From NCBI GenBank assembly GCA_009778065.1, contig WRKM01000001.1:62001-126000 (forward strand): DNA of 64,000 nucleotides, given 5' to 3'. This DNA comes from Oscillospiraceae bacterium. GTDB taxonomy: Bacteria > Bacillota > Clostridia > Oscillospirales > Ruminococcaceae. Under the pieces are notes generated by a model, which saw nothing but the letters and a program-made list of their open reading frames with translations, ran no database searches and had not been told where the DNA came from. Of this stretch, positions 1-64,000 are shown one piece after another (the stretch's first letter is position 1; every line of letters starts with the position of its first letter). The position numbers and the translations under genes were made by a program.

Positions 1-393
1 ATCTTTAAGCCGCTCAAAATCTTCATGGGCGGAGCTTGCTTTAAGAGCCTGTGTTATACAGGCGATTGCTTTTTTTTCGACATTCCCGTCAGCCTTTAAT
101 GTGACAAGTATGGTGATGTCATCATGAGGTATAAAAGCCATATCTATAATTTCATAGTCGTAGCCCTCTGCCGCAATAACACCAAGGTCGTATTCTCCGG
201 TTTCAATAAGCGCGTCGCACGCACGAGCCAAATACGCACGAAAAATGTTTCCCGCACCGAAATGAACCCAAGCAGGGTTTTTATTAGTACGCTCTATTAA
301 AGCCTTTCGGTCGAATTTAGGTATAGAAATACCTGCGCGAAGCCACTTTTCGGAGTTTTCGGGTAAAAAAAGTTCATAGTTGTTAAGTTTCAT
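1..393 (-). CDS. uxuB: Fructuronate reductase (mannitol dehydrogenase family), N-terminal part, runs off window
   Basis: About 131 N-terminal codons are present; the rest lies beyond the left edge. The sequence shows a dinucleotide-binding start typical of the mannitol dehydrogenase family (WVHFGAGNIFRAY at about residues 33-45), followed by a Rossmann-type segment ending near EDFERLKD. In this family such enzymes reduce D-fructuronate to D-mannonate with NADH. The choice of fructuronate reductase rather than mannitol or tagaturonate reductase rests on context: mannonate dehydratase and glucuronate isomerase sit directly upstream in the same operon. The start is an ATG at 393, with AGGAGGG upstream but a rather long spacer of about 13 nt. 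Function is family knowledge plus context; substrate is inferred. Confidence 0.85.
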   Translation of the reverse strand, partial: MKLNNYELFLPENSEKWLRAGISIPKFDRKALIERTNKNPAWVHFGAGNIFRAYLARACDALIETGEYDLGVIAAEGYDYEIIDMAFIPHDDITILVTLKADGNVEKKAIACITQALKASSAHEDFERLKD

Positions 394-420
394 GTCAGGT
401 TTTCGTCCCTCCTGTTTATA

Positions 421-1485
421 CTATTTCTGTTTTCTTATCGCTTCTAAAAGCCCGCTCAAATAACAAATCCCCATCGCCCTGTCATACAGTCCGTATCCGG
501 GCATTGATTTTTCACCCCATACCATCCTGCCGTGGTCGGGTCGGACAGGTCCGTCAAAGCCAATATCATAGAGTGCTTTTATTATCTCGTACATATCAAG
601 TGAGCCGTCATCGGACAAATGCGCCGACTCGTCAAATTTTCTGTAACCGAGGTATTTTACATTTCTCGTATGTGCGAAATGAATTTTCCCTTTAAGCGAG
701 CGAATAATCGCGGGTATGTCGTTTTCGGGATTTGAACCGAGCGAACCTGTACACAGGGTTATACCGTTACAGGGCGAAGGCGCGAGATTAATAAGCTCCT
801 GCAGGTCTTCTGCATCCTTCACAATTCGAGGAAGCCCGAAAACACTCCACGCAGGGTCGTCGGGATGAATCGCCATTTTAATATTATATTTTTCACAAAC
901 GGGCATAATAGCACGCAGAAAATAACCCAAGTTCTCTTTTAGCTTATGCTCGTCTATACCTTTATAGATTTCAAAAAGCTCTTTATTCCGCGCCATCCTC
1001 TCAGGCTCCCAACCGGGTAAAAGATAGCCCTCGCTTTTACTGCCTATGCTCTCAAGCATCTGCTCAAAATCCATACTCTCAATAATTTCAGCATCATAAG
1101 AAAGCACTGTCGAACCGTCGGAACGAGGCTTCGCCAAATCCGAGCGGGTCCAGTCGAACACGGGCATAAAATTATAACAAACGAGGTCTATCCCCTGCTC
1201 GCCAAGGCGTTCGAGCGTTTTGATATAATTTTCTATGTACATATCACGTTCTGAGGAGGCGGCTTTTATTGCGTCATGGATGTTAACGCTTTCGATACCG
1301 GAAATTTCAAGTCCCGCACGCTCCACCCGCTCCTTCAACGCTCTAATCGCGGCTGTCTCCCAGACCTCGCCGGGCATAGTGTCATATAATGTTGTGATTA
1401 CCCCGACGACAGCGGGGATTTGCCTGATTTGTTCGGGGGTAATTGTGTCAAATTTATCTCCGAACCAACGAAAAGTCATTTTCAT
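421..1485 (-). CDS. uxuA: Mannonate dehydratase UxuA
   Basis: A 354-residue protein of the usual family length that dehydrates D-mannonate to 2-keto-3-deoxygluconate, a cytosolic step of glucuronate breakdown. Recognisable conserved stretches are MTFRWFGDKFD at the N-terminus, AIHPDDPAWSVFGLPRI (about residues 205-221), CTGSLGSNPEND, FAHTRNVK and RPDHGRMVWGE near the C-terminus; the His/Asp/Cys residues in these are the metal-binding set in this xylose-isomerase-fold family. Its ATG overlaps the stop of uxaC by 4 bp, so the two are translationally coupled, and uxuB follows 27 bp downstream. Identification is firm. Confidence 0.97.
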   Translation of the reverse strand: MKMTFRWFGDKFDTITPEQIRQIPAVVGVITTLYDTMPGEVWETAAIRALKERVERAGLEISGIESVNIHDAIKAASSERDMYIENYIKTLERLGEQGIDLVCYNFMPVFDWTRSDLAKPRSDGSTVLSYDAEIIESMDFEQMLESIGSKSEGYLLPGWEPERMARNKELFEIYKGIDEHKLKENLGYFLRAIMPVCEKYNIKMAIHPDDPAWSVFGLPRIVKDAEDLQELINLAPSPCNGITLCTGSLGSNPENDIPAIIRSLKGKIHFAHTRNVKYLGYRKFDESAHLSDDGSLDMYEIIKALYDIGFDGPVRPDHGRMVWGEKSMPGYGLYDRAMGICYLSGLLEAIRKQK

Positions 1486-2903
1486 GAAAAGTACTCCTTC
1501 GCATTATAATATGATATGTTTTTTACAATTTCTTCAAGCTTTTCAAAATTTGCAGGGTATTCACCATTTTCTACCCACCCCCCCACGAGGTTACATAAAA
1601 TTCGGCGGAAATACTCGTGGCGCGTATACGATAAAAAGCTTCTTGAATCAGTCAGCATACCCGCGAATAAAGCTAAAACGCCGTTATTGGCGAGGGCGGT
1701 CATTTGTTTTTCCATGCCGCTCTTATGGTCGTTAAACCACCATCCGGAGCCAAATTGAATCTTCCCTTTTAAGGGGGGACTGCCGCAGTCGGCACGTACC
1801 GAATTACCGGACTGGAAACAACCTGTGATACAGGCTAACAGGTCGTCATCCTTAGGATTAAGACAAAACAGAACCGTGCGGGGTAAACTCGCCGCGACTT
1901 CGAGCCTGTCTAAAAGACGCAGAAGCGGCTCGGCATAGTCAGAACCCGCCATGCAATCATATCCTTTATCCGCGCCGAGCAGGGCGGTCATTGTGGAATT
2001 AACGCTTCGCGCCGCACCCATATGAAGCTGCATACTCCAACCAAGCTCGTTATATTTTTTCCCCATGTCCACAAGCATCTCGGTCTTAAACCCGCCGCTC
2101 TCCTTAGGAGAAAGTTTCTCTCCCGATAACGCCTTTTTCACGATTTCATCAAGCGTTTTTTCGTCTGTACCGATATAAACAGGCGGGTCGAGGGCATGGT
2201 CAGACATATTACATCCGTTTGCGTCAAAAAACTCTATGCGCTTATAGACTGCCTCTTTCAGGCTTTCGTAATTATGAATCTGCGTCTGTGTAATCTCAGA
2301 CAACACACCCGCATAATCCGCCCATGACGGCTTTTCTATACCGAGTAAGTCCGAAGGACGGAACGTAGGTTTAACCAACGCGGCGATAACGCCGTTTTGT
2401 TTTATTTTTTTATGTTCTTCGAGATTGTCAACAGGGTTATCCGAGGTACAAATCATCTCGACATTAAACTTTTTTATAACATCACTAACCCTCAACCCTT
2501 TTTCAAGTACGCTCCCACAATGCTCCCAGACCTGCCTTGCGGTTTTTGATGAAAGGTTTATATCACATCCGAAGACCCGCCTAAGCTCAAGATGCGTCCA
2601 GTGGTAGAGTGGGTTCCCTATGCAGTTTTCAATCGTTAATGCCCACTTTTCAAACTTTTCATAATCATTTGCAGAACCCGTTATGTACTCCTCGTCAATG
2701 CCGCAGGCTCGCATAGCCCGCCATTTGTAATGGTCTCCGCCAAGCCACAGTTCTGTCAGATTTCCGAAGGTTCTGTCCTCGGCAATTTCACGGGGGTCGA
2801 GGTGACAGTGCCAATCTATAATAGGCAGGTCTCTCACCGCACTGTACAGCTTTTTCGCCGTCATCGTCCGTAAAAGGAAACTCTCGCTCATAAATTTTTT
2901 CAT
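1482..2903 (-). CDS. uxaC: Glucuronate (uronate) isomerase UxaC
   Basis: A 473-residue protein that isomerises D-glucuronate to D-fructuronate (or galacturonate to tagaturonate), the entry step of hexuronate catabolism. The N-terminal IIDWHCHLDPREIAEDRTF carries the amidohydrolase-like His-x-His pair; other family blocks are LHMGAARSVNSTM, and GSGWWFNDHKSGME near residue 380. It is the first gene of the operon uxaC-uxuA-uxuB: a sigma-A promoter lies just upstream and the ATG has AAGGAGC at a good distance. The operon lacks a visible regulator, transporter or KDG aldolase; the KDG kinase is at the far end of the window. Confidence 0.97.
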   Translation of the reverse strand: MKKFMSESFLLRTMTAKKLYSAVRDLPIIDWHCHLDPREIAEDRTFGNLTELWLGGDHYKWRAMRACGIDEEYITGSANDYEKFEKWALTIENCIGNPLYHWTHLELRRVFGCDINLSSKTARQVWEHCGSVLEKGLRVSDVIKKFNVEMICTSDNPVDNLEEHKKIKQNGVIAALVKPTFRPSDLLGIEKPSWADYAGVLSEITQTQIHNYESLKEAVYKRIEFFDANGCNMSDHALDPPVYIGTDEKTLDEIVKKALSGEKLSPKESGGFKTEMLVDMGKKYNELGWSMQLHMGAARSVNSTMTALLGADKGYDCMAGSDYAEPLLRLLDRLEVAASLPRTVLFCLNPKDDDLLACITGCFQSGNSVRADCGSPPLKGKIQFGSGWWFNDHKSGMEKQMTALANNGVLALFAGMLTDSRSFLSYTRHEYFRRILCNLVGGWVENGEYPANFEKLEEIVKNISYYNAKEYFS

Positions 2904-2935
2904 CTGTTTTGCTCCTTAGTAATCACGTTAATATT

Positions 2936-2964
2936 ATTCTACCATGATTTTCATAAAAAGGCAA
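2936..2964 (-). promoter_or_regulatory. Sigma-A promoter of uxaC-uxuA-uxuB
   Basis: On the minus strand, TTGCCT (2964-2959) and TAGAAT (2941-2936) are separated by exactly 17 bp, about 33 bp before the uxaC start. No operator palindrome was recognised around it. Confidence 0.75.
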
Positions 2965-2985
2965 TAGCCAAAAACGAGCTTTCGT

Positions 2986-2994
2986 CATAAAATA
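2986..2994 (+). promoter_or_regulatory. Possible mother-cell sigma -10 element before dpaA
   Basis: CATAAAATA matches the CATAnnnTA -10 pattern of the sporulation sigma factors E/K and lies 33 bp before the dpaA ATG. In Bacillus the homologous operon uses sigma K. No convincing -35 was found at the right distance, so this is a weak call supported mainly by the known biology. Confidence 0.3.
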
Positions 2995-3027
2995 AATAAA
3001 TGAAATAAGACTTAACAGGAGAACACG

Positions 3028-3903
3028 ATGAACAACTTTCTCTTTCTCGGCGGAGATATGCGCTCGCTCCACGCCGCAAAACGGCTCGGAGAGCGGTATG
3101 ACTGCTTTGTTTACGGCGTTGCGGAGACTGAATCTATCCACGCGCCTGTTCTACGCGAAATAACAAAATTTAAAAGCCTTGTACTCCCCTTACCCGCTTG
3201 TGCGGACGGATTAAATATAAACGCACCCTATTCTAAGACGCCTATTCCTATAAGCGTAATTCCCGAGGCGGTTTATTCGGGGGGGACTGTTTATTGCGGA
3301 AAGTCTTGTCCCGCGCTTGAAAAAATTTGTACCGAAAACAATCTCTCGCTTATAGATTATTTCGAGCGGGAGGAGTTAGCGGTAATGAACGCAATACCGA
3401 CCTCCGAGGGTTGCCTCGAAATAATAATGCGCGAAAAACCCCAAACAATTTTCGGTTCATCGGTTCTGCTTACGGGATTCGGCAGAATCTCTAAGGTGTT
3501 GGGAAAGCTTCTCATCGCACTCGGCGCGAAGGTGACGGTCACGGCACGTAAATACTCAGACCTGGCATGGGCAGAAATTTCGGGTTGTGAAACCATACAT
3601 TTATCGAAGCTTGATGACATGCTCGAAAAGTTCGACACAATAATAAACACCATACCCGCACCCATTTTAGACACAGACAGGCTCAAAATGTTAAAGCCCG
3701 ACTGCCTTGTGGTTGACCTCGCGTCAAAGGCGTGTGTACCGAATCTCGAAAACGCAAAGAAAGAGGGCGTTAACATTATCCGCGCCCTCTCCCTGCCCGG
3801 AAAAACCTCACCCGTAACAGCGGGGTATATTATCGCCGATACAATCATGAATATTTTAGCCCTGTCATCCGAGACGGCGGAAAGCGGGGACACAAATGTT
3901 TGA
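3028..3903 (+). CDS. dpaA: Dipicolinate synthase subunit A (SpoVFA)
   Basis: A 291-residue protein, normal for the family. With DpaB it makes dipicolinic acid from 4-hydroxytetrahydrodipicolinate in the mother cell; the product is packed into the spore core with calcium. A nucleotide-binding Rossmann motif (GFGRISKVLGKLLIALGAK, about residues 152-170) and the C-terminal block DLASKACVPNLENAKKEG with LPGKTSPVTAGYI are visible and typical. The ATG has AGGAG 8 nt upstream. It overlaps dpaB by 8 bp, so the two are coupled. Presence of this pair is strong evidence that the organism makes spores. Confidence 0.96.
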   Translation: MNNFLFLGGDMRSLHAAKRLGERYDCFVYGVAETESIHAPVLREITKFKSLVLPLPACADGLNINAPYSKTPIPISVIPEAVYSGGTVYCGKSCPALEKICTENNLSLIDYFEREELAVMNAIPTSEGCLEIIMREKPQTIFGSSVLLTGFGRISKVLGKLLIALGAKVTVTARKYSDLAWAEISGCETIHLSKLDDMLEKFDTIINTIPAPILDTDRLKMLKPDCLVVDLASKACVPNLENAKKEGVNIIRALSLPGKTSPVTAGYIIADTIMNILALSSETAESGDTNV

Positions 3904-4489
3904 TTTTTCTAATACTGTAATCGGGTTCGCCGTGAGCGGTTCGTTCTGCACCTTTGACGCCGCCTTTGAACAGGCGCGGATTCTAAAGCGGCTCGGCGCA
4001 AAGCTGATTCCTATTATGTCCGAAACCGCATACAATACGGACACCCGTTTCGGAGAAGCTAAAGAACACGCCGCCGAACTTTCCGAAATATGCGATGCGA
4101 AGATAATAAAAACGATTGCAGAAGCGGAACCCCTCGGACCGGGTAAGCTTTTAGACGTTATCCTCGTATGTCCCTGTACGGGTAACACAATGGCGAAGTT
4201 AGCAAATTCCATAACCGACAGCGCGGCTACAATGGCTGTAAAAAGCCATATCCGTAACAATCGCCCTGCCGTACTTTGTATCGCCACGAATGATGCGCTT
4301 TCAGGTTCGGCAAAAAATATAGGCGTACTTATGAATCTGCGCAATTACTTTTTTGTACCCCTGCGGCAAGATGAACCCGAAAATAAACCGACATCGGTAA
4401 TTTCCGATTTTTCATTAGTTCCCGAAGCACTGTCGTCCGCACTCAAAAATATACAAATGCAACCGATTTTAAGGCAGATTATGTTTTAA
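3896..4489 (+). CDS. dpaB: Dipicolinate synthase subunit B (SpoVFB)
   Basis: A 197-residue flavoprotein-like subunit of dipicolinate synthase. It shows the flavin-protein start GFAVSGSFCTFDAAFEQ, PCTGNTMAKLANSITDSAAT in the middle (about residues 92-111), and IATNDALSGSAKNIG with NYFFVPLRQDEP towards the end, all typical of SpoVFB. It begins inside the end of dpaA (8-bp overlap). It converges with the nuclease gene on the other strand, with only 11 bp between the stop codons and no hairpin between them. Confidence 0.96.
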   Translation: MFDFSNTVIGFAVSGSFCTFDAAFEQARILKRLGAKLIPIMSETAYNTDTRFGEAKEHAAELSEICDAKIIKTIAEAEPLGPGKLLDVILVCPCTGNTMAKLANSITDSAATMAVKSHIRNNRPAVLCIATNDALSGSAKNIGVLMNLRNYFFVPLRQDEPENKPTSVISDFSLVPEALSSALKNIQMQPILRQIMF

Positions 4490-4500
4490 GCCTTACTATC

Positions 4501-5535
4501 TCACCCCTCATCATCTCCATCGCTAAAGCTTTCCTCCTCGGCAAGTTCGCGCAATTCGCGTAACTTGTTTTCGAGCAATGCCTTTTTCGGCAGATGTGTC
4601 TGATAGTCGGCAATCAAGGCGGGTGACATACTGCGGCTTAGCGCGTACTCGACGACAGTATCATCTTTACCCGCACAGAGAATCAAGCCTACACTCGGAT
4701 TTTCGTCGGGTTTACGAACATCACGGTCAAGGGCTTCAAGGTAAAATTCAAGCTTTCCGAGATGTTCCGGCTTGAAATCGGTGACTTTTAGCTCAATGGC
4801 GACAAGGCAATGCAAATCGCGATTGTACAGAAGCAAATCAATGCGAAAATCTTTATTACCTACTTGAACACGATATTCTTCACCCACAAGAGTAAAATCC
4901 TTGCCAAATTCGAGGATAAACTTACGCAGATTAGCGATAATGGCTTTACGAAACTCTTTTTCTTTGTGCCGTTCGGGAATATCAAGAAATTCAAGAACAT
5001 AGCTGTCACGCAAAGCCGACAATCCTGTACTACGTTCGATGAATAATTGATTCTGCTCATTTGAAATCATGGTGCGTTCAAACAACGCGCTGTCAAATTG
5101 ACGCTCAAGTTCGCGCTTGGAATAGTTATTTTTTGAACACAAAAGTAAATAAAACTCCCGTTCTTCTTCGCTTTTTGCCCTTGACATTATAGCGAGATTA
5201 TTTGTCCAGCTAATTTCTCTCACCAGTGGTGAGAGTTTTTCATTTTCCGCATAAATCTCATAAAATTGCTTCATGCGCCAAATATTTTGCGGCGAAAAAC
5301 CTTTTATTCCATCATAATGCGATTGAATAAATCCCGAAAACTCCTTGACGATGGATTTGCCCCACTTGTCGGTCTTGACTTTTTGGCTGATATATCGCCC
5401 GATTTCCCAATACATATCAATCAGTTCCCGATTGACAGAACGGAATATTTTTTCGCGGCTACGTTCAATAATATCCACTATTTCCTCAAAAGCGGCATTA
5501 TTACTCGCCTGTAAATTATTTTCATTTGATTTCAA
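4501..5535 (-). CDS. YhcG-type PD-(D/E)XK nuclease domain protein (DUF1016)
   Basis: About 344 residues in two parts. An N-terminal DUF1016 region (about residues 15-150) contains LIDMYWEIGRYISQKVKTD and SPQNIWRMKQFYE. A C-terminal nuclease-like domain contains FRIDLLLYNRDLHCLVAIELK, where Asp and Glu-x-Lys form the expected PD-(D/E)XK core. Family members occur near restriction systems and mobile DNA; the cellular role is not settled. No restriction or methylase gene is adjacent here. There is no in-frame ATG before the conserved region. I chose the TTG at 5535 because a GGGGG run lies 9 nt upstream; a TTG at 5574 would add 13 residues but has no ribosome binding site. It may be a recent insertion between housekeeping genes. 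Confidence 0.85.
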   Translation of the reverse strand: MKSNENNLQASNNAAFEEIVDIIERSREKIFRSVNRELIDMYWEIGRYISQKVKTDKWGKSIVKEFSGFIQSHYDGIKGFSPQNIWRMKQFYEIYAENEKLSPLVREISWTNNLAIMSRAKSEEEREFYLLLCSKNNYSKRELERQFDSALFERTMISNEQNQLFIERSTGLSALRDSYVLEFLDIPERHKEKEFRKAIIANLRKFILEFGKDFTLVGEEYRVQVGNKDFRIDLLLYNRDLHCLVAIELKVTDFKPEHLGKLEFYLEALDRDVRKPDENPSVGLILCAGKDDTVVEYALSRSMSPALIADYQTHLPKKALLENKLRELRELAEEESFSDGDDEG

Positions 5536-5767
5536 AGCCAATTGCCCCCAATCTTTCCTTGATTTCGCTCTCAAAGCCGATGTTGGCTGTATTTAAGCCA
5601 TTAGTAACCGCCATGCACCATAGTAGATGCATCTCAATTTACTGAACGAATTTTAAATTCATTATAACATAAATAAAGAAAATTTTCAATGTTTTTGTAA
5701 AAAAGACAAAAAAGCGTTGAGGCAACCGCTTTTAAGTCAGATTATGTTTTAACCTTTAACATTACAA

Positions 5768-5801
5768 AAAGGAACGGGCGTTCCTACGCACCCGTTCCTT
5801 T
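5768..5801 (-). terminator. Rho-independent terminator of the surface-protein operon
   Basis: An 11-bp perfect stem (AAAGGAACGGG with CCCGTTCCTTT) and a 12-nt loop, followed on the minus strand by a T run. It lies 40 bp past the stop of the gene ending at 5842. Confidence 0.85.
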
Positions 5802-5841
5802 GTTTTAGGTATTATTGTCGCTTTAAAGCTCAACTACTTGC

Positions 5842-6999
5842 TTACGAAACGGTGAATGTAATCGTATGCTTAGTATCATCGCTCATAGTCACAATCATAA
5901 CCCGTTGAGCCGTGTTATTACCAAAATTGAACTCAATTTTATGCTCGCTCATCTTCTCCGTACGGAAAGCAGTAGTCGTCGCGGTACCATTCATTGTCAC
6001 GCTCTTTACAGTTTTTCCGCCATAACCAAAATCAACTGCAAACCACTGATTCGCTACTGTACCCGCTTCTGAGTAGCTCATAGACGATTTTGCGAAGCCT
6101 TCGGGAGGTGCGAGTTCTAACGCAGGTGGAGTACTACCAAGAAGAGACATTATAGTGCTACCGCTGGCGGGAAGAAGTGCATAAGCATTTTCGACCTCAT
6201 TAGGAGAAACTCTCATGAGTGCGTTCAACGCCGGGATAGTATCATTCTTAGTAGCACCGTCGGTACCAACATCGCCGGTTGGGATTTCAAAAACAGTAAA
6301 TTTAATAGCTACGCCGACCTTCTTGGTTGCTTCTTTGCCTGTGAAATCAGACCAGTCGGCTTTGGTGTTAATTTTACCTGCGAGTTGAATTTTCGTGCCG
6401 TCTCCGGCTTCACCTGACTTTAATGATATGTCGTAAGTATAGTCGGGAGCTGTGCCTTCCTGCTCAACTACGTAAACCGCAGATTGGAGAGCAAAGTTTG
6501 CCTTTTTGCCTGCTTCATCAAGTACCGTAATAGCGTTCACGGCTGTATCTGCTGCCGCGAAATCTGCAGCCGCATCTGTGGTCTTGGCTGCCGAAGCTAC
6601 AATGTTAAACGAAACATTGTTGAGAGTGTTACTATCAACAGCACTTTCAATAACAGATGTCGCATGACCGGTCAGTTTAGCATCCACTTCCACAACAACA
6701 GGGAATGAGCTTTTGTTTACAAACAAAGCCCCCGCCTTACTTTGCATGACGATTTTTCCATCGGGGTTAAGGTTGGTGAGGATAACTTCACTGTCGTAAT
6801 CCTGACTTGCGAGACCCTGCGGGTCAAGCATAAAGTTCATGTTAGCTGATGTAGGAAGCTCAACCAACACCTTTTTCAAGTCCGCTCCGACGACGTCTCC
6901 GTCGCCCTCGAGTTCAAAAGCGAACGCCTGTACCGCTCCCACCGAGAAGAGCATCGTGATTGCGAGGACACTTGCGAGGAGTTTTTTAGATTCTTTCAT
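5842..6999 (-). CDS. Secreted surface-type protein of unknown function
   Basis: A 385-residue protein that I do not recognise by function. It has a clear Sec signal peptide (KKLLASVLAITMLFSVGAV, cleavage near AFA-FELEG, about residue 27). A segment reading PTSANMNFMLDPQGLA follows at about residues 50-65, a type of phrase seen in uncharacterised Firmicutes surface proteins. The rest is acidic, Ala/Thr-rich and probably beta-rich, with no cysteine motif and no C-terminal anchor. It lies 19 bp behind the 207-codon membrane protein gene and shares its promoter and terminator, so the two probably act together, perhaps as a secreted subunit and its membrane partner (inference). RBS GGGGG is 8 nt before the ATG. 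Confidence 0.7.
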   Translation of the reverse strand: MKESKKLLASVLAITMLFSVGAVQAFAFELEGDGDVVGADLKKVLVELPTSANMNFMLDPQGLASQDYDSEVILTNLNPDGKIVMQSKAGALFVNKSSFPVVVEVDAKLTGHATSVIESAVDSNTLNNVSFNIVASAAKTTDAAADFAAADTAVNAITVLDEAGKKANFALQSAVYVVEQEGTAPDYTYDISLKSGEAGDGTKIQLAGKINTKADWSDFTGKEATKKVGVAIKFTVFEIPTGDVGTDGATKNDTIPALNALMRVSPNEVENAYALLPASGSTIMSLLGSTPPALELAPPEGFAKSSMSYSEAGTVANQWFAVDFGYGGKTVKSVTMNGTATTTAFRTEKMSEHKIEFNFGNNTAQRVMIVTMSDDTKHTITFTVS

Positions 7000-7018
7000 A
7001 TTAAGAATCCCCCTTTTT

Positions 7019-7642
7019 TTAATTTTTTATTATCAGTCGGATACCGACAGATAAATCTGTTATAACGTTGAAATCATCGTCCACAAGATAATAAACAACG
7101 GTCGCCGTATATGAGCCGGCAGGTACTTCCTTTTGTAGGGCGAACTCTTTAAGCTCCGCCTCTACAGGTATATAGGGTGATGAATATATCAGTTCGTCTA
7201 ACATGGCATCGCCATTCTCATCATCGAGAAAAACATCAATATAAACAGTCCGCTTGTTATCGGTATAGTTTTCGACATACGTACTGCGGGAAGGCACATC
7301 CCATTTTTCAAAAACCCATTCTAAACTCATGCTGATTATATAAGAAGCGTCCTCAATGGGCTGTCTGAATTCTTCGAGAACTTCTTCAAAATTATCAGGA
7401 GTCAGAACCATTCCCCGACCGCCTATATCGTTTTGCTCCAGCATATCGCGCGGAATAAGTCTGTCGTCCTCATCATCCCTGTCTTTTGTGCTGAGAACCA
7501 CTATTAATATAACAGTGGGTACGATTATAGCGAGTCCTAAGACTGACAATATAACATGCTTAAAAAACCTTACACTGCCGAGATAGGCACTCTTCTTCTC
7601 TTCTGCCGCCTCTCTCTTTTTCTTTTTTTTCTTTTTAGCCAC
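7019..7642 (-). CDS. Single-pass membrane protein with Lys-rich cytosolic start, unknown function
   Basis: A 207-residue protein beginning from GTG with a run of seven lysines (KKKKKKKRE), one transmembrane helix at about residues 29-51, an acidic linker (STKDRDDEDD) and an extracellular domain of about 150 residues. The C-terminal part (YIDVFLDDEN, then VPAGSYTATVVYYLVDDD) looks like an immunoglobulin-type beta domain. It is the first gene of a two-gene operon with the secreted 385-residue protein. Its topology suggests a membrane-bound partner or chaperone for that protein, which is inference. The upstream AAGGA is about 13 nt from the GTG, so translation may be modest. Confidence 0.7.
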   Translation of the reverse strand: MAKKKKKKKREAAEEKKSAYLGSVRFFKHVILSVLGLAIIVPTVILIVVLSTKDRDDEDDRLIPRDMLEQNDIGGRGMVLTPDNFEEVLEEFRQPIEDASYIISMSLEWVFEKWDVPSRSTYVENYTDNKRTVYIDVFLDDENGDAMLDELIYSSPYIPVEAELKEFALQKEVPAGSYTATVVYYLVDDDFNVITDLSVGIRLIIKN

Positions 7643-7683
7643 TTTTTAAACGCCGTCCTTACACGTATTTTCCTTTTAACAGC

Positions 7684-7712
7684 ATTATACTACATTCTCG
7701 CCAAAAAAGCAA
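7684..7712 (-). promoter_or_regulatory. Sigma-A promoter of the 207/385-residue surface operon
   Basis: TTGCTT (7712-7707) and TATAAT (7689-7684) on the minus strand with a 17-bp spacer, 41 bp before the GTG start. A second, extended -10 (TGATATAAT, 7879-7871) lies further upstream without a good -35 and could be an additional start. Confidence 0.75.
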
Positions 7713-7943
7713 TATAAAAATGCCGAAAACTTGTAAAATTGTATAAAATGTACAAAAAGTTCAAGGAGCTTTTATTTAACCGTAATTAATATGTAATATC
7801 GGCAGGCTTAGTAAAAAATTTAGCAATTTCAGTAAATTTTTATTAAAAATAATTTCTATGTGCTATATTTATTATATCATAGTTTAGACGGTTTTTCGTT
7901 AAGTTAACAAAATTTAATTCTCGCCGGTAAAAAAATAAATTTT

Positions 7944-7970
7944 TACCCCCCGTATGTGACCGAGGGGTAT
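7944..7970 (-). terminator. Probable terminator of the amidase gene
   Basis: A GC-rich stem built from TACCCC-TCG and CG-GGGGTA, about 22 bp after the amidase stop. The T run is interrupted (TAAAAATTTATTTTTTT), so efficiency is uncertain. Confidence 0.5.
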
Positions 7971-7992
7971 AAATCTATCGTATAACCGAACT

Positions 7993-9699
7993 CTATTTCC
8001 CTTTCCTCAAAAAGCTCGGAAGCCACATCATCGCACCGCAGAGTAAAACGCCTGAAATCAAAATTATATATTTTCCGAGCATGTTATTAAAGTCGCCTCC
8101 GCTTACCCCGCTCGTCTGCTGTAAGACGGGCTGTGCGTCAGGTTCATCAAGATAGGACGCAAAAACCTCTATGTCCGTTTCGGTCGGCAGTTTATCCTCC
8201 TCTTCATATGCCGTATACTGCATAACATCAATATACTCGTCAACCTGTACATACTGTTCAAGATACCCTATTATTGACAGCCCTAAAGCTTCTCCCATTT
8301 TATTGAGGTATTCGGTATTAATTAAATCTTCATATTCTTCGGGATTACACATAAAACCCATTTCAAAAAGCATAGACGGACTACCCGTATATCGCGCCAT
8401 AGCAAAGTTTTGACGTTTGGGCGGTGTGTACGGATTCCCCGTATGCTCCGCAATTATTTTTATCATGTCATCGGCGGCTTTTTCGGACAGGTCTAATGTA
8501 TAAAACATGAGCGGACCGCGTTCACTCGAAAAATCAGAACTGAGCGACATAGAATTAGCATGAATACAGACCGAAATATCAGGCTCACCGTTAAAGTATT
8601 GCACCCTATCCATGATGGGTACATCCTCGTCCTTGTCTCTGATTAATACCGTTCTTATCCCGCGTGCTTCTAAATAGTCTCGCGTAATTTCCGAAACATA
8701 GAGATTTATATCCTTCTCCATAGGTCCGTACTCTCCGGGAGGACCGAGTGCGCCGGGCAGATGTCCTCCATGTCCCGCATCGAGCAGTACATACGAATCT
8801 GACAGAGAACCCGCCGCAAATCTAAACCGCAGATTCATTTTACCGTCGGAAAAATCGACCATAAAGCCCACGGGTTCACGCTCAAAGACAAGCTCATAAA
8901 TAAGCGGTGAATCATAGTCTGTCTCTATTTTGTTTATCTCTGTTATAAAATTTCCGTCGGGTTGCAGGTCGATTTCATCCTCATCTGCATAAAGAAGAAG
9001 AACTGCTTTATTTCTATTCTCGCTGTCAAGAATTACTTCATAAAGAGGGTTATCCGTCACGCCTAAACTTAGCGTGACGCTGTTATCCTCTGCCGAAATT
9101 TCACCGCCTGAGACGGTTATGGGGGGAATCATTCTGTCTAACTGATACACATTGCTTTTAAAAACCGCTGTGCCGTCCTCGATTATATAAAAATCTCCAT
9201 ACTCGGCTATAATTCTAAATGTCGTCCCTTGCGCGAGCGGGGTACGCATATACAAGTCATCGTTTAAATCGGAAAATCGGGATATAAAAATGCTCTCCGT
9301 AGAGCCGTACAGTTCTATTGTAAAATAAACGGTTTCGGGCGGAATCCATGCTTCCGGCTCTTCTCGTATAACGGTCACACTTTCGTAATAATCGCCGTTT
9401 TCAAAGCTGAAAATATTCTCACCTATATCGAGAACAGCATAATATGACCAGAACCCGTTTTTAGTCATATTAATTTCTTCCCCGTTTATATAAAGGGGGA
9501 ATAATGTATCAGCCGTACCGAGAAAGCTCGTGCGCGGCGAAGCCGTAACGCTTGAATCCTCTTGCGGGTGGGTCAGAATGAACATACCCTTGTCTTCATA
9601 AAGCATACGGCTTATTGCTGTATCACTGCTCGCGCTTGATACAAGATTTAAGGACAACATGAGAAGCCCGAAAATAAAATACTTGTTAATTCTTTTCAT
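7993..9699 (-). CDS. Secreted, membrane-anchored N-acetylmuramoyl-L-alanine amidase (Amidase_3)
   Basis: A 568-residue cell-wall hydrolase that cleaves the bond between muramic acid and the stem peptide. It has an N-terminal signal segment (FIFGLLMLSLNLVSSAS), an extracytoplasmic beta-rich region (about residues 30-290), then the catalytic domain. Zinc ligands are visible in VLLDAGHGG, PMEKDIN and CIHANS, and the catalytic Glu in SMLFEMGFMCN. A single C-terminal helix (YIILISGVLLCGAMMWLPSF) and a short basic tail anchor it, which is less common than SH3 or cell-wall-binding repeats. The start at 9699 is only 6 nt from a perfect sigma-A -10, so the message seems leaderless. Met14 is not a better start: it lacks an RBS and would cut the signal peptide. 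Confidence 0.92.
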   Translation of the reverse strand: MKRINKYFIFGLLMLSLNLVSSASSDTAISRMLYEDKGMFILTHPQEDSSVTASPRTSFLGTADTLFPLYINGEEINMTKNGFWSYYAVLDIGENIFSFENGDYYESVTVIREEPEAWIPPETVYFTIELYGSTESIFISRFSDLNDDLYMRTPLAQGTTFRIIAEYGDFYIIEDGTAVFKSNVYQLDRMIPPITVSGGEISAEDNSVTLSLGVTDNPLYEVILDSENRNKAVLLLYADEDEIDLQPDGNFITEINKIETDYDSPLIYELVFEREPVGFMVDFSDGKMNLRFRFAAGSLSDSYVLLDAGHGGHLPGALGPPGEYGPMEKDINLYVSEITRDYLEARGIRTVLIRDKDEDVPIMDRVQYFNGEPDISVCIHANSMSLSSDFSSERGPLMFYTLDLSEKAADDMIKIIAEHTGNPYTPPKRQNFAMARYTGSPSMLFEMGFMCNPEEYEDLINTEYLNKMGEALGLSIIGYLEQYVQVDEYIDVMQYTAYEEEDKLPTETDIEVFASYLDEPDAQPVLQQTSGVSGGDFNNMLGKYIILISGVLLCGAMMWLPSFLRKGK

Positions 9700-9705
9700 A
9701 ATTTT

Positions 9706-9734
9706 ATTATAACATAAGGTTTAGTTTTTTTCAA
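9706..9734 (-). promoter_or_regulatory. Sigma-A promoter directly abutting the amidase ATG
   Basis: TTGAAA (9734-9729), 17-bp spacer, TATAAT (9711-9706) on the minus strand. Only AAAATT separates the -10 from the ATG at 9699, so transcription should begin at or within a few bases of the start codon, leaving no room for a Shine-Dalgarno site. Confidence 0.75.
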
Positions 9735-9797
9735 CTGTTTATTCCGCTTCTTTATATCTGATTTACATTTGTCACTGTTAGGTTCAAAAAGAAAACC

Positions 9798-9821
9798 GCC
9801 CTTTCCTCAAAAGAAAAGGGC
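9798..9821 (-). terminator. Terminator of the zinc-ribbon gene
   Basis: Stem GCCCTTT/AAAGGGC with a 10-nt loop, followed on the minus strand by GGTTTTCTTTTTG. It lies about 125 bp after the stop at 9946. The sequence between them shows no credible gene. Confidence 0.7.
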
Positions 9822-9945
9822 AAATTTTGTTTAAGTCGTTTACAGGGGAAAACCTTATACGTTGTTTACAGCAGTCGGTAAAACCCATACACTAACCGCA
9901 AAAAGGGTCAGCGTCAGACTTCTTGCACTACAAGGATTTTTCTTG

Positions 9946-10215
9946 CTATGCTCTTTGTTTTGCGAAACACTCGCTACAATAAACGGGTCTGTCGTCACGG
10001 GGATTAAAAGGAATCTTTGCTTCGCCGCCGCAGTCAGCGCAGGTGGCAATAAAGGTTTCCTTGTTGCGTGATGCGCTTTTCTTTGCATCGCGACAGGTTT
10101 TGCAGCGTTGTGGCTCGTTTACGAAGCCTTTCTCGGAATAGAACTCTTGTTCGCCAACCGTGAAAATAAAATCTGCTCCGCAATCCTTGCATTGAAGGGT
10201 TTTGTCTTCGAACAT
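9946..10215 (-). CDS. Small double zinc-ribbon protein (zf-trcl / CxxC type)
   Basis: An 89-residue protein with two zinc-ribbon halves. The first is CKDCGADF (about residues 9-16) with CKTCRDAKK; the second is CADCGGEAKIPF with CSECFAKQ. The segment FTVGEQEFYSEKGF with NEPQRC is typical of the widespread zf-trcl family, whose function is unknown; nucleic-acid or ribosome association is a guess. GAGG lies 10 nt before the ATG. The gene follows the SigH-like sigma gene on the same strand. The 130-bp gap holds a tRNA-like sequence and no clear promoter of its own, so the two may be co-transcribed. Confidence 0.88.
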   Translation of the reverse strand: MFEDKTLQCKDCGADFIFTVGEQEFYSEKGFVNEPQRCKTCRDAKKSASRNKETFIATCADCGGEAKIPFNPRDDRPVYCSECFAKQRA

Positions 10216-10244
10216 TTTTGTGATACCTCACGTTTAAAATTTTT

Positions 10245-10308
10245 GACCTTGGACGGACTTCCACCGACACCTTTGTAAAACAACGCTCTTGAATTAAGCT
10301 ACCGGGCC
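10245..10308 (-). ncRNA. tRNA-like sequence in the 5' leader of the zinc-ribbon gene
   Basis: Read on the minus strand, 64 nt follow the tRNA plan. There is a 7-nt acceptor-like strand GGCCCGG, then TA, a D-arm (GCTT, loop AATTCAA, GAGC) and G. A shortened anticodon-like arm (TTGTTTTACAA) follows, then AGGTGTC, a T-arm-like stem GGTGG-AAGT-CCGTCC and a partly pairing 3' strand AAGGTC. Positions U8, A9, A14, A21 and G26 match the tRNA pattern. It lacks the D-loop GG, the TTC of the T-loop, a full anticodon stem and CCA, so it is not a working tRNA. It could be a decayed tRNA-Val-like copy or a selected tRNA-mimic leader. Confidence 0.5.
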
Positions 10309-10345
10309 ATATATGTAAAATATACAATCTTTAGGTTATTTTTTA

Positions 10346-10933
10346 TTAATCGCTGTTAATTATTCCTCGCTCCTTTAGTTTGCTGCGGGCGCGGGATAGA
10401 GAATTATCTACGGATTTTACGCTTATCCCCAGACGGGTAGAGATTTGCCTGTATGAAAAAGAATCAAGATACATTTCAAAAACATTAAACTCCCGCTCGG
10501 ATAAGACCTTTTTTATGCGTCCGAGAATCTCTATGCGGTTTTCTTTCTCAATAATTATATCATCTGCTCCCGGCGACAGCTCTTTAACTAAGGAGGGGTC
10601 GAACTCCTTGCTCAATATTAGCTCGCGTTTGGCTTTGCCGAGTGCGTTTTTCATTCTGTTGTCTATACAGGCGTTAGCATAACCACTAAAGCTGCCCTTT
10701 TCTTCTTCATATGTCCGTATGGCGTTCAGAAGTGCTAAAAATCCCTCAGAGATGAAATCCTCGGCGTCCTGACGATTAAACATACCGAAGCCGCTCGCCA
10801 CTTTATTGGCTTTTATAACAATTACTTTGACATAGCGCGTAATAAGCTCGGACATAAGGACGTCTTTACGGCTTTCGTCCTGCCTCGCCATTTCCAATAA
10901 CGATTCGTCGCGGAGTATTTGTATATCATCCAT
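10346..10933 (-). CDS. Sigma-70 family sigma factor, SigH-like
   Basis: A 195-residue alternative sigma factor with region 2 (RQDAEDFISEGFLALLNAIR, about residues 48-67; KGSFSGYANACIDNRMKNAL) and region 4 (LSEREFNVFEMYLDSFSYRQ, then a helix-turn-helix with ISVKSVDNSLSRARSKLKER). It lacks region 3 and most resembles the SigH/SpoEsigH group, which in Bacillus controls early sporulation and competence. It is not in the usual sigH neighbourhood, so it may be a paralogue. I place the start at ATG 10933, which has AGGTG upstream; a GTG at 10948 would add five residues without a good RBS. Confidence 0.87.
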   Translation of the reverse strand: MDDIQILRDESLLEMARQDESRKDVLMSELITRYVKVIVIKANKVASGFGMFNRQDAEDFISEGFLALLNAIRTYEEEKGSFSGYANACIDNRMKNALGKAKRELILSKEFDPSLVKELSPGADDIIIEKENRIEILGRIKKVLSEREFNVFEMYLDSFSYRQISTRLGISVKSVDNSLSRARSKLKERGIINSD

Positions 10934-10957
10934 GTCACACCTGCCCACCTAACAAAA

Positions 10958-10986
10958 AATATACCATTAAACTACGCATTTGTCAA
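10958..10986 (-). promoter_or_regulatory. Sigma-A promoter of the SigH-like gene
   Basis: Consensus TTGACA (10986-10981), 17-bp spacer and TATATT (10963-10958) on the minus strand, 25 bp before the ATG. Confidence 0.85.
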
Positions 10987-11048
10987 CAGAAAAAGCTAAA
11001 TTTTCATAAAAAACGTAAAAATTTGTGCTTTTTCTACCCTTTTAAGTG

Positions 11049-13301
11049 TTAAATAAGCTCCATATCGTCACTCTCAAGCATAAAATCGTACCCCGCGCCG
11101 GCGAAATCACCGCTTACTTCTGAGCGGGCGCGTACATTCTTATTGGGGTCTGATGCCTGCCCTACTACCGTCTCGAAAATGTCCTCATTTAAATCTACCC
11201 CTTTTTCTTTCTGATTCGGATTTCCGGCAACTAAATCATCGCCCTTTTCTTTAATCGTAGGGTTTTTGGGTACTAAATTTTCACCCTTAGGCTGAACTTT
11301 TCTGAAATCTAAGTTCAGTAAATCCTCAAAGTTCTGGTCTAATTCAGCATCATCGTATTTAATAAGCTCCGATTGTTTGCTCTTTGACGATTCGGATTTT
11401 GTCCCTGCTTTTATACTGTCGTCCATTCCCGAAAGTAATATTTCATCGGGTTTTTTCGCTCCGCTGTGGGGTGCGGGTTTAGCGGCGGGCTTTGCTCCGG
11501 CACTTGCGTCTGCCGCGGGTTTAGCTTTATCCGCACTCTTAGAGGGCGGGGTTGCGTCAGCTTCTTTTTTCGGCGGAGGCGCTTTACTGAACGCCGGCAT
11601 GGACGGCGTCGGTCCGCTTATGAGGAGATTGCTTATATCATCGTCATCGTCAATGACCGCCATCATCATATCATCAGTCGCCGCTGAATCTGTCAGCAGA
11701 TATGAGAAGTCATCATCGTCTTCCTGCTCCTCAACATCCTCTATCATTTTAATATATTTGTCGGGGATTATGTAAGAATCCTCCGCGTCATCTTGAAGAA
11801 TTTGTATTTTAAGCTCTGCTCGGGACAGACTTCTGCCCGATTCTTCGCCCTCATCGCTTCTTCTGCTCTTCTTGGCTTTTTTTGCTTCGCTGACGGCTTC
11901 TCCATCCGTTTCGCTCTCTTCGGTTTTAGAGATTCGGCTCTTTAGGTCGTCTATTTCCGCTAAAACAGAACTGAGCTTATTCGCGAGAAGCGCGGTTTCG
12001 CTTTCCTGTTCGGTTTTTGCCGCTTTTTTATCCTTTCCGTCAGCCGATAAGAACTCATCGCCCTTATCACGAGCCGCAGGAGCTTCTTCAAAAATGGGTA
12101 CATCGGGAGAACTCGCCGTAGCTTTTGCGGCAGGTGCGGCTTTTACGGGAACAGCCGCCGCCTTAACTGCGGCTTCCTTTGCTTCGCTCAAGCTTTTCTC
12201 GGTTTTAGCTAATTTATCCTCTAACGCCGTGATTTTTGCTTCGGCGTCTGCTATCTTTGCGGCGTCCTGCTTAGACGTTTCCTTAGTCGCGGCAGGCGCG
12301 GCTTTAGCGGCTTTGGAGACCTCGGCTTCGGTTTTGGCAACCTCGGCTTCGGCTTTAGCTAATTTATCTTCTGCTCTCAGCAAATTGCTCTTAGCTTCGC
12401 CTAATTGTGATTTATACCCGGCAGTTTCAGCCTTCGCCCCTTCTAATCTTTCTTCTAAAACTGTGACCCGTGTTGCAGACGCAGATGCCTCGGCTTCGGT
12501 CTTCTTTAATTTCTCCTGCATCTCTTTCAGCTGTTCATCGACCTTACCGCCGCTTGCCGGAGCGGACGCAAGCTTGCTTTCCGCTTCCGTTAATTTTGAT
12601 TTTAATTCGGCGACTTTTGCTTTTAAGTCGTCTGCTTTTTCTTCTAAAATCGAAGCCTTCGCTGAAGCCTCGGTCGCTCTTGCCTCGGCTTTTTCCGCTC
12701 TTTCCTTCGCTTCGGCGACCATTTCATCAGTCGAACCGCCTATAGTGAGAGAGCTTAACTCTGCGGCGGCTAATTTCTCTTCGGCGTCATCTAATCTTAA
12801 CTTGTACTCTGTAGCCTTAGCCTTGGATTCGGCAAGACTCTGCTCTAAGCCCGCGACCTTGGCTTCTGCCTCGCTCGCCCTTGACTCGGCTTTTGATAGG
12901 CTGAACTCTGCCTTTGCGGCTTTGTTCTCGGCGACCTTCAGCTTTGCCGCATCATCGGCAGAGCCGCCCGCACGAAGCTTGTTAGACAGTTCGTCCAACT
13001 CCGTACCGAGCCGCTTACACTCTCCCTCAAGCATAACGACAAGGTCTCTTTCTTTAAAATACTTTTCGTTTGCCTCGGCGAGATACCTTTCAAGGTTCTC
13101 CGTTTGAGCGAGTTTTTCCGGATTTACGCTTTCCATGAGCTTGTCGTTTTCAGCCTGAAGCTCGAGGGTCTTTTTCCTCAACGAGTGAATATATAGGTTT
13201 ACCTCGTCAGGACTGAACCCGTAAGCAACTTTTTTGAAAGAGGCGGTATCCGATAGAGCTTTTTCATTTTTTCCCGCTGATTTTTTGGGTGCTGTTAACA
13301 T
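11049..13301 (-). CDS. Very long DivIVA-domain coiled-coil protein
   Basis: A 750-residue cytoplasmic protein. Residues about 22-60 match the DivIVA membrane-curvature/lipid-binding domain (FKKVAYGFSPDEVNLYIHSL). A long Ala/Glu/Lys coiled coil (about 60-420) follows, rich in KAEA/KLAEAE-type heptads. Then comes an acidic, low-complexity, Pro/Lys-rich C-terminal half with repeated phrases such as NLVPKNPTIKEKGDDL and DLVAGNPNQKEKGVDL. Typical DivIVA is about 160-250 residues, so this is several times longer. DivIVA-type proteins mark poles and division sites and recruit cell-wall or chromosome-anchoring partners. AGGAG is 6 nt before the ATG. A long open frame on the opposite strand (11872-13107) is only its compositional shadow. 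Confidence 0.85.
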   Translation of the reverse strand: MLTAPKKSAGKNEKALSDTASFKKVAYGFSPDEVNLYIHSLRKKTLELQAENDKLMESVNPEKLAQTENLERYLAEANEKYFKERDLVVMLEGECKRLGTELDELSNKLRAGGSADDAAKLKVAENKAAKAEFSLSKAESRASEAEAKVAGLEQSLAESKAKATEYKLRLDDAEEKLAAAELSSLTIGGSTDEMVAEAKERAEKAEARATEASAKASILEEKADDLKAKVAELKSKLTEAESKLASAPASGGKVDEQLKEMQEKLKKTEAEASASATRVTVLEERLEGAKAETAGYKSQLGEAKSNLLRAEDKLAKAEAEVAKTEAEVSKAAKAAPAATKETSKQDAAKIADAEAKITALEDKLAKTEKSLSEAKEAAVKAAAVPVKAAPAAKATASSPDVPIFEEAPAARDKGDEFLSADGKDKKAAKTEQESETALLANKLSSVLAEIDDLKSRISKTEESETDGEAVSEAKKAKKSRRSDEGEESGRSLSRAELKIQILQDDAEDSYIIPDKYIKMIEDVEEQEDDDDFSYLLTDSAATDDMMMAVIDDDDDISNLLISGPTPSMPAFSKAPPPKKEADATPPSKSADKAKPAADASAGAKPAAKPAPHSGAKKPDEILLSGMDDSIKAGTKSESSKSKQSELIKYDDAELDQNFEDLLNLDFRKVQPKGENLVPKNPTIKEKGDDLVAGNPNQKEKGVDLNEDIFETVVGQASDPNKNVRARSEVSGDFAGAGYDFMLESDDMELI

Positions 13302-13368
13302 AATTACTCCTACTTTAAGAAAAGAAAGTTTATTTTTAATATTTTATGTTTTACAGATAGCTTATTAT

Positions 13369-13397
13369 ATTATAGCAATTTACGGCGGATTTTGCAA
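13369..13397 (-). promoter_or_regulatory. Sigma-A promoter of the DivIVA-domain gene
   Basis: TTGCAA (13397-13392), 17-bp spacer, extended -10 TGCTATAAT (TATAAT at 13374-13369) on the minus strand, 67 bp before the ATG. Confidence 0.8.
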
Positions 13398-13512
13398 TAG
13401 TAATTATTTATAAATAATAACCGTTTTTTTTGAACGAATTGCCTATAATTTATGATATTTTTAGTAAATAATGCACAAAGGGGCAATTTTTTCATAAAAA
13501 GCACAAAAAGAC

Positions 13513-13541
13513 TTGCAAATTTTAAAGAAATAATGTATAAT
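13513..13541 (+). promoter_or_regulatory. Sigma-A promoter of ireB
   Basis: TTGCAA (13513-13518), 17-bp spacer, TATAAT (13536-13541), 49 bp before the ATG. It diverges from the promoter of the DivIVA-domain gene. Confidence 0.8.
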
Positions 13542-13590
13542 AGAAATATCGTATTTATTTAATTTGCTATAATTTCAGGGAGTGAGAATT

Positions 13591-13836
13591 ATGATTGATA
13601 AAACCATGACCTTTTCCGTTCATGACGACCGCGAAAGCGAAATGAAGGAAATCCTTTCCACAGTTTACGAAGCTTTACAGGAAAAAGGCTATAACCCGAT
13701 TAACCAACTTGTAGGCTATATTCTGTCGGAAGACCCCACCTACATAACCACGTACAACAACGCCAGAAGCCTTATCCGCCACATAGACAGAGATGAGCTT
13801 TTACAGATGCTTGTCAAGAGTTATCTTACAGGCTGA
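13591..13836 (+). CDS. ireB: IreB family regulatory phosphoprotein (UPF0297)
   Basis: An 81-residue protein matching the IreB/YrzL family over its whole length: [40 protein letters not shown] and [20 protein letters not shown]. In Enterococcus the homologue is phosphorylated by the PASTA kinase IreK and affects cephalosporin tolerance. In many Clostridia it sits beside alaS and ruvX, which are not present here. The start is ATG 13591 with GGGAGTGAG upstream; a GTG nine bases earlier is part of that RBS. No terminator is seen before pdaA. Confidence 0.95.
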
Positions 13837-13956
13837 CTTTAAATTTTTAGCAAAATTTTCTTTTCATAATCCTCGGCGGAACCGTTTATACTAAATTTAA
13901 CGGCGACGCTCAATCGGGATTTATTTCCGAACGCCGAATCTACAATAAAAGGGAAT

Positions 13957-14970
13957 ATGAAAATGAAATCGAAAGCCATTCTTATATCGGCACTTATTAT
14001 CGCGGGCTGTCTTTTAATTTTTACGGGCTGTGAGCCTAATGTAACCCACTACGGTGCAGGCGAAGCGGGAACTACACCGCTCCATACAACACCGAGAGCG
14101 GACACAAACAGACACGATAACTTCACGACAACTCCGCATGGCGGCGACCTTACAACTCCGAACGGAGACCATACGACTCCTCACGACTCGGTACAGACGC
14201 CACACAGAACACATGAAAACGAAGCGGCAGCAGGGGAAAACCCGGCTGCCTTTCCTTTTGTTGCAAAGGAACTTTCCGCGCCGAATCTTTCGAGTGCAAA
14301 AATAGGCTGGGGTTTAGGTAAATCTGTTGACAGTAAAAACCGCCCGACAGACGCTCTTTCGGCAGGTCAAAAATACGGACACCTCGGAGCGATTTTTATT
14401 GATGAAAAGAGCGAGGATACTATATACCTGACCTTTGACGAGGGCTACGAGAACGGGTATACCTCTTTAATTCTCGATGCGCTGAAAGAAAAAAACGCGG
14501 CTGCCACATTCTTCGTTACCTATGATTATTGCCTTAGTGAGCCGGAGCTTATAAAGCGCATGATTGACGAAGGACACGAGGTTGCGAACCACTCCTACAG
14601 CCACCCGTCCTTTCCTGATATAACCGATGTACAGGTGCATGAGGAAATTATGAAGCTTCATGACTATGTAAAAGAAAATTTCGATTACGAAATGCGGCTG
14701 ATACGCTTTCCGCGAGGCGAGTTTTCCGAACACGTACTCGGCATAACCCACGAACTCGGCTACAAGAGCATTTTCTGGTCATTCGCCTATGTTGACTGGG
14801 ATGTAAATAATCAACCTGCGGCAGACGATGCTCTTCAGAAAATAAAAGCGAGTACGCATCCGGGCGCTGTCATATTATTACACGCTGTTTCGTCCGCTAA
14901 TGCGGAGATTTTACCCGCCGTGCTTGATTACTGGGCGGAGCAAGGGCTAAAGCTCGGTTTAATTGAATAA
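13957..14970 (+). CDS. pdaA: PdaA-like polysaccharide deacetylase lipoprotein (spore cortex delta-lactam formation)
   Basis: A 337-residue protein with a lipoprotein-type signal (hydrophobic core, then LIFTGC, Cys25; an earlier IAGC at Cys18 is an alternative). A Thr/His-rich low-complexity linker (about residues 35-95) and a NodB deacetylase domain (about 145-337) follow. The domain carries TFDEGYENGY (metal-binding Asp pair region), NHSYSHPSF (His-x3-His zinc site), RFPRGEFSEHVL and HPGAVILLHAVS. These phrases follow Bacillus PdaA closely; PdaA removes the acetyl group from muramic acid during cortex synthesis. Bacillus PdaA has TFDNGYE where this has TFDEGYE. Either of two ATGs (13957 or 13963) could be the start; the second has the better spacing from AAAGGG. 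Confidence 0.88.
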   Translation: MKMKSKAILISALIIAGCLLIFTGCEPNVTHYGAGEAGTTPLHTTPRADTNRHDNFTTTPHGGDLTTPNGDHTTPHDSVQTPHRTHENEAAAGENPAAFPFVAKELSAPNLSSAKIGWGLGKSVDSKNRPTDALSAGQKYGHLGAIFIDEKSEDTIYLTFDEGYENGYTSLILDALKEKNAAATFFVTYDYCLSEPELIKRMIDEGHEVANHSYSHPSFPDITDVQVHEEIMKLHDYVKENFDYEMRLIRFPRGEFSEHVLGITHELGYKSIFWSFAYVDWDVNNQPAADDALQKIKASTHPGAVILLHAVSSANAEILPAVLDYWAEQGLKLGLIE

Positions 14971-14980
14971 TAAAAACCAC

Positions 14981-15013
14981 TAAAGGGACGGACACATCTA
15001 CGCCGCCCCTTTA
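14981..15013. terminator. Bidirectional terminator between pdaA and pilB
   Basis: TAAAGGG-A-CGG pairs with CCG-C-CCCTTTA across an 11-nt loop. The minus-strand side continues into TTTTTATT; the plus-strand T run is short. Confidence 0.75.
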
Positions 15014-15031
15014 TACATAGTATAATACAGT

Positions 15032-16735
15032 CTACACCGAATATGTCGCTCTGACTAACTCATCCATGGTCGTTGTTCCCGCTCTGACCATTTCCGCCAC
15101 GTTATGCCGCAGAAGCCTCGTTCCGTCTTCGATTGCCTTACGTTCAATCTGCTCTGCCGTGCCGTTGTTGGAAATAATTTCTTTAAGCTGACTCGTAGAT
15201 ACAATAATCTCATGAATAGCCGTTCTCCCCGCGAAGCCCGTATTTCCGCACTCGCGGCAACCTCCAGGCTTATTCCTCTGTGCCGTTATGGGGGCTTTAA
15301 CGCCGACTAACTTTAAGTCCGCCGGGTCATCAATAACATACTGCTCTTTACAGGCATTACAAAGCTTTTTAACAAGACGCTGAGCGATAACACCCACGAG
15401 CGAACTCGCTACCATGTACGGGGCGACGCCCATGTCAACAAGACGAAGTATAGTACTCGACGCATCATTAGTATGCAGGGTCGAAAGAACAAGGTGTCCC
15501 GTGATAGCGGCGCGTATGGCTATGTCTGCCGTTTCGTTGTCACGCATTTCCCCGACCATTACTATATCGGGGTCCTGACGAAGAATTGAGCGAAGCGCGG
15601 CGGCGAAAGTCATACCCGCTTTTACGTTTATTTGAACCTGGTTTACGCCGTCGATTTTCTTTTCCACGGGGTCTTCTACTGTTACTATGTTTATATTAGG
15701 CTTAGAAAGCTCTCCGAGGGTTGCGTAAAGTGTCGTGGATTTACCCGAACCTGTAGGTCCTGTAACTAACATAACCCCGTGAGGGCAACGAATAACGCTC
15801 TTAAACATTTCGTAGTTATGCGCGGTCATGCCGAGTTCTGTAACACGCATGGTCTTTGAATCACCCGAAGCGAGCAGACGTATAACCACCTTTTCGCCAA
15901 AGACGGTAGGTATACTCGAAACACGCACGTCAAGGTTAATCCCGTCTATAATCATACCGAAACGCCCGTCAAGCGGTATGCGCCGCTCTGCAATGTTCAT
16001 ACCCGCCAAAATTTTCATACGTGTGACGAGCGAATTATGCACGGCGGGTTTTACCGCCATTTGTTCCATTAAGTCTCCGTCTATACGGATTCTTATACGG
16101 GTTCTGTCTCTGAACGGCTCAATATGTATGTCGGACGCTTTACGTCTGAATGCGGTTTCTACGAGCTGATTACATAATTTAACTATGGGGGCGTTGTCTA
16201 CGCGGTCTGACTCTGCCGCGGCAACTGCGGCGGCGGCGGCTTCTTCCTCGTTATACTCTTTATCAAGGTCGTCAACAACCGTTGCGGTCGCGGACTGTGA
16301 ATACATACGCCCTATAGTATCCATAATCGACGACTTCGTAGCGAGCATGGGATGTATTTCCATACCCGTGGTAATTTTAAGCTCGTCAAATATGAAAAAG
16401 TTAATCGGGTCATTCGTCGCCACGTAAAGCCTACCCGCACCCACCCTGTAGGACACACAAATATGCTTTCTCGCTATTTGTTCGGGGATTTTCTTTACTG
16501 CGTCGATGTCAATTTTTGTAGTGGTGAGGTCTACGAACGGAACCTTTAAGCGTGTCGAAAGTGCGTGAACAAGCTGTGTTTCCGAAACGTAACCAAGCTT
16601 CAGCACCATATCGCCGAGCTTTAAACCCTCCGGATTTTCTTCCTTGTCTTTCTGCTTTCTCAGCGCGGAGTCGAGTTGCTGTTCGGTAATGAAACCGCTT
16701 TCTACCAGTAGTTGTCCGATAGGAATGTTTTTCAT
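15032..16735 (-). CDS. pilB: Type IV pilus / type II secretion assembly ATPase PilB (GspE)
   Basis: A 567-residue hexameric ATPase that powers pilin polymerisation at the inner face of the membrane. The N-terminal MshEN/T2SSE_N domain (IGQLLVESGFITEQQLD, about residues 6-22) precedes the catalytic core. The core shows Walker A (GPTGSGKSTT), an Asp box (VTVEDPVE), Walker B (DPDIVMVGEMRDNETA), a His box (VLSTLHTNDA) and a four-cysteine zinc loop (CNACKE with CRECGNTGFAG). The Asp/Glu/Ala-rich insert at about 155-180 is a linker. The gene is divergent from pilD across a 98-bp gap containing a palindrome. No retraction ATPase PilT is seen in the window. Confidence 0.96.
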   Translation of the reverse strand: MKNIPIGQLLVESGFITEQQLDSALRKQKDKEENPEGLKLGDMVLKLGYVSETQLVHALSTRLKVPFVDLTTTKIDIDAVKKIPEQIARKHICVSYRVGAGRLYVATNDPINFFIFDELKITTGMEIHPMLATKSSIMDTIGRMYSQSATATVVDDLDKEYNEEEAAAAAVAAAESDRVDNAPIVKLCNQLVETAFRRKASDIHIEPFRDRTRIRIRIDGDLMEQMAVKPAVHNSLVTRMKILAGMNIAERRIPLDGRFGMIIDGINLDVRVSSIPTVFGEKVVIRLLASGDSKTMRVTELGMTAHNYEMFKSVIRCPHGVMLVTGPTGSGKSTTLYATLGELSKPNINIVTVEDPVEKKIDGVNQVQINVKAGMTFAAALRSILRQDPDIVMVGEMRDNETADIAIRAAITGHLVLSTLHTNDASSTILRLVDMGVAPYMVASSLVGVIAQRLVKKLCNACKEQYVIDDPADLKLVGVKAPITAQRNKPGGCRECGNTGFAGRTAIHEIIVSTSQLKEIISNNGTAEQIERKAIEDGTRLLRHNVAEMVRAGTTTMDELVRATYSV

Positions 16736-16771
16736 ATGATTTGTATCCTGCCTTTTTTATGAAAAATATAT

Positions 16772-16789
16772 AATTGACAAGCGTCAATT
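16772..16789. promoter_or_regulatory. Palindrome overlapping the pilD -35, candidate shared operator
   Basis: AATTGAC-aagc-GTCAATT is a perfect 7-bp inverted repeat with a 4-bp spacer. It covers the -35 element of pilD and lies between the divergent pilB and pilD genes. A regulator binding here could control both, which is inference. Confidence 0.45.
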
Positions 16790-16802
16790 TTTGCTTTATT
16801 AT
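16774..16802 (+). promoter_or_regulatory. Sigma-A promoter of pilD
   Basis: TTGACA (16774-16779), 17-bp spacer, TATTAT (16797-16802), 31 bp before the ATG. Confidence 0.75.
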
Positions 16803-16833
16803 TAGAGTATGATAATGGAAACGGAGAAATACT

Positions 16834-17607
16834 ATGGAAACTATTCTTTATGCTGTAATAGGACTGCTCATCTTTATGCTCGGCGGGTGTTTAGGCAGTT
16901 TTTTTAACGTCGTACTCTACCGCTTGCCCAAAAAAGAGGAGTTCATAAAAACCCGCTCACACTGCCCGGAGTGTAAGCACGTTCTTAAATGGTACGAACT
17001 TGTCCCGGTATTCAGTTATATGATACAACGCGGACATTGCCGTAAGTGCGGCGTTAAAATGAGCGTACAGTATCTGCTCATGGAACTGCTCTGCGGCGGA
17101 GCGAACCTCTGGGCTTTTATCTCGCTCGGCTTCGACAGTCCGCACCGTATAATAATCGCTTTTATTCTCTTCCCCGTTTTAGTGTCGCTGAGCGTGGAGG
17201 ACATCAGAAAGACCGAAATCCCCTACTGGTGTACTATAACGATTGCCGTACTCGGCATAGCCGCCACAATCTTTTCCGTCCTACCCGCCTTTCAGCCGAC
17301 TGACGCTTTATGGTGGGAACATCTTATCGGAATGGTGATAGTTTCTCTGCCTTTCGCCGTGTTTTGTTTCCTCGGAGCCATGGGCGGCGGCGATGTACAA
17401 CTCACGGCGGCGGCGGGGCTTCTGCTCGGTTTCGCAATAGTACCCTCGGTACTTATCGCCCTGATTATCGGCGCGGTTTTCGGTATAGCCGTAAAAATCT
17501 CCAAAAAACGCGCCACTGTTTGTTTCGGTCCTTTTCTTTCGCTCGGTATAGCCGTAGGATATTTATATGGCTATGACATAATCGCGGCATATTCGATGGC
17601 TTTTTAG
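16834..17607 (+). CDS. pilD: Prepilin peptidase PilD (A24 family)
   Basis: A 257-residue polytopic membrane protease that removes prepilin leader peptides and usually methylates the new N-terminus. It has an N-terminal GCLGSFFNVVLYRLPK, then the zinc-type tetracysteine CPECKHVLKWYELVP ... CRKCGVKMS (about residues 47-75). The catalytic aspartates are in SVEDIRKTEIPYW and GGGDVQLTAAAGLLLG. About seven to eight hydrophobic segments are visible. The RBS CGGAG precedes ATG 16834. It converges with the cysteine-rich pseudopilin gene with 35 bp between stops; that gap holds a tandem copy of CCTTTATTCTAA rather than a terminator. Confidence 0.95.
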   Translation: METILYAVIGLLIFMLGGCLGSFFNVVLYRLPKKEEFIKTRSHCPECKHVLKWYELVPVFSYMIQRGHCRKCGVKMSVQYLLMELLCGGANLWAFISLGFDSPHRIIIAFILFPVLVSLSVEDIRKTEIPYWCTITIAVLGIAATIFSVLPAFQPTDALWWEHLIGMVIVSLPFAVFCFLGAMGGGDVQLTAAAGLLLGFAIVPSVLIALIIGAVFGIAVKISKKRATVCFGPFLSLGIAVGYLYGYDIIAAYSMAF

Positions 17608-17642
17608 ATAAAAGCCGAAAACCTTTATTCTAAGCCTTTATT

Positions 17643-19070
17643 CTAATCCTTTGCAGTATACAGAATCAAAATAGGCTGAGGTTTTACTTTTTCTGTCGGG
17701 TCGAAAGGGTCGTCAGGCGGGTCTCTCATTAGAAAATTCGTCGCTATATTAATATCGCCGCCTAAGTTCTCTTTTCCCCTGTTAAACACAGGCTCATCTA
17801 AATAAGGGTTAATGAAACTAAAACTCGTGGTTCTGCCCTTTGTCACCTTGGTTCTGTTATCGGGTTCATACGGGTTAAACGTCCGGGCGACGTTCCGCAC
17901 GGCTTGTATACTGATATTCAGTCCACCCGAAGGCAGAGGGCTAATTACATAATTTATCCCGCAGTTCTCGCATGGAGCGTAAGGCTCACAATAACCTATA
18001 CCCTCATTACAGAGTATGGGTGCATAATAGTCGGGTTCAAACACCCTCGTCCGCATCGCGTGCGTCCCGTCAGGGTCGCTGTTTATATCTGTCAGTACCC
18101 CGTCCGTGCCAATCAAATATTCATACGCATCATTAGCAGTGACAGTCGGTCCTGATAACTCGTCCGTTATATCTCCGAGGTCATACAGATAGCCGTTCGC
18201 ATCAAAATACAGCCCTTTGATTCTGTATTCCCGCTCTGCATCGGGGGTCGCTTCTAACAAATGTTTGCTCAGATGGGTTGTAGATTTTATAGACTCACAG
18301 GTATAAATGTCCGGGTGGTCAGGAACACCGGGCGGGTCGTAAATAGGACTCAACGTGCGGGTAGAATCACACGACTTATGGTCGGGACATACCCCTACAT
18401 TGATACAGTGGGTGGTTTTACAGATGTCATCGCAATAATTATCTTCATCGGGGTCGTCTTGGCAATGATTTAAAGAGGCGCAGGCTGTATCATAACCATT
18501 TTCTCTTGAACAACGCGCCGCCTCAACCCTATCGGTTTTCGGGCAGGTTCTGAAAACGCAGGGTACATGATGGTCGGTATTGGGACAGCCATCGCAAAAA
18601 CCGCCTGTTATATCATCGCAATCAATTTCAAGGTGAGGAGGGTTAGCAGAGCTGCAAAAATATGCTCTGTTTGTCGTGTTCTGACAGGGTAAAATAACAC
18701 ACCTGAACTGTTCACCTATGTGATATTGACAATGCGAAAAGTTTCGTAAATACATATCAGCTTCGCCGATATTCTTAAACCTGCTGTCAGCTACGCCCGG
18801 CGGAGCAATAGAGGTCTGAAGCTGAAGCGTCTGCCAATCCAATATTTCCACCCTCGTGGCAATATCGGTGCTTTTTTTTATATAATCGCCGATATTATCA
18901 ACGATTGCGTCTATGCGCGTGTCTCGCCGAGCCCCCATTATCAGTCCGCTTATCGGTCCGACTAAAGCCGCCATTAACGTGACTAAAATACCGAAAACGG
19001 CGACAGCCACTAACAGCTCTATCATGGTAAAGCCTTTTTTGTTTTTAAGTTTATATAAGTACCTAAGCAT
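17643..19070 (-). CDS. Cysteine-rich pseudopilin (GspJ/PilW-like N-terminus)
   Basis: A 475-residue protein with a class III prepilin signal: basic leader, Gly13/Phe14 cleavage site and Glu at +5 (KKGFTMIELLVAVAVFGILV), then a hydrophobic helix. The passenger is far longer than usual minor pilins (about 150-220 residues) and holds about 22 cysteines. They cluster between residues about 125 and 245 in short Cys-x2-6-Cys spacings (for instance GGFCDGCPN, NYCDDICKTTHC). This suggests disulfide cross-linking or metal binding outside the cell. It is the last gene of the pil operon; RBS AGGAGGG is 5 nt from the ATG. I do not recognise the passenger domain. Confidence 0.85.
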   Translation of the reverse strand: MLRYLYKLKNKKGFTMIELLVAVAVFGILVTLMAALVGPISGLIMGARRDTRIDAIVDNIGDYIKKSTDIATRVEILDWQTLQLQTSIAPPGVADSRFKNIGEADMYLRNFSHCQYHIGEQFRCVILPCQNTTNRAYFCSSANPPHLEIDCDDITGGFCDGCPNTDHHVPCVFRTCPKTDRVEAARCSRENGYDTACASLNHCQDDPDEDNYCDDICKTTHCINVGVCPDHKSCDSTRTLSPIYDPPGVPDHPDIYTCESIKSTTHLSKHLLEATPDAEREYRIKGLYFDANGYLYDLGDITDELSGPTVTANDAYEYLIGTDGVLTDINSDPDGTHAMRTRVFEPDYYAPILCNEGIGYCEPYAPCENCGINYVISPLPSGGLNISIQAVRNVARTFNPYEPDNRTKVTKGRTTSFSFINPYLDEPVFNRGKENLGGDINIATNFLMRDPPDDPFDPTEKVKPQPILILYTAKD

Positions 19071-19081
19071 AAAAAGCCCTC

Positions 19082-20479
19082 CTAATATTCACACGGGTTT
19101 CTCTCCGGCAGACATTTGTACCCTTCTGCCGCAGGGCAGGGGACAATCCCGTGACCTGTACAGGCTTTAGCAAAGGGGTCTTCGGGGTCGTCAATGCCAA
19201 TTTCATCAATTTGCCTCGGGGTGAGTCCGAAATAGGGACAATTGTTAAGCGTGCCATGCTCGTGACGCCCATGCACACGGCAGGCTCTCGACGGAATATC
19301 ACTGCTCAATATCGACGCCACTTCCGTGAAATTATATTCCTTTCCCGGTACGGCGGGAATCTTTAGGTTTAGTCTTTCAGGTTCGCCGAAATGGGAGCTT
19401 AAATCATCATCAGGGGCACCGGGGGTCACAAATGTAACTTTAATCCTCGCCCAACGGTCGCTGAAATTCATTATTCTGATAGCTTTTAAAGGCAATGTAG
19501 GGTCTGAACCCGTCATGTAGTGTGCTGTGGCGTTTCTCGCGCCGGCATCGACCACAACAAACTCAGCCGCATCGGGAAGGGTCAGAAATGTTATATGATT
19601 TTTAGTTTCCGTAGGACCGACCGGTAAATAAGAAAAGTCGATAACCCAGGTCACAGCGGTAAATCTTTCGTGTTCCGGATTTGAAGGGTCGGTACAAACA
19701 TCATAACCGCAGGGAGCATGGTTGGCAGGTATGGTACAAATGTCATATCCGCATACAAATTTAATGTCGCCCGTGACAGTGTCCTCCGAGCCGCAGAATA
19801 CTCCCTTTGTTTCCCAGATGTTCAGGTCTATTTTACCGTTTTTAAAGTCTGAATAAAATCTGCAATCAAGTTCAAGCGGTTCATCGGGTAAATATTTAAA
19901 AATTACATCAAGCTCATTGGCTATTCCGCTGAAACGAGGACTCGTAATTCTCATGAACTCATCTTCTCGGTAATAACCTGCAACGTCTCCGTCTATTCCG
20001 ACATTTTCAGCGGCGGAGGCGGCGGTACAAATCAGCGTAGGACTGGTTCCCCTAAATTGGGGGCATCCGCCATTCGTCGGGCAGAAATTATTGATATGTT
20101 CATTAGTTTCGCAGAGGACATTATTAACGCATATATCATGCTTACACAGAGTACCCGCAGACAAAACACGCGCATCCCCGTCAGGGTCTTCAAACCTTAT
20201 GTTATGTCCGCTCGCGCCGTCCCAAAACAGGTCGTCCATTTCGAGATTCAGCAGTACATCATCGAACGACAGCCCGTGCGATAAAGCTAACATTTGCGCC
20301 TGTTCGTCTATGCTTTGCGCCATGTTCACATTTTTAGTTCTCTGTGAAAGGCTGAACGCCAACATCTGCATAATAGCGAGCATCAGCATCCCGAACAATA
20401 ACAGCGCGATTAAAACCTCGGTCAATGTAAAACCGCCGTTATGCTTTAAATTTTTAAAGCTTTTTAATGAATGTTTCAT
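19082..20479 (-). CDS. Cysteine-rich pseudopilin (GspI/PilV-like N-terminus)
   Basis: A 465-residue protein with a prepilin signal GGFTLTEVLIALLLFGML (cleavage after Gly16, Glu at +5). The passenger is large and carries about 18 cysteines in groups such as CKHDICVNNVLC, CGYDICTIP, CGYDVCTDP and a C-terminal series ending KCLPERNPCEY. The repeated phrase CGYD(I/V)C suggests an internal duplication. It lies 28 bp after the 1345-residue pseudopilin and 11 bp before the other cysteine-rich pseudopilin, so all three are co-transcribed. Its likely role is a minor pilin in the tip or priming complex; the cysteine-rich part has no family I can name. Confidence 0.85.
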   Translation of the reverse strand: MKHSLKSFKNLKHNGGFTLTEVLIALLLFGMLMLAIMQMLAFSLSQRTKNVNMAQSIDEQAQMLALSHGLSFDDVLLNLEMDDLFWDGASGHNIRFEDPDGDARVLSAGTLCKHDICVNNVLCETNEHINNFCPTNGGCPQFRGTSPTLICTAASAAENVGIDGDVAGYYREDEFMRITSPRFSGIANELDVIFKYLPDEPLELDCRFYSDFKNGKIDLNIWETKGVFCGSEDTVTGDIKFVCGYDICTIPANHAPCGYDVCTDPSNPEHERFTAVTWVIDFSYLPVGPTETKNHITFLTLPDAAEFVVVDAGARNATAHYMTGSDPTLPLKAIRIMNFSDRWARIKVTFVTPGAPDDDLSSHFGEPERLNLKIPAVPGKEYNFTEVASILSSDIPSRACRVHGRHEHGTLNNCPYFGLTPRQIDEIGIDDPEDPFAKACTGHGIVPCPAAEGYKCLPERNPCEY

Positions 20480-20507
20480 AATATCATTCTCCCGACATTA
20501 CATAGGT

Positions 20508-23500
20508 TTATCTGTAGCCGATTGTTGTAAATTTGCCGACTTCTTCGATGTAGAATTTTTCGGATGGACCGGTGGACTCGCCGCCGCCGGAACCTGCGCC
20601 GCCTTTAAGGGCTTTCGCCGTCATATCGCTGATTATATCCCTCTGTACACGTGTTTCACCGTTAATCACAGGTCCGCGGTAGTAGTCCGCCGGCATTAAG
20701 TGGGTTATGGGTAACATGGCTCTTAATTGCTGACCGCCGTTTCCCATGTCTCCGTACAAAAATCCTCCGATAACATGTGCATAAAAATCATCTGTGTTCT
20801 CTACCTGGTTTCTACTGCCCGGCGAATAAACATAACCAAAAATGATACTTGCAATACTGTGGAAACGGGTCGCCGAGTTTTCATTGTCCCAGTCATCTAC
20901 GAAGATAATATTATTATGAATAAACATTCCCGTGCCTCTCGCGTGACCGCCAACGGAGCAAATCGCTAAACTACAACCTGCCTCGCCGCACGGACCCGCT
21001 CCCGATGGGTAGTACCTGCCGTGTTTTTTTATTAAATTAACCTCGTCGTCCTGTCTTAATAGCCACCGTCCCGTTTCCTTGTTTTCCATATTGTTGTAAC
21101 CAAAGCCGCCTTCGCCCGGTACGTCACTAATTGGTTCTAAGCTTGCGGGGTTACAATAGTGGCAGTTGGAACTAACACCCGCAACTATACAACTCGGCTG
21201 ATGGGTGTCTGCGGAACCGTAGTTTTGCTTGTGGATATAATTATTTTTTATATGGTCTAAAAATCCATTACCGCGTTCCGGGGGGTTACTTATTCTGTAA
21301 GAAAACTGATTCATGCCGGTTCCGCTGGTTGCAGTAATCTTAGACATTGCAGTCAAACCTGACATAGCACTAAAAGCGGGTGGGGCGTTTTTCATCTCAT
21401 AAATCCATGCCATATGTCCGATAAATGTATTTGCGTTTCTGGGATAATTCACGCTTCCATTCGTAACAAGCTCATTACAACCGGATTCACGGCAGTCGGC
21501 ATAATGACCGACACCCGGAGGGCAACTCGGATTTGTCCTCCTGTCCATGACAAACACCACGTTCCCCGCGCCTTTAACTATAATATTCGTATAAAGTCCG
21601 CTGTTGGGGTTCAGGTCACCATTTGTACTCCAGTCAAACTCGCCGCTCATGCCGGGACTGTTATCCTTGAGTAGTATAAAGATGTTTTTATGCTTTTCGG
21701 GTTCGTTAAAGACTGGGTTTCCGTTTTCGTCATATCTCGTGTCTATGATTATTGTCGAGTTCCCCGGTGTGCGATTACCCGCTCCTCCTATAAACCCGCT
21801 GTCCGTAATAACCATTGCGCGTCCGGCAGAGTTCCAACCAATACTTCCTCCTCCGCCGTATTCAAAATCCGCGGCTGTCGCAGGGCGTTGGAACGAGGTA
21901 ACTAAACCCGTACCGCCGAAAGCTCCCGCATCTATACGGATTGCATTATTTTCCATAGCATCTATCACTTCTTGGTGATAGTCGCTTGCTAAGAGTTCGG
22001 CTCCTTTACTTTTATCAACGCCTTGCGACTTAAATTTATCGGAATAGGTAGGGTACAATAATGTACGCGGGTTGGTTTGCGGTCTCCATTTCGGACCCCA
22101 AAGCGGCTCAAACCAATAATCTTTTTCTGCCGCGACATATGCCTGCCCATTGTTTGCATCATTAAGCTTTAGGCTTTGATAGTCTACCCCAACGGCGCCC
22201 GATGACAGCCTAAGCTGAACTTTCGCAGGGACTAACGGGTCTACCTGACTGTGTTCGGTTTGAATGTGATTTTGATTAGAGGGCGTCACGGGGGTAAGTC
22301 CCGAAGGGGCGGCGTATTCAACGCAGTCGGGATAATTATCACATTCTTCTCCATCATAACACTCGTATCTTATCACAACATCTTCGACAGGAAATGAAGT
22401 GTCAGCGGGTGCGGTTCTGTGCCACTTGCTGAGAATCCCTGTCCACTCGTTTAAGCCTTCGTCCCATTCATACCACGGTTCTTCGCCCGGTCCGTTTCCG
22501 CCTTTATAAGCTTCGATTAAATCAGACGGAAGACCTAAGCGGTTTTTACTTTCGCCCGTAAATGCTCCGACGGCATCCATGAGTTTAAGGTATTGCAACA
22601 GCATACTATGCTCAATTTCTTCCGCACAATTCAATACATCGTCCTCTAAAGAGTTAGTAGCACTATTCCACTTGCTCATTCTGTGAGTGGCGAACTGCCA
22701 GCCCACGGGTTTTACCAGTCCCTCATCAAGCCGCTCTTTTTTAGCGAGGAATTCATTCTCATCTACAGCAGTGTCCTCTTCCTCTGTATCCGGTGTGCCG
22801 CTCCCGTAGGTAATCGCATTCGATTCCCCGTTTATATTTCTTGCGTATAATTTTGTAGAACTGTTTACACTTCCCGTAATATTAATTGTGCCATAGGCTT
22901 CTATGGTGACATTGCTCCCCACGCTTCCGTCAACATTAACATTACCCCAAGCGGAAATCGTAACATTGTTACCCACTCTGTTTACTTGAATATCTGCCCA
23001 ACCCTCTTTTAGTCCTATCGCATATATTATTCCGTTGTCCAAATTAGAACTGGTCATTTTATTCACGTTAATTGAGGGACCTGTACTGTTTATTTCCCAA
23101 TTCTGATTAAGATAAGCATTTATATTAACAGTTCCATTGGAAGATAATCTCGCGTTTGCACCTATTCCTTGCGATGAGTTGTCTTGTGTGCGTAATGTTA
23201 TATCACCCTTTGCAGATAAGAGTATACCCGAACCGATAGTTGCCGCATTTGGTGTACCTATTGTGATATTTCCATTGGCATAAACCCTGGCATTAGAGGC
23301 AAAATTCTGATGAATAATTGTGTTTCCCGCAGAAAAGATAGCCACATCGCCTTGTAAGGTTTCGTTGAAGTTAGAATCAATATCTACATTCCCGAAGCCA
23401 TAAACCGTTGTCGGGTTTGCCGGGGTTGTCATACCGCCCCCAATACCGCGAGGGGTTTTAAAATCACCGCCGACCCTAAGTATCCCGCCGTCTCTCATAA

Positions 23501-24545
23501 AAGGATTTGACTGCGTAAAGTTTACGTTTTTTACCTCTAAATCTCTCCACATATTCATGATTATAGGCGGGTTCGGTCCGGGCATCATGTCAGCAGTACC
23601 ATCTATTATAAGACTCCCGTAAGAATCCAAATCATACTTAAAGCCGGTATGGTCTGTAAACGTGGTAATGTTGGTTGAGTTTTCATTTGCGGGGTTTGTA
23701 AGCCCTCCGAAATAAGTACGTCCCATAATATTAAGTGCGTCCCATTTCGATGTTGCAGATGCTATTCCCGGTTGAGCGCGATAATACGCAGGTCTCTCGA
23801 AAAATCCGTCGTCATCGGAAGAGTTCGCCGTTCCGGGTTCTCCGACCGACATTATTTCTTTACTCGAACCTCTGTATTCCATGATTCTTACGAAGGTCTG
23901 TTGGTCAAAATCCCTCGAAACCGTGGTTTCTATCTCAAATATTTTAACAGGTGCTAAGCAATCTGCCATAGTATTAGGCACGCCGTTTGAAGGGTCTCCC
24001 ATATGCTTGCCCAAAATATCATCTGTTAAGGGGGTACATTCGCAATAATGCTGAACCAAACTAATCTCTATTGTATAGTTGCCCATATAGGATTCGTCAA
24101 CCTCATCGGCATCGCCCGCAAGCGCGGTTCCGTCGGGGTCGGTCGTAATATATACCTTTTCATGTACGATTCCGAGCCTTCCGTCAGTACCTAATGCAGT
24201 CCACTCGCTCGCGGTAAAGCCCGTCGGTTTCATCGACATTATATCGTAGACGAGCGGGTCTTTTATCCCATGTAAATAATAACCTTCCGGGATAAGCGAA
24301 ACATAACGCTCTAAGTAGTTAAAGAGCCAGTCGTTAACCGCCACGGCAGACTGATAGAGCTGTTCGCTCCGCGCATCTTCAAAAACCTCTTCCTTTTCCG
24401 ATACGACTGTGAAAAAGAGAGCGGATGCAAGCATGACCAATAAGGACATAACTATGAGAACCGATATAAGCGCGGCTCCGCTCTTTTTAAAAAGGTTTTT
24501 GTATCCCTTTGTGTTACGCCCGTTTTCGTGTTTTAAAGTTAACAT
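20508..24545 (-). CDS. Giant PilX/GspK-like tip pseudopilin with beta-helix-like region
   Basis: A 1345-residue protein. The N-terminus (SGAALISVLIVMSLLVMLAS, about residues 22-41) is prepilin-like but lacks Glu at +5, as in GspK/PilX tip proteins. Residues about 348-570 form regularly spaced, Asn/Gly-rich, valine/isoleucine strands (NVTISAWGNVNVDGS, VTIEAYGTINITGS), as expected for a right-handed beta-helix; similar regions occur in PilX-type proteins with DUF7305-like domains. Cysteine pairs are scattered through the C-terminal half (SCPPGVGHYADCRESGC, CGEAGCSLAICS). GspK is usually about 300-350 residues, so the passenger is an added module, probably an adhesin-like tip. RBS GGAGGG precedes the ATG. 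Confidence 0.82.
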   Translation of the reverse strand: MLTLKHENGRNTKGYKNLFKKSGAALISVLIVMSLLVMLASALFFTVVSEKEEVFEDARSEQLYQSAVAVNDWLFNYLERYVSLIPEGYYLHGIKDPLVYDIMSMKPTGFTASEWTALGTDGRLGIVHEKVYITTDPDGTALAGDADEVDESYMGNYTIEISLVQHYCECTPLTDDILGKHMGDPSNGVPNTMADCLAPVKIFEIETTVSRDFDQQTFVRIMEYRGSSKEIMSVGEPGTANSSDDDGFFERPAYYRAQPGIASATSKWDALNIMGRTYFGGLTNPANENSTNITTFTDHTGFKYDLDSYGSLIIDGTADMMPGPNPPIIMNMWRDLEVKNVNFTQSNPFMRDGGILRVGGDFKTPRGIGGGMTTPANPTTVYGFGNVDIDSNFNETLQGDVAIFSAGNTIIHQNFASNARVYANGNITIGTPNAATIGSGILLSAKGDITLRTQDNSSQGIGANARLSSNGTVNINAYLNQNWEINSTGPSINVNKMTSSNLDNGIIYAIGLKEGWADIQVNRVGNNVTISAWGNVNVDGSVGSNVTIEAYGTINITGSVNSSTKLYARNINGESNAITYGSGTPDTEEEDTAVDENEFLAKKERLDEGLVKPVGWQFATHRMSKWNSATNSLEDDVLNCAEEIEHSMLLQYLKLMDAVGAFTGESKNRLGLPSDLIEAYKGGNGPGEEPWYEWDEGLNEWTGILSKWHRTAPADTSFPVEDVVIRYECYDGEECDNYPDCVEYAAPSGLTPVTPSNQNHIQTEHSQVDPLVPAKVQLRLSSGAVGVDYQSLKLNDANNGQAYVAAEKDYWFEPLWGPKWRPQTNPRTLLYPTYSDKFKSQGVDKSKGAELLASDYHQEVIDAMENNAIRIDAGAFGGTGLVTSFQRPATAADFEYGGGGSIGWNSAGRAMVITDSGFIGGAGNRTPGNSTIIIDTRYDENGNPVFNEPEKHKNIFILLKDNSPGMSGEFDWSTNGDLNPNSGLYTNIIVKGAGNVVFVMDRRTNPSCPPGVGHYADCRESGCNELVTNGSVNYPRNANTFIGHMAWIYEMKNAPPAFSAMSGLTAMSKITATSGTGMNQFSYRISNPPERGNGFLDHIKNNYIHKQNYGSADTHQPSCIVAGVSSNCHYCNPASLEPISDVPGEGGFGYNNMENKETGRWLLRQDDEVNLIKKHGRYYPSGAGPCGEAGCSLAICSVGGHARGTGMFIHNNIIFVDDWDNENSATRFHSIASIIFGYVYSPGSRNQVENTDDFYAHVIGGFLYGDMGNGGQQLRAMLPITHLMPADYYRGPVINGETRVQRDIISDMTAKALKGGAGSGGGESTGPSEKFYIEEVGKFTTIGYR

Positions 24546-24570
24546 TATAGACCCTCCCGTCTGTCCGTGG

Positions 24571-24586
24571 CGCGATACCTGTCGCG
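24571..24586 (-). other. Intergenic hairpin between pilO and the giant pseudopilin
   Basis: CGCGA-(6 nt)-TCGCG in the 90-bp gap between the giant pseudopilin start (24545) and the pilO-like stop (24636), with no T run. Because transcription runs from high to low coordinates, it lies downstream of pilO and upstream of the pseudopilin. A processing or mRNA-stability role is a guess. Confidence 0.35.
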
Positions 24587-24635
24587 TTATTTATTTTAAA
24601 ATTGCGCCGAAAGCTTCTCCCTTATTTAAAGTATT

Positions 24636-25691
24636 CTATTCGTCTTCCGTCTCATTGTCTACAACTTCTTCGCGTATGCCTATATTGTCGGGGATTTCCA
24701 TAGGCTTCAGCACATAAAGTCCGAGTTCAAAGCTGTATAGCCCTTTACTCGCGGCAGCGCCCGGGAGCAGAGAACGTCCCGATATTTCTGCCTCGGCTTC
24801 TATGCTCTCGTATAGACCACCCGCACCGGAATTAACAGATGAATATCCGAAGAGTATGTTTCCTTCTTCGTCTTCGAGACTTCCGAGCGAATACAGATAG
24901 TCTAAAAAGTCGAGAAATTCCGAATAGTTCATCTCGATTGTGAATGTCGCTTTAATATAGCCTACGCCCTGCCTTTTCGTCGCGAGTGCGGAGCGGAGCA
25001 TCTCTAAGTACGCTACTCTCTGCAAATCGGAAACGAACTCGCCGTCATCGTTTTTAAGCATTTCTATAGCGGCTTTTACATGAAGCGTCTGATTTTCTTT
25101 GAACTCGTTTATCTTATCTTCAATATCGTTTTCACTCGCACCCGGTCCGAGAACATAAAGCGCGACTTGTCTTTCGGGTTCCCACACACCTTCATCCGGG
25201 TCCTCGCGTAATCTGTCTTGCGCGGTAGGACGCGGCGGCGGCGCGACAAAAGCGTTCGCGTAGTTTCTGAGTGCGTATTTCGCTTCGGGAGAGCCGAGCC
25301 ATAGCTGAAGCTGAAGCCCTGCCTCCGAAATTTCGGTAACTTTTACGCCTGTAGTGGCGATATAGCCGCCGTCATCGGTCGCTCTCCTGAGCAAATCCTG
25401 TATCATTGTGACGGCTTCGGTCGTGGTCATCTCGTCATAAAAGCCTTCATGTGCGGTTTTCGCTCTTTCGCGTTTAGGCACTATGCTGATTTTAAGCGTG
25501 TCTTCTTCAAGTCTCAGCGCCTCGGCGGCTTCTATTTGTTTTTCTTTTTCCTCGATTTTTCTGTCCACCACGCTTATCTCGTCATAAGCGGGACGAACGA
25601 TAAAGTAATAGCCTGCGCCGAGAACCGCACCCATAACTAAGATGAGTATAATGATTTTCTCGACTGAACTGATATTACGGCTCAAGAACAT
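24636..25691 (-). CDS. pilO: PilO/GspM-like inner membrane alignment protein
   Basis: A 351-residue bitopic protein with one N-terminal transmembrane helix (EKIIILILVMGAVLGAGYYF, about residues 11-30). A coiled-coil (EISVVDRKIEEKEKQIEAAE) and a ferredoxin-like C-terminal region follow (FTIEMNYSEFLDFLDYLYSL is the typical PilO phrase). PilO pairs with PilN in the membrane and links the assembly platform to the outside. An Arg/Pro-rich insert near residues 150-175 and the extra length over the usual 200 residues are unusual. Its start overlaps the end of the pilM-pilN gene by 17 bp. Confidence 0.82.
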   Translation of the reverse strand: MFLSRNISSVEKIIILILVMGAVLGAGYYFIVRPAYDEISVVDRKIEEKEKQIEAAEALRLEEDTLKISIVPKRERAKTAHEGFYDEMTTTEAVTMIQDLLRRATDDGGYIATTGVKVTEISEAGLQLQLWLGSPEAKYALRNYANAFVAPPPRPTAQDRLREDPDEGVWEPERQVALYVLGPGASENDIEDKINEFKENQTLHVKAAIEMLKNDDGEFVSDLQRVAYLEMLRSALATKRQGVGYIKATFTIEMNYSEFLDFLDYLYSLGSLEDEEGNILFGYSSVNSGAGGLYESIEAEAEISGRSLLPGAAASKGLYSFELGLYVLKPMEIPDNIGIREEVVDNETEDE

Positions 25692-27204
25692 GACCCCCTT
25701 TTATTCTCATATTTAAGGTGAAGGTAAAAGTATCTTCGCCCGTTTGTCCTAACTCTGACTGACTTCCTATCCTGTCATATCCGTAGAACTTTATGTTTTC
25801 AAAATATCCGTCCTCTATGAGGGCTTCGGTAAACTTTGCGGGATGGGTTTCGTCCTTACAGGTGAAATTCACGGTGAGAGTATAGCCGTTAATACCGAAA
25901 GAACCTCTGACCGACATACCCTCAAATTCTTCGCCATCGTTACCGTTTTGGATTACCCGTAAAATCTTTTCAGGGATTTCACGCGAGATGCGGGGCTGAA
26001 ACTCGTACAGAGCTTTCGCTGTATCGACGTCGTTTGCGTAATTTTCTAACTTCGTTATAGCGGTCTTTAACTCGTTCACCCTCGACTGCGTACCCTCATA
26101 ATCAAGCGCGACAAACACCTTTTCCTTATCGGCTAAGGTGTTTTCTTTCGCGCCTATCACTATCTGCATGACAGCGAAAACAGCGAAAACTAAAGCGGCA
26201 CAAATACCCGCCGCGAACAGGGCGATAAGACTGAACCGCATATTAAGCGTGCGGATTCTTTTTTCCTTCGTGTTCAGCAGGTTTATATTCTCGGTCTTAT
26301 CGTCAACTTTGATTAACGAACCGATAACCCCCGCGAACTCAAGGAAATTAAAATCTCTTTTAGATTTTACGAGGTCATTCGGGAACTCGAACTCACGCGC
26401 AGTCAGCTCTAACTTTTCTATTGTGCCGTGCAGTGTGCGTTCGTCTTGAACAGTACCGAAGTATTGAACCTCTTTAAGCCCTTCTCCGAGACCTGTTTGT
26501 TCAAGTAGGTGCATGGTTCTGAAAAGGTTGTCGAAAATGGCGAGGTTTATGTAGTCTTTACTGTTTTCGTAGTCTGATGCTTCGATTTTGGTGTGCCGTG
26601 AAAAAGCCACCGCTCCGCCCTTATGGTAGAGGTTTATGTTAATAAAGTTTTTATCGACCTGAAGCACGAGTAGCGGCGAAAACGCTTTATAAACAGACGA
26701 ACGCCTGACAAGTCTCGTGATACAGCTGTTACTGACCACGACTAATTTAGCCTTCAGCCCCACCTGCCGCGACAGCTCAAGATAAATATCTATCATGCTC
26801 TGCGGACAAGCGGCGGCGATTACCTTCAGCTTCGGTCCCTCATCGGTTATAATTTCCTCGGAAATACTGTATGTAATGTTGTATTCGTCTCCGAGCGACA
26901 TCTCGTTTTGTATTATGGTTTCTACTACGAAGTTTTCGCTCCCCGCCTTGGGTTTCGGGATTTCGATTTCTCTGTAGAGAATCATACCGGAGTTAATACA
27001 TATGACCGCTTCTCTCTCGGATATTTTTTCAGTAACGAGAATATCCGTGATTTCACCCGCGACTATGTGCATGTCGAGAATACGCCCGTTTTCTATACAG
27101 CCCGGGGGTAGGTCTCTCACAACGGCTTTTTTGACGGCTATTTTGCCTGAAACAGCCGCGTCCAACAGTTTTATCCTGGTATCGGTAATATCGATTGATA
27201 TCAT
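25675..27204 (-). CDS. PilM-PilN fusion protein of the pilus assembly platform
   Basis: About 509 residues that join two normally separate proteins. Residues 1 to about 310 look like the actin-fold PilM (SIDITDTRIKLLDA at the start; LLVLQVDKNFININLYHKGG). From about 325 a transmembrane helix (FSLIALFAAGICAALVFAVF), a coiled coil and a PilN-like periplasmic domain follow, preceded by the PilN-type phrase NINLLNTKEKR. In proteobacteria PilM binds the cytosolic tail of PilN at INLLP, so the fusion would fix that contact. The ATG at 27204 is preferred because AGGTG lies 9 nt upstream; a GTG at 27216 is inside that region. Confidence 0.85.
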   Translation of the reverse strand: MISIDITDTRIKLLDAAVSGKIAVKKAVVRDLPPGCIENGRILDMHIVAGEITDILVTEKISEREAVICINSGMILYREIEIPKPKAGSENFVVETIIQNEMSLGDEYNITYSISEEIITDEGPKLKVIAAACPQSMIDIYLELSRQVGLKAKLVVVSNSCITRLVRRSSVYKAFSPLLVLQVDKNFININLYHKGGAVAFSRHTKIEASDYENSKDYINLAIFDNLFRTMHLLEQTGLGEGLKEVQYFGTVQDERTLHGTIEKLELTAREFEFPNDLVKSKRDFNFLEFAGVIGSLIKVDDKTENINLLNTKEKRIRTLNMRFSLIALFAAGICAALVFAVFAVMQIVIGAKENTLADKEKVFVALDYEGTQSRVNELKTAITKLENYANDVDTAKALYEFQPRISREIPEKILRVIQNGNDGEEFEGMSVRGSFGINGYTLTVNFTCKDETHPAKFTEALIEDGYFENIKFYGYDRIGSQSELGQTGEDTFTFTLNMRIKGGHVLEP

Positions 27205-27254
27205 AAATCTGCCCACCTGCCTTTATTTATTATTAATTTCAGTTTTTAACCTTT

Positions 27255-28451
27255 TTAACCTGCGATTCCCTCGAAAGAACCATACATAAGCGGGAATATG
27301 GAAGCCAAAATCAGACATACCAGACCGCCCATAAATATTATCATAACCGGTTCTATCATTGATGTGAGTTTTGCTAAAGCCGCGTCTGCTTCTTCATCGT
27401 AAAAGTCCGCCGCTTTCGTGAGTATTTCATCGAGCCGCCCCGATTCTTCGCCTATGTATATGGTTGAGGTAAACATACCGTCAAATACGTCAATTTTCGC
27501 GACGGCGGCGGATAAAGGCTCACCGCGCTTTATATCGTTTAAAACATCATCGAAAAGGTAGAGCAGATGCTTATTGTTAAGCGTGCCTACCGACTTTTCT
27601 ATACATTCGACCATCTGCATACCCGAAGCGAAAAGGTTTGCCATGGTTCTGCCGAAACGCGCAGTGTATATTATACGTACTAACTTTCCTATCTTCGGCA
27701 TGGTTATCTTAAACTTGTCTATACCGAGCCTCACGCCGGGGATTCTCATAACCGCCCTAATCGTAATGACGATTACTACAGTCGCCCCAATGGCGATATA
27801 CCATTTTGAGGTCAAGAAATCGCTGATTGCCATCATAGGTCCCGCGAGACCCGGCAGCTCATCCCCTTCGGGAAACATGGATATAAAGCTCGGCAGAATC
27901 AGCGTAAACATGGCGAGAACGATAACCACCATTAAAACACCGAGAATAATCGGATATGTAAGCGATTTTTTTACGGTGTTTATGAGTTTATTTTCTTTTG
28001 CGTAGTGGTCGGCTACCCTGTCAACAATCATGTCGAGGTTTCCCGAACTCTCACCCGCCGCCATCATACCGATAAACAGGTCGGGGAAAACGCCCTCGTT
28101 CATCTCAAGTGTTTCGGTAAAAGAGCGACCTCTTTGAAGCTCCTCGTAGACGTTTCGTAATACCTCTTTTGCCTTTTTGTTTTCCTCCTGCGTCATCAAT
28201 ATATGCAGTGCGCGTACTAAGTTTATGCCCGAATACAGCATTGCGCTGAGCTGACGGCAAAAAATCGCAAGTTTTGCGGTCTTAAACTTGTACTTAACAG
28301 TTTGAACCTTTTCCTGTACAACCTCGCTTCGGTTCAAGAAAAGGTCTCTGCCACGTAAAAGCTCTGCCAATTGCTGACTGGTTTCTGCGGTTTCTGTGCC
28401 TCGTTTGACTTTTCCCGACAGGTCAGTAGCAACATAAGAAAATACAGCCAT
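27255..28451 (-). CDS. pilC: Pilus/type II secretion platform protein PilC (GspF)
   Basis: A 398-residue polytopic membrane protein with two GspF domains (about residues 65-190 and 270-390). Seen are the starting phrase FSYVATDLSGKVKRG, FCRQLSAMLYSGINLVRAL, the first membrane pair around residues 165-230, ARFGRTMANLFASGMQMVECI and a final helix PVMIIFMGGLVCLILASIFP. The length is normal for PilC. It is the first gene of the pil operon, preceded by a near-consensus sigma-A promoter and a leader of about 90 nt with a hairpin. RBS GGAGGG is close to the ATG. Confidence 0.95.
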   Translation of the reverse strand: MAVFSYVATDLSGKVKRGTETAETSQQLAELLRGRDLFLNRSEVVQEKVQTVKYKFKTAKLAIFCRQLSAMLYSGINLVRALHILMTQEENKKAKEVLRNVYEELQRGRSFTETLEMNEGVFPDLFIGMMAAGESSGNLDMIVDRVADHYAKENKLINTVKKSLTYPIILGVLMVVIVLAMFTLILPSFISMFPEGDELPGLAGPMMAISDFLTSKWYIAIGATVVIVITIRAVMRIPGVRLGIDKFKITMPKIGKLVRIIYTARFGRTMANLFASGMQMVECIEKSVGTLNNKHLLYLFDDVLNDIKRGEPLSAAVAKIDVFDGMFTSTIYIGEESGRLDEILTKAADFYDEEADAALAKLTSMIEPVMIIFMGGLVCLILASIFPLMYGSFEGIAG

Positions 28452-28471
28452 ACGCCCTCCATAAATTTTAC

Positions 28472-28490
28472 CGACGGTATAAAGCCGTCG
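28472..28490 (-). promoter_or_regulatory. Leader hairpin before the pilC ribosome binding site
   Basis: CGACGG-(7 nt)-CCGTCG in the 5' leader of the pil operon, ending about 12 nt before GGAGGG. There is no T run, so it is not a terminator; it could affect translation. No known c-di-GMP riboswitch consensus was recognised in this leader. Confidence 0.4.
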
Positions 28491-28543
28491 TATTTTAACG
28501 CACGGGCGTAATAATACCGAGCCTGTAGCGTCACTGTTAAATA

Positions 28544-28572
28544 ATTATAACATACTAAAACTTTTTTTTCAA
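28544..28572 (-). promoter_or_regulatory. Sigma-A promoter of the pilC-pilMN-pilO-pseudopilin operon
   Basis: TTGAAA (28572-28567), 17-bp spacer and TATAAT (28549-28544) on the minus strand, about 93 bp before the pilC ATG. Confidence 0.85.
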
Positions 28573-28626
28573 GCTTTATTTAATAGAAATTTAACAAACA
28601 TTTTTATGAGTTTTTACTAAATTAGT

Positions 28627-30225
28627 TCAAAACTCTTCCGGTAATTTATCCAAAGTAACAGTCAACTCATGATTATACACCCTATGGAGCCGCTCTTTAT
28701 CGTTAAGTTGTTCGTTCAAATCTCCGCGTCCGTCAATAAGAAAATCGCCCCTGTAAAGCGCACACCAAAGCCATAAGGCTCTGTCACGGGCTAATAAATC
28801 AGGGGATGGGAGCAGTCCTGCCTCGGTCATCGCCGTAAGCTTACGGCGTGCCGAATAGTCCGCAGTCCGCACGAAAACAGGTATACTTGACACGTCTTCG
28901 AGATTATAAATATCCTCGCCGATAATATCTACGTAATCATCGCCCGGATAAAATACCGGAGACTGTCCCGCCCATACCCATATCAGATTGTCGAGACCAT
29001 GAAAGTCGCTGAAGCGTTCAAACATGAGCCGCCACAGCCATTTATAAGCTTCAGGCTCGCAATCTCCCCACCAGAACCAGCCCGTACCCGCTTGGTGGAG
29101 CGGTCGCCACAGTACGGGTATATTTTCGTCACGCAGACGAAGCAGATTTTCCGCCATGTGGTCAATATCGAGTACAAGCTCATAACAACTGCGGGAAATC
29201 ACGCCCGTTTCACGTAATGCCTCAAGTCTGCCCGCATCGAGGTCGGATATGTGTACCGTGGTGTAGGCTTCGTTTAGGTTAAAGTCGCTCGAAACCGCAT
29301 AATAATGGCTTCTTCCGCCTTGTACCGATGGCGAATACCATGTCCAGTCATAGGCTACGATACCGCCGCTTTCAGCCCACTCGACAGCAAGTTCTATATC
29401 ATCGTTTTGGGGGCTGTCCCCGATAAAAGAACGCGAAAGCCGCATGAGGTCAGATACCCTGATAGCGGGAAGCCGCCCCGTGGCTTTGTGAATTGCTCCT
29501 ATTTCTGTGTTTGTGCCGGGGGTGACATGCTGTGCGAGCAGTACTTTCTCCCCGAATATTTCCCCGAAATAATCCATGAGCAGTCTTACGGCATTTGAGG
29601 AGTTTTGGTTCGCGGGGGGGGTGGAAACGGCGAACCGCGATTCGGGGAGTGAGTAGTCATTAATTGTTAAATAATCTATATAGACCGTGCCTTTAAGAGC
29701 CGCGAGCGAAAACCTGTTTAGTCCTGCCTCAAGGTATATACCGTGAAGCCTTTGCTCCGAAAACTCGTCTGTGTTTGTAACATAAAAAGCGCCCTGCCCC
29801 ACTCCCGAAGCAGTCAAAGCAACGACCGCAAGACTGCTCAAATCCGCTGTTTCAAAAGTTGAGCCGTCATCGGAACTAACCCGCGCTTTTATACCTATAG
29901 CGTAATGCTGAGGCGAGGGTATATAAAGCTCAAAGTCTGCGCTGTGGCTTTCGTCGAGCCTGATATAGCCCGTTCCCTCAAAATCCTCGAACAGATTATG
30001 ACTTTCATACGACGTCAAATCCTCAAGCTGATGCTTTTCGGTGAAAACGTGCCTCACCACGGGATAAAAAAGGCTCTGGCTGTCGTTATATTCCGGACGC
30101 ACTCTCCCGGAACCGCGGCGGGTATTTATGTCGTTGTCGCCGTCGGTGTATTTTATATCGGCACAGCCCGCGAGAACCGCCGCCGAGATAAGCGCGATAA
30201 CGTAAACTGTATACTTAAAACGCAT
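28627..30225 (-). CDS. Glycoside hydrolase family 26-like lipoprotein with altered acid/base residue
   Basis: A 532-residue secreted lipoprotein (signal ISAAVLAGC, Cys21). Residues about 60-195 form a beta-sandwich, carbohydrate-binding-like region; about 215-500 match the GH26 mannanase-type barrel. The nucleophile region is present (LTAMTEAGLL, Glu468). The acid/base motif, usually RPLHE followed by WFWWG, reads RPLHQAGTGWFWWG with Gln378 (codon CAA at 29094-29092). Classical retaining catalysis would therefore be impaired, and the protein may bind glycans instead. It begins 1 nt after the stop of the ftsA-like gene, so the two are coupled, an unusual pairing of a division-type ATPase with a surface glycan protein. 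Confidence 0.82.
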   Translation of the reverse strand: MRFKYTVYVIALISAAVLAGCADIKYTDGDNDINTRRGSGRVRPEYNDSQSLFYPVVRHVFTEKHQLEDLTSYESHNLFEDFEGTGYIRLDESHSADFELYIPSPQHYAIGIKARVSSDDGSTFETADLSSLAVVALTASGVGQGAFYVTNTDEFSEQRLHGIYLEAGLNRFSLAALKGTVYIDYLTINDYSLPESRFAVSTPPANQNSSNAVRLLMDYFGEIFGEKVLLAQHVTPGTNTEIGAIHKATGRLPAIRVSDLMRLSRSFIGDSPQNDDIELAVEWAESGGIVAYDWTWYSPSVQGGRSHYYAVSSDFNLNEAYTTVHISDLDAGRLEALRETGVISRSCYELVLDIDHMAENLLRLRDENIPVLWRPLHQAGTGWFWWGDCEPEAYKWLWRLMFERFSDFHGLDNLIWVWAGQSPVFYPGDDYVDIIGEDIYNLEDVSSIPVFVRTADYSARRKLTAMTEAGLLPSPDLLARDRALWLWCALYRGDFLIDGRGDLNEQLNDKERLHRVYNHELTVTLDKLPEEF

Positions 30226-30226
30226 A

Positions 30227-32176
30227 TTAAACCGCCGCTCTCTCCGTAATTTCTATGACCGCGCTGTCGCCGTCCTTTATCGAGTCGTTAAAGCTTGCGT
30301 GCCTGTCGTTTAAAAGTAAAGTGTAGCCTTCCACAGGTCCCGTCAGGTCAAGGTTTGCATGATTTAACAATTCGAGAAACTTATGGGGGGCGCGGTCGGC
30401 AGTCGGTTCAAGAGTAACGGACGCGCCGTTTAAAGAAAGGGTGATTTCGCCGTACTCCTCCGGTTTTGTGTCGGTATAAATATCATCGGGATGAACCTCA
30501 TCAAGCTCGAAGACTTCATCTTCCGAAGCCGTTATCTCTATCTTATCAAAGGGGTTTATATCGTAGAACGGCTTTTTAATCTCGCCGTTCACATAGACCG
30601 TAAAGCCGCCTTCAAATTCTCCGTATTCCGCATCATATTCCGCAATAAACTCCGAAACAATCTCAGAAAGTTTAATTTTTGCGTTAGCTCCGCTTATCGC
30701 GGGTGTAAACGTGACAACGTCGCCTTGTGTCACAAAGGTGTTGACGGAAGCGGGCTTTTTATTAACCGTGATAACCGATGGAGTAAGATGTCCGCCTTTC
30801 ACGGTTCTGCGCTTACCGTTTACCGTAAAGTTTAATCCGCGTCCCGAACAGCCCATAATATCGGTGGTTTTTTGCCCCGCTAAGGTTAAAAGCTCGAAAA
30901 CCGACAGCTTTTTTGTATCGAAAACGCGGATTTTTTCATCGTTAAGGGTTATGACCGAGAAATCATAGCCTTTGTTTAATATAGCCGTCAGCGCAATTCC
31001 GACAGGGGTGACAAACTCCGCGCCGAGTTCTTTACCGCCGGTATCGACCGAACGAAGGTTTCTGTGGTTTCCGATTGCCACACGGTTTTCATCAAGACCG
31101 AGCTTAGATGCTACCTTTTCATTTAACCCGCTTATCAGCGAACCGCCGCCGACAAGGAACACCGCCGCAGGCGATGTTTTATTCGCCGATTGGATATGCT
31201 CACAGACCGCCACGGCTAAGTTTTCGACAGCGTGTTCGATTTTTCTGTTAAATTCGGTTGTGCTGACCTTCTGTACAATCCCAAAGATGTCGCGGTACTC
31301 AAAATCTTTTAGACCCGATGTGCTGTTTTGCTTCATCTCCTCTGCCGTGTTAAAATCGACAAAGAACGCTTTTATTATTTCCTCGGTAATCTCGTCGCCC
31401 GCCGTAGTCGCCATAGCATAAGCCACAACACTCCCCTCTTTTGAAACAGCGATGTCCGACGTACCCGCGCCTATATCCACGAGAGCGATATTGATAGCTC
31501 TGATTTCGGGGGGTACAACTACATTCATGGCGGCAATAGGCTCCAGCGTCATACTCGAAACCTCTAAGTTGTTCAGCGACATAACCGAGTATAACCCGTC
31601 TACGACTACGCCCGGTAAAAACGTGGCAATAAGCTCAACCGAAGCCTTTTTGCCTTTGTGAGTTTCTAAGCTGAGCATTTTGTAGTCGTCGAGCATATAG
31701 CTGATTACCGAATATCCCACACAGTAAAACGAGGTGTTTTCCGAGGCGTGCCGGTCAAGCTCGCTTTGAGCTTTTTGTATTGTTTCTATCTCCATAGATT
31801 TAATCATGTCCGCCGTCACCGAATCTCGCTCGGAAATGTCAAACTCCATTTTAACAAGAGAAGTTCTGAGCGCCCGTCCCGCCGCCGCAATAGAAACACT
31901 CGAAAGCCTAACGCCCGTTTTCTCTTCAAGCTCGGCTTTTACCTTCGCTACAACCTTTGAGACCTGTCTGACGTCTTCAATCTGACCGTCGCTCATTGCC
32001 CTTTTGTTATGCGGCTCAACAGCGTATTCCGACAGCACAAACTCATCGTCTCTGTTGTCACCCACGATTCCTACGACTGTACGGGTTCCTATATCGAGTG
32101 CGAAGATTTTATCGCCCTGTTCTTTCAATGAGGCGAGTGGTTTACTTTTAATCGGTTTTTTTGCGTTTTTTTGCAT
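30227..32176 (-). CDS. FtsA-like actin-fold ATPase with long C-terminal extension
   Basis: About 649 residues. The first 400 match FtsA/PilM-type actin-fold proteins: phosphate-1 IFALDIGTRTVVGIVG, an SHS2-like insert (VSIAAAGRALRTS), phosphate-2 NIALVDIGAGTSDIAV and adenosine motif FLVGGGSLISGL. The remaining 250 residues are an extension that includes ubiquitin-like beta segments (FTVNGKRRTVKGG; GFTVYVNGEIKKPFYD; ITLSLNGASVTLEP). No C-terminal FtsA amphipathic helix is seen. It lies between rpoD and a GH26 gene, and no ftsZ is nearby. ATG 32176 is favoured (AAGGA upstream); a GTG at 32230 would add 18 residues. Confidence 0.8.
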   Translation of the reverse strand: MQKNAKKPIKSKPLASLKEQGDKIFALDIGTRTVVGIVGDNRDDEFVLSEYAVEPHNKRAMSDGQIEDVRQVSKVVAKVKAELEEKTGVRLSSVSIAAAGRALRTSLVKMEFDISERDSVTADMIKSMEIETIQKAQSELDRHASENTSFYCVGYSVISYMLDDYKMLSLETHKGKKASVELIATFLPGVVVDGLYSVMSLNNLEVSSMTLEPIAAMNVVVPPEIRAINIALVDIGAGTSDIAVSKEGSVVAYAMATTAGDEITEEIIKAFFVDFNTAEEMKQNSTSGLKDFEYRDIFGIVQKVSTTEFNRKIEHAVENLAVAVCEHIQSANKTSPAAVFLVGGGSLISGLNEKVASKLGLDENRVAIGNHRNLRSVDTGGKELGAEFVTPVGIALTAILNKGYDFSVITLNDEKIRVFDTKKLSVFELLTLAGQKTTDIMGCSGRGLNFTVNGKRRTVKGGHLTPSVITVNKKPASVNTFVTQGDVVTFTPAISGANAKIKLSEIVSEFIAEYDAEYGEFEGGFTVYVNGEIKKPFYDINPFDKIEITASEDEVFELDEVHPDDIYTDTKPEEYGEITLSLNGASVTLEPTADRAPHKFLELLNHANLDLTGPVEGYTLLLNDRHASFNDSIKDGDSAVIEITERAAV

Positions 32177-32267
32177 TTTTACAACCATTCCTTTTTCAGG
32201 TGCAAGCAAGCTTGCTTTAGGGTTATTCACATCTCATTTTTGATGTGCCTTTTTTAAATTCTTTAAA

Positions 32268-33350
32268 CTAATCTAAAAAATCCTTCAGCTTTTTACTTCT
32301 TGACGGATGCCGAAGCTTACGCAGAGCCTTTGCCTCTATCTGCCTTATACGCTCGCGGGTGACGTTAAATTCTTTCCCGACTTCCTCAAGAGTACGCTGT
32401 CTGCCGTCTGTCAGCCCGAATCTAAGCCGTAAAACCTTTTCTTCACGGTCGGTAAGCGTGCTGAGTACATCCGAAAGTTGTTCCTTAAGCAACATCAGCG
32501 ATGCGGCTTCAGCGGGAGCGGGTGCGTCCTCATCGGGAATAAAATCGCCGAGGTGGGAGTCTTCTTCCTCCCCTATCGGTGTCTCAAGAGATACGGGGTC
32601 TTGCGCTATGCGTATGATTTCCCGTACCCTGTCAACAGGTAGGTTTATTTCCTTGGCAATTTCGTCGGCTGTCGGCTCGTGACCGTTTCTGTGAAGGAGC
32701 TGGCTGGATATTTTCTTTACCTTGGTGATTGTTTCGACCATGTGTACAGGTATACGAATTGTGCGTGCCTGGTCAGCGATAGCGCGTGTTATAGCCTGCC
32801 GAATCCACCAGGTCGCATATGTTGAAAACTTGTAGCCCTTTGTGTAGTCGAATTTCTCTACAGCTTTTATCAGTCCGAGGTTTCCCTCCTGAATCAAGTC
32901 TAAAAACTGCATACCGCGACCTACATATTTTTTAGCGATACTGACAACAAGGCGCAAATTGGCTTCGGAGAGCCGTCTTCTCGCGTAAGAATCGCCCTGC
33001 GCCATTCTGGTGGCAAGGTCTATTTCCTCCTCCGCCGACAGGAGCGGAAAACGCCCTATCTCTTTAAGGTAAATCTTGACCGGGTCGCTGGACATACCCT
33101 CCGCGGCTATGCTTGCTTCAAAATCTTCGTCTGTAGAAAACTCAAGCACAGAATCTAAGTCATCGTCCATTGTATAATCGTCCACAATTTCTATATTGTG
33201 GCTCTCAAAGTCCTCATAGAGCTTATCTATTTGCTCCACGTTAAAATCAAGGTCTTCGAGTACATCTGTTATTTCCTTGGTCGTGAGCTTGCCTCTGTTT
33301 TTACCGTGGTCTAACAGCTCATTCAATGCGTTTTTTGTGTTTTCCGCCAT
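32268..33350 (-). CDS. rpoD: Primary sigma factor RpoD (SigA)
   Basis: A 360-residue housekeeping sigma factor, typical of the short Firmicutes type. Region 1.1 is at the start, then region 1.2/2 ([74 protein letters not shown]), region 3 ([17 protein letters not shown]) and region 4 with the helix-turn-helix ([20 protein letters not shown]). It follows dnaG in the same direction with a 74-bp gap, the standard macromolecular-synthesis arrangement. RBS GAGGGG. The many TTGACA-17-TATAAT promoters in this window are its expected targets. Confidence 0.98.
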
Positions 33351-33424
33351 CTTCTACTTCCCCTCAATGTTTGTAGGCTTTTGCTTTTCGTGCGATAGAA
33401 CAAAAAGCTCTGCTCCTTTGCTTT

Positions 33425-35146
33425 TTATCTGTTTCTTAATGTGTTGCTGTATTCTAAAAGCTCCTGTTCGCTCATGTCCGCAGGACTTTTTTTGTTTTTG
33501 GACCTCTTTATTTCCTCAATTTTCCTTACGTACTCTAAGAGCCGTTCATCGGTATAAGGTACCTCGGAATACATTAGCTTTATCGCTTCTATTTTACCCA
33601 CTTCACTTGGCGAAAATTCGCTCTGTAATGCGGATATGTCCACTGACATACCTTTTTTTAACCTTAAAACGAGTATTTCCAACACACGCTTATTAAATTC
33701 GCTCGTAAAATCCTCTGCTGAAAGTCGTGAAAGTGTTTTATCAAGCTTGTCGGGTGAGTGGAACAGATAGGCGATAACACCCTCTTCGGGGTCCTGTATT
33801 CTCCTGTTTTGAGCCTTACCCCTTATCAGTTTGCTTTTTTCGTCCCTTTCGCTTTTCCGAATGTTGCCTTTTCGGCGTCCGTTTACACTCTCCTCTAAGG
33901 TCTGTGCCGAGATTTGGCAGAGCCGGGATACCTCGCTGATATAAACAGCACGTTCGGTAGGGCTGTCTATCCCCGCAAGTATAATAACCGCACGTTTTAA
34001 ATACTCGCTTTTACCCTCAGGCGTTTCTGTTTCTATACCGTCAGCGGCTTTTTTTAACTCAAACGAAATAACCGAGCGAGATTTTTCCGCAAGCTCCGCA
34101 AACGCCTCACTACCGTACTTTCTTATGTAATCATCGGGGTCCTTCGTGTCGGCGGGAAGCTCAAGAACCCGCGCCGAAAGCCCTGCATTTCCGAGAATAT
34201 TAACTGCTTTTTCAGCCGCTTTCCGACCGCTGACGTCAGAGTCGTAGGCGATTATTACCTGTTCGCAATACTGCCGCATAAGCCGTGCCTGCTCTGCCGT
34301 AATCGCCGTCCCGCAGGTCGCTGTAGCGTTCTCAAAGCCGGCTTGATTAAGCATAATTACGTCCATGTTCCCTTCACAGAGAAACATATGCTTTTTTGCG
34401 GCATTTTTAGCAAAATTAATCGAAAACAAGCTTGAACCTTTATGAAACGCAAGCGTTTCCTTAGTATTGAGATATTTATATCTCTGCTCTTCGGGGTCAA
34501 TCGTGCGTCCGCCGAAGCCGATGACATTACCTCTTCGGTCTATGATAGGGAACATAACGCGATTTCTGAAAAAATCGTATGTATTCGTCTGCCCCCGCGA
34601 CAAAAGCGAAGCTTCTACAAGCTCGTCCTCATCATAATTCTTTGACTTCATATGCTTTTTTAACGCATCCCATTCGCTCGTCGCAAAACCCAGCCCGTAC
34701 TTTCGCAGCGTATTCGGTACAAGCCCCCTCGAATAGAGATAATTAAGTCCGCCTGAGCCGTGAGGGGAATACAATGTATCGCGGTAAAAACGCGCCGCTT
34801 CACGGTTCATTTCGAGGATTCGGGTTTTCTTCACGACAGTTTGGTCGGAAACATTATCTTCAGGAACGGCAAGTCCTGCCTTATCGGCAAGAAAGCGAAC
34901 AGCCTCGGGATAATCTATATTCTCGATTAATCGAATAAACGTAATCGCATCGCCGCCCGCCCCGCAACCAAAGCAATAAAAACTCTGCGACTCCGTATAT
35001 ACATGACATGAGGGTGTTTTTTCCGAGTGAAAAGGACAAAGGCACACATGGTCTCTCCCCGCTCGCTTTAAAACGGTATAAGGCGTTATCACACTTTCTA
35101 TATCAAGGCTGAGCTTTAAACGCTCGATGAAATCTTCCGGAATCAT
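33425..35146 (-). CDS. dnaG: DNA primase DnaG
   Basis: A 573-residue replication primase that lays RNA primers for DNA polymerase. The N-terminal CHC2 zinc finger is present (CLCPFHSEKTPSCHVY with FYCFGCGAGGDAI, about residues 35-70), then the catalytic core with the TOPRIM domain (FLCEGNMDVIMLNQAGFENA; VIIAYDSDVSGRKAAEKA). The C-terminal helicase-binding region (about 430-573) is less conserved. The ATG has only a GGTGA upstream and sits behind a 101-bp gap with an inverted repeat. Confidence 0.97.
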   Translation of the reverse strand: MIPEDFIERLKLSLDIESVITPYTVLKRAGRDHVCLCPFHSEKTPSCHVYTESQSFYCFGCGAGGDAITFIRLIENIDYPEAVRFLADKAGLAVPEDNVSDQTVVKKTRILEMNREAARFYRDTLYSPHGSGGLNYLYSRGLVPNTLRKYGLGFATSEWDALKKHMKSKNYDEDELVEASLLSRGQTNTYDFFRNRVMFPIIDRRGNVIGFGGRTIDPEEQRYKYLNTKETLAFHKGSSLFSINFAKNAAKKHMFLCEGNMDVIMLNQAGFENATATCGTAITAEQARLMRQYCEQVIIAYDSDVSGRKAAEKAVNILGNAGLSARVLELPADTKDPDDYIRKYGSEAFAELAEKSRSVISFELKKAADGIETETPEGKSEYLKRAVIILAGIDSPTERAVYISEVSRLCQISAQTLEESVNGRRKGNIRKSERDEKSKLIRGKAQNRRIQDPEEGVIAYLFHSPDKLDKTLSRLSAEDFTSEFNKRVLEILVLRLKKGMSVDISALQSEFSPSEVGKIEAIKLMYSEVPYTDERLLEYVRKIEEIKRSKNKKSPADMSEQELLEYSNTLRNR

Positions 35147-35168
35147 GTTTATTCACCATGTCCTTCCC

Positions 35169-35230
35169 GCACAAAAGTGCATTTGAAAGTTTCGTTTTCC
35201 CCGATTTGCACCGGTTATTTCAAACTTTCA
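35169..35230 (-). promoter_or_regulatory. Inverted repeats in the dgt-dnaG gap
   Basis: A 9-bp perfect repeat TGAAAGTTT/AAACTTTCA (35184-35192 and 35222-35230), separated by 29 nt, is followed in the minus direction by a small hairpin GCAC-tttt-GTGC (35169-35180) just before the dnaG RBS. It may be a structured leader that tunes dnaG translation; no T run is present. Confidence 0.4.
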
Positions 35231-35247
35231 CCTTCATCTTTTAATCG

Positions 35248-36258
35248 TTAAAACGCCTTCGGTACGCATAACTCCTTAAATACATCAATAGCATAATCGT
35301 CTGTCATGCCCGAAATAAAGTCTGCCGCCGCCCGTTCAGCCCCTTCTTCCGCGGCAATTCTCTGATACTGTTCGGGCATCCTTTCGGGTTTTTTTACATA
35401 CTTGTCGAAAAGAAATTCTATTATGAATTTTACTTTATCCTTTTCGCTGTTTATTTCCTGCTTCAAATATACCCGTTTGAACATAAACGCCCTAAGCTCG
35501 TCATGCGCCTCCTTTGTTTGGTCGTCATAACATATTATGTCGTCGGAATTAGCAAGAATGGAGTTAACAAGTGCGGTTATACGTTTGGTCTTTGTATCTC
35601 CCAAAACCTTCACCGAAAATTCGGGAAGCTCGTTTTCACCTAAAACTCCCGCTCTGATAGCGTCTTCTATATCGTGATTTATGTAGGCTATTTTGTCCGA
35701 AAACCGTACTACTTGTCCCTCGAGTGTTTCCGGCGAACCTTTTGAGGTGTGGTTCAAAATCCCATCGCGAACCTCGGCTGTAAGATTCAGTCCCGCACCG
35801 TCCTTTTCTATAGTGCGAACCACCCTTAAACTCTGTTCGTTGTGGCGGAAGGCAGTACCGCCGCTCCCGCGGAAAACAGCATCCAAAGCCCTTTCTCCGT
35901 CATGTCCGAAAGGAGTATGCCCTAAATCGTGTCCGAGTGCAATCGCCTCGGTAAGGTCTTCGCTGAGCCTTAAAGCACGCGCTATCGTTCGGGCAATTTG
36001 CGAAACCTCAAGCGTATGGGTCAAACGTGTTCGGTAATGCTCCGATTTGGGCATTAAAAACACCTGTGTCTTATGTTTGAGGCGGCGAAAAGAGTTGGAA
36101 TGAATAATCCTGTCTCTGTCGCGTTGAAAATCGGTTCTCAGCGGACAGGGTGTCTCCGCTCGCTCACGCCCTTTACTATGCTCGGAAAAACAAGCCCTCT
36201 CTGATAGTAAGAACTTTTCATTTTCGTTTTGCAGTACTTTTAAATTTAATTCTCTCAT
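35248..36258 (-). CDS. dgt: dGTPase-like HD-domain deoxynucleotide triphosphohydrolase
   Basis: A 336-residue enzyme of the dGTPase type 2 group that hydrolyses dNTPs to nucleoside and triphosphate. The HD metal site is visible as RTRLTHTLEVSQIAR and ALGHDLGHTPFGHDGE (about residues 78-130), followed by VVRFSDKIAYINHDIEDA. The starting block DRDRIIHSNSFRRLKHKTQVF is typical. The gene is first in the order dgt-dnaG-rpoD, common in Clostridia. The RBS before ATG 36258 is weak (AGAAATAATT), and no good promoter was found. Confidence 0.93.
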   Translation of the reverse strand: MRELNLKVLQNENEKFLLSERACFSEHSKGRERAETPCPLRTDFQRDRDRIIHSNSFRRLKHKTQVFLMPKSEHYRTRLTHTLEVSQIARTIARALRLSEDLTEAIALGHDLGHTPFGHDGERALDAVFRGSGGTAFRHNEQSLRVVRTIEKDGAGLNLTAEVRDGILNHTSKGSPETLEGQVVRFSDKIAYINHDIEDAIRAGVLGENELPEFSVKVLGDTKTKRITALVNSILANSDDIICYDDQTKEAHDELRAFMFKRVYLKQEINSEKDKVKFIIEFLFDKYVKKPERMPEQYQRIAAEEGAERAAADFISGMTDDYAIDVFKELCVPKAF

Positions 36259-36388
36259 AATTATTTCTACAAAATTCTTGGCATATGACCTTTTTTTTAT
36301 TTTAAAATCGTCAGTTTGCCCAAAATTTTAAGCTCTGTTTTGTATAAATCTCACATCGCACATACTTCTATACGCCGCCACGGCAAGA

Positions 36389-36410
36389 AACCGCCCGTTT
36401 CAGGGCGGTT
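36389..36410 (-). terminator. Terminator downstream of rpmE
   Basis: An 8-bp stem AACCGCCC/GGGCGGTT with a 6-nt loop, 15 bp after the rpmE stop, followed on the minus strand by TTTCTTG. Confidence 0.7.
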
Positions 36411-36425
36411 AAAATAAACCGTAAA

Positions 36426-36632
36426 TTATTGCTTTTCAATATTGTATTTCTTATTAAACTTAGAAACACGACCGCCACTGTCAACTAACTTTTGCTTTCC
36501 CGTGAAAAACGGATGACACTTTGAGCAGATTTCCACCTTTATATCTTTCTTAGTGGAACGGGTGGGGATAAGCTCTCCGCATAAGCATTTTATGGTTGTT
36601 TCTTCATAGTTCGGATGTATATCCTGTTTCAT
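36426..36632 (-). CDS. rpmE: Ribosomal protein L31 (RpmE)
   Basis: A 68-residue ribosomal protein of the zinc-containing type: [14 protein letters not shown] and [20 protein letters not shown] hold the cysteine ligands. RBS GGCGGTGA precedes the ATG. It follows rpmB by 38 bp and is probably transcribed from the same promoter. Confidence 0.97.
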
Positions 36633-36670
36633 TTTTTCACCGCCTTGTATAGTTGTATACCTGTTATGAT

Positions 36671-36946
36671 TTACAGAGCCGCACTCTCAGCGGCTACGCT
36701 TTCGCTGACGATTTCCTGTAAACCCACTTGGGTTTCCGCCTCTAACGACCTTATGGGTCTTGAGGCTCTCTCGACCTTGCCTGAGCGCAGACATCTTGTG
36801 CAGGCGTGAACACGGCAGGGAGTTCCGTTCACGACAGCCTTTACTTTTTGAACATTCGGTTTAAATGTTCTGTTTGTACGTCTGTGCGAGTGTGAAAGTT
36901 TAATCCCGAAGACTGTGCTTTTACCGCATATGCCACATTTTGCCAT
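36671..36946 (-). CDS. rpmB: Ribosomal protein L28 (RpmB) with C-terminal extension
   Basis: A 91-residue protein whose first 65 residues are typical L28 ([42 protein letters not shown]), with two CxxC pairs of the zinc-containing type. L28 is usually about 62 residues. The extra acidic/Ala-rich tail after ERASRP (about 27 residues, ending [12 protein letters not shown]) is not part of the core and its role is unknown. RBS AAAGGGGTG lies upstream. Confidence 0.96.
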
Positions 36947-37048
36947 TGTCTTACACCCCTTTCCTGATGATTATTAAGGAATAAAAGATGATAAATAAAC
37001 TGACTCAAAATCCTTTATTCGCTATTCATTGTTTTGACACGCTTCAAT

Positions 37049-37077
37049 AGTATAGCAGATATTTTATGGTAAGTCAA
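37049..37077 (-). promoter_or_regulatory. Sigma-A promoter of rpmB-rpmE
   Basis: TTGACT (37077-37072), 17-bp spacer, TATACT (37054-37049) on the minus strand; the leader is about 95 nt. Confidence 0.85.
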
Positions 37078-37145
37078 GGATTTTATGAAATTTTCGTTAA
37101 TTTTTTTAATTTTTATTTCATATACGCGGGTCAATATGATTAAAC

Positions 37146-37619
37146 TTATAAATAAACGCCCTTACCCTCTAAGCTCGCCGCCGCTTTTTTCTCCCGATTA
37201 ACCGCCTCGGCATCGCCGTCTTCTTCATATTTTTTTATCAGCTCTGTACGCGCATGGTAAATAATCGCCGCACTCTCGTCATAAATAGGGTTACTCTCTT
37301 CTAAATAGGCTGAAAGAATATTGACGGCTTGTTCAAAGTCGCCGTTTTTATATGCCTCTTTACCTCTTATGAGTTCGTCAAGAACGGACTGTGCCGCCGG
37401 TTCTGCATTTTCCGTGTTTGTTTGTGTCACGAGTTCGGACATAGGCACTTCAAGCACGCCCGAAAGATACTCTAACGTGCGGATAGAAGGAAACGCCGCC
37501 CCGCTCTCGATTTGACTGAGCATATTCCGAGTTATGTACCCGCCCACAACATCAGATTGGGTCATTTTTCTCGCAAGACGCGCTTCTTTGAGTTTTTTAC
37601 CTAAAATTATACCGTTCAT
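37146..37619 (-). CDS. XRE-family regulator with C-terminal TPR-like region
   Basis: About 157 residues. The N-terminal helix-turn-helix (LGKKLKEARLARKMTQSDVV; NMLSQIESGAAFPSIRTLEYLS) is of the Cro/C1 type; the C-terminal 80 residues are helical and TPR-like (ELIRGKEAYKNGDFEQAVNILSAY). It faces away from the NfeD-flotillin operon across a 249-bp region that contains two near-identical palindromes, one at each promoter. Autoregulation and control of the operon are therefore likely (inference from sequence). ATG 37619 is chosen; a TTG at 37643 would add 8 residues without support. Confidence 0.85.
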   Translation of the reverse strand: MNGIILGKKLKEARLARKMTQSDVVGGYITRNMLSQIESGAAFPSIRTLEYLSGVLEVPMSELVTQTNTENAEPAAQSVLDELIRGKEAYKNGDFEQAVNILSAYLEESNPIYDESAAIIYHARTELIKKYEEDGDAEAVNREKKAAASLEGKGVYL

Positions 37620-37663
37620 ATTTTTCCATGCCCTTTTGCACAAAAGATAAATAATAAATCTTG

Positions 37664-37680
37664 AGTAAATCTGATTTACT
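37664..37680. promoter_or_regulatory. Operator-like palindrome O1 at the XRE promoter
   Basis: AGTAAAT-ctg-ATTTACT, a perfect 7-bp inverted repeat, starts 3 bp after the -10 of the XRE gene and so covers the start of transcription. Its core equals that of O2 at 37822-37836 apart from the 3-bp spacer. Confidence 0.65.
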
Positions 37681-37683
37681 TAC

Positions 37684-37712
37684 ATTTTAACACTATAAAA
37701 ATAAAAAATCAA
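37684..37712 (-). promoter_or_regulatory. Sigma-A promoter of the XRE gene
   Basis: TTGATT (37712-37707), 17-bp spacer, TAAAAT (37689-37684) on the minus strand. Confidence 0.75.
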
Positions 37713-37782
37713 GTCTTTTTTCAGAAAAAAATGAATAAAAAATAACGTCCGAAATTTGTGTATTTTTTTTATCGTAAACATC

Positions 37783-37811
37783 TTGACATTAAAGAGAAAA
37801 AGTTCTATAAT
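37783..37811 (+). promoter_or_regulatory. Sigma-A promoter of nfeD-flotillin
   Basis: TTGACA (37783-37788), 17-bp spacer, TATAAT (37806-37811): a full-consensus promoter, 57 bp before the nfeD-like ATG. Confidence 0.88.
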
Positions 37812-37821
37812 TGTAATTAGG

Positions 37822-37836
37822 GTAAATTCTATTTAC
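37822..37836. promoter_or_regulatory. Operator-like palindrome O2 at the nfeD-flotillin promoter
   Basis: GTAAAT-tct-ATTTAC, a perfect 6-bp inverted repeat starting 10 bp after the -10, over the transcription start. It matches the O1 core exactly in both half sites. Confidence 0.65.
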
Positions 37837-37868
37837 AAACATTAAAAAAAGAGAGGGGGTTTTATTTA

Positions 37869-38474
37869 ATGGCGTGGTTTACAAACTGGTGGGATGAACT
37901 TAATATAGTTTTACAAATACTTTATTGTATAGCCATACCGGGGACGTTACTTTTGATTATTCAGACCGTGCTTTTAGTTTTCGGGATAGGCGGTGAGAGT
38001 GCGGAGTTCGATGTTCCCGAAATTGACGCCGCTGATTTATCGACTACGGGCGGTCCCGGTGATTTCGGAATAGCTGGGCTTTTCACCTTTCAGGGAATCG
38101 TAGCGTTTTTCTGTATATTCGGCTGGAGCGGTATAGTTATCATGAACGCGACACAAAACGTCCCGCTCTCGTTAATCTCCGGATTTATACTCGGAATCGG
38201 GGCAATGTTCGGCGTGGCGAAGGTCATTCGCTTCACCGCTTCTCTCGCGTACAACGGGACAGCAGACATCAAGCTCCTAATCGGCGAAAGCGGTACTGTC
38301 TACATACCTATACCGGAGGATAAGTCAAAACGCGGAAAGGTCAATGTGCAAATGGCGGAACGTATGTTTGAGTGTGAGGCTGTCAGTGAGAGCGGTCCTC
38401 TCCCGACAAACACCCCCATCAGAGTTACGGACATAATAAGCGGTAATATTTTAGTGGTAGAAAAAATTATATAA
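37869..38474 (+). CDS. NfeD-like membrane protein
   Basis: A 201-residue protein with three hydrophobic segments (about residues 14-38, 68-85 and 95-115) and a soluble C-terminal beta domain (about 130-201; TVYIPIPEDKSKRGKVNVQM) like the OB-fold of NfeD proteins. NfeD proteins are companions of flotillins in membrane microdomains. Here the gene precedes a flotillin gene by 66 bp and shares its strong promoter. RBS GAGGGGG. The sequence lacks the protease domain of long NfeD forms. Confidence 0.82.
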   Translation: MAWFTNWWDELNIVLQILYCIAIPGTLLLIIQTVLLVFGIGGESAEFDVPEIDAADLSTTGGPGDFGIAGLFTFQGIVAFFCIFGWSGIVIMNATQNVPLSLISGFILGIGAMFGVAKVIRFTASLAYNGTADIKLLIGESGTVYIPIPEDKSKRGKVNVQMAERMFECEAVSESGPLPTNTPIRVTDIISGNILVVEKII

Positions 38475-38540
38475 TGTGTCCGCACACACATCGACCCCGT
38501 AAAGTATTAACTAACAACTATAAACTATCAGGAGGAACTC

Positions 38541-40127
38541 ATGGACCCTAATCTCATTATTTTAATCACAGTTCTCAGCATTATCGGTTTTGCCCTGTTT
38601 ATGGGTATTCTGTCGCGTTACAGAAAATGTCCGTCTGACAAAATTCTCGTGGTCTACGGAAAACTCCGCGCCGACAAAAGCGGACAGGCGCGAAGCTCTA
38701 AGTGTATCCACGGCGGTGCGGCTTTTATCGTGCCTATTTTCCAGTCGTATCAATACATGGACTTAACCCCTATGTCCATTAATGTGGATTTAAGAAGCGC
38801 GCTTTCAAAGCAGAATATCCGCGTTGACGTACCTTCACGCTTCATGGTGGGTATTTCGACAGAAGCGGGTGTAATGCAAAACGCCGCAGAAAGACTGCTC
38901 GGTCTGCGTCTCAATGAAATTCAAGACCTGTCTAAGGATATTATCCTCGGTCAGCTTCGTTTAGTTATCGCGACAATGGAAATAGAGGAAATTAATACCG
39001 ACCGTGATAAGTTCTTGCTTGCGGTTTCAAACAACGTGGAAATAGAGCTCAAGAAAATAGGTTTAAGGCTTATTAACGTAAACGTCACCGACATAAACGA
39101 TGAGTCGGGTTATATCGAGGCTCTCGGAAAAGAAGCGGCGGCGAAAGCAATAAACGACGCTAAAAAATCCGTAGCGGAAAAAGACAGAGACGGTGAAATC
39201 GGTCAGGCAAACGCACAACGCGACCAGCGTATTCAAGTAGCGGCGGCAAACGCTACAGCTGTGCAGGGTGAAAACGATGCTCTGGTAGAAATAGCGCGTT
39301 CAGAAGCGAGTAAGGAACAACGCGAAGCCGAGGCTCGTGCAAAAGCACAAAACGACGCCAAAATAGCCATCGCCGAACGGGACAGAGACGGTGAAATCGG
39401 TCAGGCGCAAGCCCAGCGCGAACAGCGTATAGAAGTCGCGGCAGCAAACGCCGTGGCGGTTCAAGGTGAAAACAACGCTAAAATCGAGGTAGCGAAATCA
39501 GAATCAAATAGGCGCGAAAGAGAAGCCGAAGCCCTAAAACTCGCTATGGCGGCAGAAGCAGTCCAGGCGGCTAAAGCAAAAGAAGAGGCATACGAGGCAC
39601 AGCGAAAAGCCGAGTTAATCAGAGCCGAGCTTGAACGTGCCACACAGCAGGCAGATGTAGTCGTAAAAGCCGAAATTCAAAAGAAACAGGCAGAAATAGA
39701 CGCCGAGGCACAAGCAGAGGTCACCCGCCGACACGCCAAGGGTGAAGCTGACGCTATTTTCGCAAAACTTGACGCACAGGCACGCGGCGCGAAAGAAATA
39801 TTAGTCAAGCAAGCCGACGGTATAAGAGAACTCGTAGACGCGGCAGGCGGAAACGCAGACAGCGCGGTTAAACTGCTGATTGCCGATAAGCTTGAAGAAC
39901 TTACGAGGATTCAGGTTGAAGCGATTAAGAATATTAAGATTGATAAAGTCACGGTCTGGGATTCAGGTTCGGGTAATGCGGACGGAAAAACCGCCACCTC
40001 TGATTTTCTCAGCGGTCTGATGAAATCCGTTCCGCCGCTCGGCGATGTGTTTAAACAGGCGGGTATGGATTTACCTAAGTTTCTCGGAGAAGAAACAGCG
40101 GCATCCGATGAGCAACCTACGCTTTAG
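38541..40127 (+). CDS. Flotillin-like SPFH protein
   Basis: A 528-residue flotillin (YqiK/FloT type) that scaffolds membrane microdomains. An N-terminal membrane segment (LIILITVLSIIGFALFMGIL) precedes the SPFH/band 7 domain (about residues 30-200; ADKSGQARSSKCIHGGAAFI, IEINTDRDKF). A long Glu/Ala coiled coil and a short C-terminal tail follow. Two tandem copies of about 66 residues lie at about 205-270 and 271-336 (each with DRDGEIGQANAQ/QAQAQ and VAAANA-AVQGEN), showing recent duplication inside the coiled coil. RBS AGGAGG. Co-transcribed with the NfeD-like gene. Confidence 0.93.
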   Translation: MDPNLIILITVLSIIGFALFMGILSRYRKCPSDKILVVYGKLRADKSGQARSSKCIHGGAAFIVPIFQSYQYMDLTPMSINVDLRSALSKQNIRVDVPSRFMVGISTEAGVMQNAAERLLGLRLNEIQDLSKDIILGQLRLVIATMEIEEINTDRDKFLLAVSNNVEIELKKIGLRLINVNVTDINDESGYIEALGKEAAAKAINDAKKSVAEKDRDGEIGQANAQRDQRIQVAAANATAVQGENDALVEIARSEASKEQREAEARAKAQNDAKIAIAERDRDGEIGQAQAQREQRIEVAAANAVAVQGENNAKIEVAKSESNRREREAEALKLAMAAEAVQAAKAKEEAYEAQRKAELIRAELERATQQADVVVKAEIQKKQAEIDAEAQAEVTRRHAKGEADAIFAKLDAQARGAKEILVKQADGIRELVDAAGGNADSAVKLLIADKLEELTRIQVEAIKNIKIDKVTVWDSGSGNADGKTATSDFLSGLMKSVPPLGDVFKQAGMDLPKFLGEETAASDEQPTL

Positions 40128-40140
40128 ACTAATAGATTAT

Positions 40141-40169
40141 TGACAGAAACACATTTCTGTGTTATTCTT
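40141..40169 (+). promoter_or_regulatory. Promoter with embedded inverted repeat before the 341-residue surface protein
   Basis: TTGACA (40141-40146), 17-bp spacer, TATTCT (40164-40169). A perfect repeat ACAGAAA-caca-TTTCTGT (40144-40161) overlaps the -35 and spacer. This fits an operator for a regulator, or a weak hairpin terminating the flotillin message. Confidence 0.55.
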
Positions 40170-40202
40170 AATATAATCAATTTTTAAAAGCAGGAGGAAA
40201 AC

Positions 40203-41228
40203 ATGAAATTAAAAAAATTTACCGTAGCGTTAATCGCACTTTCGCTTGTTGCAAGCTTCAGCATATTCGCCGGTGCGGCGGACTTTAACGAAGAAGAAGC
40301 AATAGCGAGAGTAGAAGCGGAGCGAGCCGAGATTCTTGCGGACTCTTCCGCGTGGGATAACTCAAAATGGCTTCAGCTCCACGACAGAGCAGGAGACCAC
40401 AGCGGCATAGACTTTATACTTGAAACACTTCTCGACGAAGTTGAGGAGAAGTTCGGCAGAGCAGACGAGGGCTTTTACCGCTTTATCAGCGTGGTTGACG
40501 CAAGGCACGCCCTTTTCGGCGGCGCGAAGCATAAAATCCTTACGTGGGGCGATGAAACAGCAGACTTTAAGCGTGTGCGTTTTACGGGCTATGACCGCTT
40601 AGACGGTTTAGTCGCACAAGTAACCTACTACAACGACAGGCTCCCCGATGACAACCAACCCACATCGGGCATGATTCCCGCAGAGTTTATACGCCAAGCG
40701 GCAGACCACAAACACGCCATGAGAATTCAGACTCATGACAATGATTTAGCCGACTTTTACATTTTAGAGGTCATCATTGAACATTATCCCGATGGCGAAG
40801 ACGGCGAAAAAGTTGAAGTTTACAGACTCTCCGAAGACCCTATAATCCAAGCCATGCACATAGGCGAAAGATTCGAGGGCGGCTCAATGGGTATGATGAT
40901 TTCGGGTGGTGCGTCTTTCCTCATCATCGACAAGGATAACTTAGACCCTCCGCTATACATCCCGCCTGAAGACGGCGAAGAAGAGCCTGCTTCCGATGAA
41001 AGCGGTAACGACGAAAACAATGACGAACCCATTCCCGCCGCGGAAACTCCCGCCGCAGAAGCTCCAGTAGCCGAAACTCCCGAAGCCGTAGCTCCCGCTC
41101 CCACAGCTGATGCGGGCAGTGACAGTAATGAAGGCTCCTCCGGCGTCCTTTCTACAGTATTATTGATTGTCGGCGGCTTGTTTGTCCTCATTGCAATTAT
41201 AGGAATCATCGTTAAAAAGAAGAAATAG
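40203..41228 (+). CDS. Cell-surface protein with Pro/Ala/Glu stalk and C-terminal anchor, unknown function
   Basis: A 341-residue protein with a signal peptide (KFTVALIALSLVASFSIFAG, cleavage near Ala25). A soluble domain of about 220 residues follows (HKILTWGDETADFKRV; FYILEVIIEHYPDGED; MGMMISGGASFLIIDKDN), then a repetitive Pro/Ala/Glu stalk (about 262-305, units like ETPAAEAPVA), a transmembrane helix (STVLLIVGGLFVLIAIIGII) and a KKKK tail. The soluble domain matches no family I know. It follows the flotillin gene by 75 bp but has its own promoter, and a strong terminator closes the unit. A link to the microdomain proteins is only positional. Confidence 0.75.
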   Translation: MKLKKFTVALIALSLVASFSIFAGAADFNEEEAIARVEAERAEILADSSAWDNSKWLQLHDRAGDHSGIDFILETLLDEVEEKFGRADEGFYRFISVVDARHALFGGAKHKILTWGDETADFKRVRFTGYDRLDGLVAQVTYYNDRLPDDNQPTSGMIPAEFIRQAADHKHAMRIQTHDNDLADFYILEVIIEHYPDGEDGEKVEVYRLSEDPIIQAMHIGERFEGGSMGMMISGGASFLIIDKDNLDPPLYIPPEDGEEEPASDESGNDENNDEPIPAAETPAAEAPVAETPEAVAPAPTADAGSDSNEGSSGVLSTVLLIVGGLFVLIAIIGIIVKKKK

Positions 41229-41240
41229 TCCTGACAAATA

Positions 41241-41279
41241 AAACGGGGTGTGATATTTTACATCACACCCCCGTTTTTT
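41241..41279 (+). terminator. Strong terminator after the 341-residue surface protein
   Basis: AAACGGG(G)GTGTGAT pairs with ATCACAC(C)CCCGTTT over a 7-nt loop and is followed by T6. Confidence 0.9.
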
Positions 41280-41334
41280 ATGTAGTATTTATGGAATTTA
41301 AACAAAATAAACTGTTCCGGGGTTCCCCCGCCTC

Positions 41335-41363
41335 TTTACTTTCCCCTCGTTATATGGTATAAT
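41335..41363 (+). promoter_or_regulatory. Sigma-A promoter of recJ-rel
   Basis: TTTACT (41335-41340), 17-bp spacer, TATAAT (41358-41363), 42 bp before the recJ ATG. Confidence 0.65.
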
Positions 41364-41405
41364 TGTAAAAACCCCACCTTTAAAAACCGAAAGGAACCCT
41401 CTCTT

Positions 41406-43454
41406 ATGAAACGCTGGAACATCAGACCCTACATAACCGACCAAAGCGATTCGACCGCCGCGCCGAATTCATCCGCCTCGCTCGCCTCGCAGGTCACAGC
41501 CATAAGAGGTATAGACATAAAAGACGGTGAGATTTCCGAGCCGCTGTTAATGGCGGACATGGAAAAAGCCGTAGAGATAATAAAATCCGCATTATACGAG
41601 GGGGAGAAAATCGCCGTTTTCGGCGACTACGACTGCGACGGAGTAATCGGTACGGTCATTTTATGCCGCTATCTCGCGGCGCAGGGCGGTGAACCGTTGC
41701 GTTATATCCCGTCACGCGATGAAGGGTACGGCTTGAATAACGATGCGGTTGACAGTCTTTTTGAAAAAGGCGTAAAGCTCATTATTACAGTAGACAACGG
41801 TATAAGCTGTGTAGAAGAAGCAGACTATATAAAAGAAAAAGGCATAAAACTAATCATCACCGACCACCATACCGTTCACGAACTGATGCCCCGTGCTGAT
41901 GCAATCATTAACCCCAAACGCCCCGACGACGCTTCTCCGTTTAAAGAGCTTGCCGGGTGCGGCGTGGTTTTAAAACTGATAATGGCTTTAGAGGGCGATA
42001 TAGAGGGCGTGCTGGAACAATATGCTGACCTGGCGGCGGTCGGTACTGTCGGCGATGTTGTACCGCTTCTCGGTGAAAACCGTATAATAGTAAAGCATGG
42101 TCTCAATGTCATACCCTATACCGAAAACATAGGTTTATACAAACTTTTTCGCCAAAGCGGATTTTCACTTGAAGAGAACGACGACAGACCTACCGCAAGC
42201 TCTCTTTCGTTTACCGTCTGTCCGCGAATCAACGCGGCGGGTCGTTTCGCACACGCCGATAAAGCCGCCGAACTCCTTCTCACGGAAAATGAAGAGCTTG
42301 CCGACCTGCGAAGCGCGGAACTCTTAGAGCTTAATAATCATCGTCGGAATGTCGAAAATGAAATAATGGAACAAATCGACATTATGGTAGCGCAAAACCC
42401 CGCACTTCTCAGCGAACGGGTCATGGTTCTTGTCGGTAAAGGCTGGCATCATGGCGTTATAGGTATCGTCAGTACCCGCGTTTTATCCAAATGGGGTAAA
42501 CCGAATATAATACTCTCCGACGACGGCGTTAACCTGCGCGGAAGCGCGAGAAGTGTTGACGGGTTTTCGCTTATGCCGCTTCTCGAACACTGCTCGCCCT
42601 ATCTTGAAAGATTCGGCGGTCACGTAAAGGCGGCGGGGCTTTCCGCAAAAAGCGAAAACGCAGACGACATAATCCGCGAAGTAAAAGCATACAGCAAGCT
42701 TCATTATCCGCAAATGCCCTTCGATGTTTTTTATATAGACAAGTCGCTCGTTTCGGCTGATTTGAGCCTTGAAAACGTGGAGAGCTTAGCCTCGCTTATG
42801 CCCTTCGGCGAGGGTAATCCCATACCGCTGTTTTTAATCCAAAACTGCGTAATCCTCTCTAAAAAACCCCTAAAAGAGGGTAAATTTCTTTCCTTTAACG
42901 TCAGGCTCGAAGGCGGCGGTGTTCAAAAAATACTTCATTTCACCTCTACCTATAGCGACTTTGCTTTTGACGTTGGGCAGAGCGTTGATGTTTTAGTTAC
43001 CCTCGAAATAAATGAATACAACTCGGTACGGAGCGTTTCGGCGCGTCTTAAAGACTGCCGCCCTTCGCGGTTTGAACAGGAGCGGTATTTCGCGGCTCTC
43101 CGCGCCTACGAGAGCCTAAAACGCGGCGAGGAAATTGACCCCTCCTTAGCCTGCCGCGCTTTACCCGAAAAAAGCGATATAAAAATTATTTATGATATTC
43201 TGCGCCTGTATTCCGCTATAGGAAACGGCGGCGGAAACGGAGTATATATCGACCGTATATATACCGAAGCGGCGGCAAAAGGTCTGAATTATTGTAAATT
43301 CAGGGTCGTCTTAGACGCGCTTTCGGAACTCGGATTAATAGAACATGATATAATAAATAAAAAGCTAAGGCTCATACCCGATGCGGCAAAAGCAGATTTA
43401 AGCAACTCGCGTGTTCTCGCTGAAATGCGCGGTCTTATGGAGGGCAAAGTATGA
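41406..43454 (+). CDS. recJ: Single-stranded-DNA-specific exonuclease RecJ
   Basis: A 682-residue 5'-3' exonuclease used in recombination and base-excision repair. DHH-family motifs are visible: VFGDYDCDGVIGTVIL (about residues 75-90), ITVDNGISCVEEA, ITDHHTVHE (the DHH motif) and NPKRPDDASPFKELAGCGV. The DHHA1 domain carries GKGWHHGVIGIVSTRV and FGGHVKAAGLS. An OB-like region and a further C-terminal domain (about 550-682) complete it. RBS AAAGGAA. The stop overlaps the rel start (ATGA), a coupling frequent in Clostridia. Confidence 0.96.
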   Translation: MKRWNIRPYITDQSDSTAAPNSSASLASQVTAIRGIDIKDGEISEPLLMADMEKAVEIIKSALYEGEKIAVFGDYDCDGVIGTVILCRYLAAQGGEPLRYIPSRDEGYGLNNDAVDSLFEKGVKLIITVDNGISCVEEADYIKEKGIKLIITDHHTVHELMPRADAIINPKRPDDASPFKELAGCGVVLKLIMALEGDIEGVLEQYADLAAVGTVGDVVPLLGENRIIVKHGLNVIPYTENIGLYKLFRQSGFSLEENDDRPTASSLSFTVCPRINAAGRFAHADKAAELLLTENEELADLRSAELLELNNHRRNVENEIMEQIDIMVAQNPALLSERVMVLVGKGWHHGVIGIVSTRVLSKWGKPNIILSDDGVNLRGSARSVDGFSLMPLLEHCSPYLERFGGHVKAAGLSAKSENADDIIREVKAYSKLHYPQMPFDVFYIDKSLVSADLSLENVESLASLMPFGEGNPIPLFLIQNCVILSKKPLKEGKFLSFNVRLEGGGVQKILHFTSTYSDFAFDVGQSVDVLVTLEINEYNSVRSVSARLKDCRPSRFEQERYFAALRAYESLKRGEEIDPSLACRALPEKSDIKIIYDILRLYSAIGNGGGNGVYIDRIYTEAAAKGLNYCKFRVVLDALSELGLIEHDIINKKLRLIPDAAKADLSNSRVLAEMRGLMEGKV

Positions 43455-45628
43455 TTGGCTGTACTATAGACTCCCTTATTGAGCGAATTACCTCAGAGGG
43501 AAAGCTTAATTTCGATTTAGAAAAAATCATGGCGGCTTATACCATTGCGAACACCGCGCATGAGGGTCAGACCCGCAGTTCGGGCGAACCTTTTATATCT
43601 CACCCTCTATCGGTGGCGAATATCCTGCTCGGGTTCAATATGGATACCGATACTATTGTCGCCGCGCTTTTACACGATGTAGTAGAGGACACTAAAATTT
43701 CGCTCTCCACGCTCGAAAAACAGTTCGGGAAAGACGTAGCCCATATGGTAGACGGCGTGACCAAAATCGGACTTGTACCCTTAGACACGACCAAAGAAGA
43801 ACAGCACGCCGAAAATATACGTAAAATCCTCATGGCAATGGCAAAGGACGTGCGGGTCATACTTATAAAACTCGCCGACAGACTGCACAACATGCGGACA
43901 CTCGCCGCCCGCCCCCCCGACAAACAGCGGGAAAACGCCCTCGAAACCATGAGCTTTTACGCGCCTATAGCACACAGGCTCGGCATGAACAGCGTCAAAG
44001 AGGAGATGGAAGACCTGTCCCTGCGCTACCTCGACCCCTTCGGTTTTAAGGCTATCGAAGAACAGATAAAATACCGCGAAGAAGAGCGGAATTTTTTCAT
44101 CGAGAATAAAAAAGCGCAGATTCTCGAACGTATAGGTAATATGTCGCCCACCCCGTATATTGAAGGGCGGGTCAAAGGCGTCTACAGTATATATAAAAAA
44201 GTCATCGTAGGCGGTAAAGAGTTCGATGAGATTTATGATATATACGCGGTTCGTATTATAGTACAGTCGGTCATAGAGTGTTATAATATTCTCGGCATTA
44301 TACACGATATGTTCAGACCCATCCCCTTTCGTTTTAAAGACTATATAGCCACCCCGAAACCCAACCGCTACCAGTCGCTTCACACCACCGTCATGAGCAG
44401 AGAGAGTATTCCCTTCGAGGTACAAATCCGTACACAAGACATGCACAGTACCGCCGAATACGGCATCGCCGCGCATTGGAAATATAAGGCAGGTCTCGGA
44501 AAACAAAAAACTAAAGCATCCGACACCAGCCGTCTGGAATGGATTCGCCATATCTTAGACCAACAGCAGGAAGCCGAAAACGTCGTACAGATAACAGAAT
44601 CCATAAAAACCGACTTAGCCACCGAAGACGTCTATGTATTTACCCCGAAAGGCGATATAATCACCCTGCCGCTCGGCGCGAACGTCATAGATTTCGCCTA
44701 CGCCATACACAGTCAAGTCGGAAACAAAATGACAGGCGCGAAGGTGGGCGGTCGCATGGTCAGCTTTGACTACAAGCTTGAGACAGGAAACATCGTAGAA
44801 ATAATGACCACCAACTCAGCCGCATACGGACCGAACAGAAACTGGCTTGACACAGTAAAGACGAATCAAGCGAAACTCAAAATCCGCGCATGGTTTAAAA
44901 AAGAGCGTCGTCCCGAAAATATAAAAGAGGGAAAAAGCATGTTGGAACGCGAACTGAAGCGTAACAGCCTGCCTTTTGAGGACGAACTGCTTCTTGAAGC
45001 GGCTAAGGGTCTGCGCTACGATAATACAGACGATTTCTATGCGGCTATTGGTTATGGCGGCTTACAGCTCACCCGCGTAGTGCATAGGGTAAAAGAATTT
45101 TATACTACCCGAAACACCGACAGCGAGCGTGCGGGCTTGTCCTATGAAGAAATAAACCGAACAATTGCCAAAAGGCAGTCTAAAGGCGTTTTGGTAGACG
45201 GCATGGAAAACTGCCTAATACGTTTCGCGAACTGTTGCGCGCCGCTCCCCGGTGATGAAATCTTAGGCTTTATCACCCGCGGCTACGGCGTCTCGGTTCA
45301 TAAAAAAGACTGTGTAAACGTAACAGACATAATCGAAAAAAGTCCCGAACGGCTCATAAAAGTCGAATGGATAAATACGGGCGATGTATATTACCGCGCC
45401 GCAATCGAGCTAATCGCCGAAGACAGAACCGCTCTAATCGCCGATGTTACCAACGTCATATCCCACAACCGCCTGTCTATCAGCGAGTTCACAGGCAGAA
45501 AACTCAAAAACGGAAACGCCTGTATAGACGTCGCACTCGAAATAGAAGGCGTCGAACAACTGAACAACATACTCGCAAAACTGAAAAAAATACCCGGCGT
45601 GATTATGGCGACCCGCCGCGATTCATAA
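43451..45628 (+). CDS. rel: Bifunctional (p)ppGpp synthetase/hydrolase Rel
   Basis: A 725-residue long RSH protein controlling the stringent response. An HD hydrolase domain comes first (HEGQTRSSGEPFISHPLSVA; ALLHDVVEDTKIS, with intact HD), then the synthetase domain (FDEIYDIYAVRIIV; YIATPKPNRYQSLHTTVM; EVQIRTQDMHSTAEYGIAAHW). TGS (VYVFTPKGDIITLPLGANVIDFAYAIHS region), a zinc-finger-like segment (CLIRFANCCAPLPGDEI) and a C-terminal ACT domain follow. Both catalytic sites look complete, so it should both make and degrade the alarmone. The left arm of the repeat just downstream acts as its likely terminator. Confidence 0.97.
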   Translation: MIGCTIDSLIERITSEGKLNFDLEKIMAAYTIANTAHEGQTRSSGEPFISHPLSVANILLGFNMDTDTIVAALLHDVVEDTKISLSTLEKQFGKDVAHMVDGVTKIGLVPLDTTKEEQHAENIRKILMAMAKDVRVILIKLADRLHNMRTLAARPPDKQRENALETMSFYAPIAHRLGMNSVKEEMEDLSLRYLDPFGFKAIEEQIKYREEERNFFIENKKAQILERIGNMSPTPYIEGRVKGVYSIYKKVIVGGKEFDEIYDIYAVRIIVQSVIECYNILGIIHDMFRPIPFRFKDYIATPKPNRYQSLHTTVMSRESIPFEVQIRTQDMHSTAEYGIAAHWKYKAGLGKQKTKASDTSRLEWIRHILDQQQEAENVVQITESIKTDLATEDVYVFTPKGDIITLPLGANVIDFAYAIHSQVGNKMTGAKVGGRMVSFDYKLETGNIVEIMTTNSAAYGPNRNWLDTVKTNQAKLKIRAWFKKERRPENIKEGKSMLERELKRNSLPFEDELLLEAAKGLRYDNTDDFYAAIGYGGLQLTRVVHRVKEFYTTRNTDSERAGLSYEEINRTIAKRQSKGVLVDGMENCLIRFANCCAPLPGDEILGFITRGYGVSVHKKDCVNVTDIIEKSPERLIKVEWINTGDVYYRAAIELIAEDRTALIADVTNVISHNRLSISEFTGRKLKNGNACIDVALEIEGVEQLNNILAKLKKIPGVIMATRRDS

Positions 45629-45633
45629 TAAAT

Positions 45634-45713
45634 GTAGGGGACGCCGCCCACGGCGTCCCGTTTTTACGCCGTGGGTGAATTATTTTCGGTACGCCGTGGG
45701 CGGCGTCCCCTAC
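45634..45713. repeat. Inverted-repeat element, copy 1 (23-bp arms)
   Basis: Arms at 45634-45656 and 45691-45713 are perfect inverted copies, starting GTAGGGGACGCCG and ending CGGCGTCCCCTAC, with 34 bp between. The left arm extends into an own palindrome GGGACGCCG-ccca-CGGCGTCCC followed by GTTTTTA (to 45666), which should terminate rel transcription. A second copy lies on the other side of the Asn-rich gene. Confidence 0.85.
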
Positions 45714-45720
45714 GATACCG

Positions 45721-46776
45721 TTAACGACGCTTTCTGCTCCCCGCTAATGCGGCTGTTCCGAGCATGGTGGTTCCTATTGTCGCAAGTTCGAGCAATCCGA
45801 AATCTATACCTGTTCCGGGGTTACGCTCGTTTGTTCCGCGGGCGTGTTCGCCCGTTCCTGCGTTACCCGTGTTGCCCGTGTTATTGATGTGATTGGTCGT
45901 GTTGTTATTATTAGCGTGAATGTTATTATTGGTGTTGTCGTTTACATGATTGGTCGTGTTGTTATTGGCATGAGTGTTGTCGTTTACATGATTGGTCGTG
46001 TTATTATTATTAGCGTGAGTGTTGTCGTTTACATGATTGGTCGTGTTGTTGTTATTATTAGCGTGAATGTTATTATTGGTGTTGTCGTTTACATGATTTG
46101 CCGCGTTATTATTGATGTGAGTGTTGTCGTTTACATGATTGGTCGTGTTGTTATTGGCGTGAGTGTTGTCGTTTACATGATTGGTCGTGTTGTTATCATT
46201 AACATGAGTGTTGTCGTTTTCGTGATTGACTGTGTTGTTATTACGGTTATTGTTTACGCGAGTGGTCGTCGTGTTATTATTAATAGCGTGATTACGGTTA
46301 TACCCGCTTGCATAGTAGGTTCCGTTTCCCATATTATCTACGCTGTCTGTTATACCGCCTACTATATCTTTTGTGCCTTCAGCGAGACCGTCTACGATTT
46401 CTTTTGTGCCGTCAGCGAGACCGCCTACGATTTCTTTTGTTCCGTCAGCGAGACCGCCTACTATATCATTAACCGCGCCTATCCCCATTATTTCGTCCGC
46501 TTCTTGCTTCGGTATGAGGACACCGTACCGTCTATCATACTCATTTAATATTTCATGTCCTGTGCCATTCTCTGTGAGTGTACCGTGTCGTCCCGTACCC
46601 TGCTCTGTGAGTGTGCCGTGTCCCGCGCCATTCTCTGTGAGTGTGCCGTGTCCCGCACCATTCTCTGTGAGTGTAGCGGTTTTCCCGTTTATATCATGCT
46701 CTCCTCCGGCAGACGCGCCTACGGATGAGGCAATAGCGAATATTGCCGCGAATATGCCTATAGCAAACTTCTTCAT
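45721..46776 (-). CDS. Asn-rich repeat surface protein with sortase-like C-terminus
   Basis: A 351-residue protein made of three repeat blocks. After a signal peptide (about 1-23) come LTENGAGHGT-type repeats (35-75), then about four (I)VGGLADGTKE units (104-142), then an Asn/His/Thr-rich array with units like TTNHVNDNTHANN (161-300). The end has NPGTG (319-323), a hydrophobic helix and SRKRR, which is the layout of a sortase substrate. No sortase is in the window. Repetitive DNA and flanking inverted repeats make copy-number variation likely. Function is unknown; the layout suits a flexible wall-linked or metal-binding (His/Asn) protein. AAAGGTG is rather far (14 nt) from the ATG. Confidence 0.72.
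   Translation of the reverse strand: MKKFAIGIFAAIFAIASSVGASAGGEHDINGKTATLTENGAGHGTLTENGAGHGTLTEQGTGRHGTLTENGTGHEILNEYDRRYGVLIPKQEADEIMGIGAVNDIVGGLADGTKEIVGGLADGTKEIVDGLAEGTKDIVGGITDSVDNMGNGTYYASGYNRNHAINNNTTTTRVNNNRNNNTVNHENDNTHVNDNNTTNHVNDNTHANNNTTNHVNDNTHINNNAANHVNDNTNNNIHANNNNNTTNHVNDNTHANNNNTTNHVNDNTHANNNTTNHVNDNTNNNIHANNNNTTNHINNTGNTGNAGTGEHARGTNERNPGTGIDFGLLELATIGTTMLGTAALAGSRKRR
45877..46296 (-). repeat. Coding tandem repeat (Asn-rich array)
   Basis: Degenerate in-frame units of about 39-54 bp encoding NHVNDNT-type peptides, visible on the plus strand as recurring GTTGTCGTTTACATGATTGG. Confidence 0.85.
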
Positions 46777-46872
46777 ATCGTTTTAACCCGCACCTTTCAT
46801 TCAATTTTTACTTAAAAACCAATCTCGGCTTTTTTTCCTATATTTTCACAAGAAAGATTGGTTATGAGGGCA

Positions 46873-46910
46873 GAAAAAATCCCGCCGATTTTATTGTTCT
46901 CCGGCAGGAT
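46873..46910 (-). terminator. Second minus-strand terminator in the gap
   Basis: A 9-bp stem ATCCTGCCG/CGGCGGGAT (one G-T pair) with T6. It insulates the Asn-rich gene from the surface-protein genes upstream on the same strand. Confidence 0.75.
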
Positions 46911-46954
46911 TATATTATTATATGTAATTTTTAGAATTTTTAAATTTTAAAAAT

Positions 46955-47035
46955 GTAGGGGACGCCGCCCACGGCGTCCCGTTTTACGTTACGGGCGAAT
47001 TGTTTTTTCGGGACGCCGTGGGCGGCGTCCCCTAC
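46955..47035. repeat. Inverted-repeat element, copy 2 (27-bp arms)
   Basis: Perfect inverted arms at 46955-46981 and 47009-47035, with 27 bp between, of the same family as 45634-45713. Each arm is itself palindromic, so the element can fold as one long stem or two short hairpins. Confidence 0.88.
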
Positions 47036-47036
47036 G

Positions 47037-47100
47037 TTCGATGTGAATATTAGGCGGCGTCCCCTACGTTCGATGTGAATATTAGGCGGCGTCCCCTACG
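47037..47100. repeat. Two tandem 32-bp copies of the element's right end
   Basis: Two identical 32-bp units (47037-47068 and 47069-47100). Each starts TTCGATGTGAATATTA and ends with GGCGGCGTCCCCTACG from the right arm of the inverted-repeat element. Only two copies exist. Confidence 0.88.
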
Positions 47101-47107
47101 TTCGAAA

Positions 47108-47148
47108 CGGAAAAAACCCCTGTGGCGTTATACCACGGGGTTTTTCCA
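47108..47148 (-). terminator. Terminator of the 182-residue surface protein gene
   Basis: AACCCC-g-TGG pairs with CCA-ca-GGGGTT, followed on the minus strand by TTTT and CCG, 35 bp past the stop codon. Confidence 0.8.
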
Positions 47149-47182
47149 AAATTAATCTTATTCCGGGGGGATTCAAGATTTA

Positions 47183-47731
47183 TTATTTTCTTTTGCGAGA
47201 TACTACTGTTGCTGCTGCCGCTACTAAAACAGGAACGATTGCAAGAGCTACGCCTGTCTTTTCGTTTACGTCACCGCCTGCATCGGGAGCTACGGGAACG
47301 GGGTCAGGAGTAGGAGCAGGAGGAGGAGGCGGAGGAGGAGCCACGGGAAGCGCGCCGCTTGCTGAGCCGGTGATTCCTGCATATTCGTCAACGCCTGTTA
47401 CAGATACGCTGAAAGTATCAGCTGTTACTGAGAAATTAAGTGTAGCCAGTACAGAACCTGCCGCAGAGTCTAAGCTGATAAGACTAACTTTGCCTTCATG
47501 CTCTTGACCTATAACGCCTGTTCCGTATGCAATGCTGATGAATGTTGCGCCGTTTGCGTCAAATGTGAATGAACCTGCTTGTTCGCCACCCGCTGAAGCG
47601 AGTACGTTTACTGCGAATGTTCCGCCCTGTGCATCGGGAGAACCGTTGTCAGATACTGTGAAAGCGGAAGCGCTAATTGCAAATACTGAGAAAGCAACGA
47701 GAAGCACTGCCAATTTTAAGATTTTTTTCAT
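47183..47731 (-). CDS. Small secreted beta-sandwich protein with C-terminal sorting-like signal
   Basis: A 182-residue protein: signal peptide (ILKLAVLLVAFSVFAISASA), one beta-rich domain of about 105 residues (GGTFAVNVLASAGGEQAGSF; TLNFSVTADTFSVSVTGVDE), a Pro-rich stalk (PPPPPPPAPTPDPVPVAP), then NEKTG, a hydrophobic segment and SRKRK. The domain has a cohesin-like flavour but is shorter than known cohesins, so I do not call it one. It sits directly downstream of a dockerin protein gene, which makes a docking relation worth testing. ATG 47731 is chosen because GGAGG precedes it; a long hairpin (47761-47787) lies in the leader. Confidence 0.75.
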   Translation of the reverse strand: MKKILKLAVLLVAFSVFAISASAFTVSDNGSPDAQGGTFAVNVLASAGGEQAGSFTFDANGATFISIAYGTGVIGQEHEGKVSLISLDSAAGSVLATLNFSVTADTFSVSVTGVDEYAGITGSASGALPVAPPPPPPPAPTPDPVPVAPDAGGDVNEKTGVALAIVPVLVAAAATVVSRKRK

Positions 47732-47760
47732 AATGTTATATTCCTCCATATTGTCAGCCC

Positions 47761-47787
47761 CGGTACCCACGGTACTCGCGGGTACCG
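47761..47787 (-). promoter_or_regulatory. Leader hairpin before the 182-residue gene
   Basis: CGGTACCC-(11 nt)-GGGTACCG, 8 bp, in the 119-bp gap between the dockerin gene and the small surface protein gene. It could stabilise or process the shared mRNA; no T run follows. Confidence 0.45.
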
Positions 47788-47850
47788 AACTGACTTGATT
47801 TTGTTAGTATTTTTTGATTTACCCGTGCGAATTATCTGTTAGTCAATCTT

Positions 47851-49503
47851 TTATGCTAATACAACTAATTCGAGGATAGCGAGTGCGTCTGATGCTGTGA
47901 TTTTGCCGTCGCCGTTTAAGTCGCCAACGATGATATCTACTTCAGATGCAGGGAGAAGTCCGCTCGAAATCTGGAGAGCCATGAGAGCGTCGATTGCGCT
48001 GAGTCTGCCGTCGAAGTTAAGGTCGCCCATGAGGTAAGTCGGGTTAATTTCCCAACCGTCACGTCCGCCTTCAATCATGGATTCAAATTCCCAACCTAAG
48101 ACTGCTGCGCGTTGGTCGAGACCTGCGTTGTCTTTGAGGAGTGACCAAGTCGGAGTTTCCCAAGAACCGCCGCCCATGCCTACAGGTGCCATGTGGTAAA
48201 TAGCGAGCGATGCGAGGTTCCAGTCGAAAGCTGAATCAACGAGTAAGTTTGCGGGAATATCGAATATGAGTGCGTCAAAGTTTCCGCCTACCATCCAGAC
48301 TAACTGGTTGTTGTAGCTGATGTTATAGTCTAAGATATCGACATTCTTGCCGTATACTTGGTCTAAACGAAGTCTGAATGCAGTACCTGCAGCATTGTAA
48401 GTTCTTAACTTAGCTGTAACTCTGAGGGGCGCGCCGTAATCGCGAGCGGCTGCCGAGATTTCTCTCATTTCCTGAGCTGTGAAAGGAGTGTTAAGACCCC
48501 ATGCTCCGGAGTTTCCTGCCGGTAAAGTCGATGCCCAAGGTACGAATGTTACAGTAGCGTCTTTCGCGCCTATTCTTGCATTAGTTCCCCAGTTGGTAGC
48601 CCACTGAATTCTACCTTGATTCTGAGCAATCCACATACCTGTGTTGCTCGGACCGATGCCTTCCCAAGGAATACCGGTGTTAGCCATTACAGCTGTTTGA
48701 ACCATGAATCCGGTGAGTTCGCTACCGGGTTCTGCTATTTGATTGAGAGCGTCTTGTAAACGGTCCATATCACCGCCGTCGTATCTTAAAGTGATTCTGA
48801 ATGTTCTGGTTCCGATTGCGCCGTAGCGTACTTGGTTAGCGCCTTCAGTACCGGTACCTACCCAGAGAGTACCTTTGCCCGAGTATAAAACGTCATTTCC
48901 GGAAGCATCTAAGCTTGCGGGAGTCGCAACATAGTCGCCTGCGAGTACTTCTTTAAGAGTTATACCGCTTGTACCGTTGCTGTTAATAGCTGCTATGCCG
49001 TCAATTACGTCTTCAGCAGCAAGGATTTCTTCGAGTCTCGTTCTCTCTGTCTCCCAAGACCCCCCGCCACTTCCGGGAGCTACGTTAAATCCGCGAACAC
49101 CGTTCATGGTAATATCGCGAACTTTACCTTCAATCGAACCGCCGTAACCGGTAAGGTTTACGGGATTACCGTTTGCATCAACACCCATTAAGGTCATTGT
49201 TTCGCCTATCGCAACACCGGGTACGAATATAAGTCCACCCTGGCTGATTATTGCGTTAGAGTTAATGGTTCCGCTGAGCGTAAAGTCAATTTCCATTATT
49301 GCAGTATTACCGAATTCCCACCACGGGAAGCCGCTGTCGGGGTTACGTCCCCAGAAGAATACGCGACCATAATCGTCAACGAAGGAACCGGGAGTTCCCC
49401 ATGTTTGGTCCCACATCCACCAGTTGCTTGCGCTTGCTGTTACTGAAAAGCCTGCGAGCATTACGACGGCTAAGATAACTGCAAGAATTTTTCTTGTTTT
49501 CAT
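47851..49503 (-). CDS. Secreted dockerin-domain protein
   Basis: A 550-residue protein: signal peptide (ILAVILAVVMLAGFSVTASA), a large Trp/Gly-rich beta region without a family I recognise (two copies of GGGSWET, near residues 150 and 445), and a type I dockerin-like C-terminus (about 492-550). The dockerin has two calcium-loop repeats, GDLNFDGRLSAIDALMAL and GDLNGDGKITASDALAIL. Dockerins bind cohesins on scaffoldins or on the cell surface; no canonical cohesin is in the window. ATG 49503 follows GGAGG at 9 nt. No glycoside hydrolase motif is visible, so it may be structural rather than an enzyme. Confidence 0.83.
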   Translation of the reverse strand: MKTRKILAVILAVVMLAGFSVTASASNWWMWDQTWGTPGSFVDDYGRVFFWGRNPDSGFPWWEFGNTAIMEIDFTLSGTINSNAIISQGGLIFVPGVAIGETMTLMGVDANGNPVNLTGYGGSIEGKVRDITMNGVRGFNVAPGSGGGSWETERTRLEEILAAEDVIDGIAAINSNGTSGITLKEVLAGDYVATPASLDASGNDVLYSGKGTLWVGTGTEGANQVRYGAIGTRTFRITLRYDGGDMDRLQDALNQIAEPGSELTGFMVQTAVMANTGIPWEGIGPSNTGMWIAQNQGRIQWATNWGTNARIGAKDATVTFVPWASTLPAGNSGAWGLNTPFTAQEMREISAAARDYGAPLRVTAKLRTYNAAGTAFRLRLDQVYGKNVDILDYNISYNNQLVWMVGGNFDALIFDIPANLLVDSAFDWNLASLAIYHMAPVGMGGGSWETPTWSLLKDNAGLDQRAAVLGWEFESMIEGGRDGWEINPTYLMGDLNFDGRLSAIDALMALQISSGLLPASEVDIIVGDLNGDGKITASDALAILELVVLA

Positions 49504-49600
49504 AATTGTTTTCCTCCATAAATTTTGAATCGTTAATCGGTCGAATTCCTTAAAAAAGCAAATAAACAGCAAATTTGTCAGGATATTCTTCCCTTATAGC

Positions 49601-49629
49601 ATTATAACCTATACCGCCAAAAGAATCAA
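49601..49629 (-). promoter_or_regulatory. Sigma-A promoter of the dockerin gene
   Basis: TTGATT (49629-49624), 17-bp spacer, TATAAT (49606-49601) on the minus strand; leader about 90 nt. Confidence 0.78.
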
Positions 49630-49739
49630 TAGTCAAATTAAACAGATTTTCAAAATATTTTCAGATTATTTTCACAAATCCGTTCTCTATGAGCATTGCG
49701 GGGTCCGATTGACATTTATTCGGACATTCTTTCAGCGTT

Positions 49740-49813
49740 TTTTAAGCTCTGCCGCCGTATCGGGAAGTTCGCTTTTTGACCGCTCACATTTAGGTAGTCA
49801 AGCGGCGGCAGAA
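49740..49813. other. Nested inverted repeat, possible small RNA or double terminator
   Basis: Outer CTGCCGCCG/CGGCGGCAG (9 bp) encloses TTGAC/GTCAA. Outside it, T6 on the left faces A6 on the right. The strand cannot be told from sequence alone. Confidence 0.35.
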
Positions 49814-49992
49814 AAAAGTTTCAGCTTTTTTAAAATTTTTTGTTTTTAAAAAACGCACTATGCCATTATGATTTACAAATTGGTTTAATTTATTTATTTT
49901 TACCGCTCTTTTCCTTTCGGCAAATTTTGCAAATTTTTTGGTTTATAATTGAAATACCGCCCGCCGCGATGTCATGATGTTCATAATGTAGG

Positions 49993-50014
49993 GCGCGATG
50001 TCCACATCGCGCCG
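49993..50014. repeat. Short perfect palindrome GGCGCGATGT-cc-ACATCGCGCC
   Basis: A 10-bp palindrome preceded by TGTAG, as in the left arms at 45634 and 46955, so it may belong to the same class of intergenic GTAGGG-palindromes with a different core. It also lies 8 bp after the 55-residue gene. Confidence 0.6.
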
Positions 50015-50021
50015 CATAACA

Positions 50022-50189
50022 TTATTTTCTTAATTCTTCTAATTTTTCCATTGCCTCGTCATAGGGCTGAATATTTAAGCCCTCGACATTAGCTATCTCC
50101 ATTATTACCGTATAGGCTTCTTTTACGGTTTCGGATTTTAATATATTGTTCGCGAGCGAAGCAAGCAGCACCTTAGTGTCATAAGCCAT
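50022..50189 (-). CDS. Small protein of unknown function (55 residues)
   Basis: Starts at ATG 50189 with AAGGGGGTGA upstream and has its own near-perfect promoter (50228-50256), so it is likely real. It is an acidic, helical protein (VLLASLANNILKSETVKEAY; MEKLEELRK). I do not recognise a family or function. Confidence 0.6.
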   Translation of the reverse strand: MAYDTKVLLASLANNILKSETVKEAYTVIMEIANVEGLNIQPYDEAMEKLEELRK

Positions 50190-50227
50190 TTCGTCACCCC
50201 CTTGCCGTTTTATATCGTTCATACATT

Positions 50228-50256
50228 ATTATAACATAAAAATTTAAAAAAAGCAA
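50228..50256 (-). promoter_or_regulatory. Sigma-A promoter of the 55-residue gene
   Basis: TTGCTT (50256-50251), 17-bp spacer, TATAAT (50233-50228) on the minus strand, back to back with spoIIE. Confidence 0.75.
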
Positions 50257-50298
50257 TTATTATTATACATTATTTAATGAAAGAAAGGGAAGTAAAAA

Positions 50299-52590
50299 AT
50301 GAAAATTACGGAAAAAATTCACAGCATCAAAAAATTTTTACCCGAAGGGCGGGACGAGCTTTACAGAATCCCCGCCATAGCGGCGGCGGGTCTGCTTTTA
50401 AGTCTCACCTCGCTCTTCGGGCAGGCGTCGCCCTACCCCATAATTTTTCTCGGCGGCTTGTCGGGGTTCGACTGCCTTTATACCCTCGCGGGGGCGTTCA
50501 CGGGCTTTTTACTGCGCGGCGGATTCAGCGGCTTCGCGGAGAATTTGAGCCTTATTCTTACTATGGCTTTTGTCACGGCGTTCAGATTTTTCGCGGGTAT
50601 GAAATTTCCCGCCGCCACGGCTGTTATTGCGGCTCTCGGCTATTTTACGAGCGCTCTTCTGCTTGGCGGCGGCGTGGATTTTCTGCCGAATGTGCCTGTA
50701 TTCGCGCTTGTTATAGGGTTCGGAATACTCGCCGCCGCGAAGGTTCGGACACTTATATTATCGGGTCTGCCGCTTTCGGAGCTTCCGCCGTCGGCGTCTG
50801 CCGCACTCGGCTATACATATTCGCTTGTTATTGCCGCGCTTTCGAGCTTTGAATTTAGTATGCTAAATATAGGTGTACTGACTGCGTCTGTTTTTACTGC
50901 CGTGTTTTCCTACCGATTCAAGTATACGGGCGGCGCGGTCTGCGGGGCTCTCGGCGCGTTCGGAATCATTACAGCCGCCCCCGAATATGCGGCGGCGGGG
51001 CTGACTATCTGCGTGGCGGGTATGGGTTGCTCTGTTTTTTCGCGAAAAGGGGGGTACAGAAAACATGCCCATATGGCGGGTTATATATTAAGTATCGGGT
51101 TGGTCGCCGCTTTTTCGGGAATCGCAGGTTATACTTTCGCGGAGATTAATTCTGTCATAGCGGGCGGACTCGTCTTTCTTTTCGTTCCCGTCGATTTTCT
51201 CTGCCGCAGATTTAAGCGTGAAGCCGTCCCTAAGAGCGGCGCAAATGTCTCGGAGATTTTTGCGCGGCGGTTACGGCTCACGGGCGAGGCTATGGGCGAT
51301 GTACAGGGTGCAATAGAAAAAACTGCCGAAATCTTAGAGCGGGCGGGGAGCAGGGATATTTCATGGGTTTATAATACTGCGTGCGGCGAGGTCTGCCGCC
51401 GTTGCCGCCATAACATGACCTGCTGGGGCGATGAATACAATGATACACTGCGTGTTATGGGCGATATTTCGAGCCTGCTTAAAAAAGGGAAGATAATTAA
51501 GTCCGAGCATTTTTACGGTCCTTTAGCCTACCGTTGCCCAAAGCGGGAACAGCTGTCTGTCGCGCTAAACGCGCAGTACCGCGAGTTTACGGCTATAAAC
51601 ACAGCGAACCGAAAAATAGCCCAGATGAGAACCATTCTGCTTTCGCAAATATCCGCGACCCGGACCATGATGCTCGGAATGTCGGGCGAGTTCGGCTCAT
51701 CGTCGGGGTTTGACCGCGGGCTTGCTTTTACGGTCGAGAACATACTTTTTGAACGCGGTATTTTCGAGCCTATAGCGGCGGTGAGCCTTAATGAAGGGCG
51801 AATGACCGTAGAAGCCTACGGCAGAGGTAAATTAAAGTGCAGTCCGGACAAGCTTTGCGACCTGCTCTGTACGGCTATGCACCGTGAATTTGACCTGCCG
51901 GAAATAATTCATTCTAACGGCGAATTTCTCATGACCATGTTCGACAGGGCGGCTTTTGCCGTCGAGTGCGGCGTTTATCAGGTCAGCCGCGGAAAAGAGA
52001 AAAACTGCGGCGACTATTTCGACAGCTTTACGGATAAAAAAGGGTTCGCCTATATTATTCTCTCGGACGGTATGGGGAGCGGCGGACGCGCCAGAATTGA
52101 CTCCGCGTTCGCCTGCGGTATGCTCATAAAACTGCTCCGCGCGGGTGTCGATATTACAGCCGCAATAGAGATAATAAATAACTCTCTGCTCGTAAAATCA
52201 GCAGATGAAAGTTTCGCCACCCTCGATATATGCAAAATCGACCTGTTCAGCGGTAACGTGGAATTGTATAAAGCGGGCAGTGCGCCTACCTATATAAGCT
52301 GTAACCGCCGGGTAGTAAAAGCGGGGGGAAAGGGTCTGCCCGTCGGAATAAATCATCGCCCCGTTTATGAGCGGCAGACCTTTACTATAGGAAACCGCGA
52401 CCTTATTATAATGGCGAGCGACGGCGCGGAACTGTCGGAACGCTGGCTTGAGCAGGAACTTCGTAAAAACGAATGGAACAAAGACGACATGAACGGCTTC
52501 GCCCAAACGATAGCCACGGCGGCGAAATACTCCTCAGCGCAGGAACGGGAGGACGATATTTCCGTAGTCGCAGTGAAATTAATAAAGTGA
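50299..52590 (+). CDS. spoIIE: Stage II sporulation protein E (SpoIIE phosphatase)
   Basis: A 763-residue membrane phosphatase, somewhat shorter than the 827 of Bacillus. The N-terminal 300 residues carry about ten hydrophobic segments; a central region has a cysteine cluster (CGEVCRRCRHNMTCW, about residues 360-375). The C-terminal PP2C-type domain contains KNCGDYFDSF, IILSDGMGSGGRA and IIMASDGAELSE, with the metal-binding aspartates. SpoIIE dephosphorylates SpoIIAA to activate sigma F in the forespore and helps polar septation. RBS AAGGGAAG. No Spo0A box was recognised upstream. Confidence 0.95.
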   Translation: MKITEKIHSIKKFLPEGRDELYRIPAIAAAGLLLSLTSLFGQASPYPIIFLGGLSGFDCLYTLAGAFTGFLLRGGFSGFAENLSLILTMAFVTAFRFFAGMKFPAATAVIAALGYFTSALLLGGGVDFLPNVPVFALVIGFGILAAAKVRTLILSGLPLSELPPSASAALGYTYSLVIAALSSFEFSMLNIGVLTASVFTAVFSYRFKYTGGAVCGALGAFGIITAAPEYAAAGLTICVAGMGCSVFSRKGGYRKHAHMAGYILSIGLVAAFSGIAGYTFAEINSVIAGGLVFLFVPVDFLCRRFKREAVPKSGANVSEIFARRLRLTGEAMGDVQGAIEKTAEILERAGSRDISWVYNTACGEVCRRCRHNMTCWGDEYNDTLRVMGDISSLLKKGKIIKSEHFYGPLAYRCPKREQLSVALNAQYREFTAINTANRKIAQMRTILLSQISATRTMMLGMSGEFGSSSGFDRGLAFTVENILFERGIFEPIAAVSLNEGRMTVEAYGRGKLKCSPDKLCDLLCTAMHREFDLPEIIHSNGEFLMTMFDRAAFAVECGVYQVSRGKEKNCGDYFDSFTDKKGFAYIILSDGMGSGGRARIDSAFACGMLIKLLRAGVDITAAIEIINNSLLVKSADESFATLDICKIDLFSGNVELYKAGSAPTYISCNRRVVKAGGKGLPVGINHRPVYERQTFTIGNRDLIIMASDGAELSERWLEQELRKNEWNKDDMNGFAQTIATAAKYSSAQEREDDISVVAVKLIK

Positions 52591-52643
52591 GTTGATTTAT
52601 TATTATATAGTATATCTTCCTTAGTTTCGGGTACGCTAAGTTC

Positions 52644-53273
52644 ATGCCGGTGATTCTTATTCGCACAGTCCTTTCATATATTCTCATAATATTTTCAATC
52701 CGCCTAATGGGGAAAAAACAGCTCGGCGAGCTTCAGCCGTCGGAGCTTGTCACCGCTATTTTAATCTCGAATATCGCCACCCTCGCACTCGAAAATCCCG
52801 ATTTACCCATGCTCGCGGGGGTGATTCCGATTTTGGCTATTGTCTGCCTTGATGTATTTATTACGAGCCTTTCTTTAAAGTCGGACAAGTTCAGGCGGGT
52901 AGTGACGGGCAATCCCTGCGTTATCGTAAAGGACGGTATAATAAATCAGCGCGAGATGAAAAGACTGCGTTATACTATACACGACCTTGCGGAAGCGGCG
53001 CGGGACGCAGGGGTTTTCGATATATCGAAAATACAATATGCTGTAGTAGAAAACACAGGAAAAATCAATATATTGCAGACCTCTGAAAATCCTCCGGTTC
53101 TCGCGGTCAGTGACGGCGTAACGGACAAGAACGCGCTTAAAGAAATCGGGTTAGACGAGCGGTGGCTTAAGAAAGCTCTTTTGCAAAAAAATATCCCTCT
53201 TTCGCGGGTCTTTTTACTCGCCGCAGATGAAAAAGGGAATTATTATATTGTAGAGAAGGGGACAGAAAAATGA
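52644..53273 (+). CDS. YetF/DUF421 family membrane protein
   Basis: A 209-residue protein with two or three N-terminal membrane helices (ILIRTVLSYILIIFSIRLMG; ATLALENPDLPMLAGVIPILA region) and a C-terminal DUF421 domain. The family hallmarks are KQLGELQPSELVTAILISNI, FRRVVTGNPCVIVKDG and AAEAARDAGVFDISKIQYAV-like phrases. Bacillus homologues (YetF, SpoVAEA neighbours) are membrane proteins of unclear function, some sporulation-linked. The RBS is weak. The stop overlaps the next gene by 4 bp. Confidence 0.9.
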   Translation: MPVILIRTVLSYILIIFSIRLMGKKQLGELQPSELVTAILISNIATLALENPDLPMLAGVIPILAIVCLDVFITSLSLKSDKFRRVVTGNPCVIVKDGIINQREMKRLRYTIHDLAEAARDAGVFDISKIQYAVVENTGKINILQTSENPPVLAVSDGVTDKNALKEIGLDERWLKKALLQKNIPLSRVFLLAADEKGNYYIVEKGTEK

Positions 53274-53761
53274 AGCGGGTGGTTTTTTGCATACTCATTT
53301 TTGCTTCGCTCTGCTGTCTGACGGTGGGGAGCTACTTATATATAGTAGGGCGAACCGCACTTATGATGAACGAGGTGGAGCTTGTCGCCGTGAGTATTGA
53401 AAACGGCGAACGCGAGAACGCGCTGAACGCCGCACTCAAGGCGGAAGAAATATGGACGGATTTTAAGAGGCGCGGCTGTTTCATCATCAACAGGGGCGAA
53501 ATATCGGAAATAACGGCGGTCATAGCGCGAATCGTGTCGCTTGCCGCCGAAAGTCTTGATTCCGCTGAAAGTCTTAAACCCGCCGAAAGTATTAACTCCG
53601 CCGAAAGTATTAACTCCGCTGAAAGTATTAACTCCGCCGAACCGCGCAAAAGCGGCATCTCTCAAAAAGAAGGCGAGCTTTTGACGGAATGTTATGTCGC
53701 CTCGGCACTGCTAAAGCAGTACGAAGAACGACAGAGAGTGAGTTTTTATAATGTTTTTTGA
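53270..53761 (+). CDS. DUF4363-like membrane-anchored protein with AESINS repeats
   Basis: A 163-residue protein with an N-terminal membrane segment (VVFCILIFASLCCLTVGSYL) and an external helical domain (ALNAALKAEEIWTDFKRRGC), matching the DUF4363 proteins that commonly follow YetF-type genes in Clostridia. Five exact-length 18-bp units encoding AES(I/L)xx interrupt the domain at about residues 93-122. They look like a recent in-frame tandem expansion. Function unknown; coupled to the YetF-like gene. Confidence 0.82.
   Translation: MKRVVFCILIFASLCCLTVGSYLYIVGRTALMMNEVELVAVSIENGERENALNAALKAEEIWTDFKRRGCFIINRGEISEITAVIARIVSLAAESLDSAESLKPAESINSAESINSAESINSAEPRKSGISQKEGELLTECYVASALLKQYEERQRVSFYNVF
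53546..53635 (+). repeat. In-frame tandem repeat, five 18-bp units
   Basis: Units such as GCCGAAAGTATTAACTCC begin at 53546, 53564, 53582, 53600 and 53618, followed by a partial unit. The third and fourth are identical and the fifth differs from them by one base. Confidence 0.92.
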
Positions 53762-53842
53762 GATTTATAAAGCCGCCCCTAATCTTCGAGCATTTCTATA
53801 AATTGAAATTAAAAACATTTGTATCTATAACAACCTTACAAA

Positions 53843-54160
53843 TCATATTTCACCGCGCTTATCTTTTCGGACTTCTGCGATTATATCGTCTATTTCGTCC
53901 ATAGTCATGTCGCTTGTTCCGTTAATAATAGATTGCTGCTGCATATCTTCTACATTTTTTAAAAACAGCTTTCTCGCTTCTTTTTTACGGGTATCAATAT
54001 CAGTAACCGCAAATGGTAATTCGCGTGTCCGCAGTGTCGCTTTAACAAACATGTTAAAAGCGGTTGTCAGATTAATGCCTACATTATCGCAAAAGTTCTC
54101 AAAATTCCGTTTAGTTTCTTTATCTATGCGTATAGTTATATTTGTTGATGTTGATTCCAT
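53843..54160 (-). CDS. RelB/DinJ-family antitoxin, apparently without a toxin gene
   Basis: A 105-residue protein starting STNITIRIDKETKRNFENFC, the ribbon-helix-helix of RelB/DinJ antitoxins, followed by GINLTTAFNMFVKATLRTRELPF and an acidic tail. Such proteins neutralise RelE/YafQ toxins and repress their own operon. Only 81 bp without an open frame follow it before the convergent DUF4363 gene, so no toxin is encoded next to it. A full-consensus promoter and an 11-bp inverted repeat precede it. ATG 54160 has AAAGGGGTG upstream; a GTG at 54169 lies inside that site. Confidence 0.85.
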   Translation of the reverse strand: MESTSTNITIRIDKETKRNFENFCDNVGINLTTAFNMFVKATLRTRELPFAVTDIDTRKKEARKLFLKNVEDMQQQSIINGTSDMTMDEIDDIIAEVRKDKRGEI

Positions 54161-54163
54161 TAT

Positions 54164-54236
54164 AAACACCCCTTTCTTAACTTCGTGCTGTGTATTTAAT
54201 TATACAGTAAAACGTGTGCATTGTCAAGGGGTGTTT
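54164..54236. promoter_or_regulatory. 11-bp inverted repeat flanking the relB-like promoter
   Basis: AAACACCCCTT (54164-54174) and AAGGGGTGTTT (54226-54236) are perfect inverted copies. One covers the RBS region; the other touches the -35. They are candidate half sites for autoregulation by the ribbon-helix-helix protein. Confidence 0.5.
54199..54227 (-). promoter_or_regulatory. Consensus sigma-A promoter of the relB-like gene
   Basis: TTGACA (54227-54222), 17-bp spacer and TATAAT (54204-54199), minus strand: a perfect consensus. Confidence 0.88.
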
Positions 54237-54260
54237 GAAATAACCTTTTGTGAATTTATA

Positions 54261-54284
54261 AAGCCGCCCTCGAAAGGGCGGCTT
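54261..54284 (-). terminator. Terminator after the structured RNA candidate / lemA
   Basis: AAGCCGCCC-(6 nt)-GGGCGGCTT, a perfect 9-bp stem, followed on the minus strand by TATAAATT. The T tract is short. Confidence 0.6.
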
Positions 54285-54380
54285 ATACATACCGAGGTGG
54301 CGTGACCCACTTACCCACATCTCCAATCATCGTTTACACGATGGGCGACGGTCGCCTGTTCCGTCCTCAGCGGTATGTAT
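54285..54380 (-). ncRNA. Structured RNA candidate, unknown class
   Basis: A perfect 10-bp closing stem (ATACATACCG at 54285-54294 with CGGTATGTAT at 54371-54380) encloses three hairpins: GTGG/CCAC (54297-54310), CATCG/CGATG (54328-54343) and GGCGA/TCGCC (54344-54356). GACGG...CCGTC offers an alternative pairing with the last. On the minus strand the block lies 6 bp past the lemA stop and is followed at once by a terminator-like hairpin. That suggests an RNA processed from or read through lemA; the plus orientation cannot be excluded. It resembles no riboswitch or housekeeping RNA I know. Confidence 0.5.
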
Positions 54381-54386
54381 TGTTCC

Positions 54387-54941
54387 TTAAAACTTTAAGT
54401 TGACATCTGCCTTTTTGGCTTCTTCTGCCTGAAAGAAGTCTGCTTTTTGCAGATGCTTTGAGTTTGCCACTATGCTTGAGGGGAAGACCGCAATTGCAGT
54501 ATTGTATACCGTGACGTTACTGTTATAAAGGCGGCGGGCGGCTTGCAGATGCGCTTCTGCTTCGCGTATGCCTTTTTGAAGCTCTGTGAACATTTCAGCC
54601 GAACGCAGTTCCGGATAGCCTTCCGCGACTGCGTTAATACGAGCCATAAGACTGTCGCACTGCGCATTAGCCTGATTCAATTCATTGACGTTCATGCCTT
54701 TTCTGAGGGCTATGACCTGCGAAAAAGTTTCTTTCTCATGTTTCGCAAAGCCCTTAGCTACGTCAAAAAGCTTTGTAAGCTTGTCGAAGCGGTTGGTCAG
54801 CGCGACCTCAATCCCCGAAAGAGCCTCCTTGATTTTAATATCCATGCGATGAAAATTGTTGCTTGTTTTGACCCACCATACTAAGAAGCCTATGCAAAAA
54901 ATTAAGACAACCGCGATGATTCCGATAATTAATTCAGACAT
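54387..54941 (-). CDS. lemA: LemA family protein
   Basis: A 184-residue protein with an N-terminal membrane helix (IIGIIAVVLIFCIGFLVWWV) and the helical LemA domain (IKEALSGIEVALTNRFDKLTKL; NVTVYNTAIAVFPSSIVA). LemA proteins are membrane-bound with the helical part usually outside; their function is unclear. It is directly downstream of a DUF3137 gene, an association common in bacteria. RBS GGGAGG. Confidence 0.93.
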   Translation of the reverse strand: MSELIIGIIAVVLIFCIGFLVWWVKTSNNFHRMDIKIKEALSGIEVALTNRFDKLTKLFDVAKGFAKHEKETFSQVIALRKGMNVNELNQANAQCDSLMARINAVAEGYPELRSAEMFTELQKGIREAEAHLQAARRLYNSNVTVYNTAIAVFPSSIVANSKHLQKADFFQAEEAKKADVNLKF

Positions 54942-54967
54942 TTTCTTTTTTCCTCCCTGTTACAATA

Positions 54968-55927
54968 TTATTTTTGGTTTAATTCCGAAACGCCGAAGAA
55001 TTTTTCACTCTCCAAAAATGCGTCAATTACGCCGGTTATGTAATTTATGTCCCATTTTACCTGCATTCGCAGAGCGTCAATATTTTTTATATCGAACATT
55101 CCTTTTTCGCCGGGTTCAAATAAATCCCGCCCGCTATGCAAGGCTACGTGTATTTGAGTCCCGTCAATGCTGATATAAGTCCGTGCTTGGGCGCGTTTAT
55201 CCGCTTTCAATATGTATTCCATGAAATGCGGGGTCAGTATATAAAACGCTGTATGCGGGTCGCTCGATTTTATTTCAAATTTTTTATTAAACTCGATATT
55301 CTCGGTTTCTACGTCTGATTTAGCTAACTTGTTGTCAATACCGCGTTCGCGAAGCTTCACCCCCCACGGAATCTCGTTATTAAGCTCTAAAATCAGCCAC
55401 TGCCCTTTAAACAGCGTAACCGATGCTTTTTCATCACCCGTGCTTAGGTGTATATCCGAAAAAGAAAACTTCACGCCTTTATAACAGCCCTCGGTCAAAT
55501 CACTGCCGTCTATGCGGCTCCAGTTATTAATAAGCCCTGTCCATCGGATTTTTTCCGGTAAAATATGCCGCGCAGAGGCATAATACTTTAGCTCAAACCT
55601 TTCAGCCAAGAAGCATTTTACGACATTGCCCCTTATATACGAGCTGAGCCTTTTCTTATCATGGAACGCCGAATTGAGAAACGCGCCGCCGACAATCAGT
55701 ACGGGTGCGGACGGAATAAGCGCGATTCCTAAGGTATCCTCAAGCGAGGAATATAGGTTTTCATTCGCGTAAACAAATGCGAATATAAAAATAACAACCC
55801 CTAAGCAGATAAGGATAACGGAAATAATATTGTTTCGCTTTATTTTCGGTATATAGAAGTTTATTCTCGATTTAATCTCGTCATCGGTAACAGGCAAGGG
55901 CATATCGCGTTCTCCGACTCTGTTCAT
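54968..55927 (-). CDS. DUF3137 domain membrane protein (paralogue A)
   Basis: A 319-residue protein with two membrane segments (about residues 34-53 and 67-85), then a conserved soluble domain: SDLTEGCYKGVKFSFSDIHL, FKGQWLILELNNEIPWGVKL, FYILTPHFMEYILKAD and ALHSGRDLFE. It is about half identical by eye to the next gene upstream (56039-57010). The promoter 55981-56009 drives this gene and lemA. DUF3137/LemA pairs are of unknown function, possibly envelope homeostasis. Confidence 0.88.
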   Translation of the reverse strand: MNRVGERDMPLPVTDDEIKSRINFYIPKIKRNNIISVILICLGVVIFIFAFVYANENLYSSLEDTLGIALIPSAPVLIVGGAFLNSAFHDKKRLSSYIRGNVVKCFLAERFELKYYASARHILPEKIRWTGLINNWSRIDGSDLTEGCYKGVKFSFSDIHLSTGDEKASVTLFKGQWLILELNNEIPWGVKLRERGIDNKLAKSDVETENIEFNKKFEIKSSDPHTAFYILTPHFMEYILKADKRAQARTYISIDGTQIHVALHSGRDLFEPGEKGMFDIKNIDALRMQVKWDINYITGVIDAFLESEKFFGVSELNQK

Positions 55928-55980
55928 AACAGACCTCCTCGGAAAATGAAAATGGTTTATTTTTACACAGTCTGCTCACC

Positions 55981-56009
55981 ATTATACCATAATTCTATTT
56001 AATTTTCAA
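55981..56009 (-). promoter_or_regulatory. Sigma-A promoter of DUF3137 A-lemA
   Basis: TTGAAA (56009-56004), 17-bp spacer, TATAAT (55986-55981) on the minus strand. Confidence 0.8.
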
Positions 56010-56038
56010 TGCTCTAATTGTAAACAAATTGTAAAGTT

Positions 56039-57010
56039 TTATTCCGCTCCCCGACTCTCAAACAACCTCTCGCACAGCAAAAACTCATCAATTATGCCTG
56101 TTATGTAATTCACGTCCCACCTCATCTGCATACGCAGTGCCGCTATATTGCTCATGTCGAATAGCTTTCTGCCCGTAGGTTCAAATAAATCCCGCCCGTT
56201 ATGCAGGGCTATGTGTATTTGTTTGCCGCCTATGTTTATGTATGTTCGTGCATTGGCTTTCAAGTCCGCTTTCATTATATATTCCATGAAATGCGGCGTG
56301 AGTACGTAAAACGCTGTATGTCCGTCGGACGCTTTTATTTCAAACTTGTTGTTAAACTCTATGTTCTCGGTTTGCAGGTCTGATTTGGCTCTTTTGTTAT
56401 CCGAGCCGCGTTCACGAAGCGACAGTCCCCACGGAATCGAACGCGAGAGTTCTAATATCAGCCACTGCCCTTTAAACACGGTAACACAGCTTCTGTTTTT
56501 CCCCGACCTTGTTTCATGTTGAAGATGAAGGTCTGAAAAAGAAAATTTTACACCTTTGTAAGCCCCTTCAACTAAATCGCTCCCTTTTATTTTGTTCCAT
56601 TTTGGAATAAGCTTTGTATACAATATTCTGTTTTTCGGGATATAATGAGTAGGTGCATAGTGCAGGTCTCCAAAGGTTTCGGTCAAAACACCTCTTACTA
56701 CATTATTGCTGATGAGTTCTTTCAGTTTCTGCCTGTTTATTGCTGTGGAGATTCCGAAAATTATCGACAATACTAAAAAGGGCAGCATAAACAACCCCGC
56801 GAAAATAAACGAAATGAAAAGCGCGATAACCGAAAAAGTCAAAATCAGCCCGCCTTTTTTCAACTTAGGCTCAATTTCGGCTATTTTCGCGCTTAACTCT
56901 TCGTCGCTGAGAAGTTTCTGCGGCGGTAAAGCCTTCATGTTCGGCGCATTTGGGTGAAAGCTTCCGAAACTTTGAAAAACTTCATCTGCTATATTTAGTT
57001 TGTTGAACAT
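56039..57010 (-). CDS. DUF3137 domain membrane protein (paralogue B)
   Basis: A 323-residue paralogue of the 54968-55927 protein: two membrane segments (about residues 54-90) and the same blocks (SDLVEGAYKGVKFSFSDLHL, FKGQWLILELSRSIPWGLSL, FYVLTPHFMEYIMKAD, ALHNGRDLFEP). A 40-residue N-terminal addition (MFNKLNIADEVFQSFGSFHP) is unique to it. It starts 18 bp after the amidohydrolase gene with AAGGAG upstream and is probably the last gene of the XRE-cupin operon. Confidence 0.88.
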   Translation of the reverse strand: MFNKLNIADEVFQSFGSFHPNAPNMKALPPQKLLSDEELSAKIAEIEPKLKKGGLILTFSVIALFISFIFAGLFMLPFLVLSIIFGISTAINRQKLKELISNNVVRGVLTETFGDLHYAPTHYIPKNRILYTKLIPKWNKIKGSDLVEGAYKGVKFSFSDLHLQHETRSGKNRSCVTVFKGQWLILELSRSIPWGLSLRERGSDNKRAKSDLQTENIEFNNKFEIKASDGHTAFYVLTPHFMEYIMKADLKANARTYINIGGKQIHIALHNGRDLFEPTGRKLFDMSNIAALRMQMRWDVNYITGIIDEFLLCERLFESRGAE

Positions 57011-57028
57011 ATATTATCTCCTTATGAA

Positions 57029-57823
57029 TTAGAGCGAATACAACCTCTTTACATTCTCATAAAGAATTGATTCTTTCGCCTCTTCCGATAAATTCAACCT
57101 CTCAATAAATTCAAGCTCGCCGTCTGCGTCCCACATGGGATAGTCTGTGCCGAACATGACACGTTCTTCACCGAATACTTGTATAAGCTCTCGCGCTTGT
57201 TCAGACGAAATAGCATAAAGAGAACTGCTCGTATCTACATAAAGGTTTTCAAATCCCGCCAAGCACTTAACGTCCCCCCACTCCGACCAACCGCCGAAAT
57301 GCGCCCCGACAGCCATAAGCTTCGGAAACATATTTAAAACCCTCGCAAGCCGCGCAGGATTTGAATAGTTATATCGCTTATCGCCCGTGTGAAATAATAT
57401 TGGAAGCCTGCCCTCGGCGCGTTCGTATATTTTATATGCTTTTGGGCTGTCTACCTCAAACTGTTGAAAGTCGGGGTGAATCTTTATTCCCTTAAACCCC
57501 CGCGCTTCTGCTTTTGACAGTTCGCTGTCGATTTGGCTTTCGCTAAGAGCGGGGTGCAAAGCACACAGTCCTATGAAAAATCCCTCGCTCGCGGATACAA
57601 TCTCGGCTAAATATTCGTTTATGACAGATACCCTTTCCGCACTCGTCGCCACGGAACAGGCTACGCAATTTACTATATTGTTTCTACGGCAGATTTCAAT
57701 AAGCTTTCCGACAGTACCGTCATATTTTACGGGCATTTCATAAAAATCGGCGATGCTTTGAGACGCTTTTTCGGCAATTTTATCGGGGTAGATGTGTGTA
57801 TGTGAGTCAATGATTTTATTCAT
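57029..57823 (-). CDS. Amidohydrolase family protein (amidohydrolase 2-type)
   Basis: A 264-residue metal-dependent hydrolase or decarboxylase-like enzyme with the His-x-His metal site at the start (IDSHTHIYPD), GFKGIKIHPDFQQF, LPILFHTGDKR, VGAHFGGWSEWGD and the closing FGTDYPMWDADGE. The substrate cannot be told; the family includes decarboxylases of aromatic or carboxymuconate-type compounds and uncharacterised hydrolases. It overlaps dprA by 4 bp. Confidence 0.85.
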   Translation of the reverse strand: MNKIIDSHTHIYPDKIAEKASQSIADFYEMPVKYDGTVGKLIEICRRNNIVNCVACSVATSAERVSVINEYLAEIVSASEGFFIGLCALHPALSESQIDSELSKAEARGFKGIKIHPDFQQFEVDSPKAYKIYERAEGRLPILFHTGDKRYNYSNPARLARVLNMFPKLMAVGAHFGGWSEWGDVKCLAGFENLYVDTSSSLYAISSEQARELIQVFGEERVMFGTDYPMWDADGELEFIERLNLSEEAKESILYENVKRLYSL

Positions 57824-59070
57824 ATGGAGTCCTTTGTTTTAAGTATATAGCTTGAACCCGCCGCACTTTCAATCACGCCGTCTATTTCGAGTTCAAGCAG
57901 TAATTCCGAAAGCTCGTTTACAGACAGAGCCGAATTTTCGGCTAAAAAATCCACGGTTTTCGAGCCGTCTTTTAGTAGCTCGGCTATTGTCAGAGCATTT
58001 CCCTCAAGTGCAGACAGGTCTGCTTCCGGCGGTTTTTCGGGGACTATATTAAACGGCTTTACTGCCGCAGACTTAAATAAGCTTTTTCTGTCGGCGTTGT
58101 TATTAATCTGCCCTGTATCTTTCTCAAAATGCCCCGAACCGTCCTCTGTCTCTTTTCCGCCGCCCGAACTGTATTTAATATCGGTAGCGTCAACATCGGT
58201 ATAATCGGTTAAATACTCATTTAATATGTCGCTATGGTCAAAAACAGGAACAGCACCATCCCGCAGATAATTAATAACGCCTCTAAACCGAGAGCTGAAA
58301 AGATTTGACGGCGGGATACAAAATAGGTCGCGATTTTGGTTTATTGCGTGGCTTGCCGTTATGTGACAACCGCTTTTTTCGGCGGCCTCGATTATTAAAA
58401 CACCGCGTGAGAGACCCGACATTATGCGGTTACGTTCGTTGAAATAACCGCGTTCGCCCCTACTGTACGGCAATAACTCGGTAATCACCGCACCTCCCGA
58501 GTTTATAATTTCGTTGCGAAAGGGTGTTGAAAACTTGGGATAATCCACCGCAAAGCCGCAGGCAAGCGTCCCGATTGTACGCCCTTTTACCTCTACGGCG
58601 GCGGTGTGGGCGGCTTTGTCAATCCCTACAGCCATACCGCTCACAATAGTCACGCCCGCTTTAGCGAGCTTACGGCAGAGGTTTTGTGTGACTTTCAGGC
58701 TGTAATCGCACGCATCGCGTGTTCCGATGACGGTTATGCAGAGCTGTTCATCCGCAGGCAGAGAACCCGAAACAAAAAGCACAATCGGCGGATTGTATAT
58801 ATTTTTAAGTGCGGTCGGATAATCGTCGTCCGTAAGTGTCAGTATGCGATAATTATATTCGGTGCAGATTTGCATAATCTCCTGCGATTTTTCAAGAGAC
58901 GCTGTTTTAAGGTTCTCGGCTTCGCCGGGTTTCAGAAGCTTCACGTTCCCGCCGAGCTTACCGAAGGCTTCATAGACCGCTTCGGGAGAGCCGTAATGAC
59001 GTATTAACTGAATGGAGCGCGGGTTAGCCGCGCCCATTACTTGAAGAAGCCATAGATAGTGTTCGTTCAT
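57820..59070 (-). CDS. dprA: DNA processing protein DprA
   Basis: About 416 residues. A short N-terminal helical (SAM-like) domain precedes the Rossmann-like core that binds single-stranded DNA and loads RecA: VIGTRDACDYSLKVTQNLCR, GVTIVSGMAVGIDKAAHTAA, GTLACGFAVDYPKF, FNERNRIMSGLSRGVLIIEA and SGCHITASHAINQNRDLFCI. A Ser/Gly-rich linker and a C-terminal winged helix follow (LSVNELSELLLELEIDGVIE). DprA acts in natural transformation; with the pilus locus it could be part of DNA uptake, but no comEA/comEC is seen here. Its ATG lies 1 bp after the acyl-CoA synthetase stop. Confidence 0.95.
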   Translation of the reverse strand: MNEHYLWLLQVMGAANPRSIQLIRHYGSPEAVYEAFGKLGGNVKLLKPGEAENLKTASLEKSQEIMQICTEYNYRILTLTDDDYPTALKNIYNPPIVLFVSGSLPADEQLCITVIGTRDACDYSLKVTQNLCRKLAKAGVTIVSGMAVGIDKAAHTAAVEVKGRTIGTLACGFAVDYPKFSTPFRNEIINSGGAVITELLPYSRGERGYFNERNRIMSGLSRGVLIIEAAEKSGCHITASHAINQNRDLFCIPPSNLFSSRFRGVINYLRDGAVPVFDHSDILNEYLTDYTDVDATDIKYSSGGGKETEDGSGHFEKDTGQINNNADRKSLFKSAAVKPFNIVPEKPPEADLSALEGNALTIAELLKDGSKTVDFLAENSALSVNELSELLLELEIDGVIESAAGSSYILKTKDSI

Positions 59071-59071
59071 T

Positions 59072-60721
59072 TTACTTATCTTCCCCTCTAATCTGAACAC
59101 GTCTGATTTTCCCACTGATTGTCTTAGGCAGTTCGGTGACAAACTCGATTATACGCGGGTATTTATAGGGTGCGGTGTTGTCTGTTACGTGTTTTTGAAG
59201 CTCTTTCACGAGTTCGGGGCTTCCCTCAGCGTCTTTGACAAGTACCACGGTAGCTTTAACCACCTGTCCGCGGACGGGGTCAGGCGCGCCCGTCACGGCA
59301 CACTCAAGCACGAGCGGGTGGGTCATCAGCACGCTTTCGACCTCGAAAGGTCCTATGCGGTAGCCCGAAGACTTAATTATATCGTCGTTTCTGCCCACAT
59401 ACCAGAAGTAGCCATCCTCGTCTTTCCATGCGGTATCACCTGTATGATACAGTCCATCATGCCATACAGAGTCGGTCAGTTCATCGTTTTTGTGGTAGCC
59501 GCCGAAAAGCCCATCGTCGCCTCTTTCGCATTTTATGCAGATTTCACCGACCTCACCTACAGGGACAGGCTCGCCGTTTTCGTCATATATATTAATGTCG
59601 TAAAGCGGCATGGGTTTTCCCATAGAACCGGGCTTGGGTTCGGTACCGGGCAGGTTTGACACCATTATGACTGTTTCGGTCTGCCCGAAGCCTTCCATCA
59701 TTTTATGACCTGTGAACTCGTACCATCGCTCAAAAACCTCGGGATTCAGAGCTTCGCCCGCCGTACAGCAGTATTCAAGCGCGGAAAGGTCAAAGCTCTT
59801 TACGTCCTCCTGAATAAAAAATCTATACATGGTCGGCGGCGCACAGAAAGAAGTGACTTTATATTTTGAGACTACACTAAGCATATCTAATGGGTTAAAC
59901 CTGTCATAATCGTATACGAAAACCGCGCTGCCCATAAGAAACTGACCGTACATCTTTCCCCACATGGCTTTTGCCCAACCGGTGTCGGCAATAGTCAGAT
60001 GAAGCCCGTCATATCTGTTGTTAAGCCACATAGCGGTTTGAGTATGCGCCAAGCCGTAACGATGATTGTGGTGAACCATTTTCGGATAACCTGTTGTACC
60101 TGATGTAAAATAAAGCACAAGCATATCACGGGCGTTTGTATTTGCGCGATTCATGAAATCGGGTTGCTTCTCTATTTCGGCATCAAAGTCAATCCAGCCG
60201 TCTCTTTGCGTGTTACCGACTACAAATTTTCCGACAAGCACGCCGCCCGACTCTTTGTCGGCATCCTCGGCATTTTGAGCTACCTTCGGGTCGTCTCCGG
60301 TTATGACTATATGCTTTATTTCCGCTTGTTCAAAACGATAAATATAGTCCTTAGGGGTTAGCATATGCGTTGCGGGTACGGCGATTGCGCCGATTTTCTC
60401 AAGTCCGAGCATAGCGAGCCAAAACTGATAATGTCCTTTAAGCACGAGCATAACCGTGTCGCCGTATTTTACACCTTTTGAAGTGAAAAGGTTCGCCGCT
60501 TTAGTAGAATACTCCGACAGCTGTGCGAAGGTAAAAGTACGCTCGAAGCCTTTAGGGTTGGTATAAACAAGTGCCCGCGCGTTCGGCTCAAGCTCCGCAT
60601 ATTTGTCGATTATATCATAAGCAAAGTTAAAATTATCGGGACATTTAATTTTAAAATCGGTTATAGCCCCGTTTTCATCACAGGTTGTTTCTATGAAATT
60701 TTTATAATAGTCTTTGAGCAT
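59072..60721 (-). CDS. AMP-forming acyl-CoA synthetase (MACS-type)
   Basis: A 549-residue ligase that activates a carboxylic acid with ATP and joins it to CoA. AMP-binding motifs are clear: VLYFTSGTTGYPKMV (about residues 193-207), EGFGQTETVIMVSNLPG, YHTGDTAWKDEDGYFWYVGR and PKTISGKIRRVQIRG with the catalytic lysine. It resembles medium-chain/acetyl-type synthetases of Clostridia that are paired with an XRE-cupin regulator, as here (13 bp upstream). The exact acid is unknown. Confidence 0.92.
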   Translation of the reverse strand: MLKDYYKNFIETTCDENGAITDFKIKCPDNFNFAYDIIDKYAELEPNARALVYTNPKGFERTFTFAQLSEYSTKAANLFTSKGVKYGDTVMLVLKGHYQFWLAMLGLEKIGAIAVPATHMLTPKDYIYRFEQAEIKHIVITGDDPKVAQNAEDADKESGGVLVGKFVVGNTQRDGWIDFDAEIEKQPDFMNRANTNARDMLVLYFTSGTTGYPKMVHHNHRYGLAHTQTAMWLNNRYDGLHLTIADTGWAKAMWGKMYGQFLMGSAVFVYDYDRFNPLDMLSVVSKYKVTSFCAPPTMYRFFIQEDVKSFDLSALEYCCTAGEALNPEVFERWYEFTGHKMMEGFGQTETVIMVSNLPGTEPKPGSMGKPMPLYDINIYDENGEPVPVGEVGEICIKCERGDDGLFGGYHKNDELTDSVWHDGLYHTGDTAWKDEDGYFWYVGRNDDIIKSSGYRIGPFEVESVLMTHPLVLECAVTGAPDPVRGQVVKATVVLVKDAEGSPELVKELQKHVTDNTAPYKYPRIIEFVTELPKTISGKIRRVQIRGEDK

Positions 60722-60734
60722 TGTCTTTCCCCCT

Positions 60735-61295
60735 CTATATTAATACAGCCAAAAATTCGCAGTCCGCGCCGCCGTATGCGACCATGCCGTGAGGTTGTGA
60801 ACTGTCGAAATACACGCAGTCGCCCTCTTCAAGAATCTCGGTTTTATCTCCGATTATAAACTTAAGCTTGCCTTTTATAATAAAGTTCATCTCCTGCCCT
60901 GCGTGGCTTGACATATGGACAGGACAGTCTTTTTCAGATTCACAATGCGGCGCAGTAACGAGCAGAGGCTCGACCTTCTTTGATTTAAACAGATAAGCCA
61001 TATGCTGATAGACGAAGCCGGCTCGCCTGTCAATAGGCAAACCTTTACCGCTTTTTACAACGCTGTATTTTTGGAGGCGCGGCTCACTCCCCGTAAGCAG
61101 TTCAATAAGCTCAACGCCAAGCGCGTGAGCGGCGTCGTTGAGGAAAGACAGCGAAAAATCCTTTTCGCCGTTTTCGAGAGAGATATATTCATCAAGCGGG
61201 GTTTTTGTTTTTTCGGACATAGCTTGGGCAGTTATGTCTAAACATTCGCGGGTGGCTTTAAGACGCGCAGAAACGTCTTTAATTTCATAGTTCAT
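60735..61295 (-). CDS. XRE-cupin transcriptional regulator
   Basis: A 186-residue protein with an N-terminal helix-turn-helix (ATRECLDITAQAMSEKTKTP) and a C-terminal cupin domain (HMSSHAGQEMNFIIKGKLKF; LEEGDCVYFDSSQPHGMV) that should sense a small ligand. It is first in an operon with the acyl-CoA synthetase, so control of that gene by an acyl or acid ligand is likely (inference). ATG 61295 is chosen because GAGGTG lies 6 nt upstream; a GTG at 61304 is within that RBS. Confidence 0.9.
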   Translation of the reverse strand: MNYEIKDVSARLKATRECLDITAQAMSEKTKTPLDEYISLENGEKDFSLSFLNDAAHALGVELIELLTGSEPRLQKYSVVKSGKGLPIDRRAGFVYQHMAYLFKSKKVEPLLVTAPHCESEKDCPVHMSSHAGQEMNFIIKGKLKFIIGDKTEILEEGDCVYFDSSQPHGMVAYGGADCEFLAVLI

Positions 61296-61319
61296 CCTTT
61301 TCACCTCGTTTATAGTTTA

Positions 61320-61361
61320 GTTGCGACTTTGCCGCAACCATAGTCGTTTTCACAGACTATG
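61320..61361 (-). promoter_or_regulatory. Twin hairpins in the XRE-cupin leader
   Basis: Two adjacent perfect stems, GTTGCG/CGCAAC (61320-61338) and CATAGTC/GACTATG (61339-61361), occupy the 5' leader between the promoter and the RBS. They could be operators or an mRNA structure. Confidence 0.5.
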
Positions 61362-61382
61362 ATAAAAGTTTTTCTCTTCCTT

Positions 61383-61411
61383 ATTCTACCATAGAACTCA
61401 TTAAAAATCAA
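61383..61411 (-). promoter_or_regulatory. Sigma-A promoter of the XRE-cupin operon
   Basis: TTGATT (61411-61406), 17-bp spacer, TAGAAT (61388-61383) on the minus strand. Confidence 0.78.
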
Positions 61412-61441
61412 GCCCATAGCAAAGAAAAAGCTTAACAAACG

Positions 61442-62479
61442 CTACCTTTGTACTCGTCCCGAGCCGTCACCGCCCATAAGCTTTTCAACCTCGCCTACTT
61501 TCACGCGGTTTATATCGCCCTGAATCGTGTGCTTCAGACAACTCGCCGCCACAGCGAATTCGAGAGCTTTTTGCGGCTCATCATACGCCGAAAGCCCGTA
61601 GATTAAACCCGCGCCGAACGAATCTCCTCCACCCACGCGGTCAACTATATCGGTGAGCTCATATTTTTTGCTTAGATAGAAATTCTTTCCGTCGTTTAGG
61701 CAAGCCGCCCAATTATTAATATTCGCACTCTTACTTTCGCGCAGGGTTATTGCTATGTATTTTAAATTCGGGAACTCCGCCATTACTTGATTGCCGAGCT
61801 TTTTGTAAGCGTCTGTGCAAAGCTCGCCCTTTGTAACGCTTTCATCTGATTTTATTCCGAGCGACTTTTGGCAGTCCTCTTCGTTGGCTATTCCGACATG
61901 AACGTATTTAAACAACTCGCGCATAACCTCAGGCGCGGCTTTGCCGTATTTCCACAGTTTTGCGCGGAAATTTAAGTCGCAGGAAACCGTAAGCCCCATT
62001 TCATTTGCGATTTTTACAGCTTCTAAGGAAGCATCCGCCGCGCTTTGACTGAGCGAAGGGGTAATTCCCGTGATGTGAAACCAATCTGTACCCGTAAAAA
62101 CCTCACGCCAGTTTATATCACTCGTTTTAACCTGCGAAATAAGCGAACCCTCACGGTCATAAATAACATTTGAGGCGCGTTGATTAGAGCCTGTTTCGAG
62201 AAAATATATGCCGAGCCTGCCGCTTTTTCTCAAAACCGCACCGGTGTCAACGCCGAAACGCCGCAGTTCTCCGATACAGGCATCCCCTATATCGTTGTCG
62301 GGTAGAACGCTGACAAATCTTGCCGGAATACCGAACATAGAAAGTGACGCCGCTACATTAGCTTCGCCGCCGCCGAAGGTCGCCTCAAGCGCGGGGCTTT
62401 GAAAAAGCCTTTCAAAATTCGGGGATTTCAGACGAAGCATTATCTCCCCGAAGGTTACGGCTTGTCTTATTTTTTTCAT
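61442..62479 (-). CDS. kdgK: 2-keto-3-deoxygluconate kinase (PfkB family)
   Basis: A 345-residue sugar kinase. The start [20 protein letters not shown] with [16 protein letters not shown] is typical of KDG kinases, and [17 protein letters not shown] (about residues 280-296) is the PfkB signature with the catalytic aspartate. It would phosphorylate the 2-keto-3-deoxygluconate made by UxuA, linking to the uronate genes at the other end of the window. It follows trpS by 26 bp, an unrelated partner. RBS GGAGG. Confidence 0.92.
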
Positions 62480-62505
62480 GGTGTCCTCCTACATATTATG
62501 TTTTA

Positions 62506-63519
62506 TTAAACCTGTAAAAACCCGATTTTCTCCCGTGCGGCGTTAAGTGTCGGTCTCGCCGCCGCAGATGCTTTTTCCGCACCTTTTCTCATACATGCTT
62601 CAAGGTACTCGCCGTCTGTTCTTAGTTTTTTGTATTCTTCTTGAATCGGGGTAAGCAGAGCGGCGACGCTTTCGCCTACGGCTGTTTTAAAATCGCCGTA
62701 GCCTCTACCGTCGAACTCTTTTTGAATTTCGTCAAAGCTTTTGTCTGCCGCCGCCGCGTAGATTGACATCAGACTGTTTATTCCCGCCTTAGTTTCGTCG
62801 TTTTCGCGGTATTCGACTTTTGCCTCGCTGTCTGTGACGGCGCGTTTGAATTTTTTTATAACAACGTCCTTGTCGTCGAGCATGAACACGGCGGCATTCG
62901 CGTTTTCGTCTGATTTCGACATTTTTTTGAGCGGCTCGGAGAGGGACATTATTTTTGCGGTATTTTGGGTGATGTAAGGTTCGGGAAGCTTAAACGTCTC
63001 GCCATGTGCATTATTAAATCGTTGGGCAATGTTACGTGCCAACTCAAGATGTTGCTTCTGGTCCTTACCTACAGGCACAAAGTCGGCTTGATAGATTAAA
63101 ATATCAGCCGCTTGAAGCACGGGATAACTGAATAAACCTATGTTGCTTTCTCCCTCTTTATAACTGACTGTTTTTTCTTTAAACTGAGTCATACGCGAAA
63201 GTTCCCCGAACTGCGCGTAGCAACCCAAAATCCACGCTAATTCCGAGTGTTCGGGGACATGGCTCTGTACAAAGAGTGCGGACTTTTCCGCATCAAGCCC
63301 CATAGCCAAAAACAAGGCATAACAGCTTAAAATCTGCTCCCTAAAGGCTTTGGGGTCTTGCCTTATTGTAATCGCATGCAGGTCAGCAAGAAAATAGAAG
63401 GAAGAAAGCTCGCCGCTCTCCTGTGACTTAACCCAGTTTTTTACTGCTCCGAAGTAGTTACCTATATGAGGTATGTTTGTGGGTTGTATACCGCTGAGGA
63501 ATACTTTTTTATTTTGCAT
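62506..63519 (-). CDS. trpS: Tryptophanyl-tRNA synthetase
   Basis: A 337-residue class I aminoacyl-tRNA synthetase. GIQPTNIPHIGNYFGA carries the HIGH-like motif, LFVQSHVPEHSELAW and FVPVGKDQKQHLELARNIA are typical, and MSLSEPLKKMSKSDENA holds KMSKS. Length and motif spacing are those of the standard bacterial enzyme. No T-box is present in the short upstream gap, so it is probably expressed with the aminotransferase gene 13 bp upstream. RBS TAGGAG. Confidence 0.97.
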   Translation of the reverse strand: MQNKKVFLSGIQPTNIPHIGNYFGAVKNWVKSQESGELSSFYFLADLHAITIRQDPKAFREQILSCYALFLAMGLDAEKSALFVQSHVPEHSELAWILGCYAQFGELSRMTQFKEKTVSYKEGESNIGLFSYPVLQAADILIYQADFVPVGKDQKQHLELARNIAQRFNNAHGETFKLPEPYITQNTAKIMSLSEPLKKMSKSDENANAAVFMLDDKDVVIKKFKRAVTDSEAKVEYRENDETKAGINSLMSIYAAAADKSFDEIQKEFDGRGYGDFKTAVGESVAALLTPIQEEYKKLRTDGEYLEACMRKGAEKASAAARPTLNAAREKIGFLQV

Positions 63520-63532
63520 TATCGTTCGTCTC

Positions 63533-64000
63533 CTAAACTTTATAATAACATTCTTTGAGTATTTCTACGCCTTTTTCTATTTGTTCATCGGAGGGCGTAG
63601 CGTATGTCATGCGAAATGACATGCTTTTTTCACTTTCATCGACTGAAAAGGCGTTGCCAGGAACAATGGCGACCTTGTTCTTAACGGCTTTTCGCGAAAA
63701 CTCTACGCTATCCCCGAAAGGCAGTGTCCCCCAGACGAACAGTCCGCCCTCCGGTTCGGTGAACTTTACCTGTACGGGGAAATTGAATTTAAGGCTGTTA
63801 AGCATTAGGTCTCGCTTACGCTTATATACCTGCCGAAGTCCCTCAAGATATTCGTCAAAGCCGTCACTCGTAATAAATCTGTACGCGAGCATTTGTGCTA
63901 AGATATTAGTATGTACGGTACTGCATTGAAGCGCGGCGACACTTTTTTGCACAATTCCCTCAGGCGCACACATGAACCCCACCCGAAGCCCCGGCGAAAT
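63533..64000 (-). CDS. PLP-dependent aminotransferase (class I/II), C-terminal part, runs off window
   Basis: About 155 C-terminal codons. The reading frame continues to the edge with ISPGLRVGFMCAPEG, the segment just after the PLP lysine in this family. Then come QCSTVHTNILAQMLAY, TEPEGGLFVWGTLP and VAIVPGNAFSVDES with the carboxylate-binding Arg in SFRMTYATPSDEQIE. It fits the 2-aminoadipate/aromatic aminotransferase-like group (MocR-free). Substrate cannot be judged from this fragment. Confidence 0.88.
   Translation of the reverse strand: MSPGLRVGFMCAPEGIVQKSVAALQCSTVHTNILAQMLAYRFITSDGFDEYLEGLRQVYKRKRDLMLNSLKFNFPVQVKFTEPEGGLFVWGTLPFGDSVEFSRKAVKNKVAIVPGNAFSVDESEKSMSFRMTYATPSDEQIEKGVEILKECYYKV

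Follow-up and report, generated by a model that had tools for sequence, protein, structure and literature searches.

A conserved tRNA-like element before the zf_Tbcl gene in Clostridia, a candidate RNase P site between cistrons

Introduction

In mitochondrial tRNA punctuation, tRNA shapes lying between genes mark the processing points. In E. coli, RNase P reportedly processes polycistronic mRNAs, in work attributed to Alifano in 1994 and to Li and Altman in 2003. The mRNA leader of the E. coli thrS operator mimics a tRNA anticodon arm for ThrRS. A further tRNA-like leader is the yjdF riboswitch (RF01764), which binds azaaromatic ligands.

According to PMC9142559, the yjdF riboswitch, like the element described here, is a tRNA-like four-way junction in a 5' leader shortly before the Shine-Dalgarno sequence, and its authors argue that it is a homologue of tRNA-Lys. 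For raiA RNA (ModT, RF03072), PMC11706538 gives comFC and the raiA gene as the usual neighbours.

The present element lies between a SigH-like sigma factor gene and a zf_Tbcl gene. It differs from yjdF in lacking a T-loop:Shine-Dalgarno pairing and in having only U8 and A9 between the acceptor and D stems, where yjdF has an extended purine-rich J1/2; no yjdF match at gathering score was obtained in the window or in ten relatives. RNase P acting between cistrons, as in E. coli, is what we propose for it, but the element is a dedicated tRNA-like cloverleaf with a leader motif, kept in many families, and its cutting is predicted. Unlike the tRNAs of mitochondrial punctuation, it is not a working tRNA and has neither anticodon nor CCA. 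It shares tRNA mimicry with the thrS operator, whereas the anticodon arm is its most variable part. raiA RNA, too, is structured and precedes zf_Tbcl in other Clostridia, but it is a 209-position family which the element does not match.

Results

The element and its locus in the window

The window is the whole 64,000-nt stretch of Oscillospiraceae DNA that was analysed. On its minus strand a SigH-like sigma gene (10948-10346) is followed after 37 nt by the tRNA-like element (10308-10244) and, 28 nt further on, by the zf_Tbcl gene (10215-9946). The features are as follows.

10958..10986, minus strand: promoter-like site TTGACA-17-TATATT with TG, 5' of the sigma gene (consensus match)
10346..10948, minus strand: SigH-like sigma factor gene, the upstream cistron (Sigma70_r2, r4_2; spore_sigH at 73 bits, below the cut-off)
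10309..10312, minus strand: A-U-A-U at N(-4) to N(-1), like a pre-tRNA leader signature
10244..10308, minus strand: tRNA-like element, positions 1-73 (Rfam tRNA alignment, covariance model, pair parse)
10302..10308, minus strand: acceptor-like 5' strand, facing 10245-10251, with 5 of 7 pairs in the window copy
10285..10299, minus strand: D arm, GCTT, 7-nt loop without GG, GAGC
10273..10283, minus strand: anticodon-like arm, 3 bp and a 5-nt loop, highly variable among relatives
10252..10268, minus strand: T arm, 5-bp stem including one U-U, 7-nt loop TGGAAGT
10245..10251, minus strand: acceptor-like 3' strand, then A73, without CCA
10226..10229, minus strand: Shine-Dalgarno-like GAGG
9946..10215, minus strand: zf_Tbcl gene, 89 aa, two CxxC...CxxC units (PF13451 + PF23477)
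9889-9914, minus strand: second terminator-like hairpin, beyond the zf_Tbcl stop codon (consensus match)
9796..9823, minus strand: terminator-like hairpin 3' of the zf_Tbcl gene (consensus match)

A consensus scan found no minus-strand promoter-like site between the sigma start and the element; the sole upstream one precedes the sigma gene. Three promoter-like sites were found in the region versus 2.4 in shuffles, and four terminator-like hairpins versus 1.4.

Read on the minus strand, the element is ATAT followed by GGCCCGG TA GCTT-AATTCAA-GAGC G TTG-TTTTA-CAA AGGT GTCGG-TGGAAGT-CCGTC CAAGGTC A. An earlier note, made from the window sequence, had described 10245..10308 as a tRNA-like leader; these are positions 1-72 in our numbering (G1 = 10308, C72 = 10245, A73 = 10244). 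Its tRNA layout was borne out, with U8, A9, a 4-bp D stem, A14, A21, G26, a short anticodon-like arm, AGGTGTC and a T arm all present, and the D-loop GG, the TTC of the T loop and the CCA are missing from the window copy as it had said. Instead of a 7-nt anticodon loop on a 5-bp stem, this copy has 3 bp and 5 nt.

ARAGORN, run over the window, called no tRNA. The Rfam tRNA model (RF00005) aligned to the window copy at full length and scored 24.9 bits, below its gathering score of 29, with an E of 0.016 over 1261 bases searched; 6 of the 10 relatives submitted passed the gathering score, the best with 40.2 bits. The Rfam scans that were run give the element no name. Membership of the tRNA family fails on the anticodon and the CCA. 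The single-sequence folding energy of the window copy was no better than that of shuffles. Taken alone, the window copy is marginal as a tRNA-like element. Elsewhere in the window, positions 54290-54375 of the minus strand matched skipping-rope RNA (RF02924) with 40.4 bits.

Conservation before zf_Tbcl genes

Relatives were gathered through the zf_Tbcl protein and not through the RNA. zf_Tbcl was present in 54 of 60 relatives. Many of the upstreams of 30 loci and of 80 named contigs showed the same element at the same place, and 31 of the 80 matched a strict element pattern. A covariance model was built from 30 upstream elements, the window copy among its seeds. In the window's genome it gave one match of 87.4 bits, which is itself a seed; the next best (29.7 bits) was tRNA-Phe.

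We followed up 92 further matches in 295 genomes of the order and 8 at class level (100 together); at order level the follow-up covered matches of about 38 bits or more, and L028 (37.1 bits). A zf_Tbcl start was found 20-72 nt downstream in 92 of the 100 matches, which bears out the association with the zinc-protein gene proposed in the earlier note. Of the remaining eight, five were genuine tRNAs, two lay at contig ends and one had the zf_Tbcl start at 192 nt. Of the 92 linked matches 86 are in the order, and 13 more copies lie at 21 to 39 nt by coordinates. The element stands directly before zf_Tbcl in at least 99 of the 295 genomes of the order and, with L028 counted, in 18 of its 26 families as sampled. 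Two cultured species are among the carriers, Ruminococcus bicirculans 80/3 (L063) and Acetanaerobacterium elongatum (L060). Conservation upstream of related zinc-ribbon genes, for which the earlier note had proposed a covariance search, was found. Neither outcome that it had named as refuting, absent conservation or an intact tRNA elsewhere with decay only here, appeared in simple form.

In 169 phylum genomes, the four matches at E 1e-10 or better, besides the window genome's own, were tRNAs by ARAGORN; weaker elements would escape this search. Four loci of the same genus (L016, L024-L026) showed by eye a plain hairpin only before zf_Tbcl, so the element is dispensable. The core pattern of the element was absent from 110 distinct upstreams, of which 27 kept a T-arm hairpin, versus 0.45 in shuffles. 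Five of these 27 were the T arm of tRNA-Gly and four were full elements that the pattern had missed; of the remaining 18, at least four (L252, L256, L262, L265) retain D-arm-like parts. The literature searched (titles and abstract openings) contained no description of this element.

Covariation and variable parts

Pairing was tested on 94 matches, 91 of them distinct and none identical to a model seed, in an alignment fitted to the model. In the 91 distinct sequences, the 17 pairs were formed in 94.6% of cells, and 168 cells showed a two-sided change. Two-sided changes occurred at 13 of the 17 pairs and 0 of 500 shuffles was as high on any measure; related genomes are not independent, and these shuffle counts are not probabilities. 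Structures slid along the alignment had at most 57.3% of cells paired. Judged by this comparison of relatives, we regard it as certain that the tRNA-like element is real.

A separate parse succeeded for 132 of 140 sequences (8 failed), and 123 distinct elements were left after 6 misparsed ones and the duplicates had been removed. The parse demanded G10, A14, a full D stem and the inner T stem, and rewarded U8, A9, T54 and A58, so near-universal counts of these are partly by construction. In the 123 elements, pairing exceeded 2000 shuffles at acceptor pairs 2:71, 4:69, 6:67 and 7:66 and at T-stem pairs 49:65 to 52:62. Acceptor pairs 5:68, 1:72 and 3:70 showed no excess over the same number of shuffles. 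Among the 132 parsed elements, all 7 acceptor pairs were formed in 16, 5 in 42, 3 or fewer in 25, and 5 or more in 87; a perfect 7-bp acceptor was present in 14 distinct elements.

The D-loop GG was found in 14 of 123 elements and a T loop opening with TTC in 16. No element had a 3' CCA (0/123), versus 99 of 120 tRNAs in the fetched loci that encode it. The segment of positions 26-48 ranged from 10 to 65 nt, so no anticodon can be what is conserved. Long insertions in the anticodon arm, of up to about 50 nt or more, were seen at L068:1052-1169, L006:1378-1475, L009:1630-1739 and L223:251-368.

The leader motif A-U-A-U

In the leader of bacterial pre-tRNAs, constraint is greatest at N(-1) to N(-4), and B. 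subtilis prefers U(-1) and A(-2) (PMC4919922); leader bases beyond -4 are of little weight according to PMC9433436. We calculated the leader information for the 123 elements. It was 0.02-0.14 bits at -20 to -5, and rose to 0.73, 0.45, 0.51 and 0.57 bits at -4 to -1 (A, T, A, T). The family majority letters were A, T, A and T in 16, 14, 14 and 16 of 20 families. On the 3' side of the element only A73-A75 were somewhat conserved (0.49, 0.21 and 0.27 bits).

The same letters were found in 125 ARAGORN tRNAs of all fetched loci (32 of them Gly), with 0.26, 0.40, 0.21 and 0.46 bits and at most 0.08 upstream; this pool is a mixture of genomes, a few of them outside the class. The motif was clear in 49 tRNAs of two f47 genomes (0.42, 0.66, 0.36 and 0.41 bits) and likewise seen in 84 tRNAs after Gly and the phylum-level loci were left out. 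The 19 tRNAs sampled from the window's genome matched at -4 (A in 12) and -3 (T in 11), while -2 held 0.02 bits and the commonest letter at -1 was C (7). The full A-T-A-T was present in 59 of 123 elements versus 21 of 120 tRNAs.

Positions -1 and 73 did not covary in a family-by-family check, so the leader motif does not simply lengthen the helix. We also rejected the idea that A-U-A-U is a -10 promoter box, since the conservation ends at -5.

raiA RNA before the same gene

raiA RNA (RF03072) was found upstream of zf_Tbcl in 11 of the 20 loci given to Rfam, out of 60 fetched. In the class sample, where 117 zf_Tbcl places were compared, it stood directly before zf_Tbcl in at least 28 of 78 raiA loci (for example L270, L284, L288 and L294), at a distance of 30-39 or 110-120 nt. 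The search that found raiA RNA in 78 of 391 genomes of the class found it in 0 of the 295 genomes of the order. raiA RNA was likewise not found in 20 genomes outside the order that have the element, some of them with only a weak match to the element, and the raiA RNA model did not match the window. No paper was found in the literature searched for the raiA motif together with zinc.

Two further observations were made at these places. In L292 and L293 (family f46) the 110-120 nt that separate raiA RNA from zf_Tbcl are taken up by a repeat-like stretch, seen by eye. L276 and L279 (family f29) have no convincing element and no raiA match before zf_Tbcl, and share a sequence there.

Origin of the element

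The simplest reading is that the element is probably an exapted tRNA gene, and descent from a tRNA gene is argued from synteny. Family f47 lies outside the order, yet five of its genomes have the element before zf_Tbcl, each with a sigma-like frame upstream (by eye). In three of these (L130, L132, L133) it lies directly 3' of tRNA-Gly(CCC), and further loci combine tRNA-Gly with a full or reduced element and zf_Tbcl. Two other Clostridia (L136, L138) have a sigma gene, tRNA-Gly, tRNA-Thr(GGU) and an EF-Tu-like frame at the same point (frames by eye). The acceptor strand GCCCATG is common to that tRNA-Thr(GGU) and to L132 and L133. Our guess from this synteny is that tRNA-Thr(GGU) was the ancestor.

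Sequence comparison did not single out a parent. Over 45 shared positions, the f47 copies scored 32.7 with Phe(GAA), 29.4 with Thr(GGU) and 28.8 with Asn and Arg(CCU); the window copy scored 30.0 with Arg(CCU) and 29.0 with Asp. The top-ranked isoacceptors in the groups were Phe, Thr, Asn, Arg or Asp. In no group did Val rank among the nearest 12 of the 26 isoacceptor sets, which gives no support to the likeness to tRNA-Val suggested in the earlier note.

Discussion

We propose that the element is an intercistronic RNase P site that would give the zf_Tbcl mRNA a 5' end shaped like a tRNA, a reading that we hold to be evenly balanced between right and wrong. The sigma factor gene, the element and zf_Tbcl would be transcribed as one RNA, in which the element would form a cloverleaf that lacks a decoding end. 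RNase P would read the A-U-A-U leader and the stacked acceptor and T arms, and would cut between U(-1) and G1. The cut would separate the message for zf_Tbcl from the sigma (or tRNA-Gly) part of the RNA. The processed mRNA would keep a base-paired tRNA-like 5' end that should guard against 5' decay and may also favour ribosome loading.

The RNase P site is favoured by the leader motif, the kept T arm and the tight layout of sigma gene and element. Among the enzymes that act on tRNAs, the flank signature points to RNase P. The distance from the sigma stop to G1 was resolved in 77 of 132 loci (33 with a first set of stop patterns, 77 with a looser one; the 37-nt gap of L001 comes from the first pattern only). 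Its median was 22 nt, with 21 loci within 10 nt, 7 overlapping and 8 above 100 nt. Since the sigma stops adjoin the element in the tight loci, there is no room for a promoter there. As for the acceptor/T-arm stack, the T arm is kept, and the acceptor has all 7 pairs in 16 of 132 copies and 5 or more in 87. Hairpins made of the acceptor and T arm alone can undergo cleavage at the canonical position (PMC11143913).

Several findings speak against the RNase P reading. The acceptor is imperfect in most copies, including the window's. Minimal RNase P substrates need neither a D stem nor an anticodon stem, yet both are conserved here. The loci L016 and L024-L026 of the same genus have, by eye, a plain hairpin in its place. 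The window genome's own tRNAs agree with the motif only at -4 and -3, which lowers the chance of an RNase P site, and the A-U-A-U flank may be partly inherited. In the reduced loci L018, L019, L021 and L036-L038, the sigma stop UGA spans the predicted cut between U(-1) and G1. The absence of the 3' RCCA, a feature of RNase P substrates, also counts against it; P RNA normally pairs with the 3' CCA of its substrate. The RCCA raises the affinity of RNase P, and reduced hairpin substrates and altered D stems suffer more frequent miscleavage (PMC4919922).

A more elaborate scheme would make this a true bacterial tRNA punctuation of mRNA. A tRNA of a sigH - tRNA-Gly - tRNA-Thr cluster would have been captured before zf_Tbcl, would have lost its decoding and charging parts while keeping the RNase P signature, and would have taken the place that raiA RNA occupies before this gene in other Clostridia; free RNase P, and so the tRNA load, would set the ratio of sigma to zf_Tbcl. 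As a whole we judge this scheme unlikely.

The element might instead be a constitutive enhancer in cis, a tRNA-like leader that binds the initiating ribosome and raises translation, like the liganded yjdF riboswitch or tRNAs grafted before the Shine-Dalgarno sequence. Its position fits, the median distance to the Shine-Dalgarno sequence being 18.5 nt (14 in the window copy). According to PMC9142559 such cis-tRNAs boost translation by a factor of 2 to 6.3, and removing the ACCA and acceptor stem costs only 25%, which would suit the poor acceptor and absent CCA here. This reading leaves the four conserved leader bases unexplained, as well as the loci that keep the T arm and have lost much of the rest, and we consider it unlikely. 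An off state of the yjdF type is not favoured either, since T-loop:Shine-Dalgarno pairing was, by energy estimate, no stronger than the mononucleotide-shuffle mean in 98 of 116 loci. Position 72 lies 23-46 nt from the start codon, and a Shine-Dalgarno-like site was present in 116 of 119 loci. A hidden Shine-Dalgarno sequence or attenuator was tried as well and no switch was found, the mean accessibility of the Shine-Dalgarno sequence being 0.42 with the element versus 0.46 without it. Ribosomal proteins and ThrRS repress translation by binding their own leaders, and the zf_Tbcl protein, a small double zinc finger, could do so too, the more as the followed-up elements accompany only its gene. 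Such autoregulation is quite unlikely in our estimate: the protein has 15 Lys/Arg against 15 Asp/Glu and so no net positive charge, and its gene is preceded by raiA RNA in other families and, within the genus, also by plain hairpins. No solved structural relative of the protein was found at E under 0.1.

Excision at both ends into a trans-acting small RNA would agree with the tRNA-like ends and with the raiA RNA that zf_Tbcl follows elsewhere, which PMC11706538 describes as abundant and trans-acting in C. difficile. We think it very unlikely, as the 3' conservation is limited to A73-A75 and matches no known 3' cutting signal. The earlier note had offered two readings, a decayed tRNA gene and a tRNA mimic that controls the gene. 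For decay without function, consensus parts are indeed missing, the score of the window copy is marginal, and descent from a tRNA gene is probable from the synteny. The compensatory changes contradict it, and the spread over the families of the order also speaks against it; the element is not decaying, and a functionless relic is scarcely credible. The mimic reading holds in that the element is tRNA-like, conserved and tied to the zinc-protein gene, but not for sensing through an anticodon, that arm being variable.

If the RNase P proposal is right, this mRNA element of tRNA descent would be widespread and usually present in one copy, missed by tRNA finders and unnamed by the Rfam scans that were run. 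The proposal predicts a single 5' end at G1. It would join RNase P to a SigH-like sigma factor and to a conserved zinc protein whose gene neighbours raiA RNA elsewhere, a trio unlinked in the literature searched. The full cloverleaf, the T arm with a short acceptor and the plain hairpin would then show a path from tRNA gene to mRNA element.
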